NCBI GenBank assembly: GCA_013388735.1
Contig: JACAES010000081.1
Span: 1 to 64,000 of the forward strand
Length of the DNA stretch: 64,000 nt
Source of the DNA: Chloroflexota bacterium
Lineage (GTDB): Bacteria; Chloroflexota; Anaerolineae; Aggregatilineales; Phototrophicaceae
Direction: 5' to 3'
The position numbers and the translations under genes are program-made. Positions 1 to 64,000 of the stretch are shown here, piece after piece (position 1 is the first letter of the stretch; each line of letters begins with the position of its first letter). Under the pieces are notes generated by a model, which was not told where the DNA came from, ran no database searches, and saw nothing but the letters and a program-made list of their open reading frames with translations.

Positions 1-1184
1 CGCAGCCAGCGTTCGACGCCGTATTCGGCCAGCGTACCCGGCCCGCCGTTGACCTCCATCGCCCACTTAGCCGCCTGCACCGCCACCTCGGCGGTGTAAT
101 ATTTCGCCAGGTGAATCACCAGCCGGCACAGGTGGAAGGCGTCGCCGTAGGGCGGAGTCTGGGCGCGGACGGCATCGGCCAGTTTGACCGACTCCCAGGC
201 CAGGGCAAACGCGCGCTGGAGGGTCGCCAGGTGTTTTTCAAACTGGCGGCGCAGCAGCGGGTGTTCGACGATCGGTTTGCCGAATGCCACACGCTGTTCG
301 GCAAAAACCAGCGCTTCGGCCAGCGCCCGCTGCGCCAGCGCCACGCTGCCGATGCTGTTGGCGATGCGCGACAGGTTCAGCACTTCCAAAATCAGGTAAA
401 TGCCCCATTCCGGTTTGCCCAGCAGGTAAGCCTCGCTGTCGCGCAGTTCGATCTCGCCGGTCGGCACGGAGCGGGTGGCGATTTTATCCTTCAGCCGCCG
501 GATGTGATAGTTTAATGTCCCATCCTGGCGGAAGCGCGGCAGCAGGAACAGCGCCAGCCCGCGCACGCCGGGTTTGCCGCCCTCGACACGCGCCGCCACA
601 ACGGCCACCTCCGCCCCGGCGTTGCTGGTGAAATATTTTTCGCCGGTCAGCAGCCAGCGGTCGCCGTCCTGCCGCGCCGCCGTGTCCACATTCGCGCCCA
701 GGTCGCTGCCGCCGCGAATCTCGGTCATCCAGGTTGCGCCCTGCCACACCGACTCGTCACGCCGCAGCAGGGCTTCCAAAAAACGCGCCTTCAAATCGGG
801 CGTGCCGTATTTGTCCAGCGGCACAGCGGTCGAAAGCGACACGGTATACGGGCAGTACAGGCCGGTATCGTAAAAGCCGGTGATATACCCTACCCGGTAA
901 GCCGCCGCCAGCGAACCGCCGTCGAACGCCCGCCAGACCGCCCCGGCGCGGTAGCCCTGTTTGAGCATTCGCCAGTAGTCCGGCGGGAACAAAATATCGT
1001 CCACGCGCCGGCCAAAACGGTCATGCATTCGCAGCCAGGGCGTGCCGGCCCGGTCAACCACCGCAGAAATCGCCCGGCCTTCGGCCTCCCACCAGCTTTC
1101 GTAAGCGCGCAGCGCGTCGGCTTCCGGCACAGGTATCATCTGTTCGAGAAAATCGGTTGGGGATTTTAAGATCGAAAAAGGCAT
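1..1184 (-). CDS. acyl-CoA dehydrogenase family protein, C-terminus beyond the left edge (absent from ORF track because it is open at the edge)
   Basis: Manual reverse translation from ATG at 1184: MPFSILKSPTDFLEQMIPVPEADALRAYESWWEAEGRAIS...; continuous with DESVWQGATWMTEIRGGSDLGANVDT...WLLTGEKYFTSNAGAEVAVVAAR, typical of acyl-CoA dehydrogenase (AidB-like). Confidence 0.9.
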   Translation of the reverse strand, partial: MPFSILKSPTDFLEQMIPVPEADALRAYESWWEAEGRAISAVVDRAGTPWLRMHDRFGRRVDDILFPPDYWRMLKQGYRAGAVWRAFDGGSLAAAYRVGYITGFYDTGLYCPYTVSLSTAVPLDKYGTPDLKARFLEALLRRDESVWQGATWMTEIRGGSDLGANVDTAARQDGDRWLLTGEKYFTSNAGAEVAVVAARVEGGKPGVRGLALFLLPRFRQDGTLNYHIRRLKDKIATRSVPTGEIELRDSEAYLLGKPEWGIYLILEVLNLSRIANSIGSVALAQRALAEALVFAEQRVAFGKPIVEHPLLRRQFEKHLATLQRAFALAWESVKLADAVRAQTPPYGDAFHLCRLVIHLAKYYTAEVAVQAAKWAMEVNGGPGTLAEYGVERWL

Positions 1185-1282
1185 AACCACGCTCCAATTT
1201 CAGAAAAGGATTTTTCCTACATTGTACCCGCCGCCGGGGGCAAGGTCACGCGCTGCGCCCCATCTCGAATGACAAAATTCAA

Positions 1283-1306
1283 CAAAAAGAGGGCTTTTCG
1301 CCCTCT
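1283..1306 (-). terminator. rho-independent terminator downstream of 1331..2008
   Basis: AGAGGGC-loop-GCCCTCT stem followed by a T run on the minus strand. Confidence 0.7.
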
Positions 1307-1330
1307 TGTGTGCGTCTCTTTACCGGCGCG

Positions 1331-2008
1331 TCAGACGTTTTTCGGCTCGTCGCTGTCCGGCTCGTCCTCGGCCAGCGCCTCGCTGATTTTACGCTCCAGG
1401 TCGGGGTTAATAACGCCGTTGGACTTGCCAGCGGCGCCGACGACCCGCGCCCCGGTGAACAGCGGCGCATCGTCGTTTTTAGCTTTGCCCTTCCCGCCGG
1501 TTTCCCGCCGGAGCAGCAGCAGCACGCCCACGCCGATCAGCAGCAGCGGCAGCGCAAAACTGCCCAGGAAGCCGCCCCTGCCGAAGATCACCAGTTCAAA
1601 CAGCACCGCGCCGGCTATAAAAGCGATGCCACCCCAGCGCACGAGGCCGCGTCCACTCTGGTAAGCGCCCTGGTCGCCGCTGCGCCGCCCCATGTACTGA
1701 AGCGCCATACCCAAAAAAACCGGATATAGCAGCCAGGCATAGGCCCAACTTTCCCAATGGCCGGTCACGTTCTGGTACAGCAAAATCACGCCCGTCCCGG
1801 TGATGATCGCGCCTGGAATCGCCAACCCGGACTGGTTCTTGTCGCCCTGCCCGGCGAAATACAGGAAAGCCGCGCCGGGGATGATGACGAAAAACGGCCA
1901 CAGCGTGCCGAAAATGCTGAAGTTAAATACCTGGGCGAGCAAAAACAGCACGCCCAACCCGATCAGTACCAGAGCTGCCACGCGGCTGCCATTATCCTGC
2001 TGGTTCAT
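1331..2008 (-). CDS. multi-TM membrane protein, DUF5668/LiaF-TM-like
   Basis: 225-aa ORF, several hydrophobic helices, charged C-terminus. Confidence 0.75.
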   Translation of the reverse strand: MNQQDNGSRVAALVLIGLGVLFLLAQVFNFSIFGTLWPFFVIIPGAAFLYFAGQGDKNQSGLAIPGAIITGTGVILLYQNVTGHWESWAYAWLLYPVFLGMALQYMGRRSGDQGAYQSGRGLVRWGGIAFIAGAVLFELVIFGRGGFLGSFALPLLLIGVGVLLLLRRETGGKGKAKNDDAPLFTGARVVGAAGKSNGVINPDLERKISEALAEDEPDSDEPKNV

Positions 2009-2137
2009 AAGATTTGCCCTTCTCCCTCATAACGACAATCTATTTGGGATATACGCAGCACCGCCGGAAGAAGTTGCACGCCGCTTAAAGGCCGTCATGC
2101 GTTTTGCCGCCACAGCAGGGCGATGAAACCGCTTTTT

Positions 2138-2274
2138 GCCCTCACCCCCGTCCCCTCTCCCGAACATGCCTTCGGCACTGGGAGAGGGGCGAAAATCAGC
2201 GGCGTCGCCGTCGTTTCCCCCTTTTCCTGGCTGCGGCGCAGCGGTCGGCAGAAGGGGGTCAGGGGGATGAGGGC
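2138..2274. repeat. dispersed TIR/hairpin repeat, copy A
   Basis: Starts GCCCTCACCCCCGTCCCCTCTCCC, ends GGGGGTCAGGGGGATGAGGGC (inverted match); internal CCCTCTCCC...GGGAGAGGG hairpin. Confidence 0.8.
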
Positions 2275-2305
2275 AAACCGGCAGCGCAGAAGGCTATAAC
2301 GCGCT

Positions 2306-3367
2306 CTACGTCAGCGCCGGCTGCTGGTTGCGGAACGGCTGGTAGGCCGCCACCCATTCCTGGTCATACTTGCGGATATACTCTTCCGCCTTTTCCACCA
2401 GGTCACGGTTGCCGATGAACAGCGGCACGCGCTGGTGCAGGTTATGCGGCTGGATGTCCAGGATGTCGCCCAGGCCGTCCGAGGCATACCCCCCGGCCTG
2501 CTCCGCCAGGAAGGCCAACGCCTGCGCCTCGAACATCAGACGCAGCTTGCCGTAGGGTTCGCCCGGTTTTTGCAGATCGCCGGGGTACACAAACACCCCA
2601 CCCCGCAGCAGATTACGATGAAAATCCGACACCAGCGAGCCGATGTAGCGGTGGCCGAGCGGCTTGCGTCCCTCGCCTTCGATGCCTTGCAGCCACTTGA
2701 TGTAACGCCGCACGCCCGGCGTCCAGTATTTTTCGTTGCCCTGGTTGGCGCTGTAATACATAGCTGTGGCCGGGACGCGGATATTATCGTGACTCAGCAA
2801 AAACTCGCCTACGCCGGGGTCAAGTGTAAAACCATGAACGCCCTGCCCGGCGCTGTAGACCATCATCGTGCTGCTGCCGTAAATGACGTACCCGGCAGCC
2901 GCCAGCCGCCGTCCCGGTTGAAGCACATCTTCCAGCGTGCCATGCTCCCCCTTCGACACCTTGCGGTGAATCGAGAAGATCGTGCCGACGGACACGTTCA
3001 CGTCAATGTTCGATGAGCCATCCAGAGGGTCGAACAGCAGCACATATTTGCCGGTATCAAAACGCGGCGGGATGGGGATGATGTCCTCATGTTCTTCCGA
3101 GGCCATCACACACAGCCGCCCGGTATGGTCATTCATGCGAAAAATGGTCTGGTTGGCGTATACATCCAGCTTTTGCTGCTGTTCGCCGTAAACGTTGTGA
3201 TCCTCCGCCGCGCCCAGGATGCCGGCCAGCCCGGCGCGCGTTGTCTCGCGGGCGATCAGTTTGGCTGCCAGCGCCATGTCGTAAAGCATGGCGCTAAAGA
3301 TACCCGTCGCCCCCGGATACCTGCGCTGCGTCTCCAGAATGTGCCGCTCAATCGTGACCAGTGGCAT
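2306..3367 (-). CDS. fbp: class 1 fructose-1,6-bisphosphatase
   Basis: [71 protein letters not shown] motifs. Confidence 0.97.
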
Positions 3368-3460
3368 ACTGCATTATCCTCTGCTTAACCATTTTTTAAT
3401 TCCATCCTAGCGAAATCGGCAGATCGGCACAACCGGAATGCGGCCCGGCGCAAAAGGCGC

Positions 3461-5611
3461 TCATTGATTCTGGTCGCGCAGCTGGCGCAGGTAGGCGATC
3501 ACGTCCAGCAGCGCCGCGTCGCTCCAATCCGGGCGTCCGCCGCTGGGTGGCATCGAAACGCCGGTCGTGTTTTCCGGGTGCCCTGCCTCGCGTCCCACGC
3601 GCAGGAAGGCCAGCAAATCCGAGTCGGCGGCGTACAGAATCAGCGGCGAAGTCACCAGCGGCAGCCCCAGCCCGGTCACGCCCTCCGCCTGGAAGCCATG
3701 ACAGCCGGCGCAGGTTTCCTCAAAATACCGTTTGCCACGCTCCGGGTCAGCCTGGACAGAGGCGCTCACCGTCGCGTCGGGCAGCGGCGTCGCCGTCATG
3801 CTGGCGGCAGGGACGGCAGTGGGCAGCGTCGCCTCGACGACCATTTCACCCTTATACACATGATCGGCGGATAAAAATTCCGCGCCGCTGATGACGTAAA
3901 TTTCCCCCGCGTTAACCTGATCGTTGTTCGCGCCGTCGCCGCCCATCGCATTGGGCGCGATGTCTATGATGCCGTCGCCGTCCAGGTCATAAATCGCCAG
4001 CGCGTAGGGCATCATGTCGTTATCGTCCGCGCCGATGATGAACAGCGCCCGCAGACCGTCCGGCGGATCGAACAGCAGGATGCGCCCATCGTCGTTCGGC
4101 AGAACGTCGTCCTGCCCAAAGATGACCACCAGCATCCCCGCGTTGGGGCGAGTCCGGCCATCGTAGCCGGTCGCGTCATAATCCGGCGCGCCGTAAAACA
4201 GGTCGGCAAAACCGTCGCCGTCCAGGTCGCCCACACGCAGGGTATCCCCGGCTTTGGCGTCTGCCTGATCGGGATAGATGACGACGGCGCGGTCGGGCTG
4301 CGGTTCGGACAGATCGAACATCTGCCCGGTGAATGGCTCGTGGGTGTAAATGATCCAGGCTTCCCCGGCTTCATCAAGGTTGTTTTCCGCGCCGTCGCCC
4401 ACCAGCGTCCCCAGAACCAGATCGTTGCGCCCGTCGCCATCCATGTCGCCGACGGCGATTTCCTCACCCAACAGATCGTTGGCATCCGGGCCGTAGATCA
4501 CCGTCACGCTGTTATCAACCGGCTGGCCGTTTTCGTCAATCCAGGCGGCCAGGTCAACCGTCTGGCCGCGCAGGGTTTTCGTGCCGAAGATCACGAACGT
4601 CTCGCCGCCGTTATAACGACGGTTGCGCGGCCCGTCCGCCCCGCCGAACGACAGCCCGCCCAGCCCGCTGGACGCGCGCCACAGGCCGGCGCTGACGATG
4701 GCATCGTCGTAGCCGTCGGCGTTCAGGTCATCGCCCCACACGCACGACCCCATCAGGTCGTCGTAGTCCGCGCCGATGATGCGCGTGGCGTCCGCCGGCG
4801 GCGCAGCCATATCGGTGATCTGGCCGTAAGCCGCCGCCATGTCCGCCCGCCCGTAGATGATCCAGACTTCCCCGGCATTGATACGCCGTTCTTCCACGCC
4901 GTCAGCCTGGTTAGCGCCTATCAGCAGATCGTGGAAGCCGTCGCCGTCAAAATCGCCGCCTTCCACCCACAGGCCAAAGCGGTCTTCGGCAGAAGCGCCG
5001 TAAAAAACGATGACATCTTCCGGCGGCGTGAACAGGTCAATGTCGGCGTGATCGGCAAAGTCCGGGCTGCCGAACAGCACGTAAGCCGCGCCGGCGTTGG
5101 TGCGCCCGTCCTGGCCGTCGCTGTTCTGCGCGCTGAACAGCAGGTCGTCGTAACCGTCGGCGTTGAAGTCCGCTACGTAAGTTTCCGTCCCGGCCATGTC
5201 CCCGGCAGCCGCGCCAAAAATGGTGAAAACCGTCTGGCCGGGCTGCACCGTGTCCATGCCAATCTGCCCCTCAATCGCACACAGGTTCATGACGATACGG
5301 ACATGCCCGACGCTGCCGCGCCACGCGCCCATCAGCGAATGGGTGGCGTTCTGCCCGGTGATGGCAATATCGCCGCAGCCGTTGCCGTCAAAATCGCCGA
5401 TGTCGAGCGGCTTGCCGGTGGTCGAAGCCCCGGCAGGCGAATCGTAAAAGGCGAACAATCCGGCCTGCGTGATGAACTTTAAATCCCAGGTCTGCGCTCC
5501 GGTCGGGCGGATTTCTTCTTCGTCGTCCTGCGCCAGCGCCGGCAGCATGGCGGCGGCCACCATCACCAGCGCCGCCAGCATCCCAAACATGAATTTTCGA
5601 CTTCCAGACAT
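3461..5611 (-). CDS. secreted FG-GAP (integrin-like propeller) repeat protein with C-terminal cytochrome c domain
   Basis: Signal peptide; repeated DFDGDGxxDLLxG motifs; C-terminal CAGCH heme motif with VIAYLRQL ending. Confidence 0.9.
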   Translation of the reverse strand: MSGSRKFMFGMLAALVMVAAAMLPALAQDDEEEIRPTGAQTWDLKFITQAGLFAFYDSPAGASTTGKPLDIGDFDGNGCGDIAITGQNATHSLMGAWRGSVGHVRIVMNLCAIEGQIGMDTVQPGQTVFTIFGAAAGDMAGTETYVADFNADGYDDLLFSAQNSDGQDGRTNAGAAYVLFGSPDFADHADIDLFTPPEDVIVFYGASAEDRFGLWVEGGDFDGDGFHDLLIGANQADGVEERRINAGEVWIIYGRADMAAAYGQITDMAAPPADATRIIGADYDDLMGSCVWGDDLNADGYDDAIVSAGLWRASSGLGGLSFGGADGPRNRRYNGGETFVIFGTKTLRGQTVDLAAWIDENGQPVDNSVTVIYGPDANDLLGEEIAVGDMDGDGRNDLVLGTLVGDGAENNLDEAGEAWIIYTHEPFTGQMFDLSEPQPDRAVVIYPDQADAKAGDTLRVGDLDGDGFADLFYGAPDYDATGYDGRTRPNAGMLVVIFGQDDVLPNDDGRILLFDPPDGLRALFIIGADDNDMMPYALAIYDLDGDGIIDIAPNAMGGDGANNDQVNAGEIYVISGAEFLSADHVYKGEMVVEATLPTAVPAASMTATPLPDATVSASVQADPERGKRYFEETCAGCHGFQAEGVTGLGLPLVTSPLILYAADSDLLAFLRVGREAGHPENTTGVSMPPSGGRPDWSDAALLDVIAYLRQLRDQNQ

Positions 5612-5644
5612 CCTTCACCCATCCACAGGACAGAAGCCTGTCAT

Positions 5645-7507
5645 CTACAACGAGAGCAGAAACGCGATCAGATCATCAAGCTGCTGGCGGGTCAGCCCGC
5701 CGGCGACGCTGTGTACCGGGTCGGTGCGCGTCAGCACTTCTTCCAGCGTTTGCGCCACGCCGTCGTGCATGTAGGGCGCGCTTGCCCACAGCCCGCGCAG
5801 TGTGGGCGTATCGAACGATTCAAACGTTTCCAGCGAAAAGGCCGCGCCGGACAGGTTGTGCTGCTGCAAGTCGGTGTACAGCGGCGGCGTGTGGCAGCCA
5901 CAGTTGGGCGAGCCGCTCAAAAACAGCATCATGCCGCGCTGAGCGGACTCGCTGAGCGAGCCGTCCGGCTGGCGGTAGGGGCTGGGCCAGGCTTCCAGCG
6001 AGGCGACGTAGGCCGCCAGCGCGTCCAGGTCATGCGACCGCCCGGCGTCCACCTGCGGCAGCGTCGGGTCGAACGCGCCGGAAACAATCAGGCCGTCGCC
6101 CAGCATGACGTTGCGAATCTGGTCTTCGATGGTGTCGTGCAGTTCGGCCATATCGCCGGCCCAGTTGTAAGGCGGCAGTTCCGCCGCGTCGCCCAGGGGC
6201 GGCGTATTACGCGGGCCGCTGCGGAAGTTAATCCAGGTGCGCGCATCGGCACCGCCGTCGAAGTGGCAGGTAGCGCAGCTTATCGCGCCGTCGCTCATCA
6301 CCGGCGCGCCGGCTCGGTGGAACAGAACCTTGCCCCGCAGCAGCAGCGCATCCAGCGGCAGATCGGTCACGCGGATCGTATGCTGCACCTGATGACCGGT
6401 GGTCTGAATAATCGAAACCGTGCCGTCCAGGGCATTCAGCACGAAAGCCCGCCCGCCGTCCACCACGATTCCGCGCGGGTTAGCGCCCACCGGAATACGC
6501 GCCTGCATGACGCGCGAAGCCGGGTCTACCGCCACCACCGCATCGTTCCCGGCCAGTACGACGTAGAGCGTTTTTCCGCCGGCGTCAAAGGCGGCGTCGA
6601 AGGGCATGTTGGCCGCTTCGTCCAGCATCGAGACGGTTAAACGCGCGTCACGATCACCGGCCAGGCGCATCACGTCCAGCACGCCGACGACCGGAAACCA
6701 GTCCTGCATATACTGAAGCGAAACCAGCGCCAACCCGGTGCGCGTCTGCGGGATGTAGGCTCGCCGCCCATCGGGCGAAAGGATGATGGCGGATGCCAGA
6801 TTGCCGTCCGGCTCGACGTTCACCGAACCGACGACGACCGGCGTTCGCTGCACGTTGATGGCGGTCACGTAGCCGCTGTACAGGTGGGTACTCAGCAGCC
6901 AGTCGCCGCTGATCGCCAGCGCGGCGGGCGCGTCCGGCACCGGCACGCGGTACAGCACCTCGTCCGATTCGAGGTTGACGACCGCGATTTCGTCATCGGC
7001 AAAACAGCTTACGAAGGCGCGCCGCCCGTTCGTCACCACGCCATAGGGCATATGGCCGACCGGCACGACTCGCTCTAACGTCCCCGCCGCCAGCGCGACC
7101 ACCGCCAGCGCGTTATCGCCGCGCAGCGTGACCAGCGCATAAACGCCGTCCGGGGTGATGGCGACCGCGCGCGGATCATTCCCGACCGGGATTTCCGCCT
7201 GTACCCGTTCGGTTTGGATATCCACCAGCGTGATCGAGCCGCTGTCCGCGTTGACCGTCACCAGCGTATCACCGGCCAGCGCCAGCATTTTGCTGGACTG
7301 AGCGTTCAGCAGCGGCGGCAGTTCCGGCAGCGGCCTTGGCGTGCTGATCGGCGTCAGATACAGCGGGACGGCTGTCACCTCGTGCGTCGCGGTCGGGTCG
7401 AAGGCCGGCTGCCCGCGTCGGACGGGAAAAGCTTCTTTCGCGCCGCAGGCCGCCAGCGCCGCCGGCAACAGCGCCATCATCAGAAACCGGCGAAAACAGA
7501 CTTTCAT
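5645..7507 (-). CDS. YVTN beta-propeller / di-heme cytochrome c peroxidase-like lipoprotein
   Basis: Lipobox-like AALAAC; YVTN-type repeats (VPVGHMPYGVVTNGRRAFVSCF); CATCH motif; MHDGVAQTLEEVL peroxidase-like tail. Confidence 0.85.
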   Translation of the reverse strand: MKVCFRRFLMMALLPAALAACGAKEAFPVRRGQPAFDPTATHEVTAVPLYLTPISTPRPLPELPPLLNAQSSKMLALAGDTLVTVNADSGSITLVDIQTERVQAEIPVGNDPRAVAITPDGVYALVTLRGDNALAVVALAAGTLERVVPVGHMPYGVVTNGRRAFVSCFADDEIAVVNLESDEVLYRVPVPDAPAALAISGDWLLSTHLYSGYVTAINVQRTPVVVGSVNVEPDGNLASAIILSPDGRRAYIPQTRTGLALVSLQYMQDWFPVVGVLDVMRLAGDRDARLTVSMLDEAANMPFDAAFDAGGKTLYVVLAGNDAVVAVDPASRVMQARIPVGANPRGIVVDGGRAFVLNALDGTVSIIQTTGHQVQHTIRVTDLPLDALLLRGKVLFHRAGAPVMSDGAISCATCHFDGGADARTWINFRSGPRNTPPLGDAAELPPYNWAGDMAELHDTIEDQIRNVMLGDGLIVSGAFDPTLPQVDAGRSHDLDALAAYVASLEAWPSPYRQPDGSLSESAQRGMMLFLSGSPNCGCHTPPLYTDLQQHNLSGAAFSLETFESFDTPTLRGLWASAPYMHDGVAQTLEEVLTRTDPVHSVAGGLTRQQLDDLIAFLLSL

Positions 7508-9222
7508 GGTACGCTCACCGTTTGCCGTTCCATCAGCATATCGGGCGTATCCCAGCCCTTGCTGTCCATCAGGGCGATGAACGCCCGGCGCAGGTACAGC
7601 CGCGCGTCCACCGTCACGCCCTCCACGCCGACAGGCGCGGCAAAGGTATAGGCGGTTTCGTCGGTCGCCAGCGCCGGTATGCGGTTATCGCTCACCAGCC
7701 GGGTTGGCCGCCAGTAAGCATAGGTCGGCGTTTCGCCGGTATAAAAATCGGCCAGGATTTTGGCGTACAGCACGCCCGGCAGCCCGGCATAATACCCCGC
7801 CGCCGGGTCGCCCTCGCCGCCCCAGGCCGGAATAATCGGGCCGTCCACCAGCGCCAGCGGCTGCCCGCTGCCGTCCGCCGCCTGAACCAGCAGAATCATG
7901 CTGCGCAGCGGGTTATCGGTCGGGATGTGATGCCCCGCGCCCGTGTTGGTCACGCGGACGATCACCTGCAAAGTATCGCCCGCGCGCCGTGTTTCGACCG
8001 CCAGCACGGCGGTATGTTCCAGCAGCGCTGCGTCTGCCGCGCCGGGCATCCGGTGGCTGAAGATCGTGTTCGGGTCGCGGGGGGCAAGCTGCTGCGGGTC
8101 GTCCGGGGGGAACTGCACGAACGTGGTCGCGCCGGTGTGCGGCATGTGGCAGTCCTGGCAGGTCTGGCCGGTGACGGGATCGCTGTAGGGGCTTTCCAGC
8201 CATTCGCCAAAGCTGTTATAGATTTTAACATCCCAGAACTGGCCGGTGTGACAGGTCGCGCACAGGCGGCTGTCGTCCTGCAAGGCGGAATAAATGTCGT
8301 CGCCGGAAGTGTCGTCAAACGGCCCGATGAACACCTGCCCGCCTTCGGGCGGGCGCAGGAACTCCAGCGACAGCACGCCCGGCAGACCGGGGTCAGGCAG
8401 GCCGTCCGGGCGCAGCTTCACATCCTGGATTTTGTGGCAGAAATCGCAGGTGATACCTTCCTGCGCCACCCCTTCGGCCAGGTTCGGGTCGGCGTGATAG
8501 GGCTGCTGTAACGCCAGCACCGGCACATGGCAGGCCGCGCAGGCGCCGCTCATGTCCGGGAAATCCAGCCGGAAGCCCGGCCCCACGCCATCCTGCCCCA
8601 TCGAAGGCGATACCGGCACGCTCAGGCCCTGCGCCGGGTCGAAGCGATACGTTGTGGGCGCGCCCGGCGTGCCGTCCAGCGTCGTGCCGTTGTACAGAGA
8701 CAAAAAGCGCGGGTTGGTCGCCGCGCCGGAATGGGCATCCAGCAGCCATTCGTCAACCGGCATCGCGCCGTCCGTTTCGCCCGTCCGCTCCACATGGCAG
8801 TGCGCGCAGGCGTTCGGGTCATCCATGTCCAGCAGCGGGCTGACGAACGTATAATCGGGGTTGTCGCCGGTTGGGTGGCGTTTCAGCAGCAGAATTGCGC
8901 CGTCCGGGGTGGTGAAGTCGGCGGCATCCCCCCCACCGATGAAGTAACCCGGCTTCCAGGCGGTCAGCTTTGCGCCGGCGTCCTCGATGTTTAGCCGGAA
9001 GTTCCCGTCCGCGTCCGTCAGAACATAATTTTCGCTGCCGCGCACGCGCACGACCGCCCCGGCCACCGGGCCGGTTGCGTCCGTGACGAGGCCGCGCGCC
9101 AGGGATTGTCCCTGCCCGTTCAGCCAAACCGCGCCGGCGACCGCTGCGATCATCACCGGCAGGATGATATAAACGATTTTGGGCCTAAAAACCATGCGCA
9201 TATCACTCAAGCGATCTGGCAA
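7504..9222 (-). CDS. multiheme cytochrome c with N-terminal carboxypeptidase-regulatory-like domain
   Basis: Five CxxCH motifs: CAHCH, CAACH, CDFCH, CATCH, CQDCH; overlaps the next gene by 4 bp. Confidence 0.88.
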   Translation of the reverse strand: MPDRLSDMRMVFRPKIVYIILPVMIAAVAGAVWLNGQGQSLARGLVTDATGPVAGAVVRVRGSENYVLTDADGNFRLNIEDAGAKLTAWKPGYFIGGGDAADFTTPDGAILLLKRHPTGDNPDYTFVSPLLDMDDPNACAHCHVERTGETDGAMPVDEWLLDAHSGAATNPRFLSLYNGTTLDGTPGAPTTYRFDPAQGLSVPVSPSMGQDGVGPGFRLDFPDMSGACAACHVPVLALQQPYHADPNLAEGVAQEGITCDFCHKIQDVKLRPDGLPDPGLPGVLSLEFLRPPEGGQVFIGPFDDTSGDDIYSALQDDSRLCATCHTGQFWDVKIYNSFGEWLESPYSDPVTGQTCQDCHMPHTGATTFVQFPPDDPQQLAPRDPNTIFSHRMPGAADAALLEHTAVLAVETRRAGDTLQVIVRVTNTGAGHHIPTDNPLRSMILLVQAADGSGQPLALVDGPIIPAWGGEGDPAAGYYAGLPGVLYAKILADFYTGETPTYAYWRPTRLVSDNRIPALATDETAYTFAAPVGVEGVTVDARLYLRRAFIALMDSKGWDTPDMLMERQTVSVP

Positions 9223-9346
9223 ACGATGCCTGAGAGCCTGTCTCTATCGCCAGAAAAAGCATCCCTTTGCAGTTTAGCCGGGCGTCACATTCCCCGAAAT
9301 ATCCGGTGTAACCACTTCCAGGTGAGAAAAATCACAATATACCGGC

Positions 9347-10576
9347 TCAGGCTTGCGCCATCTCTACGCCCAGATTCGGGTCTCGCGTCAGGACGGCGGC
9401 CAGCGCCGGATTGATCGGCAGACCGCCGGCGAACACCTCGACCGCTTCAGGCCGCCCGCCGCGCATACTTTCCCAGGCCAGGTTGATGTAGGTCGGGGTT
9501 TCCGGCTCGGCCAGCGCGTCGAAGGCCGGAAGGGTCTGGTACAGGGCGGCGGCTTCCTCGCCCCAGTAAACGCGCACGAACCACCAGTTCAGGCCGTTGG
9601 CTTCGGCGGGATACGGGTCGCCGTTCAGCGCCTCGGCGGGCGTCTGGTTGCGCGCCCACAGCAGCGTGAGCAGGGCGATCTGGTCATGGCCGACCACATC
9701 ATCCGACGCCAGGATGACCGGCTGCGCCAGCGGCAGATGATAGCCGCTGTCCGGCCCGTAAGTGGTGAGCGCCTGGTCAACCAGCGTCAGCGTCAGGCGC
9801 ATTTTGTCCACAAGCTGCGGGATGGTGTTCAGCTCAACGATCTTTTCATGAAAGGTGGCGGCATCCCGATGCAGCACCATCCGGCTGTGATCGCCGATCC
9901 AGCCGACGGCGTTTTTCATGCCCAGCGTCGCCCCGGCCAGGACGTGTTTGCCCAGGCGCGGCAGATTGATGATGTGATCCACGCGGTCAAGGATTTCGGC
10001 CACCCGCAAATCGTCGCCCCAGTGGTGTTCGATCTGCGGGATACCGGGGATATAGGCGCTTTCAAAGGGGACTTCCTCAAAACAAAATACTTCCGCCCCG
10101 GCAGCTTCGGCGGCGTCCAGCAGCCCGTTCTGGCGCATGTTCTCGCGGGTCGAACCGATCGTTTCGGTGGGCAGATGCCGGACGAACTGCGCCCCGCTCA
10201 TGTCGCCCACATAGACCGTACCCGCGCCGGCTTCTTTCAACAGCGTCACCACGCCTTCCAGCACCGCCGGGGACGTGACCGACGGCGGGCTGTAGTTGGA
10301 ATTGCTGGCGACTTTGACGAAAACGCTTTCGCCTTCGCGCAGCCAGCTTAAATCCGTGACGCTGAGCATGGCGTCCCGCACGGCCTGGGTGGTCAGCGTG
10401 GCCGCCGGGTCAAAGGTATGCAGCAGCACGCGGCTGTTGGGGCCGACGGCCTGCTGCACACGCGCGCCGGACAGCGAAGCCAGCCGCACGCCGCCGGACA
10501 TCAGGCCGGCCAGACCGGCCCCGGTAAGCCTGAGAAAATCGCGGCGCGAAACCTTGTTCAGAGATTCGGGTTTCAT
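9347..10576 (-). CDS. DUF362 domain protein with Tat signal
   Basis: SRRDFLRLTGAGLAGLMSGG twin-arginine leader; DUF362-like body (INLPRLGKHVLAGATLGMKNAVGWIGDHSRM). Confidence 0.85.
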   Translation of the reverse strand: MKPESLNKVSRRDFLRLTGAGLAGLMSGGVRLASLSGARVQQAVGPNSRVLLHTFDPAATLTTQAVRDAMLSVTDLSWLREGESVFVKVASNSNYSPPSVTSPAVLEGVVTLLKEAGAGTVYVGDMSGAQFVRHLPTETIGSTRENMRQNGLLDAAEAAGAEVFCFEEVPFESAYIPGIPQIEHHWGDDLRVAEILDRVDHIINLPRLGKHVLAGATLGMKNAVGWIGDHSRMVLHRDAATFHEKIVELNTIPQLVDKMRLTLTLVDQALTTYGPDSGYHLPLAQPVILASDDVVGHDQIALLTLLWARNQTPAEALNGDPYPAEANGLNWWFVRVYWGEEAAALYQTLPAFDALAEPETPTYINLAWESMRGGRPEAVEVFAGGLPINPALAAVLTRDPNLGVEMAQA

Positions 10577-10697
10577 ACGGTCGGGCGCGGGTGAAACGGA
10601 CGCGCCCTCGTTCCTTTCTGCTGATCGGTCGAACGATGCGGGGACTTCGCCACCAGGCCGGGCGTCCCCTGGCTGTGTGCCGAATCTAGCCCGAAAC

Positions 10698-11435
10698 TCA
10701 GGCCGCCGCCAGTGTCAGGCGCAGGCCGGTGATGCCCACGCCGGGGCCAAAGTCGCGGCGCGGGTCAAGCTGCCAGCGCCCGGTCGCCATGTTGGTGACA
10801 ATACACAGCGAGGCATACGGCAGGCCAAGTTCCGCCGCCAGCCAGATTTCCGGCACCAGCGTCATGCCGACCACCGCCGCGCCGCCCCAGCCGTACAGGG
10901 CAATTTCCGCCGCCGTTTCCAGGCGCGGGCCTTCGGTGCAGACATACGTGCCATGAGCCGCCAGCGGCAGGCCGGACGCGGCGCAGGCTTGCAGCAGGCG
11001 GGCGCGCAGCCCTTCATCGAAGGGTTTTCCCTGGGGCATCGGGCGAGGGTGAGCCGGCGGCGCGTCCCCATCGTTTTCCGCAAAAGACGCCACCCGCGCC
11101 CGCGTCATGTCCAGTGCATCATCCGGCACAACCAGCTGGCCGACCTGCAAACCGGGCGCGATGGCTCCCACGCCGTTCCATGACAGCAGGCCGGACGCGC
11201 CCAACGCCCGCGCCGCCCACAAGTTCGCCCGATGGTTGACGAACGCCGCCGACCGCTGCAAGCCGCCCTCGCCGTGCCGCGAGCTGAACCAGACGTTTTT
11301 TTCGCCCGCTGCCAGCCGCACGAACGGCGCGGATGGGCCGTAAGGCGTGTCGAGAATCCGCCGCTCGCCCACCTGGGCAAAATCTTCCAGTCTGAGGTGA
11401 TAGGCAGCCGTGCCGCCAAAAATGACGGTGGTCAT
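10698..11435 (-). CDS. MTAP/PNP family nucleoside phosphorylase
   Basis: GTYVCTEGPRLETAAEI, VGMTLVPEIWLAAELGLPYASLCIVTNMATG motifs. Confidence 0.92.
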   Translation of the reverse strand: MTTVIFGGTAAYHLRLEDFAQVGERRILDTPYGPSAPFVRLAAGEKNVWFSSRHGEGGLQRSAAFVNHRANLWAARALGASGLLSWNGVGAIAPGLQVGQLVVPDDALDMTRARVASFAENDGDAPPAHPRPMPQGKPFDEGLRARLLQACAASGLPLAAHGTYVCTEGPRLETAAEIALYGWGGAAVVGMTLVPEIWLAAELGLPYASLCIVTNMATGRWQLDPRRDFGPGVGITGLRLTLAAA

Positions 11436-12202
11436 AACGGTTTAAGTGCTGAGCGCTGAGTCAAATGAGAACTGAGGTACGCCATCATCTGGTCGCGGGC
11501 ATAGTCGTACATACGGATTTCGATTTCGGCCAGCATTTCCGGCGGCACGTTGTCCCACAGCGGGCGCATCTGCTCCGGCGAGTCCAGCAGGGCGCGCAGT
11601 TCGTCCGCCGTTTTGTTGATGCGCGGCCCGAACACCGCCAGCGTCTCGCTGTGGCCGCCGGGCCTGATCTGGGCCGCGATAAAGTCGCGCCATTCGTAAA
11701 GCGTCAGATCATCAATGAAGGGCAGCCAGCCGTTGGGTCGGACGGCGGCCAGCGCCGGGTGCTGCCAGGCTTCCAGCCGGGCGAAGTCGCGCTCGTCCAT
11801 GTGGATGAGCAGCGCATGAAGCAGCACGAACCGGATGCTGCGCGCCGCGCCCCAATCGTGCCGGACGAATCGCGGCTCCAGCATGTGCGTCGTCCAGATT
11901 TCATCCATCGAAAGATGCGCCACGTATCCGGCCACAAAAGCCCGCTGCGCTGCATCGTCTGACCCTTGCAAGGCCGGAAACCGGTTCAGCATCACACGCC
12001 AGGGCGCTTCGGTCATGGGTTTGTCGTAGGCGTAAAAGTGGGTGTCCTCGCGCCGGCTGCCGGGGGGTCGCGCATCGGCGGCCACGCTGCCCAGCAGGAA
12101 CGGGCCGCGTTCGGCCTCCAGCAGGGCGCGTATGTCCGACGACACGCGGTCATCGGCCAGCAAAAGCTGGGCAGCGGCAAGATGGGTAAACGGAGTCGGC
12201 AT
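11432..12202 (-). CDS. zinc-dependent phospholipase C-like protein (ORF extends upstream; start MPTPFTH preferred)
   Basis: MPTPFTHLAAAQLLLAD...FLLGSVAADARPP...FVAGYVAHLSMDEIWT; ATGA-type overlap with the phosphorylase gene. Confidence 0.8.
   Translation of the reverse strand: MPTPFTHLAAAQLLLADDRVSSDIRALLEAERGPFLLGSVAADARPPGSRREDTHFYAYDKPMTEAPWRVMLNRFPALQGSDDAAQRAFVAGYVAHLSMDEIWTTHMLEPRFVRHDWGAARSIRFVLLHALLIHMDERDFARLEAWQHPALAAVRPNGWLPFIDDLTLYEWRDFIAAQIRPGGHSETLAVFGPRINKTADELRALLDSPEQMRPLWDNVPPEMLAEIEIRMYDYARDQMMAYLSSHLTQRSALKPL
11446..11473. repeat. degenerate heptamer tandem repeat at the 3' end of the PLC-like gene
   Basis: GTGCTGA GCGCTGA GTCAAAT GAGAACT. Confidence 0.5.
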
Positions 12203-12393
12203 GGGCGGTATTGTAGCGCCGCATCCGGCCAGATGCGAGAGCCGTCTCGTTAAATTCTCTGGAACAGACTCATTCTTCTCTGGGCAAATCAGGATTAACA
12301 GCATGTGAGAAATATGACTGATGGGACTTGTAAATAGTGATTGCATATGGTTAAATTATAAGTTGTTGCAACTGGAAATTTACCGGAAGGTTT

Positions 12394-14406
12394 TTGATGA
12401 GCATCCTCTCTTATGCCAACGAACAGAGCAGTGAGCAGACCTCCGCTCGACCGCCCTGGCTGACGCAAAGTTGGCTGGAGCCGCGTTTTGTGGCCGTCAC
12501 GCTGGCGGCGATTGCGCTTAGTTTATTGAGCGAGCGGCTGGGCTGGCCGGGCTGGCTGACGACCGCCTTCAACGTCCTCTCGTATGTAACCGGCGGCATG
12601 TTCGGCCTGAAGGGCGCGCTGGAAAGCCTGCGCGAACGCAGGCTGGACGTAGACCTGCTGATGATCCTGGCGGCGCTGGGCGCGGCGGTGGTGGATCAGT
12701 GGCACGAGGGCGCAATGCTGCTGTTCCTGTTTTCGCTCAGCAACGTGCTTCAGGATTACGCCATTGGCCGCAGCCGCCAGGCAATCCGCAGCCTGATGAA
12801 ACTCTACCCGGCAGAGGCGAAAGTGCGCCGTGATGGCACGGTGCAGACGCTCAAAATTGAAAAAATTCGCGCCGGCGACGTGGTATTGATTGAGCCGGGC
12901 GAGCGTATCCCGGTAGACGGCCTGGTGATTAACGGGCGCTCGGCGGTAGATCAGGCGCCCATCACGGGCGAGTCCATGCCGGTCGAAAAAAGCAGGGGCG
13001 ATAAGGTGTTCGCCGGGACGCTCAACGGCCAGGGCGCGCTGGATGTGCAGGCCACCCAGTCGGCGCAGGATACCACGCTGGCACGCATCATCAAAATGGT
13101 GGAAGAAGCGCAGGACTCCAAAGCCCCCACCGAACGCTTCCTGGAGCGCTTTGAGCAGATTTACGCCCGGCTCATCCTGGGCGGCGTAGGACTGTTCATC
13201 ATCATTCCGCCCGCGCTGGGGCTGGTGGACTTCGAGAGCAACTTTTACCGGGCGATGGTGCTGATGACAGTCGCTTCGCCCTGCGCGCTGGTTATCAGCA
13301 CCCCGGCCTCGTTCATTTCGGCCATCGCCGCCGCTGCCCGCAACGGCGTGTTGTTCAAGGGCGGCGCGTACCTGGAAGGGCTGGCGGGCATCAAAGCCGT
13401 CACCTTCGATAAAACCGGCACGCTGACGATTGGCCGCCCGGTCGTCACCGATGTGGTGTCGTGCTGCGAACTGTGCGAAAACGACCTGCTGTCGGTAGCG
13501 GCCTCGGTCGAGTCGCGTTCGGAACATCCGCTGGCAAAAGCCATCGTGCGCGCGGCGGAAGAACGCGGCCTGCCGGTGAGCGACGTGGACGATTTTAAGG
13601 CCGAAATGGGCTTAGGTGTGGTGGCGCAGGTAGACGGCAAAACCGTCCACCTGGGCAATATCAAGTTTTTGGAGCAGAGTGGCACGATGCCGGAGTACCT
13701 ATCCGCCGCTTATACCCGGCTGGAAGCCGAGGGTAAATCGGTCATCGGCGTGGTGCGTCAGGATCACTGCCGGGACTGCGGCGCGTGCGACCAGGCCGCC
13801 GACCGGAACGAGTGGATGGGCGTGGTGGCGATGGCCGACCAGATTCGCCCGGAGGCGGCGGGCATCGTGCGGGCGCTGCACGCCGACGGCCTGCGGGTGG
13901 CGATGCTGACCGGCGATAACCCCCGCGTGGCGCGCAGCATCGCCGACCAGCTTGGCATAGACGCGGTGTATGCCGAACTGCTGCCGGAAGATAAGGTGCG
14001 GGTGCTGAAGCAGATTCAGGACGAAACCGGCCCGGTGGCGATGGTCGGCGACGGTGTGAACGACGCCCCGGCGCTGGCGACGGCGGCCATCGGGGTGGCG
14101 ATGGGCGCTGCCGGTACGGACGTGGCGCTGGAAACTGCCGACGTGGTGCTGATGGGCGACAAGCTGGAACTGATCCCCTACGCGCTGAAGCTCAGCCGCA
14201 AGGCGCGGCGCGTGGTCTGGCAGAACATCGGTTTTGCGATAGCCGTCATCGTCGTGCTGATTCTGAGCGCGTTTTTCGTCAACCTGCCGCTGCCGCTGGG
14301 CGTGCTGGGCCACGAAGGCAGCACCGTGATCGTGGTGCTGAACGGCCTGATTTCGCTGCTGGTGTGGCCGGAGATCAGACGGCGGCGCGGCGCGCCCCTG
14401 GCATAA
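12394..14406 (+). CDS. heavy-metal translocating P-type ATPase, P1B-4 type
   Basis: FDKTGTLTIG, MTVASPCALVIST (SPC), MVGDGVNDAPAL, GVLGHEGSTVIVVLNGL (HEGST, P1B-4 signature). Confidence 0.95.
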   Translation: MMSILSYANEQSSEQTSARPPWLTQSWLEPRFVAVTLAAIALSLLSERLGWPGWLTTAFNVLSYVTGGMFGLKGALESLRERRLDVDLLMILAALGAAVVDQWHEGAMLLFLFSLSNVLQDYAIGRSRQAIRSLMKLYPAEAKVRRDGTVQTLKIEKIRAGDVVLIEPGERIPVDGLVINGRSAVDQAPITGESMPVEKSRGDKVFAGTLNGQGALDVQATQSAQDTTLARIIKMVEEAQDSKAPTERFLERFEQIYARLILGGVGLFIIIPPALGLVDFESNFYRAMVLMTVASPCALVISTPASFISAIAAAARNGVLFKGGAYLEGLAGIKAVTFDKTGTLTIGRPVVTDVVSCCELCENDLLSVAASVESRSEHPLAKAIVRAAEERGLPVSDVDDFKAEMGLGVVAQVDGKTVHLGNIKFLEQSGTMPEYLSAAYTRLEAEGKSVIGVVRQDHCRDCGACDQAADRNEWMGVVAMADQIRPEAAGIVRALHADGLRVAMLTGDNPRVARSIADQLGIDAVYAELLPEDKVRVLKQIQDETGPVAMVGDGVNDAPALATAAIGVAMGAAGTDVALETADVVLMGDKLELIPYALKLSRKARRVVWQNIGFAIAVIVVLILSAFFVNLPLPLGVLGHEGSTVIVVLNGLISLLVWPEIRRRRGAPLA

Positions 14407-14440
14407 ATCCGCAGCGGGGCAGCCGCTTTGAGGACGAGCA

Positions 14441-14469
14441 AAGGGCGCAGCGAACGGCTGCGCCTTTTG
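14441..14469 (+). terminator. rho-independent terminator after the P1B-ATPase gene
   Basis: GGCGCAGC-GAACG-GCTGCGCC-TTTT, perfect 8-bp stem. Confidence 0.85.
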
Positions 14470-14515
14470 TATTTCGGCTGTGATATACTGACAGCAGAGA
14501 GGTTAGGCGAGGATT

Positions 14516-15172
14516 GTGAGCATGGCTGTGATGAATCCCCCGGTAGAGCAGGCCGCTGACGAAGCGGCTGCCGCGCCGCAGGTATCGCTGGAAGCCTATC
14601 TGGAACGCCACGCAGCGCACTTCTGCGAATGGGTCGAAGGAGAGGTTATCCCGATGTCACCGATCAGTTTGGATCACATCTCTGCAACGGATTATCTCTC
14701 GCTGCTGCTGCGGATATATTTTACATTCAGGCCGATTGGCCGCGTGATCCCCGCCCCCTTCGTGATGCGCCTGCCGGCCTTCCCCAACCGCCGCCGCGAA
14801 CCGGATTTGCAGATCATCCTGAAGGATAACCCCGGCACGCTGACCGAAACCTATATGGACGGCCCGGCGGATATTTGCATTGAAGTCGTTTCGGCGGAGA
14901 GCGTGGCGCGCGATCATGGCGATAAGTTTGAGGAATACGAAAAAGGCGGCGTGCGCGAATACTGGATTGTAGACCCGATTCGCAGCGAAGGCCGTTTTTA
15001 CCGCCGGAGTGACGAGGGCATTTTTCTGCGCCAGACCGAGGACGCCGAAGGGTTTTACCGGACGCCGCTGCTGCCGGGTTTCGCGCTGCACGTGCCGACG
15101 CTGTGGCAGGACGCGCTGCCTGACCCGATCAGAACCGTCGAGGCGGTGAAGGCGCTATTAAACGAGCCGTAG
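14516..15172 (+). CDS. Uma2 family (DUF820) endonuclease-like protein
   Basis: EPDLQIIL...PADICIEVVSAESVARDHGDKFEEYEKGGVREYWIVDP. Confidence 0.95.
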   Translation: MSMAVMNPPVEQAADEAAAAPQVSLEAYLERHAAHFCEWVEGEVIPMSPISLDHISATDYLSLLLRIYFTFRPIGRVIPAPFVMRLPAFPNRRREPDLQIILKDNPGTLTETYMDGPADICIEVVSAESVARDHGDKFEEYEKGGVREYWIVDPIRSEGRFYRRSDEGIFLRQTEDAEGFYRTPLLPGFALHVPTLWQDALPDPIRTVEAVKALLNEP

Positions 15173-15196
15173 GGGCAGGTTTCTAAACCTGCCCCC
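15171..15196. repeat. palindromic repeat / possible bidirectional terminator between convergent genes
   Basis: GGGGCAGGTT-TCTA-AACCTGCCCC, perfect 10-bp stem; the TAG stop of Uma2 overlaps its start. Confidence 0.7.
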
Positions 15197-15213
15197 ACAA
15201 AATCAATGTTGGG

Positions 15214-16599
15214 TTACGGCGCGGCCATCGCTGCGCCCAGGGTGGCACAGGCGCTGCACGTATTATTCGGGCGGATGATGGCATAACCCGCCTGCGGGTC
15301 GGCACCGTATTCGGTCGAATCCACGTTCCAGACGATCAGCAGCCGCACGCGCCCAGAGCGTTTCGCCAGCGTGGTCGCTTCCGCCAGCCAGACCGCCTGA
15401 TCCTGCGCCGTGACGTTCGCCGCCCAGTCGAAGCCTGCCGGCAGCGGGCCGTAACCTTCCGGCGACAGATACCCCAGTTCGGTGAAACACAGCGGCTTGC
15501 TGGAGATGATGGACGTGTAGGTACTCACCATCGTCTGATAGTAGCGCGTGTAGTGGTTGGGGTTGCCGCGCGGGTCGCCGCTGGTGCGGGTGGGCGACAG
15601 GATGCCCTCATTGTAGTGGATGCCCACGCAGTCCATGAACTGCGTCGCCCCGGACTGCGCCATCTGCCGCAAAAACGGCGCGTCGTCGCAGCCGCTGCCG
15701 GTGCAGCCGCCGAAGAAACCGGTCGGGGCGGGCGCGCCGCTGATGACCAGCACATTCGAGTTGGCGCGTTTGATGGCCTGGTAGGCCGCGCTCAACATCT
15801 GGGTATATGCCGCGCCGCTGATCTGCCCGGCAGGCCACTCGCGGTCAATATTCTGCTCATTCCAGACTTCAATCGCGTCCGGGTTAAGCGCCGCCACGCC
15901 GGCCAGGAAGTTGGCGAAATTCTGGTAATACTGGGTGGGATTGGCGGCAAGCTGCGCCCGGTCGCCCACCACGCTTAAGAGAATTTTAAAACCGTTGCTG
16001 CGGGCGGCGTCAATCGCGCCCTGGGCGATGCTGGCCGGGGCGCTGCCGTTCCAGCGCACCTGCGTTTTAGCCCAGGTCATGCCGGCGGCGCGCATCTGCG
16101 CCGGGTACGAGAAGCTGAAGACATGCCCGCCCAGTTCAAAGCTGCCGGTGATCGGCCCCGGGCCGGGCTGGTCAATCCCGCCGCCGGGCGGAATAATCAA
16201 CACCTGCCCCGGATAAATCAGATTCGGGTTCGAGATGTTATTACGCTGGGCGATGGCTGATGTGGTGGTATTAAAGCGGCGCGCAATCGCGCTCAGATAG
16301 TCGCCGCGCACGACCGTATAGGTTGTTTCGGTCGGCGGCGTGGGGGTGACAATCGGCGGTGGCTGCTGTCCGCCGGTTGTGCCGGGGATATACAACGTTT
16401 GTCCGACATAAATCAGATTCCAGTTGTAGATGCCGTTGCGAGCGGCAATGGCCGCCATCGTCACGTTATAGCGCAGCGAGATACGGAAAAGATTTTCGCC
16501 CGGCTGCACCACATGGACAACTTCGCTCTGCGCCAGCACGGTGACGCCGAATGACATCAGAAGCGCCAGCAGGCTCATGATCAGGATGAAGCGACGCAT
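15214..16599 (-). CDS. secreted LysM (x2) protein with glycoside-hydrolase-like catalytic domain
   Basis: HVVQPGENLFRISLRYNVTMAAIAARNGI and YTVVRGDYLSAIARRFNTTTSAIAQRNNI LysM repeats; EVWNEQNIDREWP cellulase-like motif; signal peptide from MRRFILIM. Confidence 0.88.
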   Translation of the reverse strand: MRRFILIMSLLALLMSFGVTVLAQSEVVHVVQPGENLFRISLRYNVTMAAIAARNGIYNWNLIYVGQTLYIPGTTGGQQPPPIVTPTPPTETTYTVVRGDYLSAIARRFNTTTSAIAQRNNISNPNLIYPGQVLIIPPGGGIDQPGPGPITGSFELGGHVFSFSYPAQMRAAGMTWAKTQVRWNGSAPASIAQGAIDAARSNGFKILLSVVGDRAQLAANPTQYYQNFANFLAGVAALNPDAIEVWNEQNIDREWPAGQISGAAYTQMLSAAYQAIKRANSNVLVISGAPAPTGFFGGCTGSGCDDAPFLRQMAQSGATQFMDCVGIHYNEGILSPTRTSGDPRGNPNHYTRYYQTMVSTYTSIISSKPLCFTELGYLSPEGYGPLPAGFDWAANVTAQDQAVWLAEATTLAKRSGRVRLLIVWNVDSTEYGADPQAGYAIIRPNNTCSACATLGAAMAAP

Positions 16600-16733
16600 A
16601 GGGACTCCTTTTTGCTGCGGCTGGTAATAATCCGTTTCACATTCTTTGAAAGCTAAGTGTAGCACGAAGTTAAAAAACGCGCAGGCAAGTTTTTTCGACA
16701 TCGAATGAATCGGCGGATAACATGTCCCGCCGG

Positions 16734-17321
16734 CTATTCGGCGCGTTTGCGCTGCAAGGCGCGCGCTTCGGCCAGCACAAAATCCACCGCCGCCGTGATG
16801 GTCGGGTCGGGCAGCGCGGCAGGCGGCACATCAGCAATCGTGTGGTCGAGCAGCGCCGGCGAATCGTCCAGGCGCGCCACGCCGACCTGCCCCGCCGTCA
16901 CCGCCGCCAGCCGCAGCAGGCCATTTTCCAGCCGCGTGGACTCGGCGGGGGCGAGTATGACCGTCAGCGCATGGGACGGCGACGGAATGGCCTCGACGGT
17001 CAATGCCAGTTTATCGTCTGCCCAGGGATGCTGTTCGTCCACCAGCGCCAGGCCAAGCAGGTTGGCGCGCAGGCGGCTGCGATCTTCGTCCGACAGGCGG
17101 ACGCGCGCGGCATGAAAGCCCATCGCGTCCAGCACGATCAGCGCCGAACGCCCGCCGGTGATGGCGCAGTGCCACACGTCCGGCGCGCACGACTCGCCCA
17201 GGTCGAGCAGCAGCGTTTGTCCCGGCGGCTGCCGACGGCGGAGCATTTGCAGGAAGGTATACAGCCGGGGCAGCCCGTCCAGGTCGCCCCGGATTCCGCC
17301 GGTGTAAAAAAGCGTCAGCAT
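16734..17321 (-). CDS. hypothetical protein, metallophosphatase/5'-nucleotidase-like N-terminus
   Basis: MLTLFYTGGIRGDLDGLPRLYTFLQML...LLLDLGESCAPD. Confidence 0.6.
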   Translation of the reverse strand: MLTLFYTGGIRGDLDGLPRLYTFLQMLRRRQPPGQTLLLDLGESCAPDVWHCAITGGRSALIVLDAMGFHAARVRLSDEDRSRLRANLLGLALVDEQHPWADDKLALTVEAIPSPSHALTVILAPAESTRLENGLLRLAAVTAGQVGVARLDDSPALLDHTIADVPPAALPDPTITAAVDFVLAEARALQRKRAE

Positions 17322-17352
17322 AGGCCGGTGATCGCCGCGCCGGGCTGCCGGT

Positions 17353-18132
17353 TCAGCGGTGTTTCCATTCCGGCGGGCGTTTTTCGACAAAGGCCCTCAT
17401 GCCCTCGGTTTTGTCCTCGGTGCAAAACAGCAGGTAGAAGTTGCGCTTCTCGAAAACCAACCCTTCCGACAGGCTCAGCTCTTCAGCCTTGTTCACAGCG
17501 TCTTTAATCATGCGCACGGCGACAGCAGGCATGGCAGCGATTTTGGCGGCCAGCTTCAGGGCTTCGTCCAGGTAGCTGTCCACCGGGTAAACCTGGTTGA
17601 CCAGGCCGTAATGCCGCGCTTCCTCGGCGCTGAGATGCCGGTTGGTCAGGCACATTTCCATCGCCAGCGCCTTGCCGACCGCGCGGGTGAGCCGCTGCGT
17701 GCCGCCCGCGCCGGGCATGATGCCGATGGTGATTTCCGGCTGGCCGAATTTAGCCGTCTCGGAAGCGACGATCAGGTCGCACATCATCGCCATCTCGCAG
17801 CCGCCGCCCAGCGCCCAGCCGGACACGGCGGCGATGATCGGCTTATGGATGCGCGCCAGCCGCGACCAGTCGGTGAAGTCCTGCCCGGCGAACAGGGTCA
17901 CGGCGTCGGTATCGGCCATCTGTTTGATGTCCGCCCCGGCGGCGAAGGCTTTGTCGCTGCCGGTGAGAACTAGACAGCGCACTGCCTCGTCGCGGTCGAA
18001 GGCTTCCAGCGCCTCGAACACCTCGCGCGTCAGATCGCCGTTGAGCGCGTTGAGCGCCTGCGGGCGGTTGAGGCGCACCAGCCCGACGCCGGGGACGGGC
18101 GTTTCAACCAGGATATTTTCGTAAGTCGTCAT
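17353..18132 (-). CDS. enoyl-CoA hydratase (crotonase family)
   Basis: FAAGADIKQMA, AAVSGWALGGGCEMAMMCDLIVASETAKFGQPEITIGIMPGAGGTQRL. Confidence 0.97.
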   Translation of the reverse strand: MTTYENILVETPVPGVGLVRLNRPQALNALNGDLTREVFEALEAFDRDEAVRCLVLTGSDKAFAAGADIKQMADTDAVTLFAGQDFTDWSRLARIHKPIIAAVSGWALGGGCEMAMMCDLIVASETAKFGQPEITIGIMPGAGGTQRLTRAVGKALAMEMCLTNRHLSAEEARHYGLVNQVYPVDSYLDEALKLAAKIAAMPAVAVRMIKDAVNKAEELSLSEGLVFEKRNFYLLFCTEDKTEGMRAFVEKRPPEWKHR

Positions 18133-18161
18133 AATATTTTTTACTCCTCTGAAAAGAAACA

Positions 18162-18190
18162 GTTCTGAGTTCCGGGTGCTGAGTTCTGAG
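18162..18190. repeat. degenerate heptamer tandem repeat
   Basis: GTTCTGA GTTCCGG GTGCTGA GTTCTGA. Confidence 0.55.
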
Positions 18191-18228
18191 AAAAGGCAGC
18201 CGGCGCGGCGCAGGGCCGCAGCGGTTGT

Positions 18229-19233
18229 TCAATCCTCCGGCTGCATGGTTGCACCGTCATAATCCGGCTGGGCCTCCGGCGGCCTGTCCTGCGCCAGCCG
18301 TTTTTGTTTGAGCAGATACAGCGGGCGGCCTTTGACTTCTTCAAAGATCATGCCGATGTACTGCGCCAGGATGCCGACCGAAATCAACTGCACGCCGCTG
18401 ACCACCAGCAGCACGGCAATCACCGATGTCCAGCCGGGGACGGTTTCATGAAAAAACGCCCACACCACCAGGGCATAAATCAGGTACAGCATCGCCAGGC
18501 CGGTGAGCGCCAGCCCCAGCAGGGTGATGAGGTCGAGCGCCCCGGTCGAAAAGGAAAAAAAGCCGTAACGCGCCAGCCGCAGCATTTTCGTCCAGGTATA
18601 TTTCGACCGGTCGGCGAAGCGTTCCGCTTCCTGGTAATACACGATCTGGTAGGAAAAACCCATCCAGGGAACCATGCCACGCAGATAGCGGTGAGTCTCG
18701 CGCATCTGGCGCAGGCTTTCCACCGCCGGGCGCGACATCAGCCGGAAGTCCATCGCGCCGCTGATGATGTCAATCCGCGTCAGGCGTTTGAGCAGGCGGT
18801 AAAAGATACGGGCGGTGGATTTTTTCGCCCAACTGCGATGATCTTCGTTGGCGCGAACGGCGTACACCACTTCCGCGCCGGCTTCGTAGGCGCGCACCAG
18901 GTCGGCGATAGCCGCCGGCGGGTGCTGCAAATCGCCATCCATCGTGACGACCGCTTCGCCGCCGGCATGGTCTAACCCGGCGGTGAGCGCGGCCTGATGG
19001 CCGAAGTTGCGCGTCAGCGAAAGCACCGTCACGCGGCTGTCGCGGTCGGCCAGGGTGTTCAGCAGGCGCAGCGTATCATCGGTGCTGCCGTCGTCCACAA
19101 ACACGAAATTGTACGCAAAATGCAGTTGATCGAGCGCCGCGCAGGTTTGCTCGTAAAAAGCCAGCACCCCGCCCTGTTCGTTATAAAACGGCACGACGAC
19201 GGTTAAACTGGATAGTTGGCGCTGTTTATCCAT
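18229..19233 (-). CDS. family 2 glycosyltransferase (DPM1/GtrB-like)
   Basis: LTVVVPFYNEQGGV...VFVDDGSTDDTLRLL...VTMDGDLQHPPAAI; two C-terminal TM helices. Confidence 0.95.
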   Translation of the reverse strand: MDKQRQLSSLTVVVPFYNEQGGVLAFYEQTCAALDQLHFAYNFVFVDDGSTDDTLRLLNTLADRDSRVTVLSLTRNFGHQAALTAGLDHAGGEAVVTMDGDLQHPPAAIADLVRAYEAGAEVVYAVRANEDHRSWAKKSTARIFYRLLKRLTRIDIISGAMDFRLMSRPAVESLRQMRETHRYLRGMVPWMGFSYQIVYYQEAERFADRSKYTWTKMLRLARYGFFSFSTGALDLITLLGLALTGLAMLYLIYALVVWAFFHETVPGWTSVIAVLLVVSGVQLISVGILAQYIGMIFEEVKGRPLYLLKQKRLAQDRPPEAQPDYDGATMQPED

Positions 19234-19337
19234 GAGGCCATCCTCAGAATTCCCGCCTCCAATGATATATGCGAACAAGTAGACTGCCTACTTGGAACGG
19301 TAGGCAGTCAGCAGCAGTCGCCGGTTTGACGACAGGT

Positions 19338-20612
19338 TTATCGCTTGGAGATCGGCACGAACTCGCGTTCCTGCTCGCCGATGTAAATCTGGCGCGGGCG
19401 AGCGATGCGTGTGTGTTTGTCCTGGCGCATTTCCTTCCACTGGGCAATCCAGCCCGGCAGACGCCCAATGGCAAACATGACGGTGAACATATTGGTCGGG
19501 ATGCCCATCGCCCGGTAGATGATGCCACTGTAGAAGTCCACGTTGGGGTACAGCTTGCGCTCGACGAAATACGGGTCTTCCAGCGCGACCGCTTCCAGGT
19601 TCTTGGCGATGTCCAGCAGCGGGTCGTTGATGCCCAGCGCCTCCAGCACCTCATCCGCCGACTGTTTCAGAATCCGGGCGCGCGGGTCGAAGTTGCGGTA
19701 GACACGGTGGCCGAAGCCCATCAGCCGGAAGTCCGAGTTTTTGTCCTTCGCCATATCCACATACTTGCGGTAGTTGCCGCCGTCGTCGCGGATCATTTGC
19801 AGCATCTCGATCACTTCCTGGTTCGCGCCGCCGTGCAGCGGCCCCCACAGCGCGCAGATGCCCGCCCCGATGGACGCGAACAGCCCGGCGCGGCTGCTGC
19901 CGACCATGCGCACCGTCGAGGTGCTGCAATTCTGTTCGTGGTCGGCGTGCAGGATGAGCAGCAGATTGAGCGCACGTTCCAGTACTTCCGGCACCTGATA
20001 GTCCATCGTCGGCAGGTCGAACATCATGTTCAGGAAGTTGGCGGTATAGCTCAGGTCGTTGCGCGGGTAGATGTAGGGATGTCCCATCGCATGTTTGTAG
20101 GAAAAAGCCGCGATGGTGGGCAGCTTGGCAAGCAGCCGGATGATGTTCAGGTTAACGGTATCCGGGTCATCGGCTTCCTCGTAATAGTTCGCCAGCGAGA
20201 TGACCATCGCCGCCAGAATCCCCATCGGGTGCGCCGACGACGTGTAGGTGTCCAGCGCCTTTTTGATGTTCTCGTTGACCAGCGTATGGTAAGTGATCTG
20301 GCGCTCGAACTCTGCCAGTTCGTCCTGCTGCGGCAGGCGGCCATGAATGAGCAGGTAAGAAACCTCGGTGAAGCTGGCAAGCGTGGCGATCTGCTCGATA
20401 GGATAACCCCGGTAGCGCAGAATACCCTGCTCGCCATCAATGTACGTGATGGCGCTTTCGCACGAGCCGGTGTTGCCGTAAGCAGGATCAAAAGCAATCG
20501 CTTTCGTCTTGGAACGCAGGGACCCAAAATCGATCCCTACTTCGCCCTCCGAGCCGACGATTACGGGGAATTCGTATTCCTGACCGTTGAGTGTGAGTTT
20601 AGCGTTTTCCAT
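19338..20612 (-). CDS. gltA: citrate synthase
   Basis: ILRYRGYPIEQIA, LILHADHEQNCSTSTVRMVGSS, LWGPLHGGANQEVIEML, MGFGHRVYRNFDPRA. Confidence 0.98.
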   Translation of the reverse strand: MENAKLTLNGQEYEFPVIVGSEGEVGIDFGSLRSKTKAIAFDPAYGNTGSCESAITYIDGEQGILRYRGYPIEQIATLASFTEVSYLLIHGRLPQQDELAEFERQITYHTLVNENIKKALDTYTSSAHPMGILAAMVISLANYYEEADDPDTVNLNIIRLLAKLPTIAAFSYKHAMGHPYIYPRNDLSYTANFLNMMFDLPTMDYQVPEVLERALNLLLILHADHEQNCSTSTVRMVGSSRAGLFASIGAGICALWGPLHGGANQEVIEMLQMIRDDGGNYRKYVDMAKDKNSDFRLMGFGHRVYRNFDPRARILKQSADEVLEALGINDPLLDIAKNLEAVALEDPYFVERKLYPNVDFYSGIIYRAMGIPTNMFTVMFAIGRLPGWIAQWKEMRQDKHTRIARPRQIYIGEQEREFVPISKR

Positions 20613-20927
20613 AAGAGGTCTCCATTTTGATGTAAGTAAATCAGCCGGTTCACCCCTGGCGAACCGAAAACATCGCTGTACTAACTATTGGAAGTGGTTA
20701 ACCGGTCTTTCGTTACCTGCACAGTGCTAAAACGTGAAGATGAAACCGGAAGGCAGGCGGCTGAAAGATTCCGCCATATAGCTTAACCCACTCTTGTGTT
20801 TCGTTCCACAACTCAGGGTAATCGCTTCAAAAGCATTCAGACCCCGTGATGGGAAGATGTTTCCTTAAGGGCGCAGCGACCGCAATCAGATGTAACATAA
20901 AATCAACGTAAACGACGGGTTGGTTCA

Positions 20928-23549
20928 GTGAAAGCTCCAGATCCCCAAAACCGCCGTATCGGGCGCTTGCGCACCTGGTGGGAGAAACTGGTCGCCCCTC
21001 CTGACAGCGCGCGCGAATACCAGCGGGCGCGTTTTCTGAACATCCTGCTGGTCACAATGACCGGACTGATACTCCTTAATATCGGGGCTACATTCCTGTC
21101 GGAAATCTATGACCCGGTATTTTACAGCTACGCCGACCTGCTGTCTTCGCTGGCGCTGCTGGTCGTGCTGTCGGTGGCCTACCGGGTTAACCAGAACGGC
21201 CGCTATACAGCGGCGGTTTACCTGGTGCTGGCGACGATCGTCGGCGCTATCTTTCTGCTGGGCATTCCATACGAAACCATCGCGCAAATCTATCGCCTGA
21301 ACTATCTGGTCATCCCGGTTGTGTTGGGCAGTATACTGCTTTCGATCCACGGGGTGGCGCGGCTGTCGGCGATGATTATGGCCGGTATCATGGCGCTGTA
21401 CGCGGTCGTGCCAGACCAGGAAGCGTATCTCTTCGGGCCGGTCAGTTTTGTCTTGATTGTTTCGGTGCTGGTGACGCTGGCGCGAAAATTCATTCAGGAT
21501 ATTGAAATGGCGCGGCTGGCCGAACTGGCGTCCAGCCAGGAAAAACTGCGTCAGAGCGAGCAGATGTACCGCCAACTGGTTGAGCTTTCTCCGGCGCCGA
21601 CCTTCATCCACAACGCCCGGCAGATCGTTTTTGCCAATATCGCCGGCGTGGAACTGCTGGGCGTCAGCCGGGCCGAAATGGCGCTCGGCAGGCCGCTTGC
21701 CGATTTTGTCCACCCGGATGATCTCGCGGCGCTGCGCGATCAGTTGGACAGTGCATTGGCGCGCCGGAGCGGCATCCGGGGAAGCGAGCAGCGCATCGTC
21801 CGAGAAAACGATAAGGAACTGGATGTCGAGATGGTCTGCGTTCCGCTGGACTACGGCGGCGAAGCGGCAGCCTTGATGGTCTATCGCAACATCACCTCAC
21901 ATAAACAACAGGCCGCCGCCGAACGCCGCCAGCGGGTTGTCGCCGAGGCACTGGCCGATACCGCCGCCGCGCTCAACAGTTCACTCGACCTGGACGAAGT
22001 GCTGGATCGCATCCTGGGTTTCACAGCGCTGCTCATCCCGCACGACGCGGCGCAGATCGCGCTGCTCCAGGCCGGGGTGGCTTACGAGGTGCGTTCCAGA
22101 GGTTACGACCGCCAGACAACCGAAACCCTGCCGCTGTTTTCGATCCACACCATGCCAAACATGCGCGAGATGATGGAAACCCGGCAGCCGGTCATCATAC
22201 CGAATGTCCCGGAAGCGGAGCGCCTGTCGCCCTGGGTTTGTTCCCGCCTGGGCGCGCCCATCTGCATCGCCGATGAAGTGGTCGGTTTTATCTACCTGGA
22301 CAGCGCGCAGCCGGACGCTTTCGATCACACCTGCGCCGAGCAGCTTCGCTCCTTCGCGGAACAAGCCGGCGGCGCGATTCAAAACGCTTTGATGTACCAG
22401 ACCATTCAAAGTTATACCGATACGCTGGAACAGCGCGTGGCCGAACGCACCGCCGAACTTTCGCAGGCCAAAGAGCGCGTCGAAGCCATCCTCAACAGCG
22501 CCAGTGATGCGATCCTCCTGGTCAGCGCGCACGGCATGGTCGAGCAGGCCAACCCCGCTTTCACCAACCTTTTCGGTTATACGCTTGACAGCATTTTTCA
22601 CCAGTCGTTCGCCGATCTGTTTGACGAGGAAGGCGCGCGAATCGTGGGACAGGCGCTCGGCCAGGTATTGAGCGAGAGCCGGACGGTGCAGTGTGAATTA
22701 CAGGCGCGCTGCCAGGATGGCCGCACCTTCACCGCCGACGCGGTGCTGTCCCCGGTAGCCGCATCGGTGCGCGGTCATCGCCTGGCGGTGTGCAGCCTGC
22801 GGGACATCACCTCGCGCAAGCAGATCGAACTGGGGCTGGTGAAGGCGCTGGAACGCGAACGCGAACTGAGCGAACTCAAATCGCAGTTCACCACCACCGT
22901 CTCGCACGAATTCCGCACGCCCCTGGCGATCATCCAATCGTCCGCCGACCTGCTCAAACGCTACGGCGACCGCCTGACGGATACACGCAAAGCGGAACAC
23001 CTGACGGCCATCCAGAGCAACGTCAAACATATGGCCGATATGCTGGATGATACCCTGATGATCGGCAAGGCGCAGACGGTCGGGTTAAGTTTTTTCCCGG
23101 AGCAAGTGAACCTGCATGACCTGTGCCAGCAGGCCATTGACAGGTTCTGGAAAACCTTCGAGGCCGCGCAGACGATTGAGTTCCACAGCGATGAATGCGC
23201 GCCGGTGGATGCCGACCCCCGGTTAATCCGGCAGATGGTGAACAACCTGCTGTCTAACGCCATCAAATATTCGCCGCCGGACAGCTCTATCCGGTTCACG
23301 CTGCGCTGCGACGAAACCTGCGCCCGCATCACCGTAGCCGATTCGGGCATCGGCATCCCGCTGGAGGAGCAGGAGCGCATCTTTCAGATGTTTTACCGCG
23401 CCACCAATACCGGGCATGTTTCCGGTGTCGGCCTGGGGCTGACGATTGTACAGGAAGTCGTCCGACTGCATGGCGGCAGCATCGAACTCGAAAGCGCCCC
23501 TAACGTTGGCACAAGCATCACCGTAAAACTACCCATGACTCGAATCTGA
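20928..23549 (+). CDS. membrane sensor histidine kinase (6TM-PAS-GAF-PAS-HisKA-HATPase)
   Basis: FTTTVSHEFRTPLAIIQSSADLL; DPRLIRQMVNNLLSNAIKYSP; GVGLGLTIVQEVVRLHGG. Confidence 0.97.
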   Translation: MKAPDPQNRRIGRLRTWWEKLVAPPDSAREYQRARFLNILLVTMTGLILLNIGATFLSEIYDPVFYSYADLLSSLALLVVLSVAYRVNQNGRYTAAVYLVLATIVGAIFLLGIPYETIAQIYRLNYLVIPVVLGSILLSIHGVARLSAMIMAGIMALYAVVPDQEAYLFGPVSFVLIVSVLVTLARKFIQDIEMARLAELASSQEKLRQSEQMYRQLVELSPAPTFIHNARQIVFANIAGVELLGVSRAEMALGRPLADFVHPDDLAALRDQLDSALARRSGIRGSEQRIVRENDKELDVEMVCVPLDYGGEAAALMVYRNITSHKQQAAAERRQRVVAEALADTAAALNSSLDLDEVLDRILGFTALLIPHDAAQIALLQAGVAYEVRSRGYDRQTTETLPLFSIHTMPNMREMMETRQPVIIPNVPEAERLSPWVCSRLGAPICIADEVVGFIYLDSAQPDAFDHTCAEQLRSFAEQAGGAIQNALMYQTIQSYTDTLEQRVAERTAELSQAKERVEAILNSASDAILLVSAHGMVEQANPAFTNLFGYTLDSIFHQSFADLFDEEGARIVGQALGQVLSESRTVQCELQARCQDGRTFTADAVLSPVAASVRGHRLAVCSLRDITSRKQIELGLVKALERERELSELKSQFTTTVSHEFRTPLAIIQSSADLLKRYGDRLTDTRKAEHLTAIQSNVKHMADMLDDTLMIGKAQTVGLSFFPEQVNLHDLCQQAIDRFWKTFEAAQTIEFHSDECAPVDADPRLIRQMVNNLLSNAIKYSPPDSSIRFTLRCDETCARITVADSGIGIPLEEQERIFQMFYRATNTGHVSGVGLGLTIVQEVVRLHGGSIELESAPNVGTSITVKLPMTRI

Positions 23550-23659
23550 AAAAAGAATAAATAATCCACTTCTTTAGACCTGGAATCTTTAGGGGAGGTT
23601 ATAATTTGTATACATGATGGATACTCAATCTGGCGTTACCCCATCGAGAGGAAGTGGAC

Positions 23660-24031
23660 ATGACAACAATATTGGTCGTTGATGACCAGCCCATCACCCT
23701 GCGCGTGCTGGGTTTGACGCTGCGGAATGAAGGCTATGACATTGTGACCGCCGAGGACGGTTTAGAGGCGCTGTCGCGGCTGGACGAAACGCCGGTTGAT
23801 CTGGTGCTGTTGGACATCGCCATGCCGCGCCTGGATGGTATAACCCTGCTGCGCACACTGCGCGCCAGCGAACGCCACGCTGCCCTGCCGGTGATTATGC
23901 TGACAGCCAACGGCCAGGACTCGGTACGCAAAGCGGCGCTGGCCGCCGGCGCGGATGGATTTCTGACCAAACCGACCAGCTCGCGCGAACTGATTGAAAC
24001 AGTCGGGCGCTTCGTTTACGCTTGCACATAA
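23660..24031 (+). CDS. CheY-like response regulator, receiver only
   Basis: ILVVDDQPITLRVL...VDLVLLDIAMPRLDGITLL...PVIMLTA...GFLTKP. Confidence 0.96.
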   Translation: MTTILVVDDQPITLRVLGLTLRNEGYDIVTAEDGLEALSRLDETPVDLVLLDIAMPRLDGITLLRTLRASERHAALPVIMLTANGQDSVRKAALAAGADGFLTKPTSSRELIETVGRFVYACT

Positions 24032-24095
24032 TCAAAACATCTCGCCCGCCGGCAGGATGTTTCTTTTTTAGCACCCGTTTCCGTTTATGACGACA

Positions 24096-25193
24096 TTACG
24101 ACGAAGCCGCCGCTAAACCCGGCGGTACGCCATACTCACCCGAACTATAGACGTACACATAGTTAACGGCGTCTTCTCCTTCCGGCGCAGCCGCACCCGT
24201 CCACTCGAACAGGTGGCGCGCATCGCTGATGCTGAGGTTGACGCAGCCGTGACTGCGGCGGTAGCCGAACAGATCATGCCAGTACGTGCCGTGCAGACTG
24301 ATCGAGTCGTCAAAGTACATCACCCAGGGGACGCGCTGCAAGGCGTAAGCGTCGGGCGCGCCGGTCGCGCCGGACATGGGGTCGCTGGGCATTCGCGCCC
24401 AGATGGTGAACAGCCCTTCATTGGTATCCCAGTTATCCAGACCGCTTGAAACCAGCGTGGCAAAAACGGGACGGTCGTCTTCGTAGGCCACCAGCGTTTG
24501 TTCGTACAGGTCAATCGCCACCCAGCGCCCGCTGACGCCTTCGGGCCGCGCCACCGGCAGCACCTTCGAGACGAACGTCTGCTTAAGCCACTGGTTGGGG
24601 CCGATCATATACCAGCGCCAACCCTCCGCGTCGTAGGCTTCCGCGAAGATATTCACCATGTCGTAACGTTTGGTCAGGTAGCCGCTTTCTTCCGTCCAGG
24701 GGCCGCCGGGATAGGTAGAGGCATAAATGCGGGTCGTATCCAGCACCCAGGCAAACGGCTGATTCCAGTCCTCTGGCAGCAGCACGCCGCTGAAGTAGGA
24801 TGGTTCGACGTAATAGCCGTCGTCGCGTTTGACCCACGCGCCGCCCTCGATTTGCAGCCAGCCTTCCACGCTCAGATCAATGGCCGTGACGAAGTTAAAC
24901 CCTTCCGGGATGCTGCCAACAGGACTGCCACCCGGCCCGCTGTAGGTGGTGACGGCGTGCGGCCCGATGCGCCAGAAACTGTAGGTGCCGAGGGTCTGGC
25001 GATCCTGGGGGATACGGTCGAATGCCGGTTTGGGGGACGCCGCCATGCGTTCCAGGCAGGCCGCGCCGGTCGGCTGATCGGGTGTATAGGCGCACTCCGG
25101 CGGCGCGAACACCGGCAGCGCGGCATCATCCTGGGCGAAAACGCCGGTCGAACCTAACACCAGCAGCAGGGTCAAAACAACTCGATGTTTCAT
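24096..25193 (-). CDS. L,D-transpeptidase (YkuD), secreted
   Basis: SISLHGTYWHDLFGYRRSHGCVNLSISDARHLFEW catalytic motif; signal peptide. Confidence 0.92.
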   Translation of the reverse strand: MKHRVVLTLLLVLGSTGVFAQDDAALPVFAPPECAYTPDQPTGAACLERMAASPKPAFDRIPQDRQTLGTYSFWRIGPHAVTTYSGPGGSPVGSIPEGFNFVTAIDLSVEGWLQIEGGAWVKRDDGYYVEPSYFSGVLLPEDWNQPFAWVLDTTRIYASTYPGGPWTEESGYLTKRYDMVNIFAEAYDAEGWRWYMIGPNQWLKQTFVSKVLPVARPEGVSGRWVAIDLYEQTLVAYEDDRPVFATLVSSGLDNWDTNEGLFTIWARMPSDPMSGATGAPDAYALQRVPWVMYFDDSISLHGTYWHDLFGYRRSHGCVNLSISDARHLFEWTGAAAPEGEDAVNYVYVYSSGEYGVPPGLAAASS

Positions 25194-25331
25194 CGGCCTT
25201 TATACTCTCCAGGCTTCTTGATGACGGAAGCACGATCATACCAACATCAAAAAGCGATTTCGAGTACGATTTCCCGACGTTTACGCGGCGCGTTTCAATC
25301 CCCCGACGGGATATGGTCTATCGGCAGAAAC

Positions 25332-25492
25332 GCCCTCACCCCTGCCAAGCGTCCCGCGCCCAATCGCTGCTTCGCGGCCAGCAGAGGGACTTCAAAGCAT
25401 GTTTTTCACCCCTTCTCCCGGCGCAGCGTTCGAGAGAAGGCGAGCCGAATGGGGACACATGTCCCCTGAGCGCGAGTGGGTTTGGGGTGGGG
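25332..25492. repeat. degenerate dispersed TIR/hairpin repeat, copy B
   Basis: GCCCTCACCCCT... CACCCCTTCTCCCGGCGCAGCGTTCGAGAGAAGG ...GGTTTGGGGTGGGG; also GGGGACA-CA-TGTCCCC hairpin. Confidence 0.6.
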
Positions 25493-25569
25493 ATTAATTT
25501 GACTCACCGGCCTCATGGCGGGCGGTTTTGTGTTATGATCGTTCTCAATAACAAGGGAGAAAGGCAGTC

Positions 25570-26088
25570 ATGACGCAGGCTCAGGCCGAACAGGCTATAC
25601 AGGAGATGTACGGAGACATCAGCGCCCGTGACGAACTGACCGACGATGAGGCCGGCGTGCTGCTGGCCTGGGGCGAACAGCAGATCACCGCGCTGGCGGC
25701 GCTCGACCTGGACGACGAAAGCTTCCAGGCGGCCTGCCAGCATCTGACGAAGCTGCTGTCGCGCATCAACCGTTTTTCGGCCCGCCGCGCAGCCCTGCCG
25801 CCGGAGGAAGCCGCCGCCTCATTGGATAAAATCGCCCAGTCGGCGGAGTCGCTGGCCGCCTTCCGCCCCGGCGCGCAGGCTTTCGTCCGGCCTGGCTTCG
25901 CGCTGGCCGCCGATCTTGACCCCATCGGGACTATCCGGGCGCTGACGGAGCAGATCGCGCCCGCCATCACAGGAGAGCCACATGACCAAACGAACCAGCC
26001 GGGAGACGAAGCAGGCCGCCGCCCCGACCAGGAAGGACAATCCCAAGCTGAACAAGACGAGCAGCCGCCCAACGGGCAGCCCGTCTGA
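25570..26088 (+). CDS. hypothetical protein
   Basis: 172-aa ORF, upstream of and overlapping the PLD gene. Confidence 0.7.
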   Translation: MTQAQAEQAIQEMYGDISARDELTDDEAGVLLAWGEQQITALAALDLDDESFQAACQHLTKLLSRINRFSARRAALPPEEAAASLDKIAQSAESLAAFRPGAQAFVRPGFALAADLDPIGTIRALTEQIAPAITGEPHDQTNQPGDEAGRRPDQEGQSQAEQDEQPPNGQPV

Positions 26089-27289
26089 GGTCAGACGTCC
26101 GCCGCGTTCGGCCATCGCCACGCTGTTGACGGCGGTAGTGGTGGTGATCGCGGTCGCCATCAGCAGCCTTACCGGCATTGACGTTTTAAGCCTGCTGGGA
26201 CTCAGCACGTCCACGCCCACGCCGACGGTGTTTGTCACCGAAGTGGCAAATATACCGGGTAACGTGACGACCATCAGCATCCCACAGGGTTTTGGGGCGC
26301 AGAAGGGCTTCTGGCAGGTGTATTTCACCGCGCCTACCGGCAGCCGCGACCCCGCCACCTACGTCGGCGGCATTGAAGTGCAGTTGATCGCGGCCATCAA
26401 CCAGCTTAAAGCCGGCGATACGCTGGACATCGCGGCCTTCGAGTTCAACCTGCCGGCGCTGACCCAGGCGGTGCTGGCCGCCAAAGCGCGCGGCGTGGTC
26501 ATCCGCATGGTGACAGACACACAGCACGGCCTGGAAGACGACGACGCGACCGTGCCGCAGTTGGTGGCGGCGGGTATCCCGGTCGTGGGCGACCAGCGCA
26601 GCGCCTTCATGCACAACAAGTTCATGATCGTCAACAAACAAACCGTGTGGATGGGTTCGTGGAACTTCACCATCAACGACACCTACCGCAACAATAACAA
26701 CGCCCTCGCCATCCGGTCGCAGCGCTTAGTGCAGAACTACCAGGTCGAGTTCGACGAGATGTTCCTGCAAAAGCAGTTCGGGCCGCGTTCCCCGGCCAAC
26801 ACGCCTAACCCGCGTTTCAGCCAGGACGGCGTGCCGATGCAGATTTACTTCTCGCCGGAAGACAAGGTGCTGCCGCCGTTGATCGAAGCGCTGAACGCCG
26901 CGCGGCGTTCGGTGCGGTTTATGACCTTTTCGTTCACGGACTTCGACGCGGCCTCGGCCCTGCTCGACCGGGCCAAGTCGGGCGTGACGGTGCAGGGCAT
27001 CTTCGAGACGGTGGGCAGTCAGACCGAGGCCAGCGAACTGCGGACGCTGCTGTGCGCCGGGCTGGACGCGCGGCAGGACGGCAATCCGTTCGTGCTGCAT
27101 CACAAGGTGTTCATCGTGGACGAGAAGACCGTCGTTACCGGGTCGTTCAACATCTCCACCAACGCCACCGAAAGCAACGACGAAAACCTGCTCATCATCC
27201 AGGACGCCGACCTGGCCGGGCTGTACGTGCAGGAATTCAACCGGCGCTGGGCCGAAGCGCGCACGCCGACCGGCATCGCCTGCCAGTAG
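25982..27289 (+). CDS. phospholipase D-like protein, membrane anchored
   Basis: Two HKD-type motifs: HNKFMIVNKQTVWMGSWNF and HHKVFIVDEKTVVTGSFN; N-terminal TM segment. Confidence 0.93.
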   Translation: MTKRTSRETKQAAAPTRKDNPKLNKTSSRPTGSPSEVRRPPRSAIATLLTAVVVVIAVAISSLTGIDVLSLLGLSTSTPTPTVFVTEVANIPGNVTTISIPQGFGAQKGFWQVYFTAPTGSRDPATYVGGIEVQLIAAINQLKAGDTLDIAAFEFNLPALTQAVLAAKARGVVIRMVTDTQHGLEDDDATVPQLVAAGIPVVGDQRSAFMHNKFMIVNKQTVWMGSWNFTINDTYRNNNNALAIRSQRLVQNYQVEFDEMFLQKQFGPRSPANTPNPRFSQDGVPMQIYFSPEDKVLPPLIEALNAARRSVRFMTFSFTDFDAASALLDRAKSGVTVQGIFETVGSQTEASELRTLLCAGLDARQDGNPFVLHHKVFIVDEKTVVTGSFNISTNATESNDENLLIIQDADLAGLYVQEFNRRWAEARTPTGIACQ

Positions 27290-27316
27290 CGCACGGTGTG
27301 CGGTTCTGCGCAGTTG

Positions 27317-27376
27317 GCCCTTACCCCCTCGTTCCCCTCTCGCAGCGCGTTCGGGAGAGGGGACGGGAGTGAGGGC
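27317..27376. repeat. dispersed TIR/hairpin repeat, copy C (60-bp near-palindrome)
   Basis: GCCCTTACCCCCTCGTTCCCCTCTCGCAGCGCGTTCGGGAGAGGGGACGGGAGTGAGGGC. Confidence 0.85.
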
Positions 27377-27454
27377 AAAGGGGCGACAACCTACAGAACA
27401 GCTTCTAGAAAATACGTGCTATACTGTGTATAGAGTTTAACGGGAGAGAGTTTT

Positions 27455-30121
27455 ATGCCCTTTATCGAAGCGCCGACCAGTTTTTACCTCGGACGCCGCT
27501 ACGACCCGGCCACGCACCACCTGACGAGCGATGTGATTTATTACGACGCGCGCGACCTGACCACTCACGCCGTCGTGGTAGGCATGACCGGCAGCGGCAA
27601 GACCGGGCTGTGCATCACCCTGCTGGAAGAAGCTATCCTGGACAACATCCCGGCCATCATCATTGACCCGAAAGGTGACATCACCAACCTGCTGCTGACC
27701 TTCCCCGACCTGCGCCCGGAGGATTTTCAGCCCTGGGTAAACCCGGATGACGCGCGGCGGGCCGGCCTGGACTTGCCGGCCTACGCGGCCGATGTGGCCC
27801 AACGCTGGCGCGACGGCCTGACCAGTTGGGGCATCGTGCCAGACCGGCTGCGCTGGCTGAAAGGCATCGCCCGCTACAGCATCTACACGCCGGGGTCGGA
27901 TGCCGGCCTGCCGATCAGCATCCTGGCCTCGCTGGCCGCCCCGCGTGAAGGCTGGGCCGGCAACGAGGAATTCAACCGCGAGAAGATCAACGGCATCGTC
28001 ACGGCGCTGCTGGCGCTCATCGGCATGGACGCGCAGCCGGTGCGGGACAAGGAACACGTCCTGATCGCCAATATCTTTGAATATGCCTGGATGCGCGGTT
28101 TAAGCCTGACGCTGGAAGATATCATCCTCCAGGTGCAAAAGCCGCCCTTCACCAAACTGGGCGTGCTGCCGGTGGACGAGTACATGTCGGAGCGGACGCG
28201 CGTGAAGCTGGCGATGAGCCTGAACAACATCGTTGCCGCGCCGTCCTTCCAATCCTGGATTCGCGGCGAGCCGCTCAACATTCAAAATCTGCTTTACCAG
28301 CCGGACGGGCGGGCACACGTCTCGGTGTTTTATCTGGCGCACCTCAACGAAGCCGAGCGGCAGTTCATCATCACGCTCCTGCTGGAAAATGTTCTAAGCT
28401 GGATGCGCGGCCTAAGCGGCACGACCAGCCTGCGCGCGCTGCTGTACATTGACGAGATGTTCGGCTACTTCCCGCCTTACCCACAAAACCCGCCCACCAA
28501 AGAGCCGATTTTGCGGCTGCTTAAACAGGCGCGCGCCTTCGGTCTGGGGTTGATCCTGGCGACCCAGAACCCCGGCGACCTGGACTACAAAGGGCTGTCC
28601 AACGCCGGGACGTGGTTTATCGGGCGGCTGCAATCGGAAAACGACCGCAGCCGGGTGATGACCGGGCTGGAATCGATGGCGAGCGTCACTAACAATATGA
28701 ATTTGAAGGATGTGGAGCGGCTGGTAGCAGACATCGAGCCGCGTGTGTTCCTGATGCACAACGTCCACGACACGGGCGGGCCGGTGCTGGTGCATACGCG
28801 CTGGGCCATGAACTACCTGCGCGGGCCGCTGACGCGCCAGCAGATTCAAACCCTGATGGCCGCGCAGAAACAGGAATTACTGGCGAAGGTCGGCGCGGCA
28901 GCCGGGGGCGGTTACGGCGGGCAAAGTCTGCCGCTGCCGCCCATGCCGCCGGAGACGGGCGCGTTTACTGCGTCCGGCGCGCCTGACCTGCCCATGCCGC
29001 CCATGCCGCCAGAAACAGGCGGATTCGTGCCCGCGCCGGGGAACACACAGGCGTCTGCCGCCTATACACAGCCGCCGCCGTCCGGCACGCAGGCCATGCG
29101 CAGCGCCGGGCTGCCGGCGGGTTATTCGGCCAACCAGCCGGCGGTGGCGTCCAGCATCGCGCAGTTTTTCGTCCCGGCGGGGCTGACGGCTCAGCAGGCC
29201 TTGGCGGCCTGGGAACAGCAGACGCGCTTCGCGGTGCAAAGCCTGGGCGGCGGCATGACGGCTTATCTGCCGGTGCTGCTGGCGCAGGCAGTCATACGCT
29301 ATCAGGATCGCAAAACGCAGCTTTACACAGCGCGCACCTTCGCCTACAGCGTCCCGAATCTGCAAAAAGCCGGGCTGGTGCATTGGGATGAATACCGCAT
29401 CAACCCGTTGGATGCGCGCCGGCTGTCCAGCGCGCCGCTGGCGGAAGCCATCTATGGCGATCTGCCGCCCGGACTGACCGATAGCAAACGGCTGACGGCG
29501 CTCAAAACCGAACTGACCGATATGCTGTACAACACGGCCACGCTCAAGATTCCGTTCAACCCGACGCTGGAGGTTTACGGCAGCCCGGAAAGCGATTTCA
29601 GCGAGTTCCAGGCGCAGGCGCAGCAGGTGGCGCGCGAACGACGCGACCAGGAGATTGACCAGCTTGCCGCCAAATACGAAAAAATCATGGATCGGCTGGA
29701 AGAACAGTACGAGCGCAAGTCCCGCGAGTTGAGCGCGGAGAAAAAAGAACTGGCCGACCGCCGCCGCGAAGAACTGTTCACACGCGGCGAGGCGGTCTTA
29801 AGCCTGCTGCGCGGACGCACGACCTACACGCTGTCCCGCACCAGCCGCGCGCACCGCGTCCGCCGCCAGACGCAGGAAGACCTACGCGAAAGCGAAGAAG
29901 TGCTGCTGAAAATCGAGGACGAAATCGCCGAGCAGGAGCAGAAATTCGAGGCGGAAATCCAGGCCGTCAACGACCGCTGGGCGAAAATTGCGGTCGAGGC
30001 ACAGGAATATATCATCACGCCCTACAAGAAGGATATTCAGGTAGAGCTGTTCGGTATCGGCTGGCTGCCGCACTATTACGTGCAGGTCAACGGCCAACCG
30101 CTGCTGCTGCCGGCGGTGTAA
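27455..30121 (+). CDS. HerA/DUF853-type ATPase with Pro-rich linker and coiled coil
   Basis: Walker A VVGMTGSGKTGLC; LLYIDEMFGYFPP; LILATQNPGDLDYKGLSNAGTWFIGRLQSENDRSRV; coiled-coil C-terminal region. Confidence 0.88.
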   Translation: MPFIEAPTSFYLGRRYDPATHHLTSDVIYYDARDLTTHAVVVGMTGSGKTGLCITLLEEAILDNIPAIIIDPKGDITNLLLTFPDLRPEDFQPWVNPDDARRAGLDLPAYAADVAQRWRDGLTSWGIVPDRLRWLKGIARYSIYTPGSDAGLPISILASLAAPREGWAGNEEFNREKINGIVTALLALIGMDAQPVRDKEHVLIANIFEYAWMRGLSLTLEDIILQVQKPPFTKLGVLPVDEYMSERTRVKLAMSLNNIVAAPSFQSWIRGEPLNIQNLLYQPDGRAHVSVFYLAHLNEAERQFIITLLLENVLSWMRGLSGTTSLRALLYIDEMFGYFPPYPQNPPTKEPILRLLKQARAFGLGLILATQNPGDLDYKGLSNAGTWFIGRLQSENDRSRVMTGLESMASVTNNMNLKDVERLVADIEPRVFLMHNVHDTGGPVLVHTRWAMNYLRGPLTRQQIQTLMAAQKQELLAKVGAAAGGGYGGQSLPLPPMPPETGAFTASGAPDLPMPPMPPETGGFVPAPGNTQASAAYTQPPPSGTQAMRSAGLPAGYSANQPAVASSIAQFFVPAGLTAQQALAAWEQQTRFAVQSLGGGMTAYLPVLLAQAVIRYQDRKTQLYTARTFAYSVPNLQKAGLVHWDEYRINPLDARRLSSAPLAEAIYGDLPPGLTDSKRLTALKTELTDMLYNTATLKIPFNPTLEVYGSPESDFSEFQAQAQQVARERRDQEIDQLAAKYEKIMDRLEEQYERKSRELSAEKKELADRRREELFTRGEAVLSLLRGRTTYTLSRTSRAHRVRRQTQEDLRESEEVLLKIEDEIAEQEQKFEAEIQAVNDRWAKIAVEAQEYIITPYKKDIQVELFGIGWLPHYYVQVNGQPLLLPAV
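28926..29037 (+). repeat. imperfect intragenic repeat encoding LPxPPMPPETG
   Basis: LPLPPMPPETGAF...LPMPPMPPETGGF. Confidence 0.6.
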
Positions 30122-30136
30122 CTCGGATGCTGTTTA

Positions 30137-30159
30137 GCCCCCGGCTGCCAACCGGGGGC
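30137..30159. repeat. GC-rich hairpin after the HerA-like gene
   Basis: GCCCCCGG-CTGCCAA-CCGGGGGC, no T run. Confidence 0.6.
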
Positions 30160-30254
30160 CTGCAGATGGGACGTCTTTAATGTATAACCGGCGGCTGCCG
30201 ACTTACAGAAAACCGAACTGAGCAGATTTCTTTAGCCGGGAGAAAGAACCAACC

Positions 30255-30728
30255 ATGCGCCCCATCACCCAGCAGTTGATAGACGCCCTGATCGCCCAGG
30301 CCGCCGAGTCGCCGCGCCGGCGCGTGCCGTATAACTTCCACGAACATCACGAACCCGTCCAGCGGATGATTAACGCCATCCTGCCGGGCAGCTACATCAC
30401 CCCGCACAAACACGAAAACCCCGATAAAGTCGAACTGATCGCGCCGCTGACGGGCCGCGCGGCGCTGGTTCACTTCACCGATTCCGGCGACGTGGCGCAG
30501 ATTTTCATCCTCGACCCGAACGGCCCGGTGCGCGGGGTAGACATCCCGCCGCGCGTATATCATAATTTCGTCGCGCTCACCCCCTGCGCCGTGCTGGAAA
30601 TCATCCAGGGGCCGTACCACGCCGACACGCACAAACAGTTCGCGCCCTGGGCCCCCCGCGAAGGCACGCCCCAAGCGGCAACTTATCTGCAACGCCTGGA
30701 AGCGTTAATCGCCGCGCAAAGCCTTTAA
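30255..30728 (+). CDS. WbuC-like cupin family protein
   Basis: MINAILPGSYITPHKHENPDKVELIAPLTGRAALVHF; HNFVALTPCAVLEIIQGPY. Confidence 0.85.
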   Translation: MRPITQQLIDALIAQAAESPRRRVPYNFHEHHEPVQRMINAILPGSYITPHKHENPDKVELIAPLTGRAALVHFTDSGDVAQIFILDPNGPVRGVDIPPRVYHNFVALTPCAVLEIIQGPYHADTHKQFAPWAPREGTPQAATYLQRLEALIAAQSL

Positions 30729-30774
30729 GCCTTCCAAATCTGTTACAGAATGAAGAAAAAACGATTCATTGGGG

Positions 30775-30780
30775 TATAAT
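30775..30780 (+). promoter_or_regulatory. putative -10 element upstream of the TPR-TIR gene
   Basis: TATAAT in GGGGTATAATACACT; no convincing -35. Confidence 0.35.
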
Positions 30781-30916
30781 ACACTCTGAAGCAAACGATC
30801 ATTCAACACTTCCCTAACATTGCACCAACGCGCAGGTTTGTGAAAGCCCTGTTGGGCTGATGATAGGGAGGCCGATTATCATATATCGCATTGGTATATA
30901 TCAGGTGAAGTTGGCT

Positions 30917-31597
30917 ATGGGTTATGATCTTAACCAGCTGTTCAATGCCGTCGGTCGCTATGCGCGCGCCGGACAGTACCATCACGCGCGGCAAATGCTG
31001 TGGCAGGTGATCGCCATCGCACCGCACGAGGAGCAGGCCTGGCTGATGCTGGCCTCAGTCGCGCAGACCATCGAGGAGCGGCGCGCCGCCCTGTCGCGCG
31101 TTCTGGCTTTGAACCCGACCCATACGCGCGCCCGGCAGTCCTATCTGCGCTCGCTGGATTTGCAATACGTCCGGCAGGCCGCCCAATCCGGCGTATTCGT
31201 CAGCTACGCGCACCCAGACGAATTGTTTGCCGCCCAACTGGCGGAGGATTTGCGCTTTTTCGGCGTGCCGGTCTGGCTGGACATCACCGATATGCCCGAT
31301 GGAAGCGACTGGTTCGAAGCCATCGAGGCCGCCATGCAGCGGTGCGGTCTGCTGCTGCTGGTCGCTTCGCCGGCGGCGGCGCGCGCCGATAACATCCGCA
31401 GCGAGTTAAAACGCTTCACCGACGCCGGTAAAATCATCATTCCCGTACAGCGCCAGCAGGCCGACCTGAGCGCGCTTAATCTGTGGTATCCGCCGGTGGA
31501 CTTCGGCGAAGATTATTCATCCGGCTTGCAGGATTTGATCCACCTACTGACCGTCCCCGAACCGGCGCTGACCAGCAGCCGGAAGCAAGCGCCCTGA
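30917..31597 (+). CDS. TPR-like N-terminus plus C-terminal TIR domain
   Basis: MGYDLNQLFNAVGRYARAGQYHHARQMLWQVIAIAP (TPR-like); GVFVSYAHPDELFAAQLAEDLRFFGVPVWLDITDMPDGSDW (TIR). Confidence 0.88.
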   Translation: MGYDLNQLFNAVGRYARAGQYHHARQMLWQVIAIAPHEEQAWLMLASVAQTIEERRAALSRVLALNPTHTRARQSYLRSLDLQYVRQAAQSGVFVSYAHPDELFAAQLAEDLRFFGVPVWLDITDMPDGSDWFEAIEAAMQRCGLLLLVASPAAARADNIRSELKRFTDAGKIIIPVQRQQADLSALNLWYPPVDFGEDYSSGLQDLIHLLTVPEPALTSSRKQAP

Positions 31598-31602
31598 GAT
31601 AG

Positions 31603-31833
31603 TCTGTAGTCACCGGTCAGAAGATAAAGCTGCAAGCCCGCGTCGTGCTCGATTCACTGCCGCCGGCGCGCGAAGGGCTGATCGCGTTCGACATCATCCC
31701 GCTCGTGCCGTATCCCGGCTTCGTCCGCCTGTTTGATTAGGGTGTGTTGACTTGGACACGCCGCGGCGTGTCCCGACTGCACGAATCGCCGCTGCCGGAA
31801 TTTTTACGCGACTCGCCCGACGGCGAGAAAGGG
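31603..31833 (+). pseudogene. possible coding remnant with internal TAG and no start codon
   Basis: Frame reads ...KLQARVVLDSLPPAREGLIAFDIIPLVPYPGFVRLFD*GVLTWTRRGVSRLHESPLPEFLRDSPDGEKG*. Confidence 0.3.
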
Positions 31834-31915
31834 TAAAAGATTCAGAGTGCGGCTCGCTTCGCTCGCCCCAGGGATTCCAGAGTACCAGAGCGCAGAGTTT
31901 CCAGAGGCCAAAAGC

Positions 31916-34900
31916 CTAAATAGGGCAGCCCACCACAACCCGACAACCCCAAAAGTCGCTCCCGTAGAGCGGGAAGTAGACGTGGTGGCGAGAGGCGGCG
32001 CGGGCATCGCGCTGATTGACGTTCCACGAACCCCCGCGCAACACCCGGAGCGCAAGCGGATCGCGGGCATCGCGCAGGTGTTTGGGCTCGCTAAGACACC
32101 ACTCCCACAGATTGCCCGCCATGTCCAGCGCCCCGCACCCCGCCGCGCCGTGCGGGTACATGCCGACCGCCATTGTCCGGTTCAACCCCGCTTCGCTCGT
32201 ATTGGCGTGTCCTTCCTGCCAACCGCCCCAGGGGTACGCTTGCGCTTCCGCCCCGTTCTGCACCGCCCACTGCCATTCCCATTCGGTCGGCAGCCGGATT
32301 TGCCAGACCTCACACCCGGCGCCAGTCCTGCCCTCACCCCCGGCACCTCTCCCTGGGGAGAGGGGAGAAGCGGCGGCAGCCCGCTGGATATCAATCAGAA
32401 CCTGTTCGAGGTTGTTGAAGACCGCCTCATTTGAGAAGCGGATTACCCGGATGCCGGCATCTTCCAACGCTTGTAGTCTCCACTGATCTTCCTGTTGTTG
32501 ATCCACATGGATGCCGCCATCCAGTTCGACAGCCAGTTTGCAGTCGTGGCAGAAGAAGTCCACTACGAAAGCCGTGTTGGCTACCGGATGCCGGCGGCGG
32601 AACTCAAGATCATTCAGGCGGCGGTCGCGCAAACATTCCCACAACAATTCCTCCGCTGAGGTCTGCCGTTGGCGCAGCTCCCGCGCGATCTGCACCATCA
32701 CCCGCGCCGCCATCTCCCGGTAGCCCTTAAGCCCCTCTCCTCCGGGAGAGGGGTTTGGGGTGAGGGCTTCAAACTGCTCAAACAGCCCCAGCTCCCGGTA
32801 TTTGAAATCCAGCCACCGCGCAAAGGCCACCGCCTGATACCCGTTTACGTTGTCGCGCGGCGCGTTGGCGATTTTCGTGCGCTGCTGCACCATCTCCCGC
32901 CCCTTGTCATTCCTCGGCATTCCTTTCCACCAGCGGTCGTCGGCAAAACCGTCCGGCGCATCCAGGAACGTCTGAAACTGGGCGTAGGTCACGAGATATT
33001 TGGCGATGTAAAAATCCCGGACGTCAAATTCGCCATAGACTTCACCGGCTTGATCTTGAAACTCGACTACTTTACCACCACTACCTGCTACAGGCAGCCA
33101 CAGCATATCCGGCACAGCCCTCACCCCCGGCCCCTCTCCCGAACGCTGCGCTGGGAGCGGGGAGGAAAGTCCCTCTCGCTGGGCAGAGGGATTAAGGCTG
33201 AGGGCAATCACCCCCACGCCGGGGCGGGTATCGCCGATCGCGCTCAACCGGTCGCCGATGTCCCGGCGGCGTTGGTGGCTGGCAGCAGTGGGGGGCAGGG
33301 TTTCCAGTTCGCGCAGCAGGCGCGCCTGCTCCGGTTCGATGAAATCACGCTCCACTTCGTTCAGTTCCGGCTGCAAACGCTCGATCATGGCGTAGACCAG
33401 CTTCAGCCGCTCCGCAGGCCACAGCAGGTAATCAGGGCAGCCTTTTTTATCCCATTCCGCCGCCGCGCCGCGCACCTGCCGCAGCAGGATCAGGTCTTCC
33501 TGCGTTTCGGCGATCCACAGTTTCAGCCGTTCCCAACTGCGGAACAGGGCTTCGTGGATGATTTCAAGATAGGGTTCGCCGCCGTCGAGTCCGGTTTGCA
33601 GCAGGCGGTTGTTGACCAGGGTTTGCACCAGCGCCCGCGCGTCCGAGCCGCCGCCGACAGTTTCCAGCGGTGCGCGGCGGCGGGTCGGCTCGCCGCTGGC
33701 CTCGTCAATGTTGACCAGCGGCAGGAACACGCGGCCCAACTGCGCCTGCACGCCCGCCGGCAGTTTGCTGAAGACCGCCTCGCAGTGCGTGCCAATCGCG
33801 CCCAGCACGCCGCCCATCGCCTCGTAGGCGGCCTGGGTCAGCCGCGCGCCGTCGCGTTCGGCAAACAGGCGCGCCAGCGTAAATTCCAGCAGCGGCAGCA
33901 CCCCGGCCAGCGCCCTGCCGTCGCGCTGGTCGCGCAGCACAAAGATGATCTCCGCCACCAGGCCATCGTCAAACGTGAGCGCCACGTCCGGCAGGCGGGC
34001 GGGGCTTTCGATGGCCTCTCGCAGTTCGGCGATGCTCATCGGCAGCACGGCTTCGCTGCTGGCGTTCACCAGCGCGCCCAGCAGGGGATAGTTGAGCGGA
34101 TGGCCGTAGAAGTCGGCGCGCATGGTCAGCAGCACGGCCAGCGTGTCGCCCGGCTCGGTGGCCGCGTGGGTGATGAGGTCAATAAACTGCTGGCGCTCGG
34201 CCTCGTCGTTGACGAGCGTGAACACCTCTTCAAACTGGTCAATGTACAGCACTGCCTGCCCGCCGGGAAGCTGTTTCGCCAGCCGGTGCAGGTAGCGCCC
34301 GCCGGGGCTGCGCAGGTCGGTTTCGATGGCCGACAGCGGCATTTGCGGCAGTTCGTGTTTGAGCGCGTCCGCCAGCACCTCGACCGGGTGCGCGCCCGGC
34401 ACGATCTTCGGCAGATAAGTCCAGCTCTGGCTGCCGGGGACAGCGCCGCGTTTAAGCGCCGGAATCAGCCCAGCCATCACCAGGCTGGATTTGCCCGCGC
34501 CGCTCGGCCCCAGCACCGCCAGAAAGCGGTCGCCGCCCTCGCTCAGGCGCCGTTCCAGGGCGGCCACCAGCCGGCTGACCGCCGCCGCCCGCCCGAAAAA
34601 GTCGCCCGCGTCGGCCTCGCCAAAAGCGAACAGGCCTTTGTAGGGGTTGCGCGGTTCGACGCCGTGCGCCAGCGCCGGCGTGGTTTCCGCCGGCAGCGCA
34701 TAATCCGGCGATGGCACATGCAGCGCGTCCAGGATTTTCTGCCGGGCGGCCTCGTAATCGCTGCGGGCGTCAATGTACTGAATTTCACCCGTCCCCAGCG
34801 GCACACACTCCAGCCAGTTCTGGCCGTCCGCCCACACCGGGTAAATCGTGCGTCCGTACAGCCGGGCAATCGCAATCTCGTCCCGCACGTAAGGTGACTC

Positions 34901-35107
34901 AAACGAGGCCGGCGAGACAATCCACAGCACCGCCACACAGTCTTCGTCTTTAATGGCCCGGCGAATGGTACGCTCCCAGCTTGTCGTGCCGGGTGACAGC
35001 CCTTCGTGGTCAATCCAGTATTCGACCCCGGCGCGTTTCAGGTCGTCGCGCAGGCGGTCTACGAAAAAGTGATCCTTGCGGGCGTAGGAAATGAAGATGT
35101 AGCTCAT
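31916..35107 (-). CDS. TIR - STAND/AAA NTPase - FGE-sulfatase protein, carrying an in-frame DUF559 endonuclease-like insertion
   Basis: MSYIFISYARKDHFFVDRLRDDLKRAGVEYWIDHEGL (TIR); FLAVLGPSGAGKSSLVMAGLIPAL (P-loop); IRLPTEWEWQWAV...GNLWEW...LRGGSWN (FGE-sulfatase). Confidence 0.92.
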   Translation of the reverse strand: MSYIFISYARKDHFFVDRLRDDLKRAGVEYWIDHEGLSPGTTSWERTIRRAIKDEDCVAVLWIVSPASFESPYVRDEIAIARLYGRTIYPVWADGQNWLECVPLGTGEIQYIDARSDYEAARQKILDALHVPSPDYALPAETTPALAHGVEPRNPYKGLFAFGEADAGDFFGRAAAVSRLVAALERRLSEGGDRFLAVLGPSGAGKSSLVMAGLIPALKRGAVPGSQSWTYLPKIVPGAHPVEVLADALKHELPQMPLSAIETDLRSPGGRYLHRLAKQLPGGQAVLYIDQFEEVFTLVNDEAERQQFIDLITHAATEPGDTLAVLLTMRADFYGHPLNYPLLGALVNASSEAVLPMSIAELREAIESPARLPDVALTFDDGLVAEIIFVLRDQRDGRALAGVLPLLEFTLARLFAERDGARLTQAAYEAMGGVLGAIGTHCEAVFSKLPAGVQAQLGRVFLPLVNIDEASGEPTRRRAPLETVGGGSDARALVQTLVNNRLLQTGLDGGEPYLEIIHEALFRSWERLKLWIAETQEDLILLRQVRGAAAEWDKKGCPDYLLWPAERLKLVYAMIERLQPELNEVERDFIEPEQARLLRELETLPPTAASHQRRRDIGDRLSAIGDTRPGVGVIALSLNPSAQREGLSSPLPAQRSGEGPGVRAVPDMLWLPVAGSGGKVVEFQDQAGEVYGEFDVRDFYIAKYLVTYAQFQTFLDAPDGFADDRWWKGMPRNDKGREMVQQRTKIANAPRDNVNGYQAVAFARWLDFKYRELGLFEQFEALTPNPSPGGEGLKGYREMAARVMVQIARELRQRQTSAEELLWECLRDRRLNDLEFRRRHPVANTAFVVDFFCHDCKLAVELDGGIHVDQQQEDQWRLQALEDAGIRVIRFSNEAVFNNLEQVLIDIQRAAAASPLSPGRGAGGEGRTGAGCEVWQIRLPTEWEWQWAVQNGAEAQAYPWGGWQEGHANTSEAGLNRTMAVGMYPHGAAGCGALDMAGNLWEWCLSEPKHLRDARDPLALRVLRGGSWNVNQRDARAASRHHVYFPLYGSDFWGCRVVVGCPI
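32330..32767 (-). mobile_element. 438-bp TIR-hairpin-flanked element encoding a DUF559 (Vsr-like PD-(D/E)XK) domain, copy D
   Basis: Ends GCCCTCACCCCCGGCACCTCTCCCTGGGGAGAGGGG / CCCCTCTCCTCCGGGAGAGGGGTTTGGGGTGAGGGC (inverted); internal RELRQRQTSAEELLWECLRDRRLNDLEFRRRHPVANTAFVVDFFCHDCKLAVELDGGIHVDQQQEDQWRLQALEDAGIRVIRF. Confidence 0.8.
33117..33205. repeat. dispersed TIR/hairpin repeat, copy E, in frame inside the TIR-STAND gene
   Basis: GCCCTCACCCCCGGCCCCTCTCCCGAACGCTGCGCTGGGAGCGGGG...GGCTGAGGGC; encodes ALSLNPSAQREGLSSPLPAQRSGEGPGVR. Confidence 0.8.
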
Positions 35108-35279
35108 GGAATGCGCAATCCCCTAGGCTGGCGCGGCCCTGCCTGTTAGCATACCGCAAATCGGGGGCTGTGCAAACGCTGTAAACGATTCAGACGGGGC
35201 GAGCGATGAAGATCGTCCGGTGGCTATGGGCGAATCGCCCGGCGTTCTGTACAATCGGCAGATACCGATGGGGGACGAT

Positions 35280-36209
35280 ATGCGCGACGTGGTGATCGTC
35301 GGCGGCGGCCTGAGCGGGCTGGCTGCCGCATATGAACTGGAACGGCTGGGGGTCGCTTATACGCTGATCGAAGTCAAAGCGCGGCTGGGGGGCAGCATCA
35401 TCAGCCGCCGCCAGGGCGGTTTTGTGTTGGACGGCGGCGCGTGCGTCTTCCCCGCCGCCGACCGGTCATTCCTGGATGAACTGGGCCTGCGGGATGCGCT
35501 GTTCACCTTTCAGGACGGGCAGGCGGCGGCCTTCCGGGACGGCACGCAGAGCCTGGTGGATGCCTTGGCGCGTCCGCTGCGGGGCGAAATCCTGCTGCGT
35601 ATGGCGGTCAGCAGCCTGGGGCGGGACGGCGCGGCTTTCGGCGTGTGCCTGGAAAACGGCCTGCTGCTGAATGCCCGCGCGTTAATTGTGGCCGCGCCCG
35701 CCCGTTACGCCGCGCACATGCTCCACGCGCTGCAAGCGGAAATCGGCCTGCGCCTGCTGGATTACGGCTACGATACCATCAGCCGCGTGTCGCTGGGCTA
35801 CCGGCGCGATCAGATCACCGACCCCGACCGGCGGCTGCGGGATATGGGGCTGCCCTTTTACCACGAGATCGAACACCCCAGCCGCGCTCCGGCGGGCAGC
35901 GTCCTGGTACACGTCGGCGTGCGTTTCCCCCTGCCGCAGACGACCCCGCCGGCGCTGATCGCTGCCGTGCAGAAGCAGTTCGACTGGCCGGAAAATCCGC
36001 TGGTAAGCTGGGTGACGTACTGGCCGGAAGCCGACCCCATCCCGCCCCATACGCCCGGCTTCCGGGAACAGATGGCCGCGCTCAAAAGCCTGCTGCCGAA
36101 GCGCATCGCGCTGGTGGGCAGCGATTATGACGGCGTGAATCTGGGCCAACGGGTGGCCGCCGGGCGGGCGGCGGCGCGGCAGATCGCCGCGGAGCTAAAA
36201 ACGCCATGA
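35280..36209 (+). CDS. FAD-dependent amine oxidase / protoporphyrinogen oxidase-like protein
   Basis: MRDVVIVGGGLSGLAAAYELERLGVAYTLIEVKARLGG Rossmann FAD motif; VALVGSDYDGVNLGQRVAAGRAAARQI tail. Confidence 0.92.
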   Translation: MRDVVIVGGGLSGLAAAYELERLGVAYTLIEVKARLGGSIISRRQGGFVLDGGACVFPAADRSFLDELGLRDALFTFQDGQAAAFRDGTQSLVDALARPLRGEILLRMAVSSLGRDGAAFGVCLENGLLLNARALIVAAPARYAAHMLHALQAEIGLRLLDYGYDTISRVSLGYRRDQITDPDRRLRDMGLPFYHEIEHPSRAPAGSVLVHVGVRFPLPQTTPPALIAAVQKQFDWPENPLVSWVTYWPEADPIPPHTPGFREQMAALKSLLPKRIALVGSDYDGVNLGQRVAAGRAAARQIAAELKTP

Positions 36210-37012
36210 GTACATCACCAATTTATGTGGTTTCCGGCGGGGAAGGCGCCAGCGGGCAGCAGTTGGTGCGCACGGTTCTGGCGCAGTTCCGGGACGCCGA
36301 CGCGCAGGTGATCGTCGTGCCGCACGTCCGGCAGATAGAGCAGATCGTCGAAGTCGTCACCCAGGCGCAAACCACGAACGGCATCATCGTTCATACGCTG
36401 GTGGACGCGCAGTTACGCGGCGCATTAAACGACCTGGCGCGGGAACATAACCTGGCTGCCATTGATCTGTTCGGGCCGCTGATGTTCCAGCTGACCGGGC
36501 TTCTGGGGCAGAAGCCGCTGGAACAGCCCGGCCAGTATCGCCGGCTGCGCGAGGATTATTTCAGGCGCATCGAGGCCATCTAATTCACGGTTGACCACGA
36601 CGACGGCCTGAAACCGGACGGCCTGCGGTATGCCGATATTGTCCTCATCGGCGTGTCGCGGGTGGGCAAAACGCCGCTCAGCATGTACCTGTCCACGCGC
36701 GGCTGGAAGGTCGCCAACGTGCCGCTCATTCCGCAGATCGCGCCGCCGCCGCAGTTGTTCAAAATCGAACGGCGGCGGGTCATCGGCCTGACCATCAAAC
36801 TCGACCAGTTAGCGGCCTACCGCCGACGCCGCCAGCAGCATATGGGGTTGGAAGGCAGCGCAGCCTACAGCGACATCAGCGAAATCGAGGCCGAACTGAT
36901 CTACGCGCAGCGCGTCTTTCACCAGGGGGGCTTCACGGTGATAGACATCACCGACAAGCCGATTGAAGAAAGCGCCGATGAAATCGTGGCGCAGATCAGC
37001 CGGCGTCTATAA
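36206..37012 (+). pseudogene. PPDK/PEP synthase regulatory protein (PSRP, DUF299) split by one in-frame TAA at 36581-36583
   Basis: Both halves in one frame: ...[46 protein letters not shown]...; overlaps the upstream gene by ATGA. Confidence 0.88.
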
Positions 37013-37051
37013 CCGGAGCGCCACCGGTGTTTTGCCATCCAGCGTGTTGTT

Positions 37052-37864
37052 TTATCTGCGCCGTTCGCCCGGCCCGCCGTCCGACGGCTGCCAGCCGAAG
37101 GGTATATCTTCATCCAGCAGCTTAAAGGGGTCAATCGGGCGTGCCGGGTCGGGCGCTTCTCGCAGCAGCGTCAGGGCCGCGCCGCGTCCTTCGCGGGCAG
37201 TGTTGCGGCGGCGCAGGTCGGCAGCGTAATAAATCGCCCGGTCGCGGCTGGCATCCAGGGCGATACGCGCCACGCCGCGCGCCAGCATATCCACCGGGAT
37301 GGGCGCGACCCGCCCAAAGCCGAACCAGGATATGACCGGGATGCTGCCCAAGAGCGTCATCAGCCAGAAAAACGGATGCCGGCGCTCACCCCGCACGTAA
37401 GCCATCGGAGCGCGAATGATGGTCGCGCCCAGGCCGACCCGCCCCATATAGGCTTCGGCCTCGCGTTTAGCGCGGATGTAGCTGCGGTTCACCCAGGGGG
37501 CGCCGGCGGCGCTGAGTAAAATCATCTGCGGCACGCCGTCGCTGACGCACATATTGGCGACGTTACGGGCAGAGACGAAATTCAGGTAATGATGGTTCAG
37601 CCCCTGCGCCGGGTTGGCGACCATGCTGCCGACGGTATGAATCACGCCGGCATGTCCCCGCGCCCGCCCGCGCAGGCTGGCCGGATTCCACACGTCCGCT
37701 ACCCACCAGCGCGTGCGCTGCGCCAGCGGCCCCAGACGATCTTCCACGCCAGGGCGTACCAGCAGCGTCACCTCCGCGCCCTCCGCCAGCAGAGCAGCGG
37801 CGATATTATCGCCCAGGAACGTACCGCCCCCGGTGATGAGAAAACGTCGGTTATTGGTCGGCAT
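37052..37864 (-). CDS. NAD(P)-binding epimerase-like protein (extended SDR, NDUFA9-like)
   Basis: RRFLITGGGTFLGDNIAAALLAEGAEVTLLVRPG; GATIIRAPMAYVRGERRHPFFWL. Confidence 0.85.
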   Translation of the reverse strand: MPTNNRRFLITGGGTFLGDNIAAALLAEGAEVTLLVRPGVEDRLGPLAQRTRWWVADVWNPASLRGRARGHAGVIHTVGSMVANPAQGLNHHYLNFVSARNVANMCVSDGVPQMILLSAAGAPWVNRSYIRAKREAEAYMGRVGLGATIIRAPMAYVRGERRHPFFWLMTLLGSIPVISWFGFGRVAPIPVDMLARGVARIALDASRDRAIYYAADLRRRNTAREGRGAALTLLREAPDPARPIDPFKLLDEDIPFGWQPSDGGPGERRR

Positions 37865-37900
37865 TCACCTGTCCTTGTCGGGGATGCAGAAACTGCCGGT

Positions 37901-38176
37901 TCAGCGCGTCAGCGTCACTTCCTCCACGATGCCGACGATTACCGCCCGCACCGGCCCCGTCCCGCGCTTGCGAATAACCTGGCGGGCGCTGCTGCCCTCG
38001 TCCAGAACCAGCACCACATCGCCAACCCCGGCCTGCACGTCGTCTATGCAGATGTCGTAGGCGCTCGTTTCACTGCCGTCCAGGTTCAGACGAGCCACCA
38101 GCATCAGCTTGCGCCCCTCGTAAAGCGCATGTTTGATGGTGCTTACGACCGTACCCTTGACCCGACCGATATACAT
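37901..38176 (-). CDS. EutN/CcmL family microcompartment vertex protein (copy 2)
   Basis: MYIGRVKGTVVSTIKHALYEGRKLMLVARLNLDG...YDICIDDVQAGVGDVVLVLDEGSSARQVI...AVIVGIVEEV. Confidence 0.9.
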   Translation of the reverse strand: MYIGRVKGTVVSTIKHALYEGRKLMLVARLNLDGSETSAYDICIDDVQAGVGDVVLVLDEGSSARQVIRKRGTGPVRAVIVGIVEEVTLTR

Positions 38177-38206
38177 GGCTGCTGCCCCCGATGCCCGTTG
38201 TTATGT

Positions 38207-38545
38207 TCAGCCTTCAGCCGGCCTGGCTTCGATTCTGAGAAAAACTTTCCAGTCCACGCTGCCGGCGTCGTACAGCGGGCGGTCGTCCACGTCGTCCACG
38301 ATGCCCACCACCGCCGCATCCACCGGCACAAAATCCACCGGCAGCGCGAAAGCCGCTTCTTTGGAGGCGACCACGAAGACCAGTTCATCCATGCCGGCCT
38401 GGTTGGTGGCGTCCACCGCGACATAGGCTTCGCCGTCCGGCTGGCGGTGAATGTCGAGCGGCTGCACGATCAGGAATTTGACACCTTCCAGACCGCGATA
38501 TTTTTTCGTGCTGACCAGATTGCCGATCACACGCGCAAATTTCAT
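38207..38545 (-). CDS. EutN/CcmL family microcompartment vertex protein (copy 1)
   Basis: MKFARVIGNLVSTKKYRGLEGVKFLIVQPLDIHRQPDGEAYVAVDATNQAGMDELVFVVASKEAAFAL...VDAAVVGIVDDV. Confidence 0.88.
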   Translation of the reverse strand: MKFARVIGNLVSTKKYRGLEGVKFLIVQPLDIHRQPDGEAYVAVDATNQAGMDELVFVVASKEAAFALPVDFVPVDAAVVGIVDDVDDRPLYDAGSVDWKVFLRIEARPAEG

Positions 38546-39717
38546 CGTTGACCTCTTGGAAATGGGCGGCGCGGTTCGTCCAGCCGGGTGGTCGCTTTGC
38601 CCTGCCAGCGGTGATAGGCGATCATCGCTTCCGGCGTGCCGATGCGCTGGAGCATATCCGCCGCGATAGCCGTCACGTTGGAATCGCGGCTTTGCAGGCA
38701 TTCGATCAGCTGCGGGACGGCCATCTCGCCCATGCTTTCCAGCGCATGAGCGACCGCCTGACGCACCACATCGTTTTTGTCGGTCATGTTTTCAATCAGT
38801 GCCGGCACCGCCGCCGATTCGCGCATCCCGGACAGCGCCTCCGCCGCGCTGCGCCGCACCTTCCAATCATCATCCTTGAGCGCGACGGCCAGCCCCGGCA
38901 CAGCCGCCGCGCCGATTTTACTGAGCGCGCCGGAAGCCGCCCAGCGAATGTTGCCGTCGGCATCCTTATTCATCGCCCGCAGCAGTTCCGGCACGGCGGT
39001 GGGGTCGCCGATTTCGCCCAGGGCTTTGGCGGCAGCCGCGCGCAGGCGGGCGTCGTCGTCGTGCAGAGCATCCAGCAGCCCCGGCACGGCGGCTTTTTCC
39101 TGGTGATTGGTCTGTTTGGTCAGCAGGAAGGCGGCATCCACCCGCACATCCCGTAAGGGGTGCTGCACCGCGCCCACCAGCGCCGCATAGGCGGAAGGAT
39201 GATTCATCTGCGCCAGGCTTTTAAGCGCCTGGCGGCGTTCCTCAGCATTGGGGCTGTCCAGCGCGGCCACCGCCCCGCGCACCGGCGGCGGCGCATCTCG
39301 CGCGATGGACACGGTGTAGGGCTGGTGTTCGCCCTGGATTTCCCACAAGCGCCGCACCAGCTTGTCCCAGGGCGGGCGGGCGCGGTCGGTAAAATCCAGG
39401 TATTGCAGCATTTCAAGCTGAGGGTGCAGTTTGCCGGTCGGGCGCAGCAGCACCGGCACGACCTTTATGCCCGCCCCTTGCGCGAATGCCCATTCGTAGG
39501 TGACGTACTCGGAAGATTGTGCTTCCGGTGAAATCACCAGCACCAGGGCAAAAGCATCCTGAATCGCCTGGTTGATCGCCTCACGCCAGTTTTCCCCCGC
39601 GCGCAGGTGTTCCGTATCCAGCCAGACGGTGAACCCGGCCAACTGCAACTGCCGCATGAGCATATCGGCAAAAACTTCATCGTCGTGTTTGTAAGAAACA
39701 AAAACGTGCTGGCTCAT
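38542..39717 (-). CDS. TIR domain - HEAT repeat protein
   Basis: MSQHVFVSYKHDDEVFADMLMRQLQLAGFTVWLDTEHLRAGENW (TIR); repeated AVPGLLDALHDDDARLRAAAAKALGEIGDPTAVPELLRAM (HEAT). Confidence 0.94.
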   Translation of the reverse strand: MSQHVFVSYKHDDEVFADMLMRQLQLAGFTVWLDTEHLRAGENWREAINQAIQDAFALVLVISPEAQSSEYVTYEWAFAQGAGIKVVPVLLRPTGKLHPQLEMLQYLDFTDRARPPWDKLVRRLWEIQGEHQPYTVSIARDAPPPVRGAVAALDSPNAEERRQALKSLAQMNHPSAYAALVGAVQHPLRDVRVDAAFLLTKQTNHQEKAAVPGLLDALHDDDARLRAAAAKALGEIGDPTAVPELLRAMNKDADGNIRWAASGALSKIGAAAVPGLAVALKDDDWKVRRSAAEALSGMRESAAVPALIENMTDKNDVVRQAVAHALESMGEMAVPQLIECLQSRDSNVTAIAADMLQRIGTPEAMIAYHRWQGKATTRLDEPRRPFPRGQR

Positions 39718-39756
39718 TTTGCACTCCTGACAGACCTCGGCGTGGCGAGCGGCAAA

Positions 39757-40011
39757 CTATACGCTGGCGTCATCGCCCATTTTATCGCGCCAGTGGGCGA
39801 CGGCAGCCAGCGCCGCCGGTGTGGCAATACGTTCCAGCGCTTCGACGGCGGCTTTTTGCGCTTCAGGGTTTTTGTCGTTCAACTGCGCGATCAGACCCGG
39901 CACCGCCGGCGCGCCGACTTCTACCAGGGCATTAATCGCCTTGCGGCGTGGGATAGCATAACGGCTGCCCAGATCATGCAACAGCGATTGGATTTCGCTC
40001 TCGTCGCTCAT
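39757..40011 (-). CDS. small HEAT repeat protein
   Basis: MSDESEIQSLLHDLGSRYAIPRRKAINALVEVGAPAVPGLIAQLNDKNPEAQKAAVEALERI. Confidence 0.8.
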   Translation of the reverse strand: MSDESEIQSLLHDLGSRYAIPRRKAINALVEVGAPAVPGLIAQLNDKNPEAQKAAVEALERIATPAALAAVAHWRDKMGDDASV

Positions 40012-40131
40012 CGTTTGTTGACCTCGCTTGCAAGCACTACCCGTCATTGTAACACGTTTGCCCCTATTCCGAACACGCCGCAAATGCGCGTGACAGAGCA
40101 ATCGCTTCAAACTGTCATCTTGCATCCTGTT

Positions 40132-40290
40132 AGCCCCTGTTCCCTGGCCGGGCAAGGGGGAGGAAAGACCGTTTGTATGTGCTTTCGCCCCGCTCCCGGT
40201 GCCGAAGGCCCGTTCGGGAGAGGGGACGGAGCGAGGACAAAAAGCGGGCGGGCGTAAAAAGCCGTTTCATCGCCCTGCTGGAGTGGCAAA
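40132..40290. repeat. dispersed TIR/hairpin repeat, copy F, reverse orientation, with flank shared with copy A
   Basis: Reverse complement CAGCAGGGCGATGAAACGGCTTTTT...CGTCCCCTCTCCCGAACGGGCCTTCGGCACCGGGAGCGGGGCGAAAG matches the 2116-2197 region. Confidence 0.7.
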
Positions 40291-40529
40291 GGGCATAACA
40301 GCCGCTAAATACGGCTGGCCGGGGTTTAACTCCCAACATGCTGCGACGGGAGCGAAACGCCGGGCAAGGCCGGTTAAAGACCCGGCGCGCCGCACTCGAA
40401 TCTTGACGCGCCCCTGCTTGTTGTCTAATCTAGTGCAATCTCAGCATATCCGGCTTGAATGCTGCCTGTAAATCACAAGTCCATAAGATGCCAGATCAGG
40501 TATTCAGGGGCATCAAGGGTTGTGATTTA

Positions 40530-40561
40530 AACTGGTAACTGACAACTTGTAACTGGAAACT
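40530..40561. repeat. degenerate heptamer tandem repeat (4.5 units)
   Basis: AACTGGT AACTGAC AACTTGT AACTGGA AACT. Confidence 0.65.
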
Positions 40562-40654
40562 ACACTAGTAGTCCAAATAAGTTGGAATTTGAGAAGCTGA
40601 AGGGGGAACACCGGCAAGCGCGCGCCCTTATGCAAGGGCGCAGATTCGAGGATT

Positions 40655-41914
40655 ATGCAGATCAAACGCGATTATTCACAGCCTTTTTTCAGCAGCCGGC
40701 GGCGGCGAAGAACCAACCTGCGCTTCCTGCTGGTTTATGGGCTGGCGCTGGGCGGCTTCCTGCTGTTCGTCAACACGCAGTTCGACCGCCTGCAATTGAT
40801 GGCGCTGGATGTCATCGGCATGGCCCCCACCCCCACCCCCTTTGCAAGCTGGTGGGCCACCGAAGGCTACAACCAGTTCCTGGCCGGCAACCTGGAAGAA
40901 GCCGCTGACTCCTTTAAACAGGCCGTCGCGCAGCAGCCCAACGATGTAAACTACCTGTACGAATATGGCCGCCTGCTGCTGGAACTGGATGAAGAAGGTT
41001 ATCCCGAACAGGCGCTCCAACTGGGCGACCGCGCCATCCAGGCCGACGCCAGAGACCCGCGCGGTTATGTGCTGAAAGCGCGGGCGCTGGTGCGCCTGGG
41101 GGACGCAGCGGCAGCCGTCCCGGTGGCGCTGGCCGGCATGGAACTGAACCCCAACTTCGCCCCGCTGCACGCCATCCTCGCCAATGCTTATACCGACATC
41201 GGGCGCTACCAGCAGGGCTTGGGTTTCGGCGAATCCGCCGTCGCGCTTGACCCGATGGACATCGAGGCGCGCCGCGCCTATGCCTACTCGCTGATCTGGG
41301 TGGGACGGCGCGAGGAAGCCATCGCCCAGCTTGAAGACGCTGTGACCATCAACCCCAACCTGACCACGCCCTACTTTGAACTGGCGCTGCAATACATCGC
41401 GGTGGACGAATACGAACTGGCGGTCGCCACTTACGAAAAAGTGCTGTCGCTCGACCCGTTTAATACCAAAGCCCTGCTGCGCCTGTGTGAGACGTTTTCC
41501 CGCATCCGCGAAGACTCTCAGGCCCAGGGCTACTGCGAGGATGCGCTCGCCCTTGACCCCAACGACGCCCGCGTGCATCGCCAGTTGGGCATGGTGCGCT
41601 ACAACCGCCGCAATTACGAAGGTGCGATTGAGAGCTTCGAGCAGTGTGTGGCGCTGGGGTCGGACGAAATCCAGTGTTACTACCTGCGCGGCCTGGCGCA
41701 TTATTACCTCGGCCAGTGCGATCAGGCCTGGTCGGTGCTGGAAGAATCGCTTCAGCGCATCGAGCAGCTTCCGATCAAAGAGCCGATTCTGTCCGATACC
41801 CGCGAAGGACTGCGCCTGGTGACCGTAAGCTGTCCCGGCTATCTGGCCGACCAGATACCGACGCTGCCGCCGCCCACACTGCCGCCGCCCACGCCGCTGG
41901 GAGGGACGGGTTAG
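40655..41914 (+). CDS. membrane-anchored TPR repeat protein
   Basis: TM segment LRFLLVYGLALGGFLLF then TPRs (AADSFKQAVAQQPNDVNYLYEYGRLLLE...). Confidence 0.9.
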   Translation: MQIKRDYSQPFFSSRRRRRTNLRFLLVYGLALGGFLLFVNTQFDRLQLMALDVIGMAPTPTPFASWWATEGYNQFLAGNLEEAADSFKQAVAQQPNDVNYLYEYGRLLLELDEEGYPEQALQLGDRAIQADARDPRGYVLKARALVRLGDAAAAVPVALAGMELNPNFAPLHAILANAYTDIGRYQQGLGFGESAVALDPMDIEARRAYAYSLIWVGRREEAIAQLEDAVTINPNLTTPYFELALQYIAVDEYELAVATYEKVLSLDPFNTKALLRLCETFSRIREDSQAQGYCEDALALDPNDARVHRQLGMVRYNRRNYEGAIESFEQCVALGSDEIQCYYLRGLAHYYLGQCDQAWSVLEESLQRIEQLPIKEPILSDTREGLRLVTVSCPGYLADQIPTLPPPTLPPPTPLGGTG

Positions 41915-41915
41915 C

Positions 41916-43181
41916 ATGTACCTGCGCACGCCCAAACGTTACACGCGCGGCCAGAAGCGCAGCCCGATCTCGCTGCGCTGGTTGTGGCTGTGGATTTTAA
42001 CGCCGCTGGTGGTGCTGGCCGGCGTGGAGATTTACAACCGCCGCGATGCGCTCGGCCCGCCGGTGCATCAGGCCATTTATGGCGTGCTGGACAGCGCCCA
42101 GCAGTCCCTGGCGACTGCCGGCGCGCCCCCGCCGCCGCCCACGCCAGACCCGCGCGGGCAGTTGGAACGCGCCGAAGCCGACTGGAACGAAGGGCGTGTC
42201 GAAGCCGCGCTCAACACCTACGAGTCTATCCTGGATGCCGTGCCGAATGACCTGCAAAGTCACTACCGGGTGACGCTGGGATTGGCGATGGAAGGCGATC
42301 TGGAAGCCGCGCTGGAAGCCGCCGAACGCACGATCACCGCCGACCCGCTGGCCTCGGACGCCTGGGCGATCCGGGCGATGGTGCTGGACTGGAGCGGGCG
42401 CTACGGCGAGGCCATCGCCAGCGCCCTGCGCGCGGTTGAACTGAGCGGCGAAAATGCCCGCGCGCTGGCCTTTCTGGCCGAAGCCTACCACGATCTCGGC
42501 CAGAGTGATCTGGCGCTGGAAACGGTCGAACGGGCGCTGGAAATCAACCCGGACAGCTTCGAGGCGCTGCGGGTGCGCGGCCTGCTGGCCTGGGAGTTTG
42601 AGTTTGATTTTGATGGCGCGCGGTCGTATTTCGAGCAGGCCTATGCACTGGCGCCGAACCTGGCGTACCTAGCGATTGATCTGGCGCGCATTAACTTCCT
42701 GGCTTTTCAGGAACCGGAAGAAGCCATCGGCTACCTGCGCGAAGTAGTGGAAGCCAATCCCCGGAACACCACCGCCCTGTTCGAGATGGGGCGTGTATAT
42801 TACACCGGCCTGGGCGACCCCAGCCAGGCGCTCGATTACCTGACGCGCTGCGTGGAAGTGAACCCCGATAACATCTTATGCCAGGGGCTTCTGGGGCGCG
42901 TGCAGATGGCGCTCGACAATTACACGCTGGCCGCCGAGGCGCTGGGCCGCGCCATTGATCTTGGCACCGGCAGCCCGCGTCATTACCTGTGGGCCGGGCG
43001 CACCCAGATCGCGCTGGGCAACTGCCCGGCGGCGGTGCCGCTGCTGGAACAGAGCGTGCGCCTGGGTACGGAAACCGGCGATACGGAAGCCGTTACGGCG
43101 GCGCAGGCCGACCTGAGCGAGTGCAGCGTCGTCCTGCCCGGCCTGGAGATCACGCCCGAAGCCACGCCGGAAGGCACATAA
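41916..43181 (+). CDS. membrane-anchored TPR repeat protein, paralog of the upstream gene
   Basis: TM WLWLWILTPLVVLAGV; repeated TPRs (LALETVERALEINPDSFEALRVRGLLAW). Confidence 0.9.
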   Translation: MYLRTPKRYTRGQKRSPISLRWLWLWILTPLVVLAGVEIYNRRDALGPPVHQAIYGVLDSAQQSLATAGAPPPPPTPDPRGQLERAEADWNEGRVEAALNTYESILDAVPNDLQSHYRVTLGLAMEGDLEAALEAAERTITADPLASDAWAIRAMVLDWSGRYGEAIASALRAVELSGENARALAFLAEAYHDLGQSDLALETVERALEINPDSFEALRVRGLLAWEFEFDFDGARSYFEQAYALAPNLAYLAIDLARINFLAFQEPEEAIGYLREVVEANPRNTTALFEMGRVYYTGLGDPSQALDYLTRCVEVNPDNILCQGLLGRVQMALDNYTLAAEALGRAIDLGTGSPRHYLWAGRTQIALGNCPAAVPLLEQSVRLGTETGDTEAVTAAQADLSECSVVLPGLEITPEATPEGT

Positions 43182-43189
43182 GGCCGCCG

Positions 43190-44188
43190 TCATGGACTCG
43201 GCTCTAAACAGCTCGGCAGGTCGCCCACCGCGCGCGGCCAGCCGCGCCCGTAAAAAGCCAGATATTCCGACAGGTGCGCCGACCAGTAAGCGTCGTCATG
43301 GTCGCCGACCGGGTTAATCACGTAAGTGTGCGGGATGCCCCGCGCGCTGAGGCGGCTGGAAAAAAGCTCCTGGCTGATGCCCGCGAAATCGCTCGCGCCG
43401 TTGTCCAGGTACATCCGTAAATCGGCTTCTTCTAAAAACGAGGCATTCAGCGCCAGTTCCAGCGGGTTAAAGGCCGCCGGGACGGTACTCAGGTCGTCCG
43501 GGAAAAAGGCGCTGTGTCCGCCAACGATGCCGAAAACGTCCGGGTGGCGCAGCGCGATGCTGTACGCCCAGAAGCCGCCCCGCGAAATGCCGCCGATGGC
43601 GCGGTGTTCCCGGTCATTCCAGGTGCAGAAGTCCCGCTCGATGGCCGGAATCAGTTCATCCAGCACTACCGTTTCAAAGGATGGGTCGGGCGGGAAACTA
43701 TTGTCGTTGCCGATTGACCCCATGTAGGGCATCACCACGATCATCGGCGACAACGCACCCAGCCGGAAACCCTGATCGAGCGTTTCCACCAGGCCGAGTC
43801 CCGGCCAGTGGGTTTCGTTGTTGTCCGCGCCATGCAGCAGAAACACATAGGGATAACGCTTCTGGCTTTCCAGGTAGCAGGGCGGCATGTACACCTGGTA
43901 GCGCAGCGTCGCGCCGGCGGTCGGGCTGCGGAACTGGTCGAATATCTCCACGCGCCCGGAATCGTCGTCACACGGGAAAGGCGTGGCCGTCGGGGTGCGA
44001 ACCGGCGTCAGCGTCGGAATCGGCGTGCGGGTAGGCGGCGGCGTGGGCGTGGCCGGCGGCGTGGCGCTGGGAATGGGCGTGACGATGATAACCTGCGGCG
44101 TGGCCTGAGGCGCCAGCGGATCGCAGGCCGCCGCCAGCAAAACCAGCGCGGCAAAAACCAGATAGATTAAAAATGAGATGTGTCGCAT
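43190..44188 (-). CDS. putative esterase lipoprotein (alpha/beta hydrolase, EntF/Fes-like)
   Basis: Lipobox LVLLAAAC; YPYVFLLHGADNNETHW; HRAIGGISRGGFWAYSIALRHPDVFG (GxSxG). Confidence 0.9.
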   Translation of the reverse strand: MRHISFLIYLVFAALVLLAAACDPLAPQATPQVIIVTPIPSATPPATPTPPPTRTPIPTLTPVRTPTATPFPCDDDSGRVEIFDQFRSPTAGATLRYQVYMPPCYLESQKRYPYVFLLHGADNNETHWPGLGLVETLDQGFRLGALSPMIVVMPYMGSIGNDNSFPPDPSFETVVLDELIPAIERDFCTWNDREHRAIGGISRGGFWAYSIALRHPDVFGIVGGHSAFFPDDLSTVPAAFNPLELALNASFLEEADLRMYLDNGASDFAGISQELFSSRLSARGIPHTYVINPVGDHDDAYWSAHLSEYLAFYGRGWPRAVGDLPSCLEPSP

Positions 44189-44213
44189 AGTTGGCGATTG
44201 TAACACTTTCCGG

Positions 44214-46001
44214 TCACGCATCCTGCACGAGAGTCCCCGGCGCGAATACATCCAGCCACCCGTTGGCGATCACCAGACCACCGTTTGTCCCCAGCGCCAG
44301 CGCCGCGCCGCGCAGATCGAGCGCGATCAGGCTGTTGGTGCCGGTCACGCGCGCGCCGGCGGCGGTGATTTCTAGCGCCGCGCCATCGTTGAGGCCGAAC
44401 GCCAGCCGGTCAGGATGGGCGTAAGCCAGCGCGACCAGCCGCCCCCAACGGTTGTCGGCCATCAGACGCGGCGTGAAGGTGGCCTCCAGCAGCCCCAATC
44501 CGGGGCGAACCGTCGTGCCGCCTTGAATCAGACTGCCCTGGACGGCAGCCTCACGTTCGGCGGCTTCATCGGGCGTGGGCGGGTGCGCGGCGTAAAAAGC
44601 GCCCGCGACAGCAGCGGCAGCATCGTCCAGCGCCAGCGGTTTGCCGGCGCGCCAGGTTTCGTTTATCCGCGCCAGGGTCGAAACCTCGATCAGGCTGGCA
44701 TCTTCGCCCGTCATCAGCAGCGCCGTATAGGGACTCAGATCAAGGCCGGCGAAGGTTTCCGGGTCGGCCAGCGGGAAAACGAAATCCGCGCTGATAGCTT
44801 CACCCAGTTGGGCGCTGATGCGTTCGCCCAGGCCATCATCCGGCGGCGCAAGGACGATCACCAGGATTTTACCGCCGCCCGCCCATTCCAGCAGCCGCGC
44901 CCAAACGGGATGGTCGAGCGGCAGGGCGGGCAGGCCGCCGGTCAGCAGCAGTGGGCCGGCCCCGTCCGGCAGCGCCAGCGCCGAAAAATCCCGTTCGGCG
45001 CTGTCCGGCGGCGCGGCCAGGGAAAACCGCCGCGTGTCCAGGTCGTAGGAAAAATCGCCCGGCGCAAGCGTATGGAACAGCACGTTTCGCATGTCCAGCA
45101 GGCCGCCGGGGTAAGCGGCCTTTTCCGCCGCGCCGAAGGTTTCGGCGTCGAAGACAGCGGCGGTGTACAGGCCGAACACCCCTTCAAGCCGCGTGCCGCC
45201 GCGCACCTGCACCGCCGTATACCCATCCACGCCGAGACCCACATGCGGCACGCCCGGCTGCGCCAGCGCGTTCAGCAGCCGCCCGGCGCGCGCCCGTTCC
45301 CAGAAGTGCTGTTCCAGGATGGCGCGCGTCACGCCGAACGACAGCCCGCGCCGGATCGAATCGTTCCACAGCAGCACCGCGCCTTCATTAAGCGCATTGG
45401 CCGGGCCGTTTTCGTCACCGGCGTATCCGGCGATCATCGCCCGCGACTGCACGGCCAACCCGGCGCTCGTGCCGGCGATCACCGCGCCGCGCGCGTAAGC
45501 CGCCGCCAGCGCCGTTTCCAGCGGCGTATCCATCAAAACCTGCATGGCGATGCTCTGGTCGCCGCCCAGCACAAATACGCCGTCCGGCGCGTCAAAAAAA
45601 GCCAGGTTGGCCGGGTTTTCGGCGTCGGCGCGGGTGAACACCGGCGCCAGCCGCACACGGCAGGCACGCCCCGCCGGGACGCGGCGCGTGCAGGCTTCCT
45701 CAAGCTGGGCGCGGCGGTGTTCGGCGTCCTGCATATTCAGGCCGCGTTCGTCGTCGCCGATGCGTTCGGCGCTGGACGAATAAGCCGGCGGCAGGACGGT
45801 GATATTGACGGTATCCCCGCCGGCGCGCGCGAACACCGCCGCCAGGAAGCCATCATACGTGTCGGTGTAGCCGCCGCCGATGGCGATCAGCAGCGGTTCG
45901 GGCGGCTGCGCTGTCATCATTGAACCATCCAGAAAGATGAAAACCAGGGCGGCACACAGCCCCAGAACGAAAAGACGCGACCGGCGGAGGCTGGGTTTCA
46001 T
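44214..46001 (-). CDS. cyanophycinase/S51-like peptidase with second degenerate domain
   Basis: LLIAIGGGYTDTYDGFLAAVF; GVFVLGGDQSIAMQVL; GAVIAGTSAGLAVQSRAMI. Confidence 0.88.
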   Translation of the reverse strand: MKPSLRRSRLFVLGLCAALVFIFLDGSMMTAQPPEPLLIAIGGGYTDTYDGFLAAVFARAGGDTVNITVLPPAYSSSAERIGDDERGLNMQDAEHRRAQLEEACTRRVPAGRACRVRLAPVFTRADAENPANLAFFDAPDGVFVLGGDQSIAMQVLMDTPLETALAAAYARGAVIAGTSAGLAVQSRAMIAGYAGDENGPANALNEGAVLLWNDSIRRGLSFGVTRAILEQHFWERARAGRLLNALAQPGVPHVGLGVDGYTAVQVRGGTRLEGVFGLYTAAVFDAETFGAAEKAAYPGGLLDMRNVLFHTLAPGDFSYDLDTRRFSLAAPPDSAERDFSALALPDGAGPLLLTGGLPALPLDHPVWARLLEWAGGGKILVIVLAPPDDGLGERISAQLGEAISADFVFPLADPETFAGLDLSPYTALLMTGEDASLIEVSTLARINETWRAGKPLALDDAAAAVAGAFYAAHPPTPDEAAEREAAVQGSLIQGGTTVRPGLGLLEATFTPRLMADNRWGRLVALAYAHPDRLAFGLNDGAALEITAAGARVTGTNSLIALDLRGAALALGTNGGLVIANGWLDVFAPGTLVQDA

Positions 46002-46009
46002 ACGAATTG

Positions 46010-47599
46010 TCAGGTGTTCGGCAGTTTTTTGAAGGTGTTTTGAATCATCTTCACCAGCAGATCAATGGTGGCTTCAATAAATACATTTCGAACATCCATG
46101 ATATGAACCCCGTCGCTGTCGAGCAGTCTGGTGATCGCGTCATCCGAGCCAACATAAGGATCGCTAAAATAACTCTCCTGGAAAACCGGAATCATGGGTT
46201 TGCCGGTGGTATAAGCGTGTTCAACTTCCTGGCAGACATACGGTGAGGTCAAGGTTTCGTCAGACAGCAGACAGATAAACACATCGCAGTCCTGAATAGC
46301 CTTGAACAACCGATCGGCGAATGGCCCGGCCTGCTCGACGCGGCGTACATCTACAAAAACCTCAATCTGATAACGTTCCAATTCTTTCGCCAGCAGCGTC
46401 GCCAGCATGGCGCTGCCGCTCCGGCGGTAGCTGATGAACACTTTCGGGCTGCGCGGTTTTGAGCGAGGCGGCTGGGCGGTAGGCGATTGAGCTATTTCGA
46501 TCTGCGTGTCCTGCTCGGCAAAAACGGCCTGTTTGCGAATGTAAGCCAGCAGCAGCGGGATCTGACGCAGAACTGTCACTTTAGCCGTTAATCCATGTGT
46601 GCCGGGTTCAAGTGCCTGGCCTTCCGCCAACTGACGCAAAGCCATCTGCTCGGCCAATGTCAGGCTGTCCAGGATGGTATGGCACTCGATCAGGACGCCA
46701 CGTTCCTGGAGCATGTACTCCACAAACGCTTCAATCGAGAGGTTCAAAGGTGCGTTCCCAGCCACCGGCAAAGACCGCCGCAGCAGCCCGGCATGTCCCC
46801 CGGTGATCTCGTGCAGCCGCGCCCGTGTTTGGAGATCGAGCTTGAACCTCCAGCGTTGTTCCTCACGGTTCAAAAGCGTCTCCACGCTGGCTGCATCCAG
46901 ATTACCGAGATACCGGGTGAAGCCATAAAAAAGCTCAACGAAGGATTCCATCATCTCTTTGTCTTTGAAGTCGGTCATCCACTTCACAACCAGTTCATCA
47001 AGCGGCTGGCTGCTGGCAGTGATAAACATAATCCGGCGCGCAAACTGGTCGCGCAAACCCCGCAGCGATTGGAAAAAATGGGCCGGAATCGTGAGGAAGC
47101 CTTCAAAATCATCCAGCACAAACACTACTCGCAGACGCGAGTCAAGCGTCATGACCTGAAAAACTGCGGTTTCCAGCAGCCGGACGCCTACCACGCTCAA
47201 AAGCGACTGCCGGTCGAAAAGCGACTGATAGCTGTGATAGACGGCTTGTACGACCTTTTCGACGCCGGGCAGCCGGTTCTCATCCAATCCTTGTAACATG
47301 CGGAGCAGCCGGGACAGAATAATTTCGTAGCCGTGCCAGGCGTCGCCGACCTCCGCGTGTAGCGCTGCGGGCGGGTTGACCAGATCGCGTGGGTTGACTA
47401 TAACGAAAAGATTATAATCGGAGTCCTGACTGCCAAGATAATAATGCTTAACATCCGGTTGAGTCAGAAAGCGCAGAAAACTGGATTTACCCACGCCGCC
47501 CAACCCTACCAGCGAACAAGAGTTGCCCGCCGCAAGCAGCGCATAGATATATTCAGCATCCTGCCGTCGGTAGCTAACTGGGAAAGCAGATGAGAACAT
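46010..47599 (-). CDS. AAA/STAND-like ATPase with C-terminal TIR domain
   Basis: SCSLVGLGGVGKSSFLRFL (P-loop); RVVFVLDDFEGF (Walker B); KVFISYRRSGSAMLATLLAKELERYQIEVFVDVRRVEQAGPFADRLFKAIQDCDVFICLLS (TIR). Confidence 0.9.
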   Translation of the reverse strand: MFSSAFPVSYRRQDAEYIYALLAAGNSCSLVGLGGVGKSSFLRFLTQPDVKHYYLGSQDSDYNLFVIVNPRDLVNPPAALHAEVGDAWHGYEIILSRLLRMLQGLDENRLPGVEKVVQAVYHSYQSLFDRQSLLSVVGVRLLETAVFQVMTLDSRLRVVFVLDDFEGFLTIPAHFFQSLRGLRDQFARRIMFITASSQPLDELVVKWMTDFKDKEMMESFVELFYGFTRYLGNLDAASVETLLNREEQRWRFKLDLQTRARLHEITGGHAGLLRRSLPVAGNAPLNLSIEAFVEYMLQERGVLIECHTILDSLTLAEQMALRQLAEGQALEPGTHGLTAKVTVLRQIPLLLAYIRKQAVFAEQDTQIEIAQSPTAQPPRSKPRSPKVFISYRRSGSAMLATLLAKELERYQIEVFVDVRRVEQAGPFADRLFKAIQDCDVFICLLSDETLTSPYVCQEVEHAYTTGKPMIPVFQESYFSDPYVGSDDAITRLLDSDGVHIMDVRNVFIEATIDLLVKMIQNTFKKLPNT

Positions 47600-47604
47600 G
47601 GGGT

Positions 47605-48999
47605 TTACCCTTCCGGCGATTTGCGGACTTCCCAGACACCGGCGGGATCGCCTTTGGCGCGGCAGGCGGTTTCCTTGACGGCATAACGTTCGTCCATCAG
47701 CCAACGGATGCTTTCCTCCAGCGCACCTTCCAGAAAGCCGCCCAGGCAGCCGCCGGCCTGTTTGCCGGCGCACATCGGGCAGGTTTCGATCACTATTGCC
47801 AGGCAGTCGCCCCGGTCTTCCACATGGCCGCGCCACTGCTGGCCGACGGCCTCGTTCATCTGGCGGTAGCCTGCGTTCATCATGTCCAACCCCAGCTTCA
47901 GCAGGTCGGCGGGCGGCAGCGTTAACGAGCCGATTATCTGCGAGAGATTAAAGGTCTCGAACTGCTGGCGGCGCGCCTGCTGGGCAGATACCCGGCCCAC
48001 ATGCCGTGTCAGGCTTTCCGCTCCGCGCCCGAAGAAGTTAATGAGCGCGGCGTTAAAACGGGCATAATCGCCAAACGTGAGCTGGCTTTCCACTGCCACC
48101 GCCCGCGAGGGTGGATGTTCAATCAGGCGTTCCAGCCCGGCCTGACGCAGAATGATCGCCAGGCTGGCCGCGCCGATGACCGCTTCCACCGCATCCAGCG
48201 CCCAGCGCAGATAAGCGTCCACCAGGTTTAAACCCATCATGGGGTCAAGTTCCGGGCGGTCGGTGATCTGAATTTCGCCGGGCAGGGGCGTTTCCGCCCC
48301 CGCGACATAAGGGGCGCTGCGACCGGCGGTTTCGTCTCCGGGCCGCTTGGATACCAACCAGACGCCCGCCGGGTCGCCTTTGGCACGGCACGCCACTTCG
48401 ACCACATCAAAAAACGCGCCCAACGTCTGCCGCGCGGCTTCTTCCAGCATCCCTTCAAACAGCCAGCCGATGCAGCCGTCGGCGCGCAGCCCCGAACACA
48501 GGCTGCACGTCTCGGCGATGACCGCCCAGTGTTCGCCCTGGTCTTCAATCCGCATCTGGAATTCCTGGCCCCGGCGGCTGAGCATGGTGCGCAGGCCGGC
48601 CACGATGGCCGACAGCCCCAGTTTGACGCGCAGATCGTCGTTCAGGTCTTTAGCTGCATCCACAATAGCCATGTTGTAAATGCTACGCTGATAGTCAAGA
48701 GCGCGATGGACGCTGAAGTGGCCGATTTTTTCCACCAGGTTTTTACCGGCCAGCCCGTAGATGCTGACCAGCGCGGCGCTAAAAGCGGCGTACTGGCCGA
48801 AAGTGACTTCGCCGCTGATGCTCAGGTCGCCTGCCGGGTAATTGTTAATGAAATGTTCCAACCCGGCGCGGCGCAAAACCGCCGCTAACTGTTCATCACC
48901 GATCTGCTCGCGGGCGGCTTCCAGCGCCCAGCGCATGTAACCATCCACCATCCAGAAATCGGCGATGGGATCATGTTCAGATTTTGGGTTGATATGCAT
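47605..48999 (-). CDS. tandem V4R-like (4-vinyl reductase) domain sensor protein
   Basis: Two copies of ETCxxCxGxxxxGCxGxxxEGxLEEx...VxExACRAKGDPAGVWxVxKxP. Confidence 0.75.
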   Translation of the reverse strand: MHINPKSEHDPIADFWMVDGYMRWALEAAREQIGDEQLAAVLRRAGLEHFINNYPAGDLSISGEVTFGQYAAFSAALVSIYGLAGKNLVEKIGHFSVHRALDYQRSIYNMAIVDAAKDLNDDLRVKLGLSAIVAGLRTMLSRRGQEFQMRIEDQGEHWAVIAETCSLCSGLRADGCIGWLFEGMLEEAARQTLGAFFDVVEVACRAKGDPAGVWLVSKRPGDETAGRSAPYVAGAETPLPGEIQITDRPELDPMMGLNLVDAYLRWALDAVEAVIGAASLAIILRQAGLERLIEHPPSRAVAVESQLTFGDYARFNAALINFFGRGAESLTRHVGRVSAQQARRQQFETFNLSQIIGSLTLPPADLLKLGLDMMNAGYRQMNEAVGQQWRGHVEDRGDCLAIVIETCPMCAGKQAGGCLGGFLEGALEESIRWLMDERYAVKETACRAKGDPAGVWEVRKSPEG

Positions 49000-49071
49000 G
49001 ATGGCAGCCGCGCCGGCCTCCGTTTTTAACGGGCATTATAGCTGCCGGCACGCCCCGGCACAAACGGCGCG

Positions 49072-49383
49072 TTAGGAGGTTTGCAGCGCGGCCTCGACGC
49101 TGTTTTTAACGGCGATGGCGTTGTGATGCTGGTCGCACTTAAACTCGAAGATGACCGTTTCCTGATGCGCCCCGGCCAGGGTAAACCGCAGTTCGCCATG
49201 GTCGCTGAACCGACATTCAAAAAGCTGCACATTCACAATGGCCGTGAAGGGCAGCACGCGGTCGCTGGAGAACGCTCTCGAATACAGGCTTTTACGGTGG
49301 ATGACTACCCGGTCGGGATAGAGTTCGAGGACGTTGTGGACGCCGGGCAGGGTAATGGTGGGATTGTTTTGAACCGCTGCCAT
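49072..49383 (-). CDS. hypothetical small protein, possibly PH-like
   Basis: MAAVQNNPTITLPGVHNVLELYPDRVVIHRKSLYSRAFSSDRVLPFTAIVNVQLFECRF. Confidence 0.6.
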   Translation of the reverse strand: MAAVQNNPTITLPGVHNVLELYPDRVVIHRKSLYSRAFSSDRVLPFTAIVNVQLFECRFSDHGELRFTLAGAHQETVIFEFKCDQHHNAIAVKNSVEAALQTS

Positions 49384-49531
49384 CGCTGCCTCCCATAAAT
49401 AAAATACACATTCCGCTACTGCTATTATAACGGTTAAAACGGTGGCGGAGTGGTGTTGTTTAGCACCGGCTGGCGCAACAAATGTCACAAACCGGCAACA
49501 GGACCATCGTCCCAGGACGCCGGTACTGATC

Positions 49532-49550
49532 TGTGACATTTCATGTCACA
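49532..49550. promoter_or_regulatory. palindromic putative operator
   Basis: TGTGACA-TTTCA-TGTCACA; extra half-site TGTCACA at 49483-49489. Confidence 0.5.
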
Positions 49551-49607
49551 ACCATAAAAAGTAACAAAAATACGGTTTGATTCTGGTTTTAGTACTTGTC
49601 GCATATC

Positions 49608-49637
49608 TTGACACAATTTACAAAAACCCCATATAAT
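49608..49637 (+). promoter_or_regulatory. sigma70-type promoter for yceD-rpoD
   Basis: TTGACA (49608-49613), 18-bp spacer, TATAAT (49632-49637). Confidence 0.8.
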
Positions 49638-49697
49638 GCGAACATACCTTAGAATAAATGTTACGGCCAACGGCAGAAAGGCGCGAGACAACTTATT

Positions 49698-50204
49698 ATG
49701 AGTTATGTCAGCAACCGCGTCCTTAAAATCAATGTTGGCTTCCTCCTAGCAGATGGCCCTGGACACCTTCATACCACCCGCTTTGATGTGCCTGAAGTCA
49801 AAGTCGCTGAAGACCTGATCTTGAACTACGTGCGCGGGCCGCTGCGGCTCAGCCGTACCAAAGAAGGCATTCTCGTTCAGGGGCAGTTAGAAGTTGGTAT
49901 AAACGGTGAGTGCTACCGCTGCCTCGATGCCGTGACACAAAATGTCACAGTTGACCTGGAAGAACTGTTCACCTACCCTTTGCCGCACAGTTCCGAGTTC
50001 AGTGTCAACGACACGGCTATCCTTGACCTGGGGCCGCTGCTGCGGGCCGAAGTCCTGCTCTCCACTGCTCGCGGTCTGCTCTGTCGCCCGGACTGCCAGG
50101 GACTCTGCCCGGACTGCGGGGCCAATCTCAATCATACCACCTGTACATGCAGGCCGGAGGCGACTGACCCGCGTCTGGCGCAGCTCAAGGATTTCGTCAA
50201 GTAA
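49698..50204 (+). CDS. yceD: DUF177/YceD family protein
   Basis: [51 protein letters not shown]. Confidence 0.92.
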
Positions 50205-50238
50205 CCTGTTTCGGGCGCGAAATACGGGGGATTTTACT

Positions 50239-51348
50239 ATGATAGATTACGGCAATGATTACGAAACTGGCCTGGATGTTACGCCGGAGGCCGACTTTTT
50301 TGCCGATGAGATAGCGGACGTCGAGCCTTTTGACGAACTGGCTTTCACCGGGGATGAACCCGATGACTTCATGGACGAGGACTTCGACGACGACGCAGGT
50401 TACGACGACGAGGAACTGGACGAGGATTATGATCTGAACAGCCTGTCGTCCAACGATACGGTTGGCCTGTATCTGAAGGAAATGGCGCGCGTGCCGCTGC
50501 TTTCGACCGAGGAAGAAATCGCGCTGGCGATGCGCCTGGAAATCGGCCAGGAATGCGAACAGAAGCTGCTGGGCGACCCCCACAGCGCGCATGCGCTGGA
50601 ATGGCGGCTGCAAGTCGAAGATGCCATGAACGCCCGCGACCACCTGATTAAAGCCAATACACGGCTGGTTGTTTCCATCGCCAAAAAATACATGTGCCGG
50701 GGCGTGCCGTTTCTCGATCTGATCCAGGAAGGCAACCTGGGACTGATGAAGGCAGTCGAGAAATTCGACTACCGGCGCGGCTACCGCTTCAGCACTTACG
50801 CGACCTGGTGGATTCGCCAGACCATCACCCGCGCCATCGCCGACCAGGGGCGCACCATCCGCGTGCCGGTGCATATGAGCGACCGTATCCGCCGCCTGTA
50901 CCGGGTGGCGCGTCAGCTTGAGCAGGAGTACGGCCGCAAGCCGACTGCCGAGGAAATCGCCGAGGAGATGCAGATTGAGCCGCGTAAAGTCCAGTGGATG
51001 CTGCGTGTCTCGTGGCAGCCGTTGAGCCTGGAACACCCGGTCGGCGACGACGAAGACAGCGAACTGGGCAACTTCATCGAAAACGATACCATGCTTACCC
51101 CGGCGCAGTCTGCCTACGACAACCTGCTGCGGGAAAAAATCGAGCAGGTCTTGGCGACGCTCACCCCGCGTGAGGCGCGCATTCTGCGGCTGCGCTTCGG
51201 CCTGCAAAACGGGCGCTGCTACACGCTGGAAGAAGTCGGCCAGAAGTTCGGCCTGACGCGCGAACGCATCCGGCAGATCGAAGGCCGGGCGCTGCGCCGC
51301 CTGCGCCACCCCCGCCGCGCTCGTCAGCTTCGGGATTATCTGAGCTGA
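50239..51348 (+). CDS. rpoD: RNA polymerase primary-type sigma-70 factor
   Basis: [69 protein letters not shown]...[30 protein letters not shown]. Confidence 0.97.
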
Positions 51349-51385
51349 ACGCCGTTCTTCTGATACACAACTGTACACAAAAATG

Positions 51386-51411
51386 AACGCCGCCCACCAG
51401 CGGCGTTTTTC
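51386..51411 (+). terminator. rho-independent terminator after rpoD
   Basis: ACGCCG-CCCACCAG-CGGCGT-TTTT. Confidence 0.8.
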
Positions 51412-51508
51412 GTTCCTGGGCGCAGATCAAACGGCGGGGCGAACCACGCGGCTCGCCCCATTATATTATAACGAAGCTTCGGAAGGCTCAACCGAACGCG
51501 CCGGCCAG

Positions 51509-53728
51509 CTACGGCGCAGTGTAGCTGATGCCCACCAGTTCGATGTCCATCCGCTGCGCACCGCTCAGGCTGTAACCGTCGGTGGAGCGGCGGGTAGCAT
51601 AGACTTCAAAGGCGAACGAGCAGAAGTTTTTGCCCGCCGGCAGCCACGCGCCCGCGTCGGCCTGAAGTTCCGCCACCACGTAACCGTCAATATCCGGCCC
51701 GACGGCATCATACGTGCCGTAGAAGGTATCGCCATGCGTCGGCTCATTGTAAGCCAAACTAAGCGGCTGCGCGGGCGCCACCACATCGCTGACCGCAACC
51801 GGCGTGGCCGAACCGCGCCACACTTCCAGGTTATAGACGGCTACAAAACCCCCCGGCTGATGAACCCGGAAACGCGCCGTCAGCGTGGCATTGGGCGACG
51901 GCAGTTCAAACAGGCCGCATTCGCCGGGGGCGACGCCGCCCATTGCGATGCTGGCGAGTTCGCCGACCACGGGACGGTGGTCAATGAACAGCCGGATGGT
52001 ATCGTCCGCGCCCGTCACTTTGTCCCCGGCCAGGGTATAGCCCTCGATGCGGAACTCGACCGTGCGCGCCACGTGATCGGGCGTATCCGCCGGGTAGAGC
52101 GTGTCCTCGTAAATCCAGCTTGACAGCCTGATCTTGCGCGTGCGGTGCGTGATGACCCACTCGGCGCTGGACTCGATGTTCAGATAATACGGGTGCGTCT
52201 GCGCCGGCCCGCCGTCAATCTTCAGCGGCTGCGTCGTGAACGGCCCGACCTTCGTGCCGGTATAATCCGGGCTGGAACCGATGTCCGCGATCCTGGGATG
52301 TTCATAATATTCCTGCACCGGCTGCCACGCCCCGCCCGGCTTGCGGAAGCGCAGGGTATAGTAGGCCACGTTGGGATGATCGGTGAAGCAGGCGAAGAAA
52401 TCCAGCCGCCCCACCCAGGCCCCGCGTGTGATCTTCGGCCCGGCGGCGTTGGTGGCCGTGATGCGCCCGGCGGCATCCAGCGTATTACCCAGGCCCGGTA
52501 TCGTCCAGATGTTGCCGATGGACTGGATAGCTCGCCCACCCTGGCAGGCTGTCGGGCCGGGGTTGAGCCTGCTTTCCGGGATGCACAGGTTGATGCGTTT
52601 GAAGTTGGGGATGTTGGCGAAAAGCGCCGTCTCAAACAGGACGCTGCCGCCGCCGATCACCTGCACGATTAAGTCCGGGCGAAGCTGGGTCGCCAGCGAT
52701 ACCCCGCCGGTTTCGATGTCGTCAAATTCTTCCGCGATGTCTTCCAGCGTATGGCTGAAGTGGAAGATATAGTTCCCCAGTTCATCGGTCACGGCATAAC
52801 CCAGGAAGTGCCGGTCGCCGGTGCCGGTATATGCCCCGCCGGACAGTTCCGACTCGGTGCGGTCATATTCGATAAACCGCAGCAGCAGCCCCGGCTGGTT
52901 TTTGACCACGCACAGCGGACGGAACAGGTCTTTGATTTTCGCCAGATCGCGCACATAGGGCGCAATGCTACTGGTGAAGGCCGGCGCGCTCACCTGCGGC
53001 TTGATGCTGGTGCCGAAGGCCGGCGCGCTCACCTGCGGCTTGATGCTGGTGCCGAAGGCCGGCGCGCTCACTTCCGGCGAAACGTCGCCGCCGCGCCGCA
53101 GCTCGCGTAATACCTGAAGCTGGTCATCGGGCATCCCGTCCAGGGGGATCATCATCGGGCGGAAAGGCTGCGGATCGGGTTCAGGAATGGGCCGTTTGAA
53201 GCGCGGTCGCGCCACCAGATGTTTGATGCGCTCCGGGTAAAGTTCTTTGAGGGCTTCCAGCACCGGATTGTAACGGATCAGGTCAACCAACTGCTCGTAG
53301 GTGTCAATCACAATAAAACGCGGAAAACAGGGGTTGAACCGGCATAAGCCGGCGTAGCTGCGCGCCTTGCCGTAAACCACGTATTCCGACGCCGTAAGCG
53401 GCGTCGAGCAGGTCAGCACCAGATCGTTGTAATCCGAGTCGCCGCCGGAGTCATTGGAGAGGATGTCGAAAATCACATCGCTGCCGGCCTGCGACGGCGC
53501 GCCGAGGCGATCAGCCGATGTGACCCAATCGGCGTTTTTGCCGCTGCCCTGCCGGTGCTGGACGGTGATGCTCCACTGCGCGCCGATCACACTTACCGGA
53601 GCGGTGGAGACATCGCCCTCGTAAGTGCCATCGGCATTGTCGCTGCCGCTGATGATAAATCGCTGCGCCCAGTCGGCGGCTTTGGACTTGACGCGCACCG
53701 TCCAGTTACCCTGCATCGTGATAGGCAT
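51509..53728 (-). CDS. large hypothetical protein with intragenic 13-aa repeats
   Basis: 739-aa ORF, MPITMQGNWTVRVKSKAADWAQRFIISGSDNADGTYEGDV..., SAPAFGTSIKPQV repeats. Confidence 0.75.
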   Translation of the reverse strand: MPITMQGNWTVRVKSKAADWAQRFIISGSDNADGTYEGDVSTAPVSVIGAQWSITVQHRQGSGKNADWVTSADRLGAPSQAGSDVIFDILSNDSGGDSDYNDLVLTCSTPLTASEYVVYGKARSYAGLCRFNPCFPRFIVIDTYEQLVDLIRYNPVLEALKELYPERIKHLVARPRFKRPIPEPDPQPFRPMMIPLDGMPDDQLQVLRELRRGGDVSPEVSAPAFGTSIKPQVSAPAFGTSIKPQVSAPAFTSSIAPYVRDLAKIKDLFRPLCVVKNQPGLLLRFIEYDRTESELSGGAYTGTGDRHFLGYAVTDELGNYIFHFSHTLEDIAEEFDDIETGGVSLATQLRPDLIVQVIGGGSVLFETALFANIPNFKRINLCIPESRLNPGPTACQGGRAIQSIGNIWTIPGLGNTLDAAGRITATNAAGPKITRGAWVGRLDFFACFTDHPNVAYYTLRFRKPGGAWQPVQEYYEHPRIADIGSSPDYTGTKVGPFTTQPLKIDGGPAQTHPYYLNIESSAEWVITHRTRKIRLSSWIYEDTLYPADTPDHVARTVEFRIEGYTLAGDKVTGADDTIRLFIDHRPVVGELASIAMGGVAPGECGLFELPSPNATLTARFRVHQPGGFVAVYNLEVWRGSATPVAVSDVVAPAQPLSLAYNEPTHGDTFYGTYDAVGPDIDGYVVAELQADAGAWLPAGKNFCSFAFEVYATRRSTDGYSLSGAQRMDIELVGISYTAP
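52980..53071. repeat. 39-bp tandem repeat, two identical units plus partial
   Basis: GCCGGCGCGCTCACCTGCGGCTTGATGCTGGTGCCGAAG x2 then GCCGGCGCGCTCAC. Confidence 0.9.
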
Positions 53729-54021
53729 TGATATACCCTTCCACTTGAGGAACGTTACGGACGAGATTTCATTGCAGATTCCATCATAATGCAGAAACGT
53801 GAAATTCGTAAATTACAAACCTGACGAAGCGCGTAAAGAAGCCATAAAAAGCGCGGGCGGCGTTTATAAGTGTTAAGTGTAGGTTGGTGCCGGGTTTCTG
53901 AAAAATTGGCATCAGGTCTGCCCATTTCTGTAAATTCCTTCAGATGCAATTTTTTGCAAAAAGCCGCGCTTTGTGGGATACTTTACAAACTAAACCGTCC
54001 TTCCGTATTCGCGCAGATGAT

Positions 54022-55008
54022 ATGCCCCGGAGACAAAACATCAGACAGCTTATGGTGGGTTATCTGTTTGGCCTGTGGGCGGCGCTGACGCTGAACTTTC
54101 TGCTGCCGCGCCTGCTGCCCGGCGACCCGCTGGCCGCCCTGCTCGACCCGGACAGCGCCGGCTACGTCTACGACTCCGCCGTGCGCGAGTCGCTGGAAGC
54201 CTATTACGGCCTGGACGCGCCGCCGGTTGAGCAGTACCTCCACTATCTGGCCGGCCTGTTCACCGGCGACCTGGGACAGTCCATCCGGCTCAAGCAGCCG
54301 GTCGCCGCCGTCCTGGGCGACCACCTGCCCTGGACGCTGCTGCTCACCCTCACGGCGCTGGGGCTGGCCTCGGTGATCGGCATCTGGAGCGGCGCTGAGG
54401 CCGCCTGGCGGCGCGGTTCGCCGATGGACAAGGCGCTGACCGCCGCCGGCGTGGTGATCGGCAATATCCCCGTCTTTTTCACCGGCATGATTCTGCTGAT
54501 TATTTTCGGCGCGACCCTGAACTGGTTTCCGCTGTCCGGCGGGCGCACAGCCTTCGCCCGCTACGCTTCCGCCTTCGATGCCGTCCGGGACTACGCCGAA
54601 CATCTCTTTTTACCGGCGCTGACGCTGACGCTGGCGCTGCTGAGCAGCAAATTCCTGCTGGTGCGGGGCAGCATGATCGGCGTCCTGAGCGAGGATTTTA
54701 TACTGGTGGCGCGGGCGAAAGGGCTGCCTGCCGGGCGCATCAAACACCATCACGCGCTGCGAAACGCCCTGCTGCCGTTCGTGCATCATCTGGCCGCGCA
54801 CGCCGGTTTCGCCCTCACCGGCGCGCTGTTCATCGAAGCCCTGTTCGATTATCCCGGCATGGGGCGGCTCATCTTCGAGTCGGTGGCCGCGCGGGATTAC
54901 CCGGTGATTCAGGGCGCGTTCGTGGTCGTATCCGTGTTCGTCCTCAGCGCCAATCGGCTGGCGGACTGGCTGACGATGCGCCTTGACCCACGCATCCGGG
55001 AAGGCTGA
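54022..55008 (+). CDS. ABC transporter permease, DppB-like
   Basis: LLPRLLPGDPLAALLDP; LFIEALFDYPGMGRLIFESVAARDYPVIQG. Confidence 0.93.
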   Translation: MPRRQNIRQLMVGYLFGLWAALTLNFLLPRLLPGDPLAALLDPDSAGYVYDSAVRESLEAYYGLDAPPVEQYLHYLAGLFTGDLGQSIRLKQPVAAVLGDHLPWTLLLTLTALGLASVIGIWSGAEAAWRRGSPMDKALTAAGVVIGNIPVFFTGMILLIIFGATLNWFPLSGGRTAFARYASAFDAVRDYAEHLFLPALTLTLALLSSKFLLVRGSMIGVLSEDFILVARAKGLPAGRIKHHHALRNALLPFVHHLAAHAGFALTGALFIEALFDYPGMGRLIFESVAARDYPVIQGAFVVVSVFVLSANRLADWLTMRLDPRIREG

Positions 55009-55010
55009 CC

Positions 55011-55898
55011 ATGCGAAGCAACTTCCTGAAGGCTCAAACCCAACTGCCCGAACGCACCTTCGTCCGAGAGGCCCGCCGCGCTTCAGGCACAGAAGGGCTG
55101 ATCGGCGTTTCCCTGCTGGCGGTTTTTGTGACCGCCGCGCTGTTCGCGCCGCTGCTCGCGCCCTACGACCCGGCGGCATTTGTCGGGCGGCCACTGGAAC
55201 GCCCCGGCGCGGCGTTTTTATTGGGGACGAACGATGTCGGGCAGGACATCCTCAGCGAGTTACTTTTCGGCGCGCGTGTTTCGCTGGTGGTCGCGGTCGG
55301 GGCGGCGGTCGGCACGGTGCTGCTGGGTCTTCTGGTCGGCGGCGTGGCGGGTTATCTGGGCGGCTGGGTGGATGCGGCGCTGATGCGCGGGGTGGATGTC
55401 CTGCTGGCGCTGCCCCAACTGCCGCTGATAATCCTCATCACGACCCTGACCGGCGCGGGGCTGGCGCAGATGACGCTGACGATGGCGCTGCTGTTTTCGC
55501 CCGGCATGGCGCGTATCATCCGCGCCCAGATGTTCAACCAGCGCGGACGCGCCTACGTAAAAATCGCGCAGCGTTTCGGCGCGTCGCCGCTGTACATTTT
55601 CCGGCGTCATATGCTGCCGCACCTCGCGCCGCTGCTGATCGTCGGGTTGGTCACGGCGGCGGGGCGCGCCGCCGCGATGGAAGCCGGTCTGGCTTTCCTC
55701 GGCCTGGGCGATCCAAGCGCCAAAAGCTGGGGGCTGATGATGCGCTACGCGCTCAATCTGCCGGGGCTGCTGCTGACCGACCGCTGGCTGTGGTGGCTGC
55801 TGCCGCCGGGGCTGTGTATCACGCTGCTGATTCTGGCGCTGACCTTTACCGGTATGCGGCTGGAAAAACGCCTGAACCCAGGGGGACAGTCTTCATGA
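55011..55898 (+). CDS. ABC transporter permease, DppC-like
   Basis: FLLGTNDVGQDILSELLFGARVSLVVAVGA; EAGLAFLGLGDPSAKSWGLMM. Confidence 0.95.
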   Translation: MRSNFLKAQTQLPERTFVREARRASGTEGLIGVSLLAVFVTAALFAPLLAPYDPAAFVGRPLERPGAAFLLGTNDVGQDILSELLFGARVSLVVAVGAAVGTVLLGLLVGGVAGYLGGWVDAALMRGVDVLLALPQLPLIILITTLTGAGLAQMTLTMALLFSPGMARIIRAQMFNQRGRAYVKIAQRFGASPLYIFRRHMLPHLAPLLIVGLVTAAGRAAAMEAGLAFLGLGDPSAKSWGLMMRYALNLPGLLLTDRWLWWLLPPGLCITLLILALTFTGMRLEKRLNPGGQSS

Positions 55899-57685
55899 GC
55901 GCACCGCTGCTGTCCGTTCAAAACCTGCGCGTGAGCTTCGCGTCGCCCGACGGAAACGTGCGCGCGCTGGACGGCGTCGCGCTGGAACTGGCGCGGGGCG
56001 GCGCGCTGGCGGTCGTCGGGGAAACCGGTTCCGGCAAAACCACGCTGGCGCGCGCCCTGCTGGGGCTGCACCCAGCCGAATGCGTCGCGGGCAGCATCCG
56101 GCTGGACGGCGATGAACTCAATCGTCTGGACGAACCGGGCTGGCAGCGGGTGCGCTGGCGGCGAATCGCGCTGGCGGCACAGAACGCCGGCACGGCCTTC
56201 GACCCGGTATACCGCGCCGGCGAACAGATCGTTGAGCCGCTGCGCCTGCATCTCGGCCTGTCCGAAACCGAAGCCTGGCAGCGCGCCCGCACGCTGGCCG
56301 AACAGACCGGCCTGACCGAACGCCACCTGCGCGCCTACCCGCACCAGCTCAGCGGTGGCGAAAAACAGCGTTTGATGCTGGCGATGGCCTTAAGCTGCCA
56401 ACCCGATCTGCTGGTGCTGGACGAGCCGACCAGCGGCCAGGACATGCGTTCGCGGGCGCAGATGATCGCGCTGCTGCGGCGCCTGCGGGCGCAAAGCGGC
56501 CTGGCGCTGCTGCTGATTTCGCACGATCTGGCGGCGGCTGCCGCGCTGACCGAACAGACGGCGGTGCTGTACGCCGGGAAAGTGGTGGAAGCCGGGGCGA
56601 CCCGCGACCTGCTGACCACGCCGCGCCACCCGTACACCTGGGGGCTGCTCAACGCTTACCCGAACATGACCACCACGCGCGACCTGAGCAGTATACGCGG
56701 GCAGATGCCCGATCCGGCGCGCCCGCCGGACGGCTGCCGCTTTCATCCCCGCTGCAATCAGGCGGTGGACGACTGCCGCCGCTTTGAGCCACCGCTCGAA
56801 CGGCGCGGCGGTCGCCTGGTGGCCTGCCATCTGGGCGGCGTGCAGACGCTTTTGCAGGCCGACAATCTGCACAAAACCTTCGTCACCAACGGCCACGCCG
56901 GCCCGGACAGCCTGATCGAAGCGGTGCGCGGCGTGTCGCTGGCGGTGCTGGCCGGGGAAGTGGTCGGCGTGGTAGGCGAAACCGGCAGCGGCAAAACCAC
57001 GCTGGGGCGGCTGCTGGCCGGGCTGTTAACGCCCGACGCGGGCGCGATTTATTTTGAGGGGCAGGACATCCAGGCCGTGAACGGCGCGGAAGGCAAAAAC
57101 CTGCGCCGCCGGATTCAGGCTATCCCCCAGGACCCGTTTGAAAGCGTGGATCCGCTGTTCACCGTCCGGCAGATTGTGCGCCAGCCGCTCGACATCCAGC
57201 GCATCCAGGGCGACCGGGACGCGCTGGTTCGGGACGCGCTGGCGGCGGTCGGCCTGCCGGCAGAGGGCGGCTTTTTGCAGCGCCGCCCGCACGAGTTAAG
57301 CGGCGGGCAGCTTCAGCGCGTTGTCATCGCGCGGGCGCTGGTGCTTGAACCCCGGCTGCTGGTCGCCGATGAGCCGGTTTCCATGCTCGACCCCAGCGAA
57401 GGGGCGCGCCTGATGAATCTGCTCAAGCGCATCCAGAACGAACGCGGCATGGGGATGCTGCTCATCTCGCATGATCTGGCGCTGGTGCGCAAGGTGGCCG
57501 ACCGCATCCTGGTCATGCGCGGCGGGGCGATCATCGAGCAGGGGCTTTCCAGCGTCGTCATCAGCCGCCCGCAGCACGACTATACCCGCGCGCTGCTGTT
57601 GGCAGCGCCCTCGTTCAACTGGTTCCCTGATGGCAGCCAGGGGGCAGACGAGTCCCCTGATATAAACAATACAGGAGATCAATGA
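55895..57685 (+). CDS. ABC transporter ATP-binding protein, fused DppD-DppF
   Basis: Two Walker A (VVGETGSGKTTLARALLG, VVGETGSGKTTLGRLLAG), two signatures (LSGGEKQRLMLAMAL, LSGGQLQRVVIARAL); start at 55895, not the upstream ORF start. Confidence 0.95.
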   Translation: MSAPLLSVQNLRVSFASPDGNVRALDGVALELARGGALAVVGETGSGKTTLARALLGLHPAECVAGSIRLDGDELNRLDEPGWQRVRWRRIALAAQNAGTAFDPVYRAGEQIVEPLRLHLGLSETEAWQRARTLAEQTGLTERHLRAYPHQLSGGEKQRLMLAMALSCQPDLLVLDEPTSGQDMRSRAQMIALLRRLRAQSGLALLLISHDLAAAAALTEQTAVLYAGKVVEAGATRDLLTTPRHPYTWGLLNAYPNMTTTRDLSSIRGQMPDPARPPDGCRFHPRCNQAVDDCRRFEPPLERRGGRLVACHLGGVQTLLQADNLHKTFVTNGHAGPDSLIEAVRGVSLAVLAGEVVGVVGETGSGKTTLGRLLAGLLTPDAGAIYFEGQDIQAVNGAEGKNLRRRIQAIPQDPFESVDPLFTVRQIVRQPLDIQRIQGDRDALVRDALAAVGLPAEGGFLQRRPHELSGGQLQRVVIARALVLEPRLLVADEPVSMLDPSEGARLMNLLKRIQNERGMGMLLISHDLALVRKVADRILVMRGGAIIEQGLSSVVISRPQHDYTRALLLAAPSFNWFPDGSQGADESPDINNTGDQ

Positions 57686-59275
57686 ATGGTTAAGTTCAGG
57701 CATTTTCGGTTCATTCTGCTGATGGCGCTGGTGTTCGGCCTGTTCGGGACGGCGCTGGCGCAGCCGGTGGACGTGCTGCGGCTGCCCGGCGGCGGTTACT
57801 GGGGGCATCCCTCGCCGTTCGGGTTCAATCGCGGGCCGGGTTATATGCACGCCTCGCTGGTGTTCGATACGCTGGTGTGGCGCGACGAAAGCGGCCAGAC
57901 CATCCCCTGGCTGGCAACCGCGTGGAGTCTCTCCGACGACCAGCTTACCTGGACGTTCACCCTGCGCGAGGGCGTCCGCTGGCAGGACGGCCAGCCCTTC
58001 ACGGCGGACGACGTGGTTTTTTCTATCCAGTATTACCTCGATCACCCCGGCACGGCCTGGTTCATGGCGCAGGTAGACCAGATCGCGTCGGTGGCGTCGG
58101 CCAGCGATAACCAGGTCGCCATCACGCTCAAGCGCCCGTTCGCGCCGTTTTTGCAGACGACCGCCGAGTCCCTGCTGATCTTCCCGCGTCACATCTGGCA
58201 AGGCGTGGACGACCCGCGCGCGTATGTCGAGCCGGACGCTTTCATCGGCAGCGGCGCTTACCGGATGGTCGAATACAGCGAGGCGGAAGGCACCTACCTG
58301 TTTGAAGCCAATCCCGACTTTTTCCTGGGCGAACCTTACGTGCGGCGCATCGAATTTGTGCCGACCAGCGACAATATCCTGGCGCTGCTGAACGGCGATG
58401 TCGCGGCCTTTGACCAGTTCGGCGGCGTGACCGACGAAATGCTTGCGCCGTTCCAGAGCGCGCCCTACCAAGTCCGCACCGCGCCGGGCGAGTGGGGCAT
58501 GTTCCTGTTTTTTAACCTGGAAGCCGACACGCCGCTGCGGGATGTGCGCGTCCGGCAGGCGATTGCCCACGCCGTAGACCGAGGGGCGCTGCGCGAACGT
58601 ATCCTGTTCAATTTTGGCGACGTGGGCAGCATGGGCTTTCTGCCCCCGGCCAACCCGTTCTACAACCCGGACGTGGCCGATTACGCTTACGATCTTGACC
58701 GGGCGCGGGCGCTGCTGGCCGAAGCCGGCTACGACGGCACGCCGATTAAGCTGTCCTACTCGACCGACTGGATTATGGCCTCGCCCCGTGTGGTGGAGAT
58801 CGTCGAAAGCGGCCTCAGCGAAATCGGCATCTCGCTGGAGCATGTGGTGATGGATCAGGCGGCCATTGACGCGGCAGCCGTCGAGGGAAATTACGAAATC
58901 GGCATTTTTGGTTTCGGCGGCCTGGGCGGCGACCCCGATCAACTGCGGCGCGGCTTCGCCACCGACAGCCCTACGCGCGGCTTTTCGCGCGCGCTGGGCT
59001 ACAGCAACCCAGACTTCGACGCCCTGGCGAACGCGCAGATCAGCCTGACCGACCCGGCAGAACGCCGGGACGCCATCTACAAAATGCAGGACATCCTGGC
59101 GCAAGACCTGCCGGTGCTGCCGCTGTACTATACGGCGCGTGTGGTCGTCTTCAACGCCGAGGTATTCGACAACTGGTATTACACGCCCGGCGGCTGGGGC
59201 GGCGGCATCCCGATGCCGTATAATAAACACCAGTTCATCACCGGCCTGCCCACCGGCCTGAGCATCCGACAGTAA
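57686..59275 (+). CDS. ABC transporter substrate-binding protein, family 5
   Basis: Signal peptide; WTFTLREGVRWQDGQPFTADDVVFSIQYYLD; RQAIAHAVDRGALRERI. Confidence 0.95.
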   Translation: MVKFRHFRFILLMALVFGLFGTALAQPVDVLRLPGGGYWGHPSPFGFNRGPGYMHASLVFDTLVWRDESGQTIPWLATAWSLSDDQLTWTFTLREGVRWQDGQPFTADDVVFSIQYYLDHPGTAWFMAQVDQIASVASASDNQVAITLKRPFAPFLQTTAESLLIFPRHIWQGVDDPRAYVEPDAFIGSGAYRMVEYSEAEGTYLFEANPDFFLGEPYVRRIEFVPTSDNILALLNGDVAAFDQFGGVTDEMLAPFQSAPYQVRTAPGEWGMFLFFNLEADTPLRDVRVRQAIAHAVDRGALRERILFNFGDVGSMGFLPPANPFYNPDVADYAYDLDRARALLAEAGYDGTPIKLSYSTDWIMASPRVVEIVESGLSEIGISLEHVVMDQAAIDAAAVEGNYEIGIFGFGGLGGDPDQLRRGFATDSPTRGFSRALGYSNPDFDALANAQISLTDPAERRDAIYKMQDILAQDLPVLPLYYTARVVVFNAEVFDNWYYTPGGWGGGIPMPYNKHQFITGLPTGLSIRQ

Positions 59276-59348
59276 CGACAGCGATCATCACGGGCGTTCC
59301 CTGCCTTCGTCTGGCGGCGGAACGCCCATTCCCAGAGGAATAACCATC

Positions 59349-59957
59349 ATGCCCGATGCGACTGCGATACAGCGTTTTTTCGAGGCCCATGCCCCTGACT
59401 GGGATGCCCAGATGCCGGAAAACATCGGCGCGGTGCTGCGCCGGTTCGCCGCGCCGCTTGCCGGTGAGTTCCAAAGCGCCCACGCTATCCTGGAAATCGG
59501 CACCGGGACGGGCGCGTTTATCCCGATCTTAAACGAGGCCGCCCCGGAGTCCCGGCTGGTGTCGCTGGATATGGCCGCCGCTATGCTGGCGAACGCCCGG
59601 CGGCGCTGCCCGACCGCGCTGCTGGTGCAGGCGGATGTCCACGATCTGCCTTTCGCCGGGGGCAGTCTTGATCTGGTGGTCTGCCACAACAGCTTTCCGC
59701 ACTTCGCCGACAAACAAACGGCACTCAAGGCTATGCATCGCGTGCTGCGCCCCGGCGGGCGGCTTTTCATCCTGCACAATAACTCGCGCGCGTTCGTTAA
59801 CGACATTCACCGGCGGGCCGGCGGGCCGATTGAACATGACCTGCTGCCGCCCGGCGACGAGATGCGGCGGCTGCTGGACGAGGCCGGTTATATCGCCGTT
59901 CAGGTTGAGGACGCGCCCGATCATTATATCGCCAGGGCGCAGCGCCCGCCGCTATAA
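59349..59957 (+). CDS. class I SAM-dependent methyltransferase
   Basis: ILEIGTGTGAFIPIL; VQADVHDLPFAGGSLDLVVCHNSFPHF; RVLRPGGRLFILH. Confidence 0.94.
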   Translation: MPDATAIQRFFEAHAPDWDAQMPENIGAVLRRFAAPLAGEFQSAHAILEIGTGTGAFIPILNEAAPESRLVSLDMAAAMLANARRRCPTALLVQADVHDLPFAGGSLDLVVCHNSFPHFADKQTALKAMHRVLRPGGRLFILHNNSRAFVNDIHRRAGGPIEHDLLPPGDEMRRLLDEAGYIAVQVEDAPDHYIARAQRPPL

Positions 59958-59983
59958 TCGAGCCTGAATTGGAGAGAAAAGCA

Positions 59984-60451
59984 GTGGTGACAAAAGCCGA
60001 CATCCTGGAACGGGTCAAACGCCGGGGCGAACGGGTGACGCTGCCGCGCCTGGCAGTGATTGAGGCGTTGTGCGCGCTGAACAGCCACCAGACCGCCCAG
60101 AGCATCCAGCAGCACCTTGCCGGACAGCAGATTGACCTGGAAGAATCGACCGTGTACCGCGTGCTGCAATGGCTCAAAGACCTGGGCATCGTCGCCCAGA
60201 CCGACCTGGGGCAGTCGGGCATCACCTACGAAGTGGTGTCCACGCCGCCGCACCATCATCTGGTCTGTCTGGTGTGCGGCCAGATTCAGGATGTGGACGA
60301 TTCCGTCCTGGAGCCGCTGCGCCGGCACTTACGGGCGGACTACGCTTTTGAACCGCGCATTGACCACATGGCCTTTTTCGGAATCTGCTGCCGCTGCCGC
60401 TCGGCTGGCAGCGTGGATAGGGAAGACGCGGAAAGCCTGCCCCCACGATAA
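59984..60451 (+). CDS. Fur family transcriptional regulator
   Basis: RGERVTLPRLAVIEALC; VYRVLQWLKDLGIV; PPHHHLVCLVCGQIQDVDD. Confidence 0.93.
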   Translation: MVTKADILERVKRRGERVTLPRLAVIEALCALNSHQTAQSIQQHLAGQQIDLEESTVYRVLQWLKDLGIVAQTDLGQSGITYEVVSTPPHHHLVCLVCGQIQDVDDSVLEPLRRHLRADYAFEPRIDHMAFFGICCRCRSAGSVDREDAESLPPR

Positions 60452-60682
60452 ACGGCTGTCCCTCAGCGGCGCGCGGCTGCCGTGTTCCGCGCGTCAAGCG
60501 CGCCTTTTCGTGAGTCATTATAACCCCTCATGCGCATTATTGAACCCTAGATCACCATCGGCTATACTCAACGGCAGTTTGTCGGCTGCGCCGAGGCTGC
60601 CGGTTTAACCGGGAATCGCATATAAGTGACTTTAGCGGTATCATGGTGATGTTTAAAAGTTTTTGAAAGGACAGAAGGCTCT

Positions 60683-62401
60683 ATGTTCGACACCTTACCT
60701 CAGAGCGCCGAGGCCGCCCGCGACTGGCGCTGGGAACAGTACCAACCCTATTTCGATGACCTGGCCGGGCGCGATTTGACGGAAGCCAGCGTCGGCCAGT
60801 GGCTGGCCGACTGGACGCGCCTGGCCGATCTGATTCACCAGAACTTCGCCCGGCGGCGGATCGCCACCACGCTCGATACCGGCGACAAGGAAGCGGTCGA
60901 ACGGCTGCATACTTTCATGCGCGAGGTCAGCGAACCGGCGCAGGTGGCCGATAACCGGCTGACCCGCAAACTGCTGGACAGCGGCTTGCAGCCGGAGGGT
61001 TACGCCGCGCCGCTGCGGGCGCTGCGCGCCGACGCCGAACTGTTCCGCGAGGAAAACGTGCCGCTGTTCACCGAAGAACAAAAGCTGCAAAACGATTATG
61101 ATGCCATCATCGGCGCGCAAACGGTGATGTGGGAAGGCCGCGAAGTCACCCTCACCCAGCTGAAGCCGGTCTTTCAGTCGGACGACCGCGCCTTGCGCGA
61201 ACGCGCCTGGCGGCTGATCTCCGAACGGCGGCTGGCCGACCGCGAGTCGCTCAACGAAATCTGGAAAAAATTCCTGGCGCTGCGCCTGAAGATCGCCCGC
61301 AACGCCGGTTATGACGACTACCGCGCCTTCCGCTGGAAACAGTTCGGGCGTTTTGACTACACGCCGCAGGACTGCGAAACCTTCCACGCTGCCATCGAGC
61401 AGGTGGTCGTGCCGGCGGCCACGCGGGTTTACGAACGCCAGCGCCGGATGCTGGGCGTTGATCGGCTGTGCCCCTGGGACCTCGACCGCGACGACGTATA
61501 CCCGCCGTCCCGCCCGCCGCTGAAGCCGTTTACGGCGATAGACGACCTGGTGAGCAAGGCCGAAGCCATCTTCACCCGCGTTGACCCGGAACTGGGCGCG
61601 GACTTCGCCTCGATGCGGCAGCGCGGCCTGCTCGATCTGGACAACCGCAAGGGCAAAGCGCCCGGCGGTTATCAGGCGACCATCACCATCGGCACGCCGT
61701 TCATCTTCATGAACGCGGTCGGCGTCCATGATGACGTGCAAACCCTGCTCCACGAGGGCGGCCATGCCTTCCACTGGATGGAAACGTCGCGCCACCTGCC
61801 CTACATGCACCAGTGGTTCTATACATCGGAGATGGCCGAAGTCGCCAGCATGAGCATGGAACTGCTGGCCGCGCCCTACCTGGCCGAAAGCCAGGGCGGT
61901 TATTATTCCGAGGCCGATGCTGCCCACGCCCGCCGCGAACATCTGGAACACCTGCTGCTGTTCTGGCCGTTTATGGCAGTGGTGGACGCCTTCCAGCACT
62001 GGATTTACACGCATACCGACGAAGCCGCCGACCCTGCCCGGTTGGACGCCAAATGGGACGAACTGTGGACGCGCTTCATCCCCGGCGTGGACTGGAGCGG
62101 CCTGGACGACGCCCGCGTCACCGGCTGGCATCGTAAGCTGCACATCTTCCGCTACCCGTTTTATTACGTGGACTACGGGCTGGCGCAGGTCGGCGCGGTG
62201 CAGGTCTGGCGTAATGCCTTGCGCGACCAGGCCGGCGCGGTTAAACAGTACCGCCGTGCGCTTTCGCTGGGCGGCACGCGCACCCTGCCGGAGCTGTACG
62301 CCGCCGCCGGGGCGACGTTCGCCTTCGACGCCGACACGCTGGGCGAACTGGTGACGCTGATTGAGCAGCAGCTTAATGACCTTCACCGCGTGACCGGGTA
62401 A
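60683..62401 (+). CDS. M3 family oligoendopeptidase
   Basis: TLLHEGGHAFHWMETSRHLPYMHQWFYTSEMAEVASMSMELLAAPYL. Confidence 0.96.
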   Translation: MFDTLPQSAEAARDWRWEQYQPYFDDLAGRDLTEASVGQWLADWTRLADLIHQNFARRRIATTLDTGDKEAVERLHTFMREVSEPAQVADNRLTRKLLDSGLQPEGYAAPLRALRADAELFREENVPLFTEEQKLQNDYDAIIGAQTVMWEGREVTLTQLKPVFQSDDRALRERAWRLISERRLADRESLNEIWKKFLALRLKIARNAGYDDYRAFRWKQFGRFDYTPQDCETFHAAIEQVVVPAATRVYERQRRMLGVDRLCPWDLDRDDVYPPSRPPLKPFTAIDDLVSKAEAIFTRVDPELGADFASMRQRGLLDLDNRKGKAPGGYQATITIGTPFIFMNAVGVHDDVQTLLHEGGHAFHWMETSRHLPYMHQWFYTSEMAEVASMSMELLAAPYLAESQGGYYSEADAAHARREHLEHLLLFWPFMAVVDAFQHWIYTHTDEAADPARLDAKWDELWTRFIPGVDWSGLDDARVTGWHRKLHIFRYPFYYVDYGLAQVGAVQVWRNALRDQAGAVKQYRRALSLGGTRTLPELYAAAGATFAFDADTLGELVTLIEQQLNDLHRVTG

Positions 62402-62445
62402 AAATCTTTAACTTTGGTTCAGAACTTGTGCTTAAAGGAGGCTGT

Positions 62446-64000
62446 ATGCCTGCACTGCCAGCGACCGCCCAGGAATTTATGAACTGGGATTGGTCACAGA
62501 TCGAACCCATCTACCGGGAACTCGAATCGCGCGAACTGACCGCTGCCGGCGTCAACGCCTGGCTGGCCGACTGGTCGCGCCTGACCGAACTCATCGGCGA
62601 GTCCGCCGCGCGGCTGTACATCGCCACCACGCTCGATACCGCCGACGACAACGCCCAGCAGCGTTTTCACCGCTACCTGGAAACCGTGATTGAGCCGGTG
62701 GAACAGGCCGAGCAAAACCTGCGGCAAAAACTGCTGAACAGCGGCTTGCAGCCCGCTGGCTTTGAAATCCCGCTGCGTAACCTGCGCGCCGAAGCCGAAT
62801 TGTTCCGCGAAGAAAACGTGCCGCTCTTTACCCAGGAGCAGAAGCTCGTCAACGAATACGACCGCATCGTGGGCGCGCAAACCGTCCGCTGGGACGGCCA
62901 GGAAGTGACGCTGGAACAGCTTCGCCCGGTCTACCAGGACGCCGACCGCGCCCGCCGCGAAAGCGCCTGGCGGCTGGCGATGAACCGCTGGTTGCAGGAT
63001 CGCGGCGCGCTCAATGCCCTGTGGCGGCAGTTCATGGATTTGCGTCGGCAAATGGCGAAAAACGCCGGTTACGACAGCTTCCGCGATTTTCGCTGGAAGC
63101 AGTTCAACCGTTTTGATTACACACCGCAGGACTGCGAGACGTTCCATGCCGCCATCGAGCAGGTGGCCGTCCCGGCGGCGGCGCGCCTGTACGAACGGCG
63201 GCGGCAGCGTTTGGGGCTGGAGTCCGTCCGCCCCTGGGATACTGACGTTGACCCGCTCAACCGCCCGCCGCTGCGCCCCTTCAGCGACGTGGCCGACCTG
63301 GACGCCAAAGCCGAAGCCATCTTCCGGCAGGTTGACCCGCAGTTGGGGGACTACTTCGGCATCATGCGGCGCGAAGGGCTGCTCGATCTGGACAACCGCA
63401 AGGGCAAAGCGCCCGGCGGCTATCAGCAGGATCTGGCCGCCGTCAAGCGCCCGTTCATCTTCATGAACGCGGTCGGCATCCATGACGATGTGCAAACCCT
63501 GCTCCACGAGGGCGGCCATGCCTTCCACTGTTTTGAAACCGCCGCGCTGCCGTACTACCAGCAGCGCAACTTCGGCGCGGAAATCGCGGAAGTGGCGAGC
63601 ATGTCAATGGAACTGCTGGCCGCGCCTTACCTGACGACCGAGTTCGGCGGGTATTACAGCCAGGCCGAGGCCGCCCGCGCCCGCATCGAAAAGCTGGAGG
63701 AGATGATCCGCTTCTGGCCGTATATGGCGGTGGTGGACGCCTTCCAGCACTGGGTTTATACCAACCACGAAGCCGCCTCCAACCCCGACAACGCCGACAC
63801 CAAATGGGGCGAATTGTGGGACCGTTTTATGCAAGGGCTGGACTGGAGCGGCCTGGACGATGCCCGCGTCACCGGCTGGCATCGTAAACTGCACATCTTC
63901 CAGGTGCCGTTTTATTACGTGGATTACGGGCTGGCGCAGGTCGGCGCGGTGCAGGTCTGGCGTAATGCCCTGCGCGACCAGGCCGGCGCGGTTAAACAGT
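62446..64000 (+). CDS. M3 family oligoendopeptidase, tandem paralog, truncated by the right edge (not in ORF track)
   Basis: Manual translation from ATG at 62446: MPALPATAQEFMNWDWSQIEPIYRELESREL...; LLHEGGHAFHCFE. Confidence 0.95.
   Translation, partial: MPALPATAQEFMNWDWSQIEPIYRELESRELTAAGVNAWLADWSRLTELIGESAARLYIATTLDTADDNAQQRFHRYLETVIEPVEQAEQNLRQKLLNSGLQPAGFEIPLRNLRAEAELFREENVPLFTQEQKLVNEYDRIVGAQTVRWDGQEVTLEQLRPVYQDADRARRESAWRLAMNRWLQDRGALNALWRQFMDLRRQMAKNAGYDSFRDFRWKQFNRFDYTPQDCETFHAAIEQVAVPAAARLYERRRQRLGLESVRPWDTDVDPLNRPPLRPFSDVADLDAKAEAIFRQVDPQLGDYFGIMRREGLLDLDNRKGKAPGGYQQDLAAVKRPFIFMNAVGIHDDVQTLLHEGGHAFHCFETAALPYYQQRNFGAEIAEVASMSMELLAAPYLTTEFGGYYSQAEAARARIEKLEEMIRFWPYMAVVDAFQHWVYTNHEAASNPDNADTKWGELWDRFMQGLDWSGLDDARVTGWHRKLHIFQVPFYYVDYGLAQVGAVQVWRNALRDQAGAVKQ

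Follow-up and report, generated by a model that had tools for sequence, protein, structure and literature searches.

Results

A DUF559 element between inverted repeats in a TIR-STAND gene

In the window, the 64,000-nucleotide stretch of DNA analysed in this study, a 1,063-amino-acid ORF on the reverse strand (31916..35107, −) encodes a defence-like TIR_2-nSTAND1-FGE-sulfatase-like host protein, in which Pfam search located TIR_2 at residues 4-126, nSTAND1 at residues 155-556 and DUF559 at residues 805-910 (E 4e-30). FGE-sulfatase was matched as two stretches with DUF559 in between, and the ORF stays open across the whole DUF559 block. This block is an element of 438 bp or 146 codons (32330..32767, −) located in frame in an FGE loop. 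In the direction of the gene, it begins with the terminal inverted repeat (TIR) GCCCTCACCCC (32757..32767, −) and ends with the TIR GGGGTGAGGGC (32330..32340, −), which is GCCCTCACCCC on the forward strand; the TIR-to-TIR span is 438 bp. The 11-mer GCCCTCACCCC occurs five times in the window as compared to 0.02 copies expected. Each end of the element is adjoined by a subterminal hairpin, CCCCTCTCC..GGAGAGGGG on the 5′ side (32732..32753, −) and CCTCTCCCTGGGGAGAGG on the 3′ side (32346..32363, −).

The core of the element is a PD-(D/E)XK/Vsr-like nuclease domain, DUF559 (PF04480; 32378..32695, −), which scored 104 bits in the window protein against a profile cut-off of 20.6 and matched PDB 3hrl (E 7e-16). 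Its D...ExDG..H motif is intact, reading VVDFF...AVELDGGIH. Profile search with Pfam/NCBIfam found no intein family or Hint splicing motif in the window protein. Within 32330-32767, DUF559 was the sole Pfam domain, with no DDE, HUH, serine or tyrosine transposase, and Rfam search of the host gene region gave no match. A sequence-only reading of this DNA had proposed that a TIR-bounded 438-bp block within FGE, free of intein motifs, codes in frame for an apparently intact DUF559 domain, and the TIR coordinates, the ORF and the profile searches confirmed these points. That reading had overlooked a solo palindromic element in the same gene (33117..33205, −), which is also in frame; from GCCCTCACCCC to GGCTGAGGGC it measures 89 bp.

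In an AlphaFold model of FGE plus DUF559 based on a 27-row alignment, DUF559 had a pLDDT of about 90 and the repeat-encoded linkers were disordered (below 50), while the C-terminal FGE half, with a pLDDT of about 30, was not modelled. The model thus predicts, confidently as far as DUF559 is concerned, a separate domain joined via disordered repeat-encoded linkers.

Solo repeats in the source genome

The source genome contains about 62 ends of the repeat (control pattern, 0) and only two DUF559 domains. The second DUF559 (L033, C177:1-1521) is encoded in frame within a restriction protein of type ISP, after which four or more palindrome units follow in tandem. Examples of solo copies in the window are a canonical two-hairpin repeat of the same superfamily (2138..2265, +; 128 bp), which no long ORF spans, and a short one-hairpin copy (27317..27376, +; 60 bp) outside long spanning ORFs. 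The canonical solo repeats differ from the ends of the window element in length and spacer. Since the solo copies of this genome are mostly intergenic and out of frame, two-hairpin REPIN-like units of 128-137 bp, often with stops, the idea that being in frame is inherent to every repeat was rejected, and the earlier view that an open frame is what lets the element travel through coding sequence was not supported as an intrinsic trait; in-frame residence looks like survivorship. No free RAYT was found in the source genome. Its only Y1_Tnp-like match (L240, G000:C139:41784-42119; E 6e-11) falls within a long acidic ORF of regulatory type.

Three states of the FGE loop

A single-protein search of genome contigs with the host protein found only two relatives. 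Among the homologues, the FGE loop was found empty (L174, L175, L177 and L180), with a solo repeat (L197, and L223, where it reads '..LPPLTPDPSPTQAGRGESSPSPQGEGLSVRSNDWQIRLPTEWEWQ') or filled with DUF559 (the window, G016, and also G021, in which the assembly is broken at the repeat). The uninterrupted version that the sequence-only reading had called for was thereby found at the same loop, and the possibility that all orthologues carry the domain there with no terminal repeats was contradicted by the empty and solo-repeat alleles. The orthologue in G016 has the solo repeat at residues 634-663 in common with the window gene (33117-33205) and a third one in the STAND part; the orthologue in G014 has none of them. 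The filled alleles at this site were too few for a tree test. In the draft assembly of G021, the start of C22 and the end of C124 (L031/L032) fall at the repeat adjoining the element, suggesting that inserts of this type are probably under-counted in draft genomes.

As compared to the closest uninterrupted FGE loops, the net gain was about 441-444 nt, with replacement of some local sequence ('RTGAGCEV' before WQIRLP). The figure of 438 bp therefore gives the TIR-to-TIR length, from which the exact inserted unit may differ. Neither a precise empty site among the FGE-loop homologues nor a close empty allele was found, and no target duplication was visible by eye in the window or in L266; the sequence-only reading had suggested a test for both features. 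No usable base-exact empty site was found on Sinorhizobium, Azospirillum and Picosynechococcus replicons, owing to a neighbouring IS or a missing allelic flank.

Association of the repeats with DUF559 genes

A side of a gene was counted as positive when at least three repeat motifs were present within 200 bp; part of the locus sample from the class was picked for long ORFs, not for repeats. Non-intein DUF559 genes had repeats on at least one side in 30 of 33 cases and on both sides in 21 of 33, as compared to 6% of background tiles. Even in repeat-poor genomes, 13 of 14 DUF559 genes were repeat-flanked. RAYT/Y1 genes from repeat-containing genomes were flanked by the DUF559-type repeat in 1/21 cases on either side and 0/21 on both, and the RAYT genes there bear different palindromes of their own. 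For intein-borne DUF559, the corresponding values were 1/8 and 0/8.

Across 199 genomes, with kinship ignored, repeat-rich genomes more often held a strong DUF559 match (OR 9.8, p = 1e-9), and the link between repeat richness and Y1_Tnp was weaker (OR 3.9, p = 0.004). A Y1_Tnp gene was also present in 37 of the 42 repeat-rich genomes, the other five giving no Y1 match. No strong DUF559 match was found in twelve repeat-rich genomes, which implies either that solo repeats persist or spread without DUF559 or that these assemblies are incomplete.

DUF559 in the linker of methionine synthase

Methionine synthase (MetH) was searched in 61 genomes from a different family within the class. The MetH linker was found empty, with a solo NPSP/GEG-type repeat (L221 and L213), with other repeats, or with a repeat-DUF559-repeat insert, and every resolved allele was in frame. 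Two further in-frame repeat families, with peptides QVDTYTGTQVDT.. and GLVSAQPVSTPGAGTSPAPT.., were observed in this linker in other genomes (L204, L207, L220, L219 and L206). Repeats of several families thus land in the MetH linker.

DUF559 carriers were scattered on the MetH tree of 46 genomes, requiring 11 changes for n = 12 as compared to a mean of 10.8 with shuffled labels. Among 51 DUF559 domains, the 12 from the MetH linker formed one clade (support 98/92), and in an AU test the insert alignment rejected the host topology (p = 5.4e-5). These analyses demonstrated, at the sequence level, one nuclease lineage at one MetH site in scattered hosts, independent of the flanking gene. The dN/dS of the MetH-linker DUF559 was about 0.12, with dS near saturation, indicating that purifying selection acts on the domain. 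The single clade, the scattered hosts and the AU rejection together form a pattern of homing or repeated allelic transfer; the patchy distribution could also stem from homologous recombination without nuclease action. The earlier proposal of a homing-like mobile element was thus upheld with respect to spread at the MetH site, but that the nuclease drives this movement is what we infer.

Repeat-flanked DUF559 in other phyla

Twenty-one DUF559 loci on named replicons of Alphaproteobacteria, Deinococcus and cyanobacteria had the repeat motif on one side in 17 cases and on both sides in 11 (background, 5.6%). A motif-free inverted-repeat test was positive at 14 of the 21 loci and at 0 of 210 random positions. 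The sequence-only reading had expected the repeats to recur around other DUF559 genes rather than to be absent there, and recurrence was observed both in the same class and in other phyla. TIRs in Pseudanabaena, Deinococcus and Sinorhizobium were 45-124 bp long, with inverted repeats of about 61 bp at the Deinococcus psychrotolerans locus, and the ~130-bp flanking repeat of Azospirillum lipoferum 4B was found again on the other replicons. In Sinorhizobium meliloti Ak57 (L274), near-perfect inverted repeats, about 124 bp long, enclose a DUF559 gene, and ISRm16 cuts into the right end. WP_281009668.1 of Pseudanabaena galeata pPg_02 (L273; about 1621 amino acids), annotated as a 'DUF559 domain-containing protein', is a restriction methylase into which a repeat-DUF559-repeat unit with 45-bp TIRs is inserted in frame. 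On plasmids of the cultured cyanobacterium Synechocystis sp. B12 (L269, CP101716; L270, CP101712), BREX pglX and a DUF1156 methylase gene are split by repeat-flanked DUF559 elements, with annotation as separate hypothetical proteins.

Host genes and intein-borne DUF559

Hosts of the embedded elements were N6/N4 methylases, MmeI/Eco57I-like, type ISP, DUF1156 and NB-ARC-like proteins, MetH and the STAND protein of the window, most being DNA methyltransferases. At eight loci of the same class (L097-L101 and L103-L105), the endonuclease of an intein or Hint-type insert is a DUF559 domain; Pfam/NCBIfam search matched seven of these loci (L097-L101, L103 and L105) to intein families (PF14890 and/or TIGR01443), and six of the seven are in N6_N4 methylase genes. 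These intein DUF559s belong to clades other than those of the FGE site and the MetH linker. A literature search found no description of DUF559 as an intein endonuclease. In the sampled class, DUF559 is thus either spliced out as an intein endonuclease without repeats or present as a repeat-flanked non-splicing insert.

Discussion

Sequence comparison demonstrated the architecture of the insert, its recurrence, empty, solo and filled states at two sites, the independence of insert and host, and purifying selection. On this basis, the insert is probably one copy of a mobile element that is widespread and in which REP-like palindromic ends enclose the gene for a DUF559 nuclease; this element would be homing-like and non-splicing. 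We infer that DUF559 does the cutting, as well as its target and the movement of solo repeats in trans. The mechanism was hypothesised as described below. The nick or cut made by DUF559 would lie in or close to related palindromes, or else at a site that it prefers in the uninterrupted allele, and repair would then copy the element into the cut site in a homing-like manner. An element landing in a coding gene would persist only in tolerant loops and in frame, and host and nuclease would be produced as one chimeric protein without splicing. Solo repeats may be left by loss of the nuclease gene or by palindromes moving in trans. Further, we tentatively entertain the possibility that these elements are autonomous and pan-bacterial, with DUF559 as the sole mobility enzyme and a conserved palindrome (about CCTCACCCC..CCTCTCCC) as its substrate, moving REPIN-like solo repeats in trans and colonising protein loops in frame without splicing, with a preference for DNA methyltransferase and defence genes.

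The patterns at the FGE and MetH sites might instead reflect a passive cassette, in which scattered palindromes are recombination sites, DUF559 is shuffled by homologous recombination and the nuclease performs Vsr-like mismatch repair or restriction. Repeats are tandemly expanded beside DUF559 at L095, L089, L205 and L231 and on source-genome C177, which shows recombination between repeats, and the Caulobacter DUF559 protein VsrA has been argued to be a mismatch-repair endonuclease (PMC12907096). This explanation nevertheless appears unlikely in view of the single site-specific clade of MetH-linker DUF559s, the repeats accompanying DUF559 in repeat-poor genomes too (13/14) and the homing-type context of intein-borne DUF559. 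It is very unlikely that a Y1 (RAYT) transposase mobilises the repeats as ordinary REPs, with DUF559 as a passenger: none of the 21 RAYT genes was flanked on both sides by the DUF559-type repeat, their own palindromes being different, the only Y1 match of the source genome is inside a long regulatory-type protein, and five repeat-rich genomes have no Y1 match, even though the source-genome repeats resemble REPINs, with two hairpins in each unit of 128-137 bp, and Y1_Tnp occurs in 37/42 repeat-rich genomes.

The window host and many others are defence or restriction-modification genes, and purifying selection acts on the DUF559 of the MetH linker, as would be expected if it had been recruited by domain accretion as a functional nuclease effector of a defence protein. 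However, DUF559 interrupts a loop of FGE, is bounded by a palindrome on either side and has empty and solo alleles at that position, and a housekeeping enzyme, methionine synthase, shows this arrangement too, making such recruitment highly improbable. A degenerate intein that has lost its splicing domain, a reading already disfavoured, can hardly be upheld: true inteins of this class do have DUF559 as their endonuclease, but the window protein carries no Hint or intein motif, and the intein DUF559s have no repeats and lie in clades other than the FGE-site and MetH-linker ones.

The homing-like element with palindromic ends, which we prefer, resembles several known systems in part. Rickettsia palindromic elements (RPEs) are short palindromic repeats inserted in frame in coding genes, giving chimeric proteins without splicing (PMC10969869). 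The in-frame palindromic repeats in the window gene (33117-33205) and in the FGE and MetH loops are alike in this respect. RPEs are, however, about 150 bp long, whereas here a DUF559 gene lies between the palindromes and most source-genome solo copies are intergenic; to our knowledge, no RPE encodes a nuclease. Homing endonuclease genes can also be inserted in frame without splicing, as is LAGLIDADG in the rps3 gene of fungal mitochondria. The present element shares with them, at the MetH site, patchiness at a fixed site, an insert tree discordant with the host and a nuclease under selection and, at the FGE site, occupied and unoccupied alleles; it differs in its nuclease fold, its palindromic TIR-like ends and the solo repeats at the same sites.

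As in REPIN/RAYT systems (Bertels and Rainey 2011, PMC3116915), there are REP doublets with hairpins and many solo copies for few copies of one associated single-domain nuclease, and the source-genome units, with two inverted palindromes each, are of high copy number and mostly extragenic. Unlike in those systems, the enzyme is a PD-(D/E)XK DUF559 instead of an HUH/Y1 RAYT; the RAYTs of these genomes have other palindromes on their flanks, and the adjacency test found the repeat beside hardly any of them (1/21 either side, 0/21 both). DUF559 inteins share the nuclease family and the host gene type (DNA methyltransferases), but have Hint/intein motifs and no flanking repeats, the reverse of the window element. 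Insertion sequences have TIRs in common with the window element and with 14/21 named loci in the motif-free test, but the window element has no DDE, HUH, serine or tyrosine transposase. The same domain with an intact PD-(D/E)XK-type motif is found in Vsr/DUF559 proteins, which have been described as free-standing repair-type nucleases (PDB 3hrl; VsrA, PMC12907096); a literature search found no mobile-element role for them. Nor did a search of non-subscription literature find a published description linking DUF559 to palindromes or mobile elements. The element fails a defining feature of each of inteins, classical insertion sequences and RAYT systems and appears to work like a homing element with REP-like ends, and there is a fair chance that it is a class of its own.

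If this is true, DUF559, a very common family of unknown function, would gain a role in driving a mobile element, a palindrome family found in several phyla would be explained, and a selfish nuclease would be able to inhabit host proteins without splicing. DUF559 apparently has two strategies, being either part of an intein or a palindrome-bounded in-frame insert, and the survival of selfish genes in coding sequence therefore becomes directly testable, for example in methionine synthase.
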